From a virus, in the IMG/VR virus record IMGVR_UViG_3300025011_000155, positions 1 through 29,091 of that record: 29,091 nucleotides of DNA. The stretch is one strand, 5' to 3'. The notes under the pieces were generated by a model, which saw nothing but the letters and a program-made list of their open reading frames with translations, was not told the origin of the DNA and ran no database searches. Below, piece after piece: positions 1 through 29,091 of the stretch. Made by a program: the position numbers and the translations under genes. Within the stretch, counting starts at the first letter, position 1, and each line of letters opens with the position of its first letter.

Positions 1-138
1 ATCTGTAACAAAATAAATCAGTTCGTTTGGCCGCTTGTTGATGGCATGTTTATGATTCCAGGCATAAAAAGTTTCGCCGCGAGAAGTCTGGTAAAGGTTC
101 ATTCCGAGGAGTTCTGGCAAGAATTTGCGCTTTATCAC
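1..138 (-). CDS. Partial hypothetical protein, N-terminal 46 codons
   Basis: An open frame runs off the left edge. It starts at GTG (138-136), with a strong GAAGGAGG Shine-Dalgarno 8 nt upstream, inside the end of the preceding gene. The visible N-terminus begins VIKRKFLPELLGMNLYQTSR and has no recognisable motif. It lies 3 nt after the stop of 142-315, so the two are probably translationally coupled in the leftward operon. The GTG start is chosen because no ATG in this frame is as well placed relative to the ribosome binding site. The function is unknown and the C-terminus is outside the window. Confidence 0.6.
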   Translation of the reverse strand, partial: MIKRKFLPELLGMNLYQTSRGETFYAWNHKHAINKRPNELIYFVTD

Positions 139-141
139 CTT

Positions 142-315
142 TTAAGCCTCCTTCTCAGTTAGAATAAATATTGATTCATAGAAAGCATGAATTGCCATTG
201 CTATCTCAATAGTGCTTTTACCTTTCATTAGGTCAAGCATAACAGATATGCAGATTTCACAAGATAAGCCTTCTCGATATAGTGTAATTATTTTCTTGAG
301 TTGTCGTTTGTTCAT
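142..315 (-). CDS. Small hypothetical protein, 57 aa
   Basis: The frame reads ATG (315-313) to TAA, with an AAGGAG Shine-Dalgarno about 9 nt upstream. The product begins MNKRQLKKIITLYREGLSCE and is a short mixed helical protein with two cysteines near residues 19 and 22. It has no signal peptide or membrane segment. It sits 21 nt downstream of the gene ending at 337 and overlaps the ribosome binding site of the next partial gene. It is therefore a regular member of the leftward early operon. No family is recognised. Confidence 0.6.
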   Translation of the reverse strand: MNKRQLKKIITLYREGLSCEICISVMLDLMKGKSTIEIAMAIHAFYESIFILTEKEA

Positions 316-336
316 AGGTTAGGCTCCTTAATTGTT

Positions 337-633
337 TTAGCTAAGCTGGCGAATAAGCTGCTGTCGTGCAACTTTCAGTATTTCGCCCTTCTTTTCTTCC
401 GAGAGTTTCCAGTAATAATAATCATCAGCATGACAGATGGTTGTCCACCAACCAGTTTGAAGGTAATTGTTAGTAAATTGGCAATACCTGCCACTATATT
501 CTAAGGCATGATAAAACGAAACATAGGTATAACCAACAGGCCAGCCTCCTGTATTATCAATTGCTTGCATGAAATCTTCCATTTTCATGCCTGGATGTGT
601 GTGAATCAACTCTATTCGAATTAAATTTTTCAT
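337..633 (-). CDS. Hypothetical protein, 98 aa
   Basis: It starts at ATG 633, preceded by AAGGAGG at good spacing, and begins 1 nt after the helicase stop (635-637), so it is likely co-translated with the helicase. The protein is rich in aromatic residues, with clusters around GYTYVSFYHALEYSGRYCQF and HADDYYYW in the middle, and has a basic helical C-terminus. This gives the impression of a compact soluble domain. No catalytic motif is seen and no family is recognised. It could be an accessory of the adjacent helicase, but only proximity supports that. Confidence 0.7.
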   Translation of the reverse strand: MKNLIRIELIHTHPGMKMEDFMQAIDNTGGWPVGYTYVSFYHALEYSGRYCQFTNNYLQTGWWTTICHADDYYYWKLSEEKKGEILKVARQQLIRQLS

Positions 634-634
634 A

Positions 635-2185
635 TTAATGACCCTCCTTAAACCCTAATTCAAGTATATTTGGAATATCTTCATCAAAATTAGAATTAAT
701 ATTACGTTCAGTCATTTGATCTACTTGCCATTGTTCATAAGCAACCTTTCGAGCCTTATCAAAAGTGTGAGGCCAACAAGCTTCACATTTGCTCACATCG
801 AGTTGATGCAATGCTCGACTGGCAGCTACATATAATATGTTGGTTTCTTCAGTTGTTGGATTCCCCTGATCAGACGGAATTTTGAAATCATTTGCCAGCC
901 TCACTCTAGACCATTCTAAACCTTTTGCTTTATGTGCAGTAGTTATAGTTACATCGGCTTCGTTTGGATCTTCTACAGTTGATTCAAGAATAGATAGTAA
1001 GCGCTCCCTGCCATAGAGTTCGATTAATTTGAGGATAGGCTTAATATCCCCGCCCATCGGAGAATTGGCATATTCAACAAGATCAACAAAGTTCTTAAAA
1101 AGGAATAGGTCTGGATGATTTGAATATCCCTGGAGCTTGAGCTGAATTATAGAGTTGATAAGGTATGTAAGTTGTTGCGTTCCTCCAAGGATGTGGACTG
1201 ATAGATTTTTTCCAAGAGCTTCGATTGTTTCTGCAATAATTCCTTTGTTTGTCCTGCATAGGATGGCATCCACAGCTGGAAGTGGCTCGTAATGAATTGA
1301 AGAAGTAACATCATCGTTGCCGTGAAATGGAACATAGTCAAATTGATATGGATAGTAGCCAGTAATTATGGTGTTTGCCATACTTGCGATGTTTTCCCCA
1401 AAACGGAAACTTCTAGTAATGTAGAGCTTTGCCAGATTGTCATCCTGGAGTGCATTAACGGCTCCACGCCAACTGTAGATTTGCTGGAAACAGTCGCCAA
1501 CAAATATTTTCTGGCAACTTTGATTCTTGATAACTTGTGCAATAACTGGGTTGCTGTCTTGATATTCGTCAAAGAAGATAAAATCTTTGTTAATTATTGG
1601 ATTTGTGAGTGCCCAGATTTTCAAATACACATCATGGGTGATTGGCATAGGCTTATTAACATTTGCCATTTCGTTAAATACAAGATTTGCGTGTTGCACA
1701 AGATCCTCACGCATAATATCTAGGTCGGCATCCTGAAGAATTGTTAATCTGGGCAAATGTTTGTACTGAATAACTTCGTCGCTGGAATAGCAATATTTGC
1801 GAATCGTATTGAGAATGAGATAACCCTTGTTGGCTGGACTATTATAAAGTTGCCATTCACCGATATCGAAAGTATCCGCTAGTTGTTTACCTGTCAATTT
1901 GCTAAGCTTCTTCTTGTATTTGTAGCCGACTGCTCCATAGGCAAGCGCATGGCCAGTTTTGCACATTATGTTGCTGGAAAACTTGGTTGCAGCTTCTTGA
2001 GCGAGAAGCTTGTTGAATGAAATGGACAAGCCATATCCTGACATTTTGCGAGCCATTGCAAGCAACAAGAAGGTTTTGCCACTTCCAGGAGGAGCCTGGA
2101 TAGCATAATTGTTTCCGTCAAGAATTGTGTTGACATGTGCTTCTTGTTCGGTGGTAAGAGTTTTACCTTTGTATTTCATTACCAT
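635..2185 (-). CDS. UvrD/PcrA-type superfamily 1 DNA helicase
   Basis: This is an ATP-dependent DNA helicase of superfamily 1, presumably for phage DNA replication, recombination or repair. Motifs appear in order. Q-motif-like TTEQEAHV lies near residues 11-18, Walker A APPGSGKT at 31-38 and Walker B/motif II FFDEYQDSNP at 204-213. Motif III is VGDCFQQIYSWRGA at 229-242, motif V-like TTAHKAKGLEW at 415-425 and motif VI NILYVAASRAL at 449-459. At 516 residues it is shorter than cellular UvrD/PcrA (about 720), with reduced 1B/2B subdomains, as is common in phage and F-box-helicase-like relatives. The start at ATG 2185 has AAAGGT upstream; ATG 2179 is an alternative. It lies in the leftward operon between small unknown genes. 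Confidence 0.93.
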   Translation of the reverse strand: MVMKYKGKTLTTEQEAHVNTILDGNNYAIQAPPGSGKTFLLLAMARKMSGYGLSISFNKLLAQEAATKFSSNIMCKTGHALAYGAVGYKYKKKLSKLTGKQLADTFDIGEWQLYNSPANKGYLILNTIRKYCYSSDEVIQYKHLPRLTILQDADLDIMREDLVQHANLVFNEMANVNKPMPITHDVYLKIWALTNPIINKDFIFFDEYQDSNPVIAQVIKNQSCQKIFVGDCFQQIYSWRGAVNALQDDNLAKLYITRSFRFGENIASMANTIITGYYPYQFDYVPFHGNDDVTSSIHYEPLPAVDAILCRTNKGIIAETIEALGKNLSVHILGGTQQLTYLINSIIQLKLQGYSNHPDLFLFKNFVDLVEYANSPMGGDIKPILKLIELYGRERLLSILESTVEDPNEADVTITTAHKAKGLEWSRVRLANDFKIPSDQGNPTTEETNILYVAASRALHQLDVSKCEACWPHTFDKARKVAYEQWQVDQMTERNINSNFDEDIPNILELGFKEGH

Positions 2186-2195
2186 AGCGTTACCT

Positions 2196-2411
2196 TTATA
2201 TTTTATGGAGCTGTATTCCTAAAGAAGCACAATAAGACATTAACTGTATAACAGCTAATTCTTTAGCTCTCTTATGCTGGCATTCTTCCTCAGTCATGTT
2301 AGCTATTCTTTCTCGCTCTTTTTGAATACGATTTTCACGTTCAATGATAGTCTTTTCAATTGCAACTGCTTTTCGATGATCAAAAGTTCCACGTCGTTTA
2401 GCTTGCCCCAT
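2196..2411 (-). CDS. Small basic protein with MGQAKRRGTF N-terminus, 71 aa
   Basis: The start ATG 2411 overlaps the stop of the upstream gene (TAATG) and is preceded by a GGAG ribosome binding site. The N-terminus MGQAKRRGTFDHRKAVAIEK is a pattern I recall from many small phage and bacterial proteins of unknown function. The rest is a highly charged helix (residues 12-50) ending in a short hydrophobic tail with one cysteine. It lies directly upstream of the helicase gene, which suggests joint expression. The function is unknown. Confidence 0.75.
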   Translation of the reverse strand: MGQAKRRGTFDHRKAVAIEKTIIERENRIQKERERIANMTEEECQHKRAKELAVIQLMSYCASLGIQLHKI

Positions 2412-2650
2412 TAAATATCTCCGTAGTCATAATAATCTGGTTCATCCATCTCAGCATCCGGCACATCTACCTCGCAGCAATCCGTTACAGGTGAGCCATA
2501 ATCAGATGGATAGTGAATGCCTGCTTGGCCAGCTGTGCAATGAGTGCCAGAATAGCTAAATGAGTCGTCTAAGGCAATTATGCGACAGGGCTGATGGCAA
2601 GCTGGGCAAAGAAAGTTAGTTGGTGTCTTATAATGTGGAAGGTTTTTCAT
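2411..2650 (-). CDS. Hypothetical protein with CxxC motif, 79 aa
   Basis: The protein has an N-terminal CPACHQPC cluster (residues 15-22), later cysteines at THC and TDCC, and a very acidic Asp/Tyr-rich tail (EMDEPDYYDYGDI). The cysteine spacing suggests a small zinc-binding knuckle. The acidic tail suggests a protein-interaction or DNA-mimic role, but that is a guess. No strong Shine-Dalgarno is visible before ATG 2650, so it may depend on translation from 2656-2931, whose stop lies 5 nt upstream. Its stop overlaps the next start. Confidence 0.65.
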   Translation of the reverse strand: MKNLPHYKTPTNFLCPACHQPCRIIALDDSFSYSGTHCTAGQAGIHYPSDYGSPVTDCCEVDVPDAEMDEPDYYDYGDI

Positions 2651-2655
2651 GGTGA

Positions 2656-2931
2656 TTATTTATTACTTAACCAGTTGTTAAACTTCTTTTCACTTCCCCA
2701 ACAGGGACTTGGTGCTTCATTATATAAGAAGCCTATGTAAGCTGGCAGATTTTGAATGTTTTCGTCATCTGCATGTTCAATAGCACCACGAAGATCATTT
2801 TTAAGAACTGCTGAGAGAAAACCTCCTGGTTTAATGTGTCCTTCAATGTAACGCTCCAATCCATGCATCATACGTTCAGGGATGTAAAAAGTACGAAAAG
2901 AATATTGTTCATTCTTAGTGAAGTCCCACAT
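2656..2931 (-). CDS. Hypothetical protein, 91 aa
   Basis: It starts at ATG 2931 after an AAGGGG-type ribosome binding site. The protein begins MWDFTKNEQYSFRTFYIPER and contains HGLERYIEGHIKPGGFLSAVL followed by LRGAIEHADDENIQNLPAYI, which reads as a compact helical domain. I recall a common group of small phage proteins with the pattern 'RxYIpxhMxxgixxYIexgxxPGxFLxAVLxNDLxxAxxxAD', and this protein fits it. Its role is unknown. It sits in the leftward operon with 5-15 nt gaps. Confidence 0.75.
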   Translation of the reverse strand: MWDFTKNEQYSFRTFYIPERMMHGLERYIEGHIKPGGFLSAVLKNDLRGAIEHADDENIQNLPAYIGFLYNEAPSPCWGSEKKFNNWLSNK

Positions 2932-2945
2932 AATAGTGCCCCTTT

Positions 2946-3134
2946 TTACATTAGATCGGTTAAATAATCTGGCTCTAGGCCAAAGTATTCTTCACATATA
3001 TTTTCAGCGGATTCAAGAGCATTAAAAGCTATGTATTCTTGCAAGGCTTCCCTGGCTTGCTTGATTATGCCTTGTGCTTCAAGTGAAGAGATGCCATCAC
3101 GTCGCATTAGAACTTCTTTAATAGATTCGCACAT
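2946..3134 (-). CDS. Small hypothetical protein, 62 aa
   Basis: It starts at ATG 3134 with ACGGAGG 7 nt upstream. The sequence MCESIKEVLMRRDGISSLEA continues through a helix containing IIKQAREALQEYI and ends in an acidic CEEYFGLEPDYLTDLM. The pattern 'MRRDGxxxxEAxxxIxxAREx' followed by 'E(E/D)xxGLEPDYxxDLL' is one I recall from many small phage proteins without assigned function. It is all-helical and soluble. Confidence 0.75.
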   Translation of the reverse strand: MCESIKEVLMRRDGISSLEAQGIIKQAREALQEYIAFNALESAENICEEYFGLEPDYLTDLM

Positions 3135-3169
3135 AACAACCTCCGTTAGTATTGAACTACTGGTTCTTG

Positions 3170-3262
3170 TTATGAGATGGTGTGTTGATAATCCATTTCT
3201 CCTGCAATACCAAATAAGACTAAGATTATAATGTATGCAAGGAGTTTGAATATTAATTTCAT
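3170..3262 (-). CDS. Putative 30-aa single-pass membrane peptide
   Basis: A short frame begins at ATG 3262, 4 nt after the stop of 3267-3527, with a GGAG ribosome binding site 7 nt upstream that overlaps that gene's last codons. It encodes MKLIFKLLAYIIILVLFGIA followed by a polar tail and TAA. A strongly hydrophobic stretch of about 17 residues with basic residues before it fits a membrane mini-protein. Colinearity and spacing match the neighbouring genes. Its small size keeps confidence moderate. Confidence 0.45.
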   Translation of the reverse strand: MKLIFKLLAYIIILVLFGIAGEMDYQHTIS

Positions 3263-3266
3263 TGAT

Positions 3267-3527
3267 TTACTCCAGATCAGTTAAATGCATTCTCCTGGTT
3301 ACTTTGGTTTGGCTGAATTTCTGCCTTACAAAGTCTATAGATTCTTGACTTGGTGGAGATTTTGGATCTTGGCAAAGATAAATAATTCCGTAGTAAAAAG
3401 TAAGTTTGATAAGCTGACTAGTTGTTGTTAATTCAGCTGGATCAATGCCTTTAGCCAGTAGGCCGTCACGTGCTTTGGCAAGGTCTTCAATAGTCATGCG
3501 AGTTGAAACTACGCGGGCTTTACTCAT
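3267..3527 (-). CDS. Ribbon-helix-helix-like protein, paralogue 1, 86 aa
   Basis: It starts at ATG 3527 after AAGGAAC. Residues 7-45 read VSTRMTIEDLAKARDGLLAK, then TTTSQLIKLTFYYGIIYL. This fits a beta-strand, helix, loop, helix arrangement of the MetJ/Arc/CopG ribbon-helix-helix type. It aligns with the proteins at 3865-4146 and 9056-9634 at the strand (TRM/FRL), at the LA motif of helix A and at the SQxxK of helix B. These proteins generally act as dimeric DNA-binding regulators. The C-terminus (VRQKFSQTKVTRRMHLTDLE) is basic. The fold call rests on pattern only. Confidence 0.7.
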   Translation of the reverse strand: MSKARVVSTRMTIEDLAKARDGLLAKGIDPAELTTTSQLIKLTFYYGIIYLCQDPKSPPSQESIDFVRQKFSQTKVTRRMHLTDLE

Positions 3528-3554
3528 GGGTGGGTTCCTTTAATTGATTGATTG

Positions 3555-3863
3555 TTAGTATTTACCAAAAGAACATAGATTCCAGTGCTGTTCTAAATCT
3601 TGTTTATATTCTTCAGTGCTTATCCAACTCCTAGCCTCTTCTTCTGTTTCAAATACTCGATTAAGATTGTTTACATAGGATTCATTTTCATATTCAATAC
3701 CAATATCAGACAAGTACCAGTCATAAGTGAAATCTGTTCTGAAATTATGTACTGTAGCTTTAGGTATCATTATAGCTTCAAATTGTATTGCTGATATTGA
3801 ACCAACACATACTGCATAATATGTTTTACAAATAACAATGTTGTTTACGTGTATTCTTTTCAT
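3555..3863 (-). CDS. Hypothetical protein, 102 aa
   Basis: The chosen start is ATG 3863, giving MKRIHVNNIVICKTYYAVCV. It is preceded by AAGAGG at 6 nt and starts just after the stop of 3865-4146. An upstream in-frame ATG at 3896 would overlap the neighbouring gene and lacks a comparable site. The body contains an N-terminal beta-rich part and a C-terminal segment FETEEEARSWISTEEYKQDL typical of a small helical appendage. No family is recognised. Confidence 0.65.
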   Translation of the reverse strand: MKRIHVNNIVICKTYYAVCVGSISAIQFEAIMIPKATVHNFRTDFTYDWYLSDIGIEYENESYVNNLNRVFETEEEARSWISTEEYKQDLEQHWNLCSFGKY

Positions 3864-3864
3864 A

Positions 3865-4146
3865 TTATACCTCTTGATGAGTGACTTTTTCCTCATCTGC
3901 TAAGGATGCCAGGTTGATTTCTTTCTTTTTTGGATTGATGATAAAGATCTGGATTTCTTGCATAATGTCTTGGTCAACTTCATCTGTTTGACCAATGGTC
4001 ATTTTTGCCAGGTAATCTGTGTAGAGGATCTTAACCAGTTGGCTAAGGCTTGTAAGTTGGAAGTTCGGCTCCAGGCTGCGAACAATCTGAAGGCCACGAG
4101 CAAGCTGATGGTTAGTGAGACGAAATGTTATGATTGGACTGCTCAT
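3865..4146 (-). CDS. Ribbon-helix-helix-like protein, paralogue 2, 93 aa
   Basis: The N-terminus MSSPIITFRLTNHQLARGLQ, followed by IVRSLEP and SLSQLVKILYTDYLAKM, matches the start of 9056-9634 (MSSPHMSFRLNHYQLAKALR, LVTLEP, SLSQAAKLIIIDWISKH) almost position for position. The strand-helix-helix pattern fits a ribbon-helix-helix DNA-binding dimer. The C-terminal third is acidic and variable. The ribosome binding site is weak (GGTAAT) and the start lies 2 nt after the stop of 4149-4595, so coupling is likely. A regulatory role is inferred from fold pattern and paralogy. Confidence 0.75.
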   Translation of the reverse strand: MSSPIITFRLTNHQLARGLQIVRSLEPNFQLTSLSQLVKILYTDYLAKMTIGQTDEVDQDIMQEIQIFIINPKKKEINLASLADEEKVTHQEV

Positions 4147-4148
4147 GA

Positions 4149-4595
4149 TTAATTACCAATAGTTTGAGTTGCTTTAAAGGTTTGGATGATAGCTTGTTGT
4201 TGTTCTTTACTTAGGGTTGAAAGAATCTGCTGGCAAAGCAGTTCAATATTGACTGGTTCACTGGTTTTTGGCACCCTAATTTTGGTTGATTCCTTCATTT
4301 TGATTGCATGTTTATTCATGTTGAGATTGTAATCTATGGCCTGGTAAATGCTGGCTACTTCTTTCCAGGCTTCATAAGCTTTATGGTATGTGGCCTGAGT
4401 AGTTTCTTTTTCCTTATTCAGGGGGATGAGTTTAGCTTTGGTAGATTCTAACAATGCGGATAGTTCTTTCTGGTAGCAAGTCTTGCAAAGATGTTCGGAC
4501 AGTCCAATCTTGCTAATGTTATGAATTTCTTTTTCTGTTAAGTTGAAGCCGATTGCTTCATTGAGAGTGTTGCAAACTGGACAGAGTTTTTTCAT
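4149..4595 (-). CDS. Zinc-ribbon-like coiled-coil protein, 148 aa
   Basis: It starts at ATG 4595 after AAGGAGC. Two CxxC pairs, CPVC at residues 5-8 and CKTC at about 37-40, could form a zinc ribbon. Residues 42-85 form a charged helix likely to be a coiled coil (LLESTKAKLIPLNKEKETTQ and following). The C-terminus contains QQILSTLSKEQQQAIIQTF. It lies directly upstream of the second ribbon-helix-helix paralogue. A nucleic-acid-binding role is plausible but unproven. Confidence 0.7.
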   Translation of the reverse strand: MKKLCPVCNTLNEAIGFNLTEKEIHNISKIGLSEHLCKTCYQKELSALLESTKAKLIPLNKEKETTQATYHKAYEAWKEVASIYQAIDYNLNMNKHAIKMKESTKIRVPKTSEPVNIELLCQQILSTLSKEQQQAIIQTFKATQTIGN

Positions 4596-4606
4596 ATTTA
4601 AGCTCC

Positions 4607-4930
4607 TTAAAATGGACAGCCTTCGAAATCTCCAAGACCTCTTTGTTTATATAATATTATTCCAGTAGTTTTTATTTCTTTAATAATCTCAAAGATTTCA
4701 TCTAAGCTCTCTGCAAAACCTAAGCAACAAGCACCTTCAGTTTTTTCTTCTTCATTTAAGGGAGCAAATTTATATCCATTATTTGTAACTAATGAAAAGC
4801 TCCAGTAAGATATTATATTTTTATCTAAGTCTATTTTCTTAATATATGCTGGCATTGTATCACCATTTCTAAATACATAGATAAACTCGTGACCTTGGAA
4901 AGACATAATATCTTCTGCTGTCATTGTCAT
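4607..4930 (-). CDS. Hypothetical protein, 107 aa
   Basis: ATG 4930 overlaps the upstream stop (TAATG) and has ACGGAGG 6 nt before it; a second Met lies two codons on. The sequence MTMTAEDIMSFQGHEFIYVF and the following YIKKIDLDKNIISYWSFS suggest a small beta-rich domain. The end contains GACCLGFAESLDEIFEIIKE, a helix. No known motif is seen. Its position in the leftward operon is its only context. Confidence 0.7.
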   Translation of the reverse strand: MTMTAEDIMSFQGHEFIYVFRNGDTMPAYIKKIDLDKNIISYWSFSLVTNNGYKFAPLNEEEKTEGACCLGFAESLDEIFEIIKEIKTTGIILYKQRGLGDFEGCPF

Positions 4931-5166
4931 TATGACCTCCGTAAGACTGCAAATATTTCATTACTGTGGGATTGCTTAGTCAGGGTTTGTTTCTGAAATT
5001 TCAAGGTGTTGCCAGCTTTGAGCCAGTTAATCAGTTCAAAGTATGTCACATTGGCAAGATACTTCCATCCCATATGGGTTCCAAATCTGTTGTAGAAACG
5101 AATCGTTTTGCCTTTCATAATTGTAACATGGCCTCCTAAGTGTGAATTTATGTAATGGGCGTTCAC
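4930..5166 (-). CDS. Hypothetical protein, 78 aa, start uncertain
   Basis: The frame opens with GTG at 5166 without a visible Shine-Dalgarno. An in-frame ATG at 5118 (MKGKTIRFYNRFGTHMGWKY) has AGGAGG upstream, but at a long 13-nt spacing, so the protein could be 62 or 78 residues. It is basic and rich in aromatic residues. The GTG codon overlaps a GTTCA-N4-TGAAC palindrome (5161-5174), which might affect initiation. The function is unknown. Confidence 0.55.
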   Translation of the reverse strand: MNAHYINSHLGGHVTIMKGKTIRFYNRFGTHMGWKYLANVTYFELINWLKAGNTLKFQKQTLTKQSHSNEIFAVLRRS

Positions 5167-5181
5167 AGATGAACAGCGAAA

Positions 5182-5742
5182 CTAAACATTTGGTAATATG
5201 ACAGGGTCAGAAATTTTTTTTATTTTCTTCATTTTGTAGTGATAACAATCATTTGGAAGATATTCAGTTTCTATTTCAACAAATTTTAATAACTTGTTAT
5301 TAAGTATACAAGGACTACAAGTTATATCTGATGCAACTGGTGCAGGGATATGCTTTTCAGGTGTGAATTTGTATGCTTCTTTCCATGAAGCAATTGAAAG
5401 TTCGTGAAGCTTACTATCAATACTATCTTTCCAACAACTGTCATGATTACTTGCATTTGTAAAGTTTTCTACAATTAGAGCATTTATTTCAGAACTCCAT
5501 CTAAAAGTATTATCTATTGAAATAAATACTTTATGTGGTTTAACTACAATAATATGAACATTATTTCGATCACTATTTTTCCATTTTTCATGGTAAGTAT
5601 TTCCATTCTTTTCATATCCATGCTGATTGCATGATATTTCTATTTTAAAATAAATACCTTGGTTATTTTTCATATTACGATTATCTATTACCAATTGTTG
5701 AGCTAAACAATAAATCCAATTATAAGTTGCTCGATTTTCCAT
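5182..5742 (-). CDS. Hypothetical protein, 186 aa
   Basis: ATG 5742 follows a clear AAGGAGATTATAAA ribosome binding site. The protein begins MENRATYNWIYCLAQQLVID, continues with a charged beta-rich middle (NVHIIVVKPHKVFISID) and has CSPC at about residues 141-144. The coding DNA is more AT-rich than most of the arm, and Asn/Lys/Ile-rich composition follows from that. No family is recognised and no signal or membrane segment is present. Confidence 0.7.
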   Translation of the reverse strand: MENRATYNWIYCLAQQLVIDNRNMKNNQGIYFKIEISCNQHGYEKNGNTYHEKWKNSDRNNVHIIVVKPHKVFISIDNTFRWSSEINALIVENFTNASNHDSCWKDSIDSKLHELSIASWKEAYKFTPEKHIPAPVASDITCSPCILNNKLLKFVEIETEYLPNDCYHYKMKKIKKISDPVILPNV

Positions 5743-5754
5743 TTTATAATCTCC

Positions 5755-5907
5755 TTACTGAATGTTGATCTTAATCTCTATGTCATCAGCAAGCACTATG
5801 CCCATATTAATTGCTGCATAAACTTCATCTTCGCCGAACAGAATAATTGCAATCAATAAGAAATCATGCTTGAATGGATCAGTTATAAGCCAGTCGATGA
5901 TGTTCAT
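5755..5907 (-). CDS. Small hypothetical protein, 50 aa
   Basis: The frame runs from ATG 5907 to TAA 5755-5757 and encodes MNIIDWLITDPFKHDFLLIA, then IILFGEDEVYAAINMGIVLA and an acidic end. The ribosome binding site is weak (AAGAAG), but the frame fills a gap exactly. Its stop codon overlaps the Shine-Dalgarno of the next gene, as is usual in this operon. The middle is hydrophobic (residues 16-24) but too short for a clear membrane segment. Confidence 0.5.
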   Translation of the reverse strand: MNIIDWLITDPFKHDFLLIAIILFGEDEVYAAINMGIVLADDIEIKINIQ

Positions 5908-5927
5908 GTTTGCTTCTTGGTTGAATA

Positions 5928-6128
5928 TTACATTTTGGATGGATGAACTTGCAGAGCCTCAACAATTGGCTGGAATACTTCCTTTGCTTCGTTAATTCCA
6001 AAGAAGACTAGCAAAGCAACTGTAGCTATTGCACCAATTGCCCAAAGAATTCCCAGACAAATAGACTCAGTATGCATGGCTTCAAGAGGTGTGAAATGGT
6101 TCTTATTGCTACTTGGATTAGATTTCAT
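5928..6128 (-). CDS. Small single-pass membrane protein, 66 aa
   Basis: The start at ATG 6128 (MKSNPSSNKNHFTPLEAMHT) is preferred because GGAG lies 6-7 nt upstream. ATG 6140, four codons earlier, has no such site. One transmembrane helix is clear (ICLGILWAIGAIATVALLVF, about residues 23-42), with a polar N-terminus and an amphipathic C-terminus (INEAKEVFQPIVEALQV). It could be a small inner-membrane effector. No family is known. Confidence 0.65.
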   Translation of the reverse strand: MKSNPSSNKNHFTPLEAMHTESICLGILWAIGAIATVALLVFFGINEAKEVFQPIVEALQVHPSKM

Positions 6129-6170
6129 GTCTGTCTCCATTGTTGAGGTTATTAAATTGACTAACTCATA

Positions 6171-6211
6171 ACCAGGTCAAAACATTAAAATTGCAAGGGC
6201 TTTGACCTGGT
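6171..6211. other. Intergenic stem-loop (11-bp perfect arms)
   Basis: ACCAGGTCAAA (6171-6181) and TTTGACCTGGT (6201-6211) are perfect inverted repeats around a 19-nt loop, between the stop of 6222-6614 and the next start. Flanking TAACT and AGTTA add an imperfect outer stem. No T-run follows on either strand, so an RNA-processing or stabilising hairpin, or an operator, is as likely as a terminator. Confidence 0.5.
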
Positions 6212-6221
6212 GATTAGGTAG

Positions 6222-6614
6222 TTAATTTAAAGAAGAAAGCTCTTTTTCAAGATCTTCCAAAGATTTGCCTTTATCAATATCTCCTTTCTTTTCAGTGATT
6301 AAAGACTTCAAATATTGCTTTCTCTGAATAAGGGCAAGCTCATTTTCCCTGGATTCAATTTCTGCTTGCTTAGTAGTAATAATATCTTTTACCAATTCAA
6401 GCTTTTCACGCAAAACATTGGTAACATTATTACTGGTGGAAACGAAATCCTCTTCACCTGCATCTTTGATTTGTTTGTTAATACTTTTTGCAACATCATT
6501 AAGATTTGCTCTGCGTGAAGTGAGAGGAAGATCAAATAAATCTTCAACCATAACTGAACCTTGAATAGTCTCAAAACGCCACTTTTCAATTGCTGCTTTC
6601 TTGTACAGTTCCAT
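6222..6614 (-). CDS. Phage coiled-coil protein of a widespread unnamed type, 130 aa
   Basis: ATG 6614 has AAGGAGAACATT upstream. The start MELYKKAAIEKWRFETIQGS, followed by VEDLFDLPLTS and NLNDVAKSINKQIKDA, fits a common phage protein pattern I recall (KxRFxTxxGxxxVEDLWDLPLTS, then a helical domain). Residues 67-130 form a long charged coiled coil. It lies 15 nt downstream of the 669-residue gene, and as I recall members of these two types often occur side by side. That would suggest a functional pair. The biochemical role is unknown. Confidence 0.75.
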   Translation of the reverse strand: MELYKKAAIEKWRFETIQGSVMVEDLFDLPLTSRRANLNDVAKSINKQIKDAGEEDFVSTSNNVTNVLREKLELVKDIITTKQAEIESRENELALIQRKQYLKSLITEKKGDIDKGKSLEDLEKELSSLN

Positions 6615-6629
6615 AATGTTCTCCTTGTA

Positions 6630-8639
6630 TTAGAATTGTACCTTGATGGTACGGTTGAAAGATCCGCTTACCTTAATGATTATTTCATCAGGCTGAGTGA
6701 ATGAAAAACCAAGTCCAGAAAGCTGATTATTTGAGCTTGATACTGTCATTTTATTGCCAAGGACTTCGAAGACTTTTCTATGGGTTTTTAAATCCCCCTT
6801 AAGGAATTCATTGAAAAATCCTCTTGGGGTTTCTAAGTTTAAACATTTATCCAATATAAAGAATATATGCTTGTTTCCGTGCATAGAAGAATTTTCCCAA
6901 TAATTTGGTGAGTACATAATCATTTTGGTTTTGTGAAACTTGGTTGTTTTAATTCCCCATACTGTTACTTCTGATTCTTGGTGAGGAAGACTACTTATTA
7001 TTGAAAAAGTTCCATTTTCGTCAAGCCTAACTTCTACAAAAGTGACTTCTTCATCATTTCTTAATCCTTTAGAATATGAAAAGGTAAAAAGCTTTCCCTC
7101 AAGTTCAAGCTCTGCTCTGATTGGATTCAGCATATTGTCTCTTTGCTGATAGTTGTGAATGTAAAACTTATAAGTACCTGGAAGCATTTTGCATTTATTT
7201 GTATAGATGATGTTTTCTACTGGCTTTTCTCTATGTCCATCTATACCATTAGCATCTACGTCGAGTATTCCAGATGATGGAAAGCACAGTCTAACGGAAG
7301 TATAATAAATATGATTTTTTGGTTCTTGGCAATGTATATCTAAATCTGTTTTTCCATCCCAGGCAGCTGAAAATCTCATTATTACGTTCTCTGTCCTCCC
7401 ACCGGCAATTTTAACTCTTTCTTTTATTGAATCAGTTACATTACCATTATATACGTGACAAAAGTTATTTTCCCACTGAAACAAAGATGGTGCAGAAGCA
7501 TCTTCTGGAGCAATTAAACTCATAAGTTTGTTTTGATGTTTGTTTTCAAACAAAATTTCTATACTTTCTGCATTTGGAATTACTCCAGATACGAAATCTT
7601 CTATTGATATTTTGTCAATCTTATTTAGGTTTTGTGGTAAATTTGAATGATCACTTAATAGTAAGTCAAATGGACTGCTTTTCATTACAGACTTGATTGA
7701 ACGGTCGGCAAAGATAACATCATTAATACTTATATCTTCAGCAACTGCAAATCTTCTTTGTAATGAGTTTTCTAAGCCAAGTTCAATAATTTTCTCTTGT
7801 GCTTGTTTGATCATTTTTGGTGTTATAACTGCTGAAGGTCTCTGATAGTTTTGTGGAGCAACTTTTGATTCGTAAGCACTTACGGCAATGTTAATATCTT
7901 TTCCTTCAGAAAGATCAACTAACAATGTTCCAATTACTGTGTTTCTTATTCTTACTGAAGATGCTTTGATATTTTGCCAAGGAAAGATTGCTTTGTTTTC
8001 TGTAGCAAGATATTGTTTTTGATAAATATCAAAATCTTTTACTAAGTTAAGGAATTCTGAGCCTCTGTATATTGAATTTTGATTAATTAGGTCAATTACA
8101 GTTTCTACAGCATCGGGATTGATTTCTGTTAATGCTCGTTTGAACATTTCTGCATTTGTATTTGATTCACTAAATTTGGTTCCAATAATTGAATCTTTGC
8201 AAACAAGTTGTTTAGGCATAGCTGAATAGAAGTGATGCCAAGTTATAGCCTCATTATAATTGTCTTTATTTGGCTTTCTTCCAGCACTAGATTCTGTAGT
8301 AAGAAAAATACTTTCAATTGTACTGGCTTCTACGAGTATTGCTAGTTTTGATGCCACTTGATTGTAAGGAAATTCAAGGTTTGGAAGATTCCAGATTGAT
8401 ATCTGCTTTTCATCTTGAATTGCCACAACATTGCCGATTGCTTTAATGAAGCTGCGGCAAGCCTGGCAATCATGTTCTGATCTTTGTCGAAATATTTTAT
8501 TTGTACCTTCAGGAAAAGCTTTTAAGTATTCAGAATAAAGAGTTTCTCCAGATATTGTTGTGCGGAAAAGGTTTGATTTGTTAGAGAGAAGTTGAAAGTT
8601 GCTATTTATTGCTTCTGCAAATGGTGAAAAGTCACTCAT
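6630..8639 (-). CDS. Large uncharacterised phage protein with DUF2135/YfaP-like segment, 669 aa
   Basis: It starts at ATG 8639 after AAGGAGAAACATC. The N-terminus contains FPEGTNKIFRQRSEHDCQAC (about residues 42-61), a cysteine pair that may bind a metal, followed by FIKAIGNVVAI. This signature is familiar to me from many phage and mobile-element proteins of unknown function. Residues 420-525 (AAWDGKTDLDIHCQEP, IYYTS, GILDVDANG, PGTYKFYIHNY) resemble the DUF2135/YfaP beta-sandwich. No Walker motif, nuclease motif or signal peptide is seen. It has its own promoter about 130 bp upstream and heads an operon with the 130-residue coiled-coil protein. Confidence 0.85.
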   Translation of the reverse strand: MSDFSPFAEAINSNFQLLSNKSNLFRTTISGETLYSEYLKAFPEGTNKIFRQRSEHDCQACRSFIKAIGNVVAIQDEKQISIWNLPNLEFPYNQVASKLAILVEASTIESIFLTTESSAGRKPNKDNYNEAITWHHFYSAMPKQLVCKDSIIGTKFSESNTNAEMFKRALTEINPDAVETVIDLINQNSIYRGSEFLNLVKDFDIYQKQYLATENKAIFPWQNIKASSVRIRNTVIGTLLVDLSEGKDINIAVSAYESKVAPQNYQRPSAVITPKMIKQAQEKIIELGLENSLQRRFAVAEDISINDVIFADRSIKSVMKSSPFDLLLSDHSNLPQNLNKIDKISIEDFVSGVIPNAESIEILFENKHQNKLMSLIAPEDASAPSLFQWENNFCHVYNGNVTDSIKERVKIAGGRTENVIMRFSAAWDGKTDLDIHCQEPKNHIYYTSVRLCFPSSGILDVDANGIDGHREKPVENIIYTNKCKMLPGTYKFYIHNYQQRDNMLNPIRAELELEGKLFTFSYSKGLRNDEEVTFVEVRLDENGTFSIISSLPHQESEVTVWGIKTTKFHKTKMIMYSPNYWENSSMHGNKHIFFILDKCLNLETPRGFFNEFLKGDLKTHRKVFEVLGNKMTVSSSNNQLSGLGFSFTQPDEIIIKVSGSFNRTIKVQF

Positions 8640-8770
8640 GATGTTTCTCCTTGTCTAGGAATGTTGATCTAAAGGCTAATTAAAATACTTTTATTTAATA
8701 CTTACCAGAATGACATCCTTCATCACGCCCTGGCCATACCATTTGTGAGGTTCTGGATAGTGTATAGTAT

Positions 8771-8799
8771 AGTGTACCGTATACAATAGGGTTTGTCAA
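8771..8799 (-). promoter_or_regulatory. sigma70-like promoter for the 669-aa gene
   Basis: Reading leftward, TTGACA (8799-8794) is followed by a 17-bp spacer and TACACT (8776-8771). A TATACT lies a few bases further on. It precedes ATG 8639 by about 125 nt. Confidence 0.55.
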
Positions 8800-8997
8800 C
8801 GGAAAAACACGTGTACGGTTTACGGTTGTGGCGGGTGCTACGTTGTGGTAGTTGGTCGGTGGCGTGTATATAGTATGGTGGCTGGGCTGAATAGGGCCAG
8901 GAAAGGCGTAGGATGCCCGTAGCAGGCCGGACCGGGAAAACGGGTATGGTGGTATGTCCGTGTAGCGGATGGCGTGTTGGTCGTTCTGGCGTGTTGG

Positions 8998-9041
8998 CGG
9001 GCATAACGGAAAAACTGTGTAATTTCACTACGTTATGCCCG
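8998..9041 (-). terminator. Stem-loop after the 192-aa gene, possible terminator
   Basis: CGGGCATAACG (8998-9008) and CGTTATGCCCG (9031-9041) form an 11-bp perfect inverted repeat around 22 nt. It lies 14 nt past the stop of the leftward gene 9056-9634. No T-run follows on the minus strand, so intrinsic termination is uncertain and an operator remains possible. Confidence 0.4.
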
Positions 9042-9055
9042 TCCATTCGTTGTGC

Positions 9056-9634
9056 TTATTCCTCGCTATCAATCCAATCTTTCGGCGGGCTGAAATCAGT
9101 TATAGTTGATATTTCTGACTCTGTGTTATTCGGATCATGAAATTCTGATGGTTTGAGGCGAGTTTGTCTTGTTTGAAAAGATAACTCTATTTGGGTATCA
9201 ATCTCTTTTTCTTTTAATTCTTGTGCTTCTTTTAATGCATGTTCACGTCTGAGCTGCTCGAAGAGTCTGGCGTCTTCGATATCTCTTTGTATTTGTTGGG
9301 CTGATTTCTGTGCCTGTTCTTTTATCTGAAATTCTTGCTGTGCCTGGAATGGTTGAGATTGTGCCTTTGCTTGTGCCATAATCTGCCGAATGGTTGTATA
9401 TGGGTCGATTCGATCTACAGGCAGAGAGATGATTGTCTCAATGGCTTTTATGTCTGCTTGAGCACATTCTAACGATGTGTGGATTGAATGCTTTGATATC
9501 CAGTCGATGATTATTAGCTTGGCTGCCTGGGATAATGATGCTATTGGTTGGTCGGGTTCAAGAGTGACGAGTATTCTTAATGCTTTGGCGAGTTGGTAAT
9601 GGTTTAGGCGAAAGGACATGTGAGGGCTTGACAT
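9056..9634 (-). CDS. Ribbon-helix-helix-like protein with coiled-coil tail, paralogue 3, 192 aa
   Basis: The start chosen is ATG 9634 (MSSPHMSFRLNHYQLAKALR), with ACGGAG 8 nt upstream. The frame stays open further upstream only because it runs through repeat DNA. Residues 6-50 read as strand (MSFRL), helix (HYQLAKALRILVTLEP) and helix (SLSQAAKLIIIDWISKH), the ribbon-helix-helix pattern, and are clearly homologous to 3865-4146. Residues 75-160 are Gln/Glu/Ala-rich coiled coil and the C-terminus is acidic. Its promoter lies inside an array of 10-bp-phased heptamers. I infer that it binds them and controls itself, and perhaps acts at an origin or partition site. Confidence 0.75.
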   Translation of the reverse strand: MSSPHMSFRLNHYQLAKALRILVTLEPDQPIASLSQAAKLIIIDWISKHSIHTSLECAQADIKAIETIISLPVDRIDPYTTIRQIMAQAKAQSQPFQAQQEFQIKEQAQKSAQQIQRDIEDARLFEQLRREHALKEAQELKEKEIDTQIELSFQTRQTRLKPSEFHDPNNTESEISTITDFSPPKDWIDSEE

Positions 9635-9660
9635 AATGGTTGCTCCGTTAGTTGAGGTTG

Positions 9661-9815
9661 TGGTGCGTTGGTCGGTTGGTGACCTGTGGTGACGCTTGGT
9701 GACAGTATAGCACGGGTTGGTGACGTTTGTCAAGGGTTTGGTTACGGGTGGTGACATTTTTTGGTGACGGATGGTTATGTTTTGGTGCCGTTTGGTGACG
9801 TTTGGTGACAGGTTG
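9661..9815 (+). repeat. Phased heptamer array, cluster A (about 12 TGGTGAC-like boxes)
   Basis: TGGTGAC occurs at 9677, 9687, 9697, 9718, 9749, 9762, 9793 and 9803. Variants are TTGTCAA at 9728, TGGTTAC at 9739, TGGTTAT at 9772 and TGGTGCC at 9783. Start-to-start distances are almost all 10-11 bp or twice that, so boxes sit on one face of the helix. All point the same way. The array covers the promoter of the ribbon-helix-helix-like gene 9056-9634. Confidence 0.8.
9704..9733 (-). promoter_or_regulatory. Strong sigma70-like promoter for the 192-aa gene
   Basis: Leftward TTGACA (9733-9728), an 18-bp spacer and TATACT (9709-9704) preceded by TGC, an extended -10. Heptamers lie over the -35, in the spacer and immediately downstream of the -10. 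This arrangement fits repression by a protein bound to the array. Confidence 0.65.
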
Positions 9816-9920
9816 CTTGTGTAAGTGGTTGATATTGTTGGGGAATTTGAGGGCTGTGTACGGTTGGCGTCAAAAGAGTCCACGCGTACACCTCCCCCCC
9901 GTCTCTGGACCTCGTATTTA

Positions 9921-9946
9921 AGTATTTAATAAAAAAATTAAATACT
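9921..9946. repeat. AT-rich perfect palindrome with A6 loop
   Basis: AGTATTTAAT (9921-9930) and ATTAAATACT (9937-9946) flank six A residues. This is the most AT-rich spot in the control region. It lies between heptamer clusters A and B and is bordered by C-rich tracts near 9890-9900 and 9956-9966. It could be a duplex-unwinding element of an origin or a bidirectional hairpin. Confidence 0.55.
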
Positions 9947-9983
9947 AAAACAGACACCCCTCTCCCTTCATGACACAGGGGGG

Positions 9984-10021
9984 TGGTGTACGGTTGGACA
10001 CTATTGGCCACTTTTGGACAC
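9984..10021 (+). repeat. Phased heptamer array, cluster B
   Basis: TGGTGTA at 9984, TGGACAC at 9995, TGGCCAC at 10005 and TGGACAC at 10015 give 11, 10 and 10 bp steps. Orientation is the same as in cluster A. The 10022-10068 stretch that follows has no boxes. Confidence 0.7.
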
Positions 10022-10068
10022 ACAGGTTCGTAACTCTTTGAAATAATTACCTTTTTCTAGCTTACCTG

Positions 10069-10253
10069 TGGCCATGTGGTGCCAATACGGTGACAGCCGG
10101 TGCCAATTATGCGTGTCCAGCCGGTGCCTACTGGTGACAGGTGTATACGTTTAGTGTCCGTTTGGTGCCATTTATGTGTGTCCAAGTGTCCACCTTTGGA
10201 CACCTTTGGTCACGTTTGATTACGGTTGTCACCACCTGGACACCCTTGGTCGT
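10069..10253 (+). repeat. Phased heptamer array, cluster C (about 15 boxes)
   Basis: Boxes include TGGTGCC at 10077, CGGTGAC at 10088, CGGTGCC at 10098 and 10122, TGGTGAC at 10132, TGGTGCC at 10163, TGGACAC at 10197, TGGTCAC at 10207, TGATTAC at 10217, TTGTCAC at 10226, TGGACAC at 10237 and TGGTCGT at 10247. The last six keep a nearly perfect 10-bp period. GTGTCC elements at 10153, 10177 and 10185 look like degenerate copies. No gene is supported here. Confidence 0.7.
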
Positions 10254-10315
10254 GTTATTCCTGTTCACCATCGAACAGCCATACAACCATCATATAATCG
10301 CTAGTCATGCAAGCA

Positions 10316-10417
10316 AGGTTGTTAGGCATTTTACAGGTTGTTAGGCATTAGCAATAAGAAAAGCCCGAAAAGGTTACAGGAACCTAATCGGGCTAGACTG
10401 ATAACAGGTTGTTAGGC
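10316..10417 (+). repeat. Three direct repeats AGGTTGTTAGGC
   Basis: AGGTTGTTAGGCATT occurs at 10316-10330 and 10335-10349, and AGGTTGTTAGGC at 10406-10417. The second and third copies bracket the terminator hairpin, and each is preceded by CAGG-type sequence. They lie between the heptamer array and the gene 10430-10609. They may be regulatory or recombination sequences; the function is unknown. Confidence 0.6.
10352..10394 (-). terminator. Rho-independent terminator for the leftward 10.4-11.7 kb genes
   Basis: Read on the minus strand, AGCCCGA pairs with TCGGGCT (10394-10388 with 10368-10362). An inner AGGTT/AACCT stem and a five-base loop extend it, and TTTTCTTATT follows. It lies 36 nt past the stop of 10430-10609, where transcription from the 11.5-11.9 kb promoters should end. 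Confidence 0.75.
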
Positions 10418-10429
10418 TTTTTTATTGTT

Positions 10430-10609
10430 TCATTCTTTAGTTAAAATTCTTATTACTATATCACAAATAACCTTTTCCAATTCACTATCAGTGTAGAACA
10501 TTTCATCTGCCCAATTATTAGCCTCAATACGTTTTTTGTCTGGATGCCAGTCTTTAGATTCCTGGATAACCTGTACAGCTACTTCAATCATCTTTTCATA
10601 AGTTGTCAT
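10430..10609 (-). CDS. Small hypothetical protein, 59 aa
   Basis: It runs from ATG 10609 to TGA 10430-10432, with AAAGGTG upstream. The product MTTYEKMIEVAVQVIQESKD continues with WHPDKKRIEANNWADEMF and an amphipathic C-terminal helix (ELEKVICDIVIRIL). It is the last gene before the terminator hairpin. The length, spacing and ribosome binding site match neighbouring genes. The function is unknown. Confidence 0.6.
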   Translation of the reverse strand: MTTYEKMIEVAVQVIQESKDWHPDKKRIEANNWADEMFYTDSELEKVICDIVIRILTKE

Positions 10610-10619
10610 TATATCACCT

Positions 10620-10835
10620 TTATCTAGTCAGTTCAATACAAATGCCCGTCTGAATGGCCTTGTTGTATCGTTCAGGCATCAGGCCAAGATATTGTAAGAC
10701 CCGGCTAACATTATGGCAGTCTTGACATAAGATGCACCGGACAATTTTCATCTCCTCACGATCTGAAGTCAACTTAATTGCTTTAGCAAAACTAATGCCA
10801 TAAGAAACATCCTTTGCAAGCTTAGTAATTTTCAT
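10620..10835 (-). CDS. Hypothetical protein with CxxC motif, 71 aa
   Basis: ATG 10835 overlaps the stop of 10832-10957 (ATGA), implying translational coupling, and GGTG lies 7 nt upstream. The sequence contains REEMKIVRCILCQDCHNVSR, a CxxCxxC cluster that may bind zinc, followed by VLQYLGLMPERYNKAIQT. The short helix-rich ends have no recognised family. Confidence 0.65.
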   Translation of the reverse strand: MKITKLAKDVSYGISFAKAIKLTSDREEMKIVRCILCQDCHNVSRVLQYLGLMPERYNKAIQTGICIELTR

Positions 10836-10957
10836 GGTTTCACCAGGTGGAAGTCAACTTCATTAAATTGCTGATACCATGCTTCGATAACCCATTCAGG
10901 CAGATAAGGGGCTGATTTACGATTAAAGAAAGCTATGAATCGTTTAGAATATTGCAT
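10832..10957 (-). CDS. Small hypothetical protein, 41 aa
   Basis: ATG 10957 has a near-consensus GGAGGTG 6 nt upstream, and its stop overlaps the next start. The product is MQYSKRFIAFFNRKSAPYLP followed by EWVIEAWYQQFNEVDFHLVK and a final Pro. It is rich in aromatic residues and basic at the N-terminus. The strong ribosome binding site and the ATGA overlap support it as real despite its size. Confidence 0.55.
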   Translation of the reverse strand: MQYSKRFIAFFNRKSAPYLPEWVIEAWYQQFNEVDFHLVKP

Positions 10958-11014
10958 GGCTACACCTCCAGGCTCGGGCACAATCGCATGGACTATGCCC
11001 GAGTTGAATGGTTG

Positions 11015-11428
11015 CTAATTGTTAGCCGACATACCTGCGATAATTGCCGCAAGTTGTTCCGGGCTAAGTTTGGCCATTGCCTCAATTGCTTTCTGTTCGT
11101 CACTCTTGGCGCTTGCCGGACGTTCAGCAGCTTCCCATTTCATCTTGTCCACGTTTTCTTGACCAAGCTCAGGCGACCATTCGGCACCTTTCTTTGTTGC
11201 CTTAAAGGTTGCTCGTGCATCAATAAGTTTTGCCTGTACACCTTTCTGCAAACATGCATGAAGGCATCCGCTTTCCTTTGCCCAAGCAACCAACTTTTCC
11301 TCGTCGCTAAATTGTTCGCTTGTCGGAAAGATTCTTCTTGGCAAAGTGTGCTGTACCATGATGCCAACCGCCGGGACTGAAGTCTCTGTTTTCAACGTAT
11401 CCAGTGTTACAAAAATAGATTGTGCCAT
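11015..11428 (-). CDS. Hypothetical protein, 137 aa
   Basis: ATG 11428 follows AAAGGAG. The N-terminal half (MAQSIFVTLDTLKTETSVPA, then VQHTLPRRIFPT) looks beta-rich. Residues 42-70 (DEEKLVAWAKESGCLHACLQ and following) form helices, and the tail AEWSPELGQENVDKMKWEAA ends with KLSPEQLAAIIAGMSANN. It has its own promoter at 11493-11521. The C-terminal helix resembles an interaction tail of the kind seen in single-strand-binding or recombination accessory proteins, but this is speculative. No family is assigned. Confidence 0.75.
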   Translation of the reverse strand: MAQSIFVTLDTLKTETSVPAVGIMVQHTLPRRIFPTSEQFSDEEKLVAWAKESGCLHACLQKGVQAKLIDARATFKATKKGAEWSPELGQENVDKMKWEAAERPASAKSDEQKAIEAMAKLSPEQLAAIIAGMSANN

Positions 11429-11492
11429 GATAAAACTCCTTTATGATGGTTAGACTACGAGTGGCCAGAACCATTTCCAGCCTGACAATTAC

Positions 11493-11521
11493 TGTTTATC
11501 ACCTGTGGAAAGGTATGTCAA
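11493..11521 (-). promoter_or_regulatory. sigma70-like promoter before the 137-aa gene
   Basis: Leftward TTGACA (11521-11516), a 17-bp spacer and TAAACA (11498-11493), with an AT-rich AAATAAAC segment just upstream of the -35. The predicted start is about 60 nt before ATG 11428. Confidence 0.55.
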
Positions 11522-11523
11522 GT

Positions 11524-11700
11524 TTATTTATCCAAAAGTTTACCTATAAGTTTTGTCAATTCTCTATCTGTCTTTTCACCATAATCTTTAACAAATCTTT
11601 CCCTTTCTTCTTTTGGTAATACAGCGCAATGATGAATACAAGCAAATATTACCATCTGTTCAAGTTGTGGTAATTGGTTCAATATTTCTCTTGTCGTCAT
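11524..11700 (-). CDS. Small hypothetical protein, 58 aa
   Basis: The frame runs from ATG 11700 to TAA 11524-11526, with an ACGGAG ribosome binding site 8 nt upstream. The product MTTREILNQLPQLEQMVIFA continues with CIHHCAVLPKEERERFVKDY and a basic helical end. The cysteine/histidine cluster C-I-H-H-C may be incidental. It is the first gene of the leftward arm, directly under the tandem promoters at 11775 and 11855, so it is probably expressed early. The function is unknown. Confidence 0.6.
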   Translation of the reverse strand: MTTREILNQLPQLEQMVIFACIHHCAVLPKEERERFVKDYGEKTDRELTKLIGKLLDK

Positions 11701-11774
11701 GATATTCTCCGTTGCAAAGGTTTGACCGCTCTAACTATCCCGTTTCAGCCAACTATAAATCTTAATCATGTTTA

Positions 11775-11803
11775 CTTGTACCAAACGGGGAAAGTCTTGT
11801 CAA
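11775..11803 (-). promoter_or_regulatory. sigma70-like leftward promoter, proximal copy
   Basis: TTGACA (11803-11798), 17-bp spacer and TACAAG (11780-11775), with AAAATAATTC upstream of the -35. It lies about 75 nt before ATG 11700 and repeats the layout of the distal promoter. Confidence 0.5.
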
Positions 11804-11854
11804 GAATTATTTTGCACCTTGTTTCATTTCCCAATTGCTTGACCTTTCCCAATT

Positions 11855-11883
11855 ACAATACTTCCCCATGTTCAGGCTGTCAA
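11855..11883 (-). promoter_or_regulatory. sigma70-like leftward promoter, distal copy
   Basis: TTGACA (11883-11878), 17-bp spacer and TATTGT (11860-11855), preceded by GCAAAATAAATC. The upstream sequence is a near copy of that at the proximal promoter, so the pair looks duplicated. Confidence 0.55.
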
Positions 11884-11906
11884 GATTTATTTTGCATGTC
11901 CATTCT

Positions 11907-12060
11907 GCCTGGTACACCTTGCCTGGTCATTGGCAATATAGCCTGGTACAACTTGTATGATGCTCGACAGTCTGCCAGGACCATCATGTTAAAATATTTC
12001 CCTTGTTGGATTGTTCCACAGTTTGCCAGGATTACCTGCTTGCCTGGTGTAACTCTTGTA
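11907..12060 (+). repeat. GCCTGGT repeat cluster
   Basis: GCCTGGT occurs at 11907, 11921, 11941 and 12042, and the inverse-type TGCCAGGA at about 11973 and 12024. Two copies extend into a longer imperfect repeat (GCCTGGTACAACTTGTATGA at 11941 and a variant with GTGTAACTC at 12042). This stretch between the arms has no supported gene. It may hold operators for the leftward promoters. Confidence 0.5.
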
Positions 12061-12335
12061 TGATTGCGACGTATGTCGCGGGAACAATCTTTCTTGTGTG
12101 TAACCTGCTTGCGTGTGGATGCCTCGATCTCTCTGTAGTGGATTAGGCTTTCTATATAGAGTTGCAGAAATAACCAACTTCACATTGCCGTCAATCCGGA
12201 CAATTACCAACCTCGTTCATAAATGAACATCAAGTAGGGAACAATTAAACTGGCATAAGTAATCAACTTGGTTTACATAGAAACTTGGTAGCCTTAGCAA
12301 AACAGCCAGCCCTTAGATATTATAGGAGGCTCAAT

Positions 12336-12389
12336 ATGTTTGCCGGCATTATGGAAAAAGCAGGAAAATTAAGTCCTTATGCATTTTAA
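12336..12389 (+). CDS. Possible 17-aa leader peptide
   Basis: ATG 12336 has a perfect AGGAGG 7 nt upstream, and the frame MFAGIMEKAGKLSPYAF ends in TAA. The site is the best Shine-Dalgarno in the otherwise empty 11.7-12.49 kb stretch. The first residues resemble the conserved riboflavin synthase N-terminus (MFTGII-E--GKV), which may be chance or a relic. It could be a leader peptide for the late genes, or a decoy. Confidence 0.3.
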   Translation: MFAGIMEKAGKLSPYAF

Positions 12390-12404
12390 TATTGACCTTT
12401 TCAC

Positions 12405-12410
12405 TATAAT
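12405..12410 (+). promoter_or_regulatory. Possible late-gene -10 element
   Basis: A perfect TATAAT lies about 75 nt upstream of the small terminase, but no good -35 is present at 16-18 bp. It sits inside a TTGAC-N16-GTCAA inverted repeat (12392-12417) that could bind an activator or repressor. A promoter needing a phage activator is possible. Confidence 0.3.
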
Positions 12411-12487
12411 ATGTCAACGTAAAATAAGACAATTCCAAAAGGTTCACAACATCCATTTAACCCACTTCACCTGTAAAGCTGTCAACC

Positions 12488-13174
12488 ATGTTGAAAGAAC
12501 TCAAATCTCAGCACCGCAACATAATTCAGATGGCCTTTAATGGTTATAAGAATCAGGAAATCGCTGAGCGTCTTGGCATGGCACAATCATCCGTATCTAC
12601 AATTCTGCGTTCACCGTTAGGTCAAGCTTACTTAAATGGCCTTCAAGACAGGGCGCACGAAGCAACTTTGGACGTTCGTAAAAAGCTAGTCAGCCTCAAC
12701 AAGGAGGCGCTAGCAACCTTCGAGCATCTTCTCAACTCGAGTTCCCGCAAAGCTGTTCCAGCATCCGTACAGTTTAATGCAGCCAAAGATGTGCTTGATC
12801 GCAATGGTTATAAGGCTCCAGATCGTTTGAACATCGACATGACGCTGCAAACCAAAACTGATGAAGAACTCGATGCTGAGATAGCTGCAATCGAAGAAGC
12901 TATCAACCGTACTGGTGGTAAAAATCTTCCAGAGATTAAAAAATCCTTACGACAAAACTTATCATTTACGACCATTCCTCTTACTTCAGATCATGCTGTT
13001 GTCACGAATACTGCCAACGAGGATGATTTATCTCTGGAAGATTTGTTCTGTACTGAAGAACAAGCTGGCCTATTTATTCCTGACGAATCTTTTGAAGAGC
13101 CCCTTCTGATGGAAGACACCTCAATTTTAGAAGACCTATCATTTGATCCCTTTCACAATATTAAAAGGTCATAA
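12488..13174 (+). CDS. Terminase small subunit, putative
   Basis: It is probably the DNA-recognition subunit of the packaging motor. The N-terminus has a helix-turn-helix (residues 17-42, GYKNQEIAERLGMAQSSVST) typical of small terminases. A helical middle (LDVRKKLVSLNKEALATFEH) and an acidic C-terminal region of about 80 residues follow. ATG 12488 is the only start codon after the upstream stop, but its ribosome binding site is weak. Its stop overlaps the start of the large subunit (TAATG), as is usual for this pair. At 228 residues it is slightly long for the family. Identity rests on the helix-turn-helix and position. Confidence 0.8.
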   Translation: MLKELKSQHRNIIQMAFNGYKNQEIAERLGMAQSSVSTILRSPLGQAYLNGLQDRAHEATLDVRKKLVSLNKEALATFEHLLNSSSRKAVPASVQFNAAKDVLDRNGYKAPDRLNIDMTLQTKTDEELDAEIAAIEEAINRTGGKNLPEIKKSLRQNLSFTTIPLTSDHAVVTNTANEDDLSLEDLFCTEEQAGLFIPDESFEEPLLMEDTSILEDLSFDPFHNIKRS

Positions 13175-14643
13175 TGATGGATCTTTCCCACCTTGATAGA
13201 GACCGCAAAGAGCAATACCTCAAACTATTGCAAGCCAAAAACATTCGGATCAAGCAAAATAAGATAGTCCAGTATTATCCAGATGACGGCGAGCTGAGTC
13301 GGCATAACTACCCTAAGCACATGCAGTTCTTTGCAGCCGGCAGCACATTTAGTGAACGCTGTATCATGGCTGCAAACCGAATTGGAAAAAGCGAAGGAAT
13401 TGGTGCATACGAAACAACTCTTCATGCCACCGGAAGATATCCTGCTTGGTGGACTGGAAAGCGTTTCACCAAACCAGTTTCCATCTGGGCCTGTGGAACA
13501 ACCAGTACAACTGCCAGGGACATCGTACAATATAAGCTTATTGGCAATCCTGAAGAGTATGGTACTGGACTCATACCAGAAAAGTATATAATAAAGACAT
13601 CTCCTAAGGCCGGCGGAGTTGCGAACGCCATAGACATGATATTGGTCAAGCATATCTCTGGTGGCATATCTCGGATTAAGATCAAGTCTTATGCAGAAGG
13701 CCGCAAGTCTTTTGAAGGCACAGAGCAGGATTTAATTTGGCTGGATGAAGAATGTCCATTGCCAATCTATACTGAATGTATAACCAGGACCATGACAACG
13801 AATGGTCTAATCATGCTTACCTTCACACCGTTAGAGGGCCTAACTGATACTGTTCTTCAGTTTATGCCAAACGGAAAGATTGAGGATAATCAAGAAGGCA
13901 GTAAGTTCCTTATTCAAGCTACATGGGATGATGCTCCACACTTAACCAAAGAACAGAAAGACAAACTCTGGGCAGCCTTACCACCACATCAACGTGACGC
14001 CAGGTCGAAAGGCGTTCCGCAGTTGGGAGCTGGTGCAATTTATCCAATCCTCGAAAGTAATATTACAGTCGCTGATTTTGCCATCCCAGATCATTGGCTC
14101 CGTTGCTATGCGTTGGATGTAGGCTGGAAGAAGACTGCAACTGTTTGGGCAGCCACAGATCCTACCAGCAACATAACTTATCTGTATTCCGAATATTATC
14201 AGGGCCAACAGTTGCCACTGATCCATGCGGATGCTATTAAGGCTCGAGGAAATTGGATTCCAGGCGTAGTTGATTCAGCTGCACATGGACGCAGTCAAGA
14301 TGATGGTAAGCAACTTTTTGAACAATACCTAGGATTAGGTCTTGACCTCGAAAATGCTAACAAATCTGTTGAAGCCGGCTTATATGCTGTATGGCAAATG
14401 CTTAGTACCAACCGATTGAAAGTATTTGGTTCGTTGGTTAATTGGTTTTCAGAGTTCAGGATTTATCGCCGGGATGAGAATGGGCAGATAGTTAAAGATC
14501 GCGATCACCTTATGGACTGCACTCGATATCTAGTTATGTCTGGCCTCAAGCGAGCGATCGCCAAGCCATATTGGGAATTTCAGGCATGGGAAGAAAGCGA
14601 ACTTTACAATCATCAAGAAGCAAGTCTGGTTACAGGTTATTAA
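13174..14643 (+). CDS. Terminase large subunit (ATPase and nuclease)
   Basis: This is the packaging motor that translocates DNA into the prohead and cuts it. The ATPase domain has a Walker A-type AANRIGKSE at residues 66-74, Walker B LIWLDEE at 187-193 and motif III LTFTPLEG at 215-222. The RNase H-like nuclease domain has conserved acids in ALDVGWKKT (D315), VVDSAAHGRS (D367) and DHLMDCTRY (D444/D448). At 489 residues the protein has normal full length. It overlaps the small subunit start-to-stop. The signature is closest by eye to P22/Sf6-like terminases, but headful packaging cannot be concluded from it alone. Confidence 0.95.
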   Translation: MMDLSHLDRDRKEQYLKLLQAKNIRIKQNKIVQYYPDDGELSRHNYPKHMQFFAAGSTFSERCIMAANRIGKSEGIGAYETTLHATGRYPAWWTGKRFTKPVSIWACGTTSTTARDIVQYKLIGNPEEYGTGLIPEKYIIKTSPKAGGVANAIDMILVKHISGGISRIKIKSYAEGRKSFEGTEQDLIWLDEECPLPIYTECITRTMTTNGLIMLTFTPLEGLTDTVLQFMPNGKIEDNQEGSKFLIQATWDDAPHLTKEQKDKLWAALPPHQRDARSKGVPQLGAGAIYPILESNITVADFAIPDHWLRCYALDVGWKKTATVWAATDPTSNITYLYSEYYQGQQLPLIHADAIKARGNWIPGVVDSAAHGRSQDDGKQLFEQYLGLGLDLENANKSVEAGLYAVWQMLSTNRLKVFGSLVNWFSEFRIYRRDENGQIVKDRDHLMDCTRYLVMSGLKRAIAKPYWEFQAWEESELYNHQEASLVTGY

Positions 14644-14657
14644 GCAATGAGAACATT

Positions 14658-15038
14658 ATGAAAGGTGAAAAGATTCTTGGAGAGTTCGAGCTTGGTCTTA
14701 GAAGAGTAAAACTAATTGCTATGCAAGAAAGTGGTGGGAGTCTTACTTGTTTACCAAAATCAGGATCAGCTGAAATTAGAGTGGGTATTAAAACTAATAA
14801 GTGGCATGAATGCCTTTCTGTTTTAATGCATGAATCTATTGAATTTGTTTGTATTGAAATGGGTTTCAGATTTTATCCAAACTTAGATATGTCAAGAGAT
14901 TCTAATAGACTTTACTTCTTTTTTCAGCATAGTGACTTTTCAGAAATCATAGCAAGAGCAGGTGAGTTTGTTGCTTCTGCAAGTAAGCCACTTAAAAAGT
15001 TTTGGAGAAAAGAAAATGACAAAAGTAATCAGAGTTGA
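14658..15038 (+). CDS. Hypothetical protein with HExxE motif, 126 aa
   Basis: The start at ATG 14658 (MKGEKILGEFELGLRRVKLI) is chosen because it follows the terminase stop by 14 nt. An upstream in-frame Met lies inside the terminase gene. The centre contains LSVLMHESIEFVCIEM, an HExxE motif like that of some zinc-binding phage proteins. A basic C-terminus follows (SKPLKKFWRKENDKSNQS). Proximity to the terminase and portal suggests a role in packaging or assembly. A metal-dependent activity is only a possibility. Confidence 0.7.
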   Translation: MKGEKILGEFELGLRRVKLIAMQESGGSLTCLPKSGSAEIRVGIKTNKWHECLSVLMHESIEFVCIEMGFRFYPNLDMSRDSNRLYFFFQHSDFSEIIARAGEFVASASKPLKKFWRKENDKSNQS

Positions 15039-15120
15039 GAAAGCAGACACAAGCGACGAAGTCGCCTACACATATTTTCACTCTACTTGCTCTTTACGGA
15101 ATACTAATAAAATAATTTAA
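15016..15120 (+). CDS. Possible 34-aa peptide carrying a dispersed repeat
   Basis: ATG 15016 has GGAG 8 nt upstream and overlaps the end of 14658-15038. It encodes MTKVIRVEKADTSDEVAYTY and a short tail to TAA at 15118-15120. The middle of the frame is made by the repeat at 15051-15071. It may be a truncated gene interrupted by the repeat, or non-functional. Confidence 0.3.
   Translation: MTKVIRVEKADTSDEVAYTYFHSTCSLRNTNKII
15051..15071 (+). repeat. 21-bp dispersed palindromic repeat, copy 1
   Basis: The sequence starts AAGCGACGAAGTCGCCTAC and is identical over 21 bp to 15473-15493. It contains GCGAC-GAA-GTCGC, a 5-bp stem with a three-base loop, like small REP-type elements. Confidence 0.75.
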
Positions 15121-15186
15121 AATTTTTAACAGGTAAACCAGGTTCCTGAATAAATCTGGTATTAAAATTCTTTGGAGGTAAAACCC

Positions 15187-15354
15187 ATGGAAAAGAAAAT
15201 TGAAGAGGCAATAAAATTATTGGCTGAAAGAATTACTAAAGATGTAAAATCAGATGATGCATTAAAACTTACTCAAGCAGCATCGAATCTTGCTCATGTA
15301 TTAGCGATAAAAGCAGATATTACACAGACACAAAGTAAATTAAATTCTAAATAA
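15187..15354 (+). CDS. Small helical protein, 55 aa
   Basis: ATG 15187 follows GGAGG at 8 nt; an upstream TTG in the same frame lies within the Shine-Dalgarno and is rejected. The product MEKKIEEAIKLLAERITKDV, then SDDALKLTQAASNLAHVLAI, is entirely helical. It sits just before the portal gene. This is a typical small gene of a head module, with unknown role. Confidence 0.65.
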   Translation: MEKKIEEAIKLLAERITKDVKSDDALKLTQAASNLAHVLAIKADITQTQSKLNSK

Positions 15355-15381
15355 TATATTTGACTCTGCAGGAAATTAATA

Positions 15382-17592
15382 ATGGCTAATAATGGTTTTG
15401 AATTTCCTGTAGAGGAACTTGTTGATCCAGGCAATCCAGCGACTCCGATGGCGAATGCAATTATAGCTGGCCAAGCGACGAAGTCGCCTACACGAACCAA
15501 CTCAACCCTTAATACCGGCAGTAATCTACCAGACGATGAACAGGCAAGCTTAATGGGTCAAGTTCCATTTTGGGCAACTGAAGAACCCATCGAAGATATT
15601 ATAAATCCAGTTCAAGTTGATCCTATGATGACTGCTCTGGTTGAGAAAGAAGCCCTGCGTGCTGAAGCAGTTGTCCTCATCACAAACTTGGCAGATAAAC
15701 AAAATAAGGAAACCTTAGCAGATATTACGACAAAAGTACTAGAAGGCTACAAGCTCGATCTAGCTAGCCGCACAGAATGGGAAGCACTTAATGTGCAGAT
15801 CATTGACCTAGCGAAGCTGCTCGTAAAGAAAAAGGTTTATGCTGGTGAGGTCGTTGCCAATGTTAAGTACCCCTTAATAATTAATGCATGTATCCAGTTT
15901 GCTGCCAGAGCATATCCAGAACTTATCAAAGGTAACGAAGTTGTCAAAGGTAAAGTAGTTGGATCTGATCCGGACAATATTAAGTTCGACAAAGCTCAAC
16001 GAATTTCGCAGTTTATGTCTTTCCAGCTTCTGTCACTAATGGAAGATTGGGAAGAGGGCGTTGATCAGCTACTTTTTACGTTACCAGCAATTGGTTGTGT
16101 ATTTAAAAAGAGTTACTTCGATGCAATTGAACGGAAGTCAGTATCTCAGATAGTCTTCGCTGATGATTTGGTTGTAAATTATTTTGCCGAATCACTTGAG
16201 AGGGCTCCACGAGTTACACATAGAATCTATTTGTATCATAATGAAATCGTTGAGCGCATCAATTCTGGGATCTTTATCAAGTTTGATGTAGCAGAACTTG
16301 GACAAGCAACTAGCGATAAGACTGCCGATGTAGATGAAGATACTCCACATTTGTTTCTTGAACAACATCGGTGGTACGACCTAGATGGTGATGGCTATCA
16401 AGAACCGTATGTAGTAACTGTCCATGATCAATCACAGAAGTTAGTTCGCATATCACCTCGGTTTGCTACGGATGGAATTATTCGTAAGTCTGATGAAGCT
16501 GGAGTAGTTGATCCGAACGGACCGATTGTTAAGATCATCCCGGAGCAATATTTTACTCGATTTATTTTCATGCCTGCGATTGATGGCGGCTTTTATGGTA
16601 TGGGGTTTGGCTCTCTTTTGATGAGCAGCAACTCTGCTATAAACACAGTTATTAATCAGCTTCTCGATGCCGGGACGTTATCAAATCGACAGTCTGGTTT
16701 CCTAGGGAGAGGACTTAAGCTCGGTAGTGGCAAATCCATTCAAGTCAAATCTGGCGAATGGAAACCAGTTGATGCTACCGGAGATGATCTGCGCAAGAAT
16801 ATCTTCCCCATGCCAGTACGTGAGCCCAGTAATGTTCTCTTCCAATTGCTCGGCCTGTTAATCGAGAGTGGCAAAGAACTTGCCGGCATGACAGAGATTC
16901 TTGCTGGTAACTCTCCAGGCGCAAATGTTCCGGCTGAATCGGTACTTGCATTGATCGAGCAGGGACTGCAAGTCTATAGTGCAATCCACAAGCGGTTGTA
17001 TCGTAGCCAGTATAAAGAGTTCATAAAGTTACGGAGGTTGAATGCTCTTTATCTAGACCAGATGACTTATAGTGTTGTCCTGGATGATAGTGCTGCAATT
17101 GTTCAGGCTGACTTCTCTAGTGCCGATTTCGATGTTGTTCCGGTTAGTGATCCGAACAGCACGACAATGATGCAGAGGTTGCTCAAGGCAAAAGCTATGC
17201 TAGAGTTGCGAGGCCAAGGACTTAATGATCAGGAAATCTTGCGGCAATACTTACTTGCACTTGATATCGAAGATGTTGAGCGGTTCTTTCCTGTAGAAGA
17301 TCAATCTGATCCTGAGAAAGAATTAACTGTGAAGAAATTGCAAGTCGAAGTTGATGAACTGAATGCGAAAATTGAAAAGCTTAGAGCAGAAACTCAAAAG
17401 ATTTTAGCAGAGATTCCAAAGGCTCAACTTGAACAAGAGAAGACCATTGAAGAAATGGATAATGATAAGATAGATTTAGCTCTTAAAGATAAGCAAATTT
17501 CTGGGCAACTTGAGCTTGGGCGAAGTCAGCAAAGCTTAGGCAAAGCACCTGGTGGATTAAAAGAAAGCACGGTGAAACGTGAATATAGTTAA
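15382..17592 (+). CDS. Portal protein, putative
   Basis: This is the head vertex ring protein through which DNA is packaged. The assignment rests on position directly after the terminase, on length (736 aa against 725 for P22 portal) and on composition. The N-terminal arm is followed by a long helical core and a region rich in conserved-looking patterns (FFMPAI-type, GMTEILAGNSPGANVPAESV at about 507-526). This segment is typical of portal proteins in podoviruses. The last 110 residues form a coiled coil (VKKLQVEVDELNAKIEKLRA) like the portal barrel. ATG 15382 has AGGA upstream. The second copy of the dispersed repeat lies in-frame at residues 31-37. Confidence 0.85.
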   Translation: MANNGFEFPVEELVDPGNPATPMANAIIAGQATKSPTRTNSTLNTGSNLPDDEQASLMGQVPFWATEEPIEDIINPVQVDPMMTALVEKEALRAEAVVLITNLADKQNKETLADITTKVLEGYKLDLASRTEWEALNVQIIDLAKLLVKKKVYAGEVVANVKYPLIINACIQFAARAYPELIKGNEVVKGKVVGSDPDNIKFDKAQRISQFMSFQLLSLMEDWEEGVDQLLFTLPAIGCVFKKSYFDAIERKSVSQIVFADDLVVNYFAESLERAPRVTHRIYLYHNEIVERINSGIFIKFDVAELGQATSDKTADVDEDTPHLFLEQHRWYDLDGDGYQEPYVVTVHDQSQKLVRISPRFATDGIIRKSDEAGVVDPNGPIVKIIPEQYFTRFIFMPAIDGGFYGMGFGSLLMSSNSAINTVINQLLDAGTLSNRQSGFLGRGLKLGSGKSIQVKSGEWKPVDATGDDLRKNIFPMPVREPSNVLFQLLGLLIESGKELAGMTEILAGNSPGANVPAESVLALIEQGLQVYSAIHKRLYRSQYKEFIKLRRLNALYLDQMTYSVVLDDSAAIVQADFSSADFDVVPVSDPNSTTMMQRLLKAKAMLELRGQGLNDQEILRQYLLALDIEDVERFFPVEDQSDPEKELTVKKLQVEVDELNAKIEKLRAETQKILAEIPKAQLEQEKTIEEMDNDKIDLALKDKQISGQLELGRSQQSLGKAPGGLKESTVKREYS
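15473..15493 (+). repeat. 21-bp dispersed palindromic repeat, copy 2
   Basis: It is identical to 15051-15071 over 21 bp, including the GCGAC-GAA-GTCGC hairpin. It lies inside the portal gene and encodes about residues A32 to T37 (ATKSPT) of its variable N-terminal arm without breaking the frame. Confidence 0.75.
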
Positions 17593-17601
17593 GGAGACAA
17601 T

Positions 17602-17769
17602 ATGGATGAATTAGGAAAGAAAAAGAAGAGCACGTTTTCTTTTTTACGTGCACTTGGTTTGGGTAAAAACAAGAATGATGCTCCAGACAAGAATGTTTTT
17701 TATGCTGGGAATGTAACAACTGCTGCAAATAAGAGAAAGAAAGAATTGGAGAAAGCTAATCAAGACTAA
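17602..17769 (+). CDS. Small basic protein, 55 aa
   Basis: ATG 17602 follows AAGGAG at good spacing, 9 nt after the portal stop. The product MDELGKKKKSTFSFLRALGL has a lysine cluster and a short hydrophobic helix. A charged helical tail (KRKKELEKANQD) follows. It is probably a head-assembly accessory of unknown role. Confidence 0.65.
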   Translation: MDELGKKKKSTFSFLRALGLGKNKNDAPDKNVFYAGNVTTAANKRKKELEKANQD

Positions 17770-17779
17770 GGATATCACG

Positions 17780-18034
17780 ATGCTAACCAGTGAACAATTC
17801 CAAGAGTGGAAAAATCATCCAGTAACGAAAGAGCTTTTTGCTGAGCTTAAAAAGACTAGGCAGTCCATAGTTGATCAGCTTGCTAATGGAAATAGCATAG
17901 GTCCAGATGCACAGGCAACACATGGATTTACTAACAGAGCAGTTGGCCAAATAAACGGCCTGGATCAGCTTCTTAATATTTCTTTTGAAGGTGACTCTGT
18001 AGAGAATGAAGTTGATGAGATAAGTGGTTATTGA
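17780..18034 (+). CDS. Hypothetical head-module protein, 84 aa
   Basis: ATG 17780 follows AAGGAT. The sequence MLTSEQFQEWKNHPVTKELF, then ELKKTRQSIVDQLANG and GRAVGQINGLDQLLNI-type helices, matches a small protein pattern I recall between portal and capsid genes in marine-type phages. There the pattern is 'W..hP.T...f..L......' followed by 'G...g...G....l'. It may be a structural or assembly factor. Confidence 0.75.
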   Translation: MLTSEQFQEWKNHPVTKELFAELKKTRQSIVDQLANGNSIGPDAQATHGFTNRAVGQINGLDQLLNISFEGDSVENEVDEISGY

Positions 18035-18064
18035 GAATAACAATTATTTAAAAGGGTAATAATT

Positions 18065-18400
18065 ATGAGTGACGAACACATTATGGATATTAATCAATCT
18101 GGTATTATTCCGACTGGCGGGCATTTGTTAGTACTTCCTGAAAAGGTTGAAGAAAAGACTAAGGGCGGAATCTATTTGCCTGAGACAATTCGGGAAAAAG
18201 AACAGCAAGCAGCTACAGTCGGCACCTTGATTGCCATCGGCCCCACTGCCTGGAAAGACCTTGATGACGGAGTAGCCTGGGCGGAAGTAGGCGATAAGAT
18301 TAGTTACTCCCGATATGCTGGCGTGTCAATGCCTGGCAAGGATGATGAATCTTATGTATTGATTAATGACAATGATGTTTTGGCTCGGTTACTCTTTTAA
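18065..18400 (+). CDS. GroES-like co-chaperonin
   Basis: This is a phage homologue of the 10-kDa chaperonin that caps GroEL during folding, as T4 gp31 does for its capsid protein. It has the usual order. A beta-barrel start (GGHLLVLPEKVEEK) leads into a mobile loop with TKGGIYLPETIREKEQQAA, which contains the GroEL-binding tripeptide equivalent of IVL. The body contains GTLIAIGPTAW and VGDKISYSRYAG, then the C-terminal strand YVLINDNDVLARL. At 111 residues it is slightly longer than GroES (97). Placed between portal and capsid genes, it most likely helps fold the major capsid protein. The start is ATG 18065 with AAGGG upstream. Confidence 0.9.
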   Translation: MSDEHIMDINQSGIIPTGGHLLVLPEKVEEKTKGGIYLPETIREKEQQAATVGTLIAIGPTAWKDLDDGVAWAEVGDKISYSRYAGVSMPGKDDESYVLINDNDVLARLLF

Positions 18401-18412
18401 ATAGGTGTTATT

Positions 18413-19360
18413 ATGGCAGAAGAATTTGTGCAAGACATTATTATGGCAGCCGAAGCAACTGATAGTTCTTCTACAGAAGCAACAGACAGCACTGGTAAGT
18501 CCAGCGAATCTGTTGTGGTAGCCAGCTCTGGTGATGATCAATCTTCCAATCAAACGAAAACCCCTAATGGTAATGCTGATTCTGATCAAACCAAGATTGC
18601 TCCTTCTGTAGAAGAACTTGCTTCACAACTTGGCTGGCGTGCTGATCATGTAGGTGAAGATGCAGTTGATGCAGTCACATATATTCTGAGGTCGAAAGAC
18701 ATTCAGAAGGCAATGAGTAAGCATAACAAAGATTTAAAGGAGAACCTTAGTGCTGTTCAGGCATCTGTAAATGCATTGAAGGAACACAATGAGAAAGTTT
18801 ATCAAACTGAAGTTAAAAAACTAACTGCTGAAATAGAAACTCTTAAGAAGGAACGCAAGTCGGCTATTGAGCTTGCTGATGTTGATAAAGTTGAAGAATT
18901 GGATGCACAGATCGAGGCTAAGAAAAATGATCTTGCTGCGCCAAAAATTAATGATAGTAGCAAGTCTGGTACTGTTGAAAATCCTGTCTATGACGAGTGG
19001 ATTACGGATAATCAATGGTACTTGGAAGACAATGAGATGGCACAGTTCGCTGATAGTGTGGCGCAGAATTATGTAGGTGCTCCTCTTCCGAGGATTTATG
19101 CACTGGTACGGCAGAAAGTTCAGGAGGTTTTTCCAGAAAAGTTTGCTTCTAACAAACCTGGAACAGTTGCCAATGTTGTAACGAAACCAATCGGGCCTGT
19201 TTCTCCAGTTGACAAAGGATCAAACAATAAAGGTGCCTCAACTTCTTTCAGTAAAGCTGATCTGACGCCTGACCAAGTTAGTATCATGAATCAATTTGTT
19301 CGCGGAGGAATTATGTCCGAAGAACAATACATTAAAGATATTGCAAGTATGCAAGAATAA
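18413..19360 (+). CDS. Scaffold-like head assembly protein, 315 aa
   Basis: The protein is acidic, with a low-complexity Ser/Thr-rich N-terminus (MAEEFVQDIIMAAEATDSSS). A long coiled coil at about 95-165 (KHNKDLKENLSAVQASVNAL, then KKLTAEIETLKKERKSAIEL) and a loosely structured C-terminus follow. Position just before the decoration-like and major capsid genes and this composition fit a scaffolding protein. ATG 18413 follows AGGTG. Identity is inferred, since scaffolds diverge fast. Confidence 0.65.
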   Translation: MAEEFVQDIIMAAEATDSSSTEATDSTGKSSESVVVASSGDDQSSNQTKTPNGNADSDQTKIAPSVEELASQLGWRADHVGEDAVDAVTYILRSKDIQKAMSKHNKDLKENLSAVQASVNALKEHNEKVYQTEVKKLTAEIETLKKERKSAIELADVDKVEELDAQIEAKKNDLAAPKINDSSKSGTVENPVYDEWITDNQWYLEDNEMAQFADSVAQNYVGAPLPRIYALVRQKVQEVFPEKFASNKPGTVANVVTKPIGPVSPVDKGSNNKGASTSFSKADLTPDQVSIMNQFVRGGIMSEEQYIKDIASMQE

Positions 19361-19375
19361 TAAGAGGATTATGTT

Positions 19376-19789
19376 ATGACAGAGCAGGCAAATAAAATAG
19401 AGAGTGTTAAAAGCGAGCAACCGCGTAAGAGAATTCCTCTTGGATCGAGGAATATCTTGACTGCACCGAAGAAGGTCGGTTTCGTGCGCCGATTTGTTAA
19501 TGACACTGGAGATCGCATTCAGATGTTTAAGGCTGCTGGATGGAACGCTGTTGATGATGGCTCACCTGTTGGAGACTCGAAGATTGGAAGGCCTACTCAA
19601 ATTGGTAGTACCACCAACCCGAGTGTAGGTAACAATCAAAGGGCTGTTCTAATGGAGATCCCAGAAGAGATTTATGAGGCAGACCGAGCCGAATCACAAG
19701 CCAAGATTAGTGAGGTAGAAAGCCAAATTAAGCGGAACTCTCGTGGCGAGGGTAAAGATGGCTTGTCTGGAAGTGTGACTATTTCGTAA
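19376..19789 (+). CDS. Hypothetical structural protein, 137 aa
   Basis: ATG 19376 has AAGAGG upstream. The segment RIPLGSRNILTAPKKVGFVR, then RFVNDTGDRIQMFKAAGWNA, is a pattern I recall from head-module proteins of marine-type phages. The C-terminus is a charged helix (ESQAKISEVESQIKRNSRGE). It sits between scaffold and decoration-like genes and may be a head-completion or minor capsid component. No enzymatic motif is seen. Confidence 0.65.
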   Translation: MTEQANKIESVKSEQPRKRIPLGSRNILTAPKKVGFVRRFVNDTGDRIQMFKAAGWNAVDDGSPVGDSKIGRPTQIGSTTNPSVGNNQRAVLMEIPEEIYEADRAESQAKISEVESQIKRNSRGEGKDGLSGSVTIS

Positions 19790-19817
19790 AATTTAAATTT
19801 TTGTTGAGGTAAAAAAT

Positions 19818-20414
19818 ATGGCAAATCTTGATACTCCTTTCGGTTTTAAACCGGTAAAACATTTAAACGGGTCTCCTTGGAACGGTCAGGCAAATGTTTA
19901 TTACATTCCGTCTACGGATAACGTAGCTACTTTTAAAGGTGATGCAGTTAAAAGTGCTGGATCTGCAGATACTACTGGCAAGTATCCTACTGTCACTCAA
20001 GCTACTGCTGGTGCTGCAGTGAGAGGTGTTATAATTGGTTTTGGTGATAATCCTTATGTGATGATTCAGGCTGATACTCCGCTTCGTGCATATCGTCCGG
20101 CAGCTACTGCAATGTATTGCCTGGTAGTTGATGATCCTCAGGTTATTTTTGAAGTCCAAGAAGATAGTGATGCCAACTCTATTACTGCTGCAATGGTTGG
20201 ACTTTCTACTAACTTTGTAGTTGGCTCCGGCTCAACGGCTACTGGCAAGTCTGCCATGGAACTTGACTCCAGCGATACTGCAACTGACACCAGTGGTAAT
20301 TGTAGAATTTTGCGGTTGGCTAATCGAGAAGATAACGAGCTTGGTGATTATGCCAAGTGGGAAATTCTTTTCGGAGAGCATGAGCTTGGCCTGACTATTT
20401 CAACTGATGTTTAA
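19818..20414 (+). CDS. Capsid decoration/cement-like structural protein, 198 aa
   Basis: The N-terminus MANLDTPFGFKPVKHLNGSP, then WNGQANVYYIPSTDN, matches a structural family I recall from environmental phages (MANxDxxFGxxPVxHLNGSPYNGxxxxYYIP). The rest is beta-rich, with many Thr/Ser/Gly/Ala residues and few charges, as in outer capsid proteins. ATG 19818 follows GAGGTAAAAA. It directly precedes the major capsid gene. The cement role is inferred. Confidence 0.7.
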   Translation: MANLDTPFGFKPVKHLNGSPWNGQANVYYIPSTDNVATFKGDAVKSAGSADTTGKYPTVTQATAGAAVRGVIIGFGDNPYVMIQADTPLRAYRPAATAMYCLVVDDPQVIFEVQEDSDANSITAAMVGLSTNFVVGSGSTATGKSAMELDSSDTATDTSGNCRILRLANREDNELGDYAKWEILFGEHELGLTISTDV

Positions 20415-20466
20415 TTAGTTGGCTTTTAACTTTGGCTATTTAATCATCATTTAAAGGAGCATACAA

Positions 20467-21390
20467 ATGAGTATTATTACTACTAGTAATTTTGCAAAAG
20501 ATCTTGTGCCTGGTGTAAAGACTTGGTTCGGACAGAAATATAAAGAGTATCCGATTGAATATTTGGACATTTTTGAAAAAACTAACTCTACAAAGGCTTT
20601 CGAAGAGGAAGCTGGCGTAACTGGTTTTGGTCTTGCGGCTGTAAAGACTGAAGGTGCAGGGATTGCGTATGATGAGCAGGAGCAGGGCTTTGTTAGTCGC
20701 TACACTCATGTAACGTACGGCCTCGGGTTTATTATTACTCGGGAAATGTACGAAGATGGCATTGCAGTAACAGTCGCGCTGCGTCGTGCAAATGCACTTG
20801 CCTTCTCCATCCGGCAGACCAAAGAGATTATTGGCGCGAACGTTCTCAATCGGGCATTTACCTCTACTTATACTATGGGAACTAATAGTGATGGCAAGGA
20901 GCTTTGTGCTACTGATCATCCGAATAAGTCCGGCGGAACTTGGCGTAATGAACTTGCTACTGCCGCAGATCTTAGTGAAGCTGCTCTCGAGCAGGCTTGC
21001 ATTGATATTGCTGCGTTCACAACTGATCGTGGACTTAAGATTGCGATTATGCCCCAGAAGTTGATCATCCCGACTGCTCTTGAGTTTGACGCTATGCGGA
21101 TTCTCGAATCTATTGGACAGTCCGGCACAGCAAATAATGATATCAATGCTATTCGGGCATCGAAGAAGTTTCCACAAGGCATTGCTGTGAATCATTACTT
21201 GACGGATAGTGATGCATGGTTTATTAAGACTAACTGTCCAGACGGCCTGAAGTATATGGAACGTCGGCCGGATGCGTTTGGTACTGAGAATGACTTCGAT
21301 ACTGAGAATGCCAAGTTCAAAGCAACTTTCCGTGGTTCGTTTGGTTGGTCTGATCCGCGAGGTATTTTTGGTTCTCCTGGTGCTGCATAA
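20467..21390 (+). CDS. Major capsid protein, putative
   Basis: At 307 residues, with strong codon regularity, an AAAGGAG ribosome binding site and location after scaffold and cement-like genes, this is the best candidate for the head shell protein. The layout fits an HK97-type fold. An N-terminal arm (NFAKDLVPGVKTWFGQKYKE) precedes an extended loop (QEQGFVSRYTHVTYGLGFII, then TREMYEDGIAV). A long spine-like helix (LRRANALAFSIRQTKEIIGA) and a domain with LIIPTALEFDAMRILES follow. No signal or enzymatic motif is present. Two hairpins follow the stop, as expected for a highly expressed gene. Confidence 0.85.
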   Translation: MSIITTSNFAKDLVPGVKTWFGQKYKEYPIEYLDIFEKTNSTKAFEEEAGVTGFGLAAVKTEGAGIAYDEQEQGFVSRYTHVTYGLGFIITREMYEDGIAVTVALRRANALAFSIRQTKEIIGANVLNRAFTSTYTMGTNSDGKELCATDHPNKSGGTWRNELATAADLSEAALEQACIDIAAFTTDRGLKIAIMPQKLIIPTALEFDAMRILESIGQSGTANNDINAIRASKKFPQGIAVNHYLTDSDAWFIKTNCPDGLKYMERRPDAFGTENDFDTENAKFKATFRGSFGWSDPRGIFGSPGAA

Positions 21391-21393
21391 TAA

Positions 21394-21420
21394 CTTGGTG
21401 TTCATAAGTGAACAGCCAAG
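21394..21420 (+). other. Stem-loop 1 after the major capsid gene
   Basis: CTTGGTGTTCA (21394-21404) pairs with TGAACAGCCAAG (21409-21420), with one bulged base and a TAAG loop. It starts right after the capsid stop codon. There is no T-run. It contains a GTTCA-N4-TGAAC palindrome found twice elsewhere. Confidence 0.55.
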
Positions 21421-21436
21421 ACTAACGCTGGCAACT

Positions 21437-21467
21437 GACCGTTCTTTGTGATGAGCTTAGAACGGTC
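21437..21467 (+). terminator. Stem-loop 2 after the major capsid gene
   Basis: GACCGTTCT (21437-21445) and AGAACGGTC (21459-21467) form a perfect 9-bp stem, followed by TTAATAAA rather than a full T-run. It may be a weak terminator or a stabiliser that limits readthrough from capsid to tail genes. Confidence 0.5.
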
Positions 21468-21547
21468 TTAATAAAGTGGGTAAATGAAAGTTAAAATCTT
21501 TCAGGCAGTTCTTTGAGATAAGAAGAATTGTTCCAGTGGAGGAAATT

Positions 21548-22486
21548 ATGGGTGTAACAAACTTTCCAAACGGCATTACATGTGATACTTCCAGAAATAG
21601 ATCTATGGCAGCTGGATCAACGGTTCCTGCATCTGGACTTGCTGGATACAATCCCGGCTGTACATTCACTAAGACTGATGTAGCTCTTGGACAAGCGGCT
21701 CAATGGATAAATATGGGCACTGCTGCATCGTGCTTGTTTGTTCCTGTTGGTCCTACTTATGGTTATGGGATCAAGTTGGCTGAGGGGCCAGTTACTTCTG
21801 CCGGAGGTGATACTACTGAAGTAATTACCAGAAGTGGACTAATTCTTTCCACTGACATAGCTATTGTTAATCATGAAGTTTCTGATGATAATGATCAGAT
21901 AGTCTCTGCTATAGCTACTGATAGTACAATTACTATTGTAGGTAGTGCAGATCCTAGTACAGCGCATGGATATGATTATGCATTGCTGAGGAATAGATGT
22001 ATTCCTGAGTGGGATATTGTAGCTGCAGGAACTCATACTACGGCTGGCGGTGCTGCTGCTGAGGCTATTACAGTTGCAGGCGTGCTTGCTACTGATATGG
22101 CTTTTGTTAATTATGGTGCAACAAATGATACTGATACTATTAGTGATATAGTTTGTACTGCTAATACTATTACGGTAACTTGTTCTGCTGATCCAAGCAC
22201 TGTTCACAGTCTTCACTATGTTGTTATCAGACCTCGTGGAACGTTCAAGCCAAGTCATTATATTGCATATGCAGGTACTCATACCACTGTTGGTGGTGCA
22301 GCGGCTGAAGCAGTTACTATTTCTGGTGCTCTTGCAACTGATATTCCTATCGTCATTTATAATACTACGAATGATACGGATAGCATTCTCAAGGTAGTGA
22401 TGACTGCTGATACTATGACTGTCACTTGTTCGGCTGATCCAAGTAACGCTCATGCATTCAGTTATATGTTGCTTCGGGCATATTAA
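21548..22486 (+). CDS. Protein with three 70-residue repeats, 312 aa
   Basis: ATG 21548 is preceded by GGAGG at 6 nt; the in-frame GTG at 21536 lies within that site. Residues 79-148, 159-228 and 241-310 are repeats. The last two share GTHTTxGGAAAEAxTxxGxL, then ATD, TNDTD, TVTCSADPS and a final YxxxR. The first copy has diverged. All are predicted beta-rich and Thr/Ala-rich, like an Ig-like or decoration domain. Position after the capsid gene suggests a head fibre or tail structural protein. Confidence 0.75.
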   Translation: MGVTNFPNGITCDTSRNRSMAAGSTVPASGLAGYNPGCTFTKTDVALGQAAQWINMGTAASCLFVPVGPTYGYGIKLAEGPVTSAGGDTTEVITRSGLILSTDIAIVNHEVSDDNDQIVSAIATDSTITIVGSADPSTAHGYDYALLRNRCIPEWDIVAAGTHTTAGGAAAEAITVAGVLATDMAFVNYGATNDTDTISDIVCTANTITVTCSADPSTVHSLHYVVIRPRGTFKPSHYIAYAGTHTTVGGAAAEAVTISGALATDIPIVIYNTTNDTDSILKVVMTADTMTVTCSADPSNAHAFSYMLLRAY

Positions 22487-22491
22487 AAAAG

Positions 22492-22533
22492 AACTTGTAA
22501 TAATAAGGGAAACTTTATTATTACAGGTTTTGT
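22492..22533 (+). terminator. AT-rich hairpin terminator after the repeat protein
   Basis: AACTTGTAATAATAA (22492-22506) pairs with TTATTATTACAGGTT (22515-22529), with one G-T wobble and an 8-nt loop, followed by TTTGTGTT. It is a plausible rho-independent terminator before 22581. Confidence 0.6.
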
Positions 22534-22580
22534 GTTAATATAAACTTTCATATCATAACGATTAACATATAGGAGATATT

Positions 22581-22889
22581 ATGAGGGCAAAAACATTAAT
22601 AGCATCGACAACTGCTGCTGCAAATAAGATTTTAATTATTGATAACTTGAATCTTAATGGATCAGTTTCTATCATAGGACTTGTTACTACTGAATCTGTT
22701 GCTATTGAAATTCCTAAGGTAGAAAGTCCTGCCGTGGATACTGATACTGATTGGACTCCGCTTGTCTATGATGGTATTACGTATGTTTTAGATGTTAATA
22801 ATAATCGAAGAAGTATTCCTTTTCGTGGAACATATAGAATAGCTAAACCTGAAAGTATTGGCAATGCCTTTGGAATAGGGTTTGAATAA
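22581..22889 (+). CDS. Hypothetical structural protein, 102 aa
   Basis: ATG 22581 follows ATAGGAGATATT. The protein begins MRAKTLIASTTAAANKILII and alternates hydrophobic strands with Thr/Val-rich turns (GSVSIIGLVTTESVAIEIPK), giving a small beta-sandwich impression. Its stop overlaps the start of the tail fibre gene (TAATG). It may be a connector or fibre-associated protein. No family is recognised. Confidence 0.65.
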   Translation: MRAKTLIASTTAAANKILIIDNLNLNGSVSIIGLVTTESVAIEIPKVESPAVDTDTDWTPLVYDGITYVLDVNNNRRSIPFRGTYRIAKPESIGNAFGIGFE

Positions 22890-25240
22890 TGTTTAGTTCA
22901 CCTCTTGTAGGGCCATTTAATAATTCTGTGATTGGAATGAATCGGTATGGTGGTCTCATGCCGGACGTTGCAAATTTGCTTGCTTGGTATAAAGGAAATA
23001 TTGCGGATGGTAAGTTAGTTGCTTACTATCCGTATGCTAATCACACCACCCAGCAAGTAAAGAGTTCAGGCTTCTCCGGCGCAGCAGGAGATTACCCAGT
23101 GCCCGGCCTGCTCACCACCGACACCATCACCTTCAGCGGCCCGACTGGTCCCAGTTGCACGGTCAACGGCATCTTGAGCTTTCCAGCCGATCCAAATTGC
23201 TGGGACATCTGGGTGCATCGTGAGAGCGAGGACTGGGCGTACTGGCCGGGGATTAATGTTGGCCCTCCTGTTAAAGATCCTCCGATAACCACATGGACGG
23301 AGCTTGATGCCAGCGGTAATGGCCATCACCTGATCGGAATCATGGGTACGACGATTACTGAGCGGTTGGATGGCAGCGGGACGAACTACGCCAATGAGGT
23401 TGGGTTCTCGGTTGCAGATGGGTCACAGTATCTGGATGATGCTGGGGGGGATGTTATCGGGGCGGGGTGGAGAATACCTGCGCTGGTTGATGGCTCTGGG
23501 TGTGCTGCCTATATTCCAGTCCTGGGTGATTTCAAATTTGCTGAATATTTGCTGAATGAAGGATCAGGACAGACAGTAGTCAACCAAGTTTCTCCAACGA
23601 TTGACGGAATAGCCGACATGGTTCCGTATATGGAGCCAATTACTACTCTGTTCACATCCAACATCAATGCTACCCTGACGGCAAATTTCTCAGAAGACAA
23701 GCCAACGGGAATAAATACTACCGACCTATCCTCAAGGGTAATCTTTGTTGACGGAACATCGCGCATAGACATCGGTAGTAGCAAGGCAAGGTGTCCATCG
23801 GCAGGAACATATACAATATCATTGTATGTAAAATCAAACACCGGGGCACCTCAAAGTTTTCGTTTTGTTGTCGGAGGCCCTGGATTGGGCTTCCCAACAT
23901 CCCCTGATATAACAGTTACTGACTGGGAACTGGCAACATTCACTTTTTCTTTGCTGGCTGTTGGTGATCTATCCGCGCTGAGGCTGATTACAAATGCGGC
24001 AGGAGAGAGCGCAGACCTATTATTTTTCCGTAGGCCAATGCTTGTCGCCGGAGTAGTTGCAGCGACTTATGAAGCAAACGACTATAAGATGGTCCTCGGC
24101 AATGCTTACGGTGCATCTGTTGTCCCGGCATGGAATAACTACGGGGTAAATTGCCAAGGGAATAAATTTTATTTATCTTCGTACTCTGACACGCCTAAGA
24201 CTTTGGCCGCGTTCACAGCCTATTTTGTGGTGCGTAAAACCGGAGTTGAGTATCTGGCAAACTGGGGGGCGATTTGCGAGGATACCGCGTTCTCAGGTCA
24301 GATCCCATTGTTCTATTTACTTACAAGGGAAAAGGCGCTTGAAGGAAAATTCTCAACGAAGACCTTCCGGTGCGACAACGAGATATCTGTGTATGACGGA
24401 AATTTCCACGTTGTCGGGTTTAAATACGATGGGACATATTTGTATGTATTCACAGACGGAGTGGTTTACAGGAGCACGGCAGCGGCGGACCTAACGGTAA
24501 CACTTAAAGCGCTGTACCTTTCGGTGCATATCGCTGCTACGTACTGGCCAGGGGATTTTTCTTATGCTGCATTTTATCGGATAGCGCATAGTCAGCAGGA
24601 TATTATAACGATGACCGAGCAGATCGGAACGGCCATGTCTGCAAGGTCGATAACCACAGGGATAAAACCTGCCCTATGCTCTGAGGGTGACTCGATAACA
24701 GCTAAAATTTCCGCTCCTGGAGGAGGCTATGTAACACTGGCTTATCTTGACGGATATTCCACAGCAGTCAACCAGACAAACATATCGACAGGCGGCAGTC
24801 ATATAACGACCCTTGAAACACGCGCTGGCGTGACTGATGCCTTCTTTTCCGCGAGGGAAAATTACAACAACATCCTCACTATATTAATCGGGGCGAATGA
24901 CCTTAATTTATTGGGACTGACAGAGTGGTGGAGCCAATTGACTTCATACATGCAAGATCGAAAGACGGCTATGAGCAACTTAAAAATAGTCGTCTGCACC
25001 TTAACCCCTCAGCAGAACGCTGCATATAATGTCAACCGCGCAGCAGCTAACACCCTCATCCGAAATAGTGTTGGAGGTGGACTGATTCACTCAGTGTGTG
25101 ATTTTGCAGCAGATCCTGTAATGGGACCAGATGCAGCAGCCTACGATGTATCCCTGTACGCAGATGGATTGCATCCAACCTTACTCGGACAACAGACATT
25201 GATGCCGACATACAAAGCGGCAATTGAGGCATTGTTATGA
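22889..25240 (+). CDS. Tail fibre/spike with C-terminal SGNH (GDSL) hydrolase, 783 aa
   Basis: This is a receptor-binding or glycan-deacetylating tail protein. The N-terminal 50 residues (MFSSPLVGPFNNSVIGMNRY) carry host-like AT-rich codons. From about residue 52 the DNA becomes clearly GC-richer. The middle looks like carbohydrate-binding beta-sandwiches, for example GTYTISLYVKSNTGAPQSFR, and a LamG-like segment (GNFHVVGFKYDGTYLYVFTD). The last 189 residues are an SGNH hydrolase with GDSI (S602), GAND (N670) and DGLHPT (D759, H762), the catalytic triad and oxyanion residues. Such enzymes de-O-acetylate surface polysaccharides. The stop overlaps the next start. Confidence 0.85.
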   Translation: MFSSPLVGPFNNSVIGMNRYGGLMPDVANLLAWYKGNIADGKLVAYYPYANHTTQQVKSSGFSGAAGDYPVPGLLTTDTITFSGPTGPSCTVNGILSFPADPNCWDIWVHRESEDWAYWPGINVGPPVKDPPITTWTELDASGNGHHLIGIMGTTITERLDGSGTNYANEVGFSVADGSQYLDDAGGDVIGAGWRIPALVDGSGCAAYIPVLGDFKFAEYLLNEGSGQTVVNQVSPTIDGIADMVPYMEPITTLFTSNINATLTANFSEDKPTGINTTDLSSRVIFVDGTSRIDIGSSKARCPSAGTYTISLYVKSNTGAPQSFRFVVGGPGLGFPTSPDITVTDWELATFTFSLLAVGDLSALRLITNAAGESADLLFFRRPMLVAGVVAATYEANDYKMVLGNAYGASVVPAWNNYGVNCQGNKFYLSSYSDTPKTLAAFTAYFVVRKTGVEYLANWGAICEDTAFSGQIPLFYLLTREKALEGKFSTKTFRCDNEISVYDGNFHVVGFKYDGTYLYVFTDGVVYRSTAAADLTVTLKALYLSVHIAATYWPGDFSYAAFYRIAHSQQDIITMTEQIGTAMSARSITTGIKPALCSEGDSITAKISAPGGGYVTLAYLDGYSTAVNQTNISTGGSHITTLETRAGVTDAFFSARENYNNILTILIGANDLNLLGLTEWWSQLTSYMQDRKTAMSNLKIVVCTLTPQQNAAYNVNRAAANTLIRNSVGGGLIHSVCDFAADPVMGPDAAAYDVSLYADGLHPTLLGQQTLMPTYKAAIEALL

Positions 25241-25500
25241 TTAGAGCACCCCTGCAACATATCGGCCCACTCGGCATAGACGGCCCCTTCGACGGCACAG
25301 TCTTCCCGACCGGCAACTTCCAGGCCCCACTCGGCGCAGACTTCCAGCTCATCCCCGAGTTCACCAACAACGCCTCGGTCAATCTGGCTACGCTGGTGCC
25401 GACAGCGAAGATACGGGTCGGGCCACGCGGGATGATTGTTCGATCAGTGGACGGAAGCGCTGAGGGACAGGCCAGAGATGATCGGGTGGTGGGGGCATGA
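25237..25500 (+). CDS. Hypothetical protein, 87 aa
   Basis: ATG 25237 overlaps the tail fibre stop (ATGA), implying translational coupling. The protein MIRAPLQHIGPLGIDGPFDG, then FPTGNFQAPLGADFQLIPEF, is rich in Gly/Pro. It is encoded in the GC-rich segment, so it was probably acquired together with the fibre. It may be a fibre chaperone or tip protein. No family is recognised. Confidence 0.65.
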   Translation: MIRAPLQHIGPLGIDGPFDGTVFPTGNFQAPLGADFQLIPEFTNNASVNLATLVPTAKIRVGPRGMIVRSVDGSAEGQARDDRVVGA

Positions 25501-25637
25501 TCTGGCTGCTGCCTGAATGGCTGGGCAGGCGGTTTGATCTGTGCATCCGGGACCGGCCGAATATCTGGCAACCGACTGTTGTGGATGGGGTTGAAGTTCC
25601 TAATATCTGGAAATGTAGTGAGGAGAAAACGATATGA
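25497..25637 (+). CDS. Small hypothetical protein, 46 aa
   Basis: The frame ATG 25497 to TGA 25637 overlaps both neighbours by ATGA junctions and fills the gap between them exactly. The product MIWLLPEWLGRRFDLCIRDR continues with PNIWQPTVVDGVEVPNIWKC. It has two NIW motifs and many Trp. The overlaps support a real gene. The function is unknown. Confidence 0.55.
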   Translation: MIWLLPEWLGRRFDLCIRDRPNIWQPTVVDGVEVPNIWKCSEEKTI

Positions 25638-25972
25638 AGAAATTCCTACTTATTTTGTTGTTTGTTCTGATCCCTTTTTCAATCTCTGCTGCTCCTGGAT
25701 GGCAGCGCAATCTGACTGTTGAGTGGGAGTATGTTCCTCCTGCCGATATGTCGCACACTGGATTTAAGCTCTACCAAGATGGATCAGCGGTATGTACATG
25801 GGCTACAGCTATTGTCAGGATTGGTTCATGTGATGTGGTGTTGGTGAATAAGTCTACATCATTCACTCTGACGGCTACCTTCGCAGATGGTGGAGAGTCT
25901 CCACACTCAGCGCCTTATGTGCTGAATGACTGGGGTCCGAAACCGACGATTATTAAGGTTACGCCGAAGTGA
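25634..25972 (+). CDS. Secreted fibronectin-type-III-like protein, 112 aa
   Basis: The N-terminus MKKFLLILLFVLIPFSISAA is a clear cleavable signal peptide with likely cleavage after SAA. The mature part contains LTVEWEYVPPADMSHTGFKL, then CTWATAIVRIGSCDVVLVNK and SFTLTATFADGGESPHSAPY, the beta-strand pattern of a fibronectin type III domain. Two cysteines may form a disulfide in the periplasm or outside the cell. A phage-encoded secreted domain of this kind could act on host surfaces or belong to a lysis module. The start overlaps the previous stop. Confidence 0.75.
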   Translation: MKKFLLILLFVLIPFSISAAPGWQRNLTVEWEYVPPADMSHTGFKLYQDGSAVCTWATAIVRIGSCDVVLVNKSTSFTLTATFADGGESPHSAPYVLNDWGPKPTIIKVTPK

Positions 25973-26346
25973 CCTTCGCTGAGAAAGTCATATCAGGCAT
26001 CCTTTGGAGTATTGCTATCCTGCTCGTTATCTCGCAACTCCTTGGGTGCGCACCACTGCCTGGAGGAAAGTTATTCCCAGGACTCACACATGAGACACAG
26101 TTACAGAATATTCCAGATTTGAAAATCCATAAGCTACCATTGCCAATGTCTGCAGCAGTTTGTCAGTGGGTGATGTTCAAGGAGCGGCCTATCTTTTCAC
26201 TTATCTTTCTTGGTGGAATATGGGCCTGTGCTGATGTTAGACCGGACGGCAAGGGTGGCGTTCAATCCTGCGAAGTTTGGTCACCAGAGTTTTTGTTGAA
26301 GCACGAGCTTGAGCATTGCAAGGGATGGGCGGATAAATGGTATTAA
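25969..26346 (+). CDS. Putative lipoprotein with HELEH zinc-peptidase motif, 125 aa
   Basis: The GTG start at 25969 overlaps the previous stop (GTGA). The N-terminus has a signal helix (ISGILWSIAILLVISQ) and a lipobox LLGC (C27), so the protein is likely lipid-anchored. At the C-terminus, residues 112-116 read HELEH, followed by CKGW, the zinc-binding core of small metallopeptidases of the HExxHCxG type. The third ligand is not obvious and the chain ends nine residues later. It could be a cell-wall or exported-protein protease, or a catalytically inactive relic. Confidence 0.65.
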   Translation: MTFAEKVISGILWSIAILLVISQLLGCAPLPGGKLFPGLTHETQLQNIPDLKIHKLPLPMSAAVCQWVMFKERPIFSLIFLGGIWACADVRPDGKGGVQSCEVWSPEFLLKHELEHCKGWADKWY

Positions 26347-26371
26347 AAACCAACTTAATATGGGGGAAGAG

Positions 26372-26848
26372 ATGAAGAGATTTCTAGGAGTAGCCTTGAC
26401 CGTTGGCTTGCTGACAAGTTGCACCATAAAGACAGCCGATTATACTATCAATCAGGGCGTTCCTTCTACTTGTGTCCCACAGGTAGCCGGTCAGTATGGA
26501 GTAAGTCCCGGACAGAGTGGAGCCGGTTCAACAAATTCTGGTGGTGCAGGAAACACGGTCATCATCATCGAGGACTCTAAGCAGGACTCCAATGCTGACA
26601 GTGCACTTGGGGCCTACGGCGGGACAGCTGCAACTGGTGCGATCAAGGACGCGATCAGCAAATTTACGACTGATATGAGCAAAAAGGATTCTGAAAATCC
26701 CCAGACAACCACTACTACTACGACGACTCAAATCAAGGAAGAAGTCAAACCTGTAGAAGTCAAACCTGTAGAAGAAGTTACCGAACCTGAAGGGCTTGAA
26801 AATAAAAAACCTATTCCAGGGCAAGGTGAGTTTGAGGAGATTCCATAA
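26372..26848 (+). CDS. Putative lipoprotein with low-complexity tail, 158 aa
   Basis: The start at ATG 26372 (MKRFLGVALTVGLLTSCTIK) is preferred because GGGGGAAGAG precedes it and it gives a proper signal peptide with lipobox LTSC (C17). The middle is Gly/Ser-rich. The tail has a run of eight Thr followed by acidic/Pro repeats (VKPVEVKPVEEVTEPEG), probably an extended linker spanning the periplasm. This layout resembles Rz1/spanin-type lipoproteins, though no partner is identified. The stop overlaps the next start. Confidence 0.6.
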   Translation: MKRFLGVALTVGLLTSCTIKTADYTINQGVPSTCVPQVAGQYGVSPGQSGAGSTNSGGAGNTVIIIEDSKQDSNADSALGAYGGTAATGAIKDAISKFTTDMSKKDSENPQTTTTTTTTQIKEEVKPVEVKPVEEVTEPEGLENKKPIPGQGEFEEIP

Positions 26849-27531
26849 TGCCTACCTGTCCGAAGTGCAATCACACATGGTCTGACGTTCCAAGTCCTGA
26901 TATCAAGCCATTTCCCTACAAGGTGACATGGGAGAACGACAGCGATCAGGGCAACGGTGCAGCTTGCATTTTGTTTCGCACCCTGAAAGATTCAGATGTT
27001 ACATCTGTTACGGTCAATAATGAATCGGCTCGGAAAGGTAAGCCATATAAGGGTTGTCCGGTATTTCTGATGAGTAAGCCTGGAGATCAGTATGAACGTC
27101 CATTAGTCATGGTGATCGTAATGGCAAATGGTCAGAAATATTCTTTCGTAGCTGGAGCCTCAGGAGAAACACCATCAGGACCTATACCAACTGGCGAATA
27201 CGAGCACAAGGCGACCTATACCAGTTACGGGGTTCGCAATCAGGGTCGGCAGGCATGGCGAATTCCAAAGAGCGGCAAAGATTTAGGACCAGGTCCGATC
27301 AAGTTTGTTTTTACTTCTGGGAAAACCTTCAGCGTCAAGAACCCCTTGAAAAATTGCCGCGACCAAGAGAATTGTAGTCGAAACTCGAAAGCATCTATGT
27401 ATGGTTTTGTTTATAAGCCTGGCATTGGGGCAAATGGAGATGGTGATGATAATACAGGAACCTCACATGGAGGTATTTATCTACATGCTCCATTTGGAGA
27501 CAGCAGCAAGACTGTAACGATGTATTGGTAG
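26848..27531 (+). CDS. Possible peptidoglycan-acting protein, L,D-transpeptidase-like, 227 aa
   Basis: The protein starts with MPTCPKCNHTWSDVPSPDIK, a CxxC knuckle. It then contains GPIPTGEYEHKATYTSYGVR, later QAWRIPKSGKDLGPGPIKFV and near the end GTSHGGIYLHAPFGDS. The order of GxIPTGxY, a strand, and SHG-x-IxLH recalls YkuD/DUF2778-type L,D-transpeptidase-like proteins, where the second motif is SHGC. Here Gly replaces the catalytic Cys, so it would be inactive or use other chemistry. There is no signal peptide. It lies in the envelope-gene cluster and may be a lysis or host-wall protein. This assignment is tentative. Confidence 0.5.
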   Translation: MPTCPKCNHTWSDVPSPDIKPFPYKVTWENDSDQGNGAACILFRTLKDSDVTSVTVNNESARKGKPYKGCPVFLMSKPGDQYERPLVMVIVMANGQKYSFVAGASGETPSGPIPTGEYEHKATYTSYGVRNQGRQAWRIPKSGKDLGPGPIKFVFTSGKTFSVKNPLKNCRDQENCSRNSKASMYGFVYKPGIGANGDGDDNTGTSHGGIYLHAPFGDSSKTVTMYW

Positions 27532-27570
27532 TTTGTGCCTAAGATTTACCTTTACTTTCTGGAGGGAGAG

Positions 27571-27759
27571 ATGAGGGTGATTGCGGAAGACAGTTTGCAG
27601 TTGTTCAAGAAAAATGACGAAGGTTTGCATTTTGTCAAGGATCGGTACTGCAAGGAACCTGGACCATGTTTCTCATTCGATGATCATGGTAGAGCCGGTA
27701 TAAGTTGTGAATGCTTTCGTTATCAACCAACAGGTGTAAAGATATGTATCAAATTATAA
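27571..27759 (+). CDS. Small cysteine-rich protein, 62 aa
   Basis: ATG 27571 follows GGAGGGAG at 5 nt and is preferred over a GTG at 27535 that lacks a site. The product has Cys at YCKEPGPCF, then SCECFRYQPTGVKICIKL, so there are six cysteines in the second half. They suggest disulfides or a metal site. It overlaps the start of the nuclease gene. It has no clear signal peptide and no recognised family. Confidence 0.55.
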   Translation: MRVIAEDSLQLFKKNDEGLHFVKDRYCKEPGPCFSFDDHGRAGISCECFRYQPTGVKICIKL

Positions 27760-28211
27760 TACTTTTTATTCTACTTGCTGTTTCAACTGCTCATGCCAAG
27801 CCTGCGACGGTCGTTAGTGTCATTGATGGTGATACAATTAAAGTTGTTGATGAGACTGGCCTAACAACTGTTCGGCTTTATGGTATTGATTCTCCTGAAA
27901 AGAAACAAGCCTTTGGTCTTGCAGCCAAGGATTTTGTTGAGGTCATGATCAAGGGTAAGGTTGTTGCTGTTACTCCTGTTGATGTTAAGCATTATGATCG
28001 TTATGGACGAACAGTTGCAGTTGTTATGCTCGGAACGCAATGTGTACAGGAGCAGCTTTTGCTTGCTGGTTATGCTTGGGTTTATCCACAATATTGTAAG
28101 AAGTCATTTTGTCAAGCATGGGAAAAGCTTCAAGGTATTTCTGCTGGCAATCGTGTTGGGCTGTGGTCTGGTCCTGCTCCGGTGCAGCCTTGGATATGGA
28201 GGAAGAAATGA
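27744..28211 (+). CDS. Secreted thermonuclease-like nuclease (SNase family), 155 aa
   Basis: This is a staphylococcal-nuclease-fold enzyme that cleaves DNA and RNA with Ca2+. The start at ATG 27744 gives a signal peptide MYQIIILFILLAVSTAHA with likely cleavage after AHA. The active-site spacing matches the family: D30 in VIDGDT, R44 and D49 in VRLYGID, E52 in SPE (the same distances as D21/R35/D40/E43) and R89 in DRYGR. The C-terminus has cysteine pairs. It probably degrades nucleic acid outside the cytoplasm. It overlaps both neighbours and sits beside membrane genes. Confidence 0.9.
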   Translation: MYQIIILFILLAVSTAHAKPATVVSVIDGDTIKVVDETGLTTVRLYGIDSPEKKQAFGLAAKDFVEVMIKGKVVAVTPVDVKHYDRYGRTVAVVMLGTQCVQEQLLLAGYAWVYPQYCKKSFCQAWEKLQGISAGNRVGLWSGPAPVQPWIWRKK

Positions 28212-28756
28212 ATTTTGTCAAACTGTCTCATTATGGAGCTGACCTTACTGTTCCAGAGTTTTTAGTTCCACTCTGGCCACATGATTTACCTCCTGAGAAG
28301 TGGCCTTCATTTCTTGGTGCTGGACAAGGATGGGGAGATAAGATAGTTCCTGATCATTTTGGCAAGGCTAGGCTTAATCCTGCAGGACTTTGTCATGATG
28401 TAGAATGGGCCTGTTCAGTAAAGAATTTGAGTGCTTTTTTGGGTGCTAATGGTCGGTTCTTCTTGAATTGTGTATCACTTATTCTTGCTTCAGATATGGA
28501 TGTATGGCCAAAGATAAAGACTATGATTTTTGTCAGTGGACTGTATCTTACGGCAGTAAGTACAATGGGAATCTTGTTCTTTTCTTGGTTTATTAAGAAT
28601 CGTGAGGAAGATGTTGATCCTTTGCAGAATCCTATTGTAAAAGATCGATTAAGAAGATTAGCGATAGCGAGGAATAATCACTGGGCGAAGATCCTTGACA
28701 CTCGGTTACCTGATAATGAAGATGCTCTTTATAAAGACGATGAAAGGACAATATAA
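28208..28756 (+). CDS. Membrane protein with phospholipase-A2-like motif, 182 aa
   Basis: ATG 28208 has GGAGG upstream and overlaps the nuclease stop (ATGA). The N-terminal domain contains GWGDKIVPDHFGKARLNPAG, then LCHDVEWACS (residues 61-70). This resembles the CxxHD active-site core of phospholipase A2 and the AxxHDxxY motif of phage-type relatives. A transmembrane helix follows (about residues 107-127, FVSGLYLTAVSTMGILFFSW) and then a basic cytoplasmic tail. It could act on host phospholipids during entry or release. The family link is weak. Confidence 0.6.
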   Translation: MNFVKLSHYGADLTVPEFLVPLWPHDLPPEKWPSFLGAGQGWGDKIVPDHFGKARLNPAGLCHDVEWACSVKNLSAFLGANGRFFLNCVSLILASDMDVWPKIKTMIFVSGLYLTAVSTMGILFFSWFIKNREEDVDPLQNPIVKDRLRRLAIARNNHWAKILDTRLPDNEDALYKDDERTI

Positions 28757-29091
28757 TGACTGAAGAAGTTGACATATATGCCGGACACAGTTATGGGGAC
28801 CGAGCAGGATCTAGACGGAGATATAATCTTACAAATGAAGATCTTGAAGCAATCACTGCTATTATCGAGGCTGTAGTTTATAAACAGCAACATACTGATG
28901 AGCAATGCAGATTTGCGGCTATCCAGCCGGGTGATCTCAAGGCAATGGTTGATGCGCATAAGAAATTCACTCTCATGATGGATGATAATAGAACAGTAGT
29001 CAGAAGGTTTTTTCTTGTTCTTATTTTGACTGGAGTAGCAGGAACGACGGTATATGGATATTGGGCAAAGTTTGTTGATGCAGTTAAAAAA
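28756..29091 (+). CDS. Partial tail-anchored membrane protein, 112 codons visible
   Basis: ATG 28756 overlaps the previous stop (TAATG). The visible part begins MTEEVDIYAGHSYGDRAGSR and has a helical domain (NEDLEAITAIIEAVVYKQQH). It continues through LKAMVDAHKKFTLMMDDNRT and ends with a hydrophobic helix (FFLVLILTGVAGTTVYGYWA) before the window edge. It resembles the small phage membrane proteins with a polar N-terminus and one C-terminal helix, such as holin-like or DUF-type proteins. The rest is outside the window. Confidence 0.6.
   Translation, partial: MTEEVDIYAGHSYGDRAGSRRRYNLTNEDLEAITAIIEAVVYKQQHTDEQCRFAAIQPGDLKAMVDAHKKFTLMMDDNRTVVRRFFLVLILTGVAGTTVYGYWAKFVDAVKK

Follow-up and report, generated by a model that had tools for sequence, protein, structure and literature searches.

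The window analysed here (29,091 bp) is one whole virus record and matched a 68,080-bp record, G001, whose ends were joined through the window by a 134-bp overlap; G001 is thus an effectively complete, circularly permuted genome. Its early genes run leftward and its late genes rightward, and an array of short repeats is found close to where the early side begins, at 55.35 to 55.96 kb and 2.2 kb from the terminase genes. Beside the array, at window positions 9056 to 9634 on the minus strand, an open reading frame with relatives in IMG/VR encodes a 192-residue protein which, from alignment, is ribbon-helix-helix (RHH)-like and the presumed type A reader of the repeats. This is an early gene on the strand opposite to terminase and encodes no terminase subunit. 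The replication genes of the phage specify DNA polymerase A, a DUF3987 primase-helicase, SSB, ligase, a Sak4-like protein and exonucleases; no recognisable replication initiator was found among the phage proteins scanned, and no integrase was detected in six relatives. The polymerase A (G001 28977 to 31499, minus strand) is fused with a uracil-DNA-glycosylase domain, and a ParB-like N-domain is fused with a DNA methylase at G001 32384 to 33814 on the same strand.

The repeats are TGGTGAC/TGGACAC-like heptamers, which a preliminary description had proposed to be phased at 10 bp. When 7-mers with up to two mismatches were compared at a 10-bp lag over positions 9641 to 10260, 99 matches were obtained versus 12.0 ± 6.7 in 300 dinucleotide shuffles of the same region (z = 13.0; none of the 300 reached 99), showing that the array is real; self-match was also high at lags 20, 21, 31, 41 and 44. 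In a lag-10 scan of the 68-kb G001 by 600-bp stretches the array ranked first, with 99 matches against 42 for the runner-up, and in four long relatives, too, no other stretch was as strongly 10-bp-periodic. All 17 representatives had excess upstream self-match at 8 to 11, 20 to 22 or 31 bp, corresponding to about one, two or three helical turns. With a position matrix built from the array we located 29 boxes between 9658 and 10245, and nothing comparable was clustered elsewhere in G001; the steps 9677-9687-9697, 9995-10005-10015 and 10197-10207-10217 listed earlier were all present.

Two features of the array departed from that description. The boxes do not share a single orientation, since 24 read TGGTGAC-like on the plus strand and five on the minus strand (9874, 10111, 10176, 10184 and 10226); and, while the proposed extent of about 600 bp agrees with the span of the 29 boxes, the array is discontinuous, being interrupted at 9812 to 9980 by a stretch that holds most of an inverted-repeat core, one IHF-consensus site and just two weak boxes. 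Self-match, matrix and phasing together defined a promoter cluster of 10 plus-strand TGGTGAC-like boxes at 9674 to 9811; matrix and phasing defined plus-strand core-side boxes in 10-bp steps at 9981 to 10023; and self-match and matrix defined distal boxes at 10074 to 10245, eight on the plus strand and four on the minus. For the promoter cluster the suggestion that the boxes occupy one helix face was borne out (R = 0.88 at 10.5 bp, with a null of 0.0003 when the best period is taken). With a phasing of one helical turn between boxes, bound dimers would lie on one face of the DNA, where they could form a cooperative ribbon. We rejected the possibility that the array consists of coding repeats, as its 10-bp period is no multiple of three and the reading frame that precedes the ATG ends after 4 to 92 codons in the relatives; an RNA element was also rejected, there being no Rfam match.

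The first cluster had been thought to span the promoter of the 192-residue gene, and a promoter scan confirmed this: a sigma-70 promoter with an extended −10, TTGACA-18-TATACT, reads from 9733 to 9704 on the minus strand, and boxes at 9694, 9715 and 9736 overlie it. Most relatives have a TTGACA- or TTGCAA-type promoter in the equivalent place; at four loci (L006, L007, L018 and L025) several hundred bases and a small reading frame separate the array promoter from the RHH-like gene. As its promoter lies under the boxes, the protein can repress itself, and comparison of the relatives supports the view that it would do so through these boxes. A second promoter-like site, TTGACA-17-TACACT, was found at 8771 to 8799 on the minus strand inside a GT-rich non-coding stretch (about 8650 to 9050); it precedes the gene at 6630 to 8639, whose 669-residue product belongs to PHROG 1735 (E = 1e-244), of unknown function.

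A first scan of IMG/VR yielded 26 relatives of the 192-residue protein and a scan with the alignment as query yielded 33, while searches of GTDB genomes, phage records and plasmids yielded none, and chromosomal or plasmid kin were rejected accordingly. The protein is modular: the first approximately 50 residues (9485 to 9634, minus strand), which form the presumed RHH-like DNA-reading domain, occur as two exchangeable types, A (SSPHMSFRLNHYQLAKALRILVTLEP) and B (SNPTVSFRISDYHLARGLRAIRTLEP), and the last approximately 32 are almost invariant, the conserved tail KPSEFHDPNNTESEISTITDFSPPKDWIDSEE (9059 to 9154, minus strand) being present with either N-domain in the common form KPSEFHDPN..S.VTDFSPP. 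No Rep initiator, winged-helix or other, was matched in Pfam, PHROG or PDB sequences, and the absence of any PHROG match extends to lambda O. A match to Pfam DUF87/HerA (E = 0.0035, below the family's cut-off) was judged spurious. Two small tailless N-domain paralogs, at 3865 to 4146 and 3267 to 3527 on the minus strand, lie in the same early operon and are conserved in the relatives; they might act at the array as competitors or co-regulators.

An RHH fold of the N-domain, as proposed in the preliminary description, is plausible from its sequence. In an alignment of 34 N-domains most rows contain a strand-like [ST]-F-R-[LI] followed by two helices, and position 5 is variable and R9 invariant, the pattern expected of a DNA-reading strand of the Arc/Mnt kind. 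AlphaFold2 models of the protein were of low to middling confidence; the N-domain (pLDDT 73) had helices at 12 to 25 and 34 to 50 following an SFRL stretch with no assigned structure. The order of strand-like SFRL, helix and helix thus agrees with the proposal, but sequence, fold and profile searches gave no significant match to an RHH family (Pfam, PDB sequences, a PDB fold search and hhalign with Mnt/Arc), and Foldseek with the AlphaFold2 model gave no match at E < 0.001. The strand motif resembles that of P22 Mnt (PHFNFRM versus PHMSFRL here); just ten residues align, with a probability below 1%, in a comparison with Mnt/Arc that is a weak test because it has single sequences on one side, and homology to the 192-residue protein is putative at most. 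Since the searches brought no confirmation, we use "RHH-like" as a lead.

The relatives also bear on what the N-domain recognises, the preliminary description having suggested that the adjacent gene product binds the operator. This suggestion was well supported. Type A loci contain 7 to 27 TGGTGAC/TGGACAC-like boxes and 0 to 4 B-boxes; type B loci contain 23 to 43 GTAAACA/GCAAACC boxes and 0 to 2 A-boxes, so that box letters match N-domain type in 23 of 23 arrays. These box counts, on which the co-switch rests, are post hoc, the A and B patterns having been picked after the sequences were read, and the effect is all-or-none; per-locus EM motif consensus drifted to low-complexity solutions, for which reason the counts alone were used from that analysis. 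On a tree of the upstream gene the type switched at least three times (four by parsimony); the independent pairs available for a sign test, three to four, are too few for significance. Over two of the switches the flanks are 83 to 88% identical, and the tail was retained through the type switches. Two loci (L021 and L022) carry both a short tailless type B gene and a tailed type A gene, and their arrays are A-like, which indicates that the array follows the tailed protein. From the co-switch in all 23 arrays over at least three switches we conclude that the domain reading the heptamer boxes is very probably the N-terminal one.

The core enclosed by the boxes is an imperfect inverted repeat of 130 bp at 9874 to 10003 (GTACACC and a C-tract on one side, a G-tract and GGTGTAC on the other). 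Its single-strand folding gave z = −5.4 here and z < −5 in four of six loci, with −4.0 and −2.8 in the other two. Compensatory changes occurred at 13 of 22 pairs, with a covariation of 0.283 versus 0.108 after shuffling and at most 0.113 after sliding. These changes indicate that the symmetry of the inverted repeat matters and leave aside which form it takes; they are expected for a hairpin or cruciform and equally for paired inverted protein sites. Within the repeat, at 9917 to 9950, lies an AT-rich hairpin, AGTATTTAAT-TTTTTT-ATTAAATACT, a candidate unwinding element; the core, this hairpin included, is conserved in every array compared. The AT core ranked fifth among the least stable 30-mers of G001 and second in G003, and fell outside the top eight in G004 and G005. 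An IHF-consensus site on the minus strand, TATCAACCACTTA, which fits WATCAANNNNTTR exactly, lies at 9822 to 9834, and a second IHF-like minus-strand site with one mismatch, TTTCAAAGAGTTA, lies on the far side of the core at 10031 to 10043. At least one exact IHF consensus (WATCARNNNNTTR) was found in each of the 23 arrays, at a density of 1.70 per kb in arrays versus 0.22 per kb genome-wide; these matches to the consensus WATCAANNNNTTR at a conserved position mark predicted IHF-binding sites. No DnaA box was found in the array. Two contigs (L028 and L076) end within the G-tract/AT hairpin core, which would be expected either of an obstacle to assembly or of a physical end.

The sequence comparisons point to a self-controlled nucleoprotein centre of the approximately 68-kb phage at 9650 to 10250. 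The boxes, the IHF-consensus sites, the AT-hairpin core and the constant-tailed autoregulated reader are together best explained as an origin, and we put at about one in two the probability that the array serves the phage as an autoregulated origin of replication following a lambda-O-like logic. The N-terminal domain would recognise the boxes, which enclose the conserved inverted-repeat and AT-hairpin core flanked by IHF-consensus sites; these steps have comparative support. We infer further that the bound protein and IHF bending might strain or open the AT-rich hairpin core, and that the C-terminal tail might recruit phage replication proteins, either the DUF3987 primase-helicase or its loader. 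In four genomes a detrended GC-skew minimum lies approximately 4 to 6 kb away from the array, which agrees with an origin; the minimum coincides, however, with the divergence point of early and late genes, and transcription would account for it just as well.

In lambda O the N-terminal part is type-specific for the repeats and the C-terminal part binds a partner. The locus here would be a phage origin of similar organisation, in which the DNA-reading end can be exchanged and the partner-binding end stays constant, and it likewise has direct repeats adjoining an AT-rich stretch and a reader with a type-specific N-terminal end. In ori-lambda there are four iterons, each of 18 bp, and the AT-rich part measures 38 bp (PMC3349717). 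Unlike those four iterons, which lie inside gene O, the approximately 29 heptamers are spaced at one turn and lie before the gene; no relation of the reader to O was detected, and the region further includes a long inverted repeat and IHF-consensus sites. Iteron plasmid origins such as those of pSC101, R6K and P1 also combine iterons with an AT-rich unwinding element and an IHF site (PMC4980987). The locus resembles them in its repeats, AT-rich element and IHF-consensus site, and differs in that its boxes are short and its reader RHH-like, whereas theirs are 17- to 22-bp iterons with a winged-helix Rep and DnaA boxes. The parts are therefore of known kinds (an RHH-like autoregulator, iterons, IHF and an AT core); we found no description in the literature of this combination, or of a reader and its array switching together repeatedly. 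Iteron initiators known to us belong to the winged-helix or AAA+ proteins, and none of them is RHH. A novel kind of origin, in which an RHH-like initiator with an exchangeable reading domain and a constant recruiting tail forms a one-face ribbon on approximately 30 heptamers surrounding an IHF-flanked AT hairpin, is a possibility that we advance tentatively.

The main rival to the origin is a pure autorepressor or immunity operator, in which a long cooperative array silences its own early promoter, the core is architectural and, perhaps, the repressor-operator type sets immunity or superinfection specificity. It would account well for the boxes that overlie a strong promoter along its −35, spacer and −10, and immunity regions classically show the kind of joint exchange of DNA-reading domain and operator seen here. 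However, half of the array and the entire core lie approximately 150 to 530 bp upstream of the promoter, and the inverted-repeat core and IHF-consensus sites are kept in all relatives, beyond the needs of autorepression. The lack of an integrase in six relatives makes lysogenic immunity in particular less likely, and overall we consider this explanation unlikely.

Partition or replication had been left as alternatives in the preliminary description, and the IHF-consensus sites, AT-rich hairpin core and direct repeats favour replication. As a partition centromere, the iterated sites would be bound by an adaptor of the ParR or omega/ParG-like RHH type whose tail contacts a motor. ParR-parC, an RHH protein with direct repeats at 10 to 11 bp in R1 and pB171, resembles the locus in its RHH-like N-domain plus tail and in its repeats at the protein's own promoter; ParR and parC families also vary together in binding specificity (R1, pB171 and Clostridium perfringens plasmids; PMC9426499), much as reader and sites differ jointly here. 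Similarly, omega, the ParB of pSM19035, is an RHH protein whose targets are non-palindromic WATCACW heptads, placed over promoters and differing in orientation (PMC9499535); the heptads here are likewise of mixed orientation and cover a promoter. Unlike ParR-parC, the locus has many more repeats, an inverted-repeat AT core and IHF-consensus sites, which are no defining parts of parC or parS, and no motor gene was found; unlike omega, whose heptads are contiguous at 7-bp steps and whose partner is ParA, its boxes are 10 to 11 bp apart. ParA-type (PF13614) motors were absent from six long relatives and tubulin-type (PF00091) motors from six relatives, with positive controls in both cases, and the neighbouring genes scanned encode no motor NTPase; the actin-type ParM/StbA profile (PF06406) gave no match either, but its controls were equally silent. 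The lack of a ParA or tubulin motor makes partition less likely, and we regard it as improbable. Repeats with IHF sites also occur in lambda cosB and attP, and these shared features, together with the two contigs that end inside the core, would fit a cos/pac- or att-like packaging or recombination site, which we nevertheless hold to be very improbable given that no integrase was found, that the terminase genes are 2.2 kb away and the reader is an early, other-strand gene rather than a terminase subunit, and that a poly-G hairpin hindering assembly would also end contigs at the core.

Among the relatives, a short DNA-binding domain and some 30 targets switched jointly at least three times and the tail and core DNA were recognisably kept; this natural series makes the recognition code of the RHH-like domain, and the joint change of array and reader specificity, directly testable. 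If the locus is indeed an origin, it would reveal where replication starts in a family of uncultured phages, and its initiator would be of a class apparently undescribed for phages, as far as we know; with an RHH fold as well, the initiator class would be new.

Two further observations concern the arrangement of these loci. A 17.8-kb contig (3300020045_011884) carries a type A locus (L068) at about 6.9 kb on the plus strand and a type B locus (L076) at about 17.5 kb on the minus strand, the latter stopping inside its core; the contig is either a chimaera or derived from a two-site genome. Between the upstream gene and the array, at window positions 10316 to 10422, three AGGTTGTTAGGC repeats flank a GCCCGA...TCGGGC hairpin, and similar copies of this element are present in the relatives.
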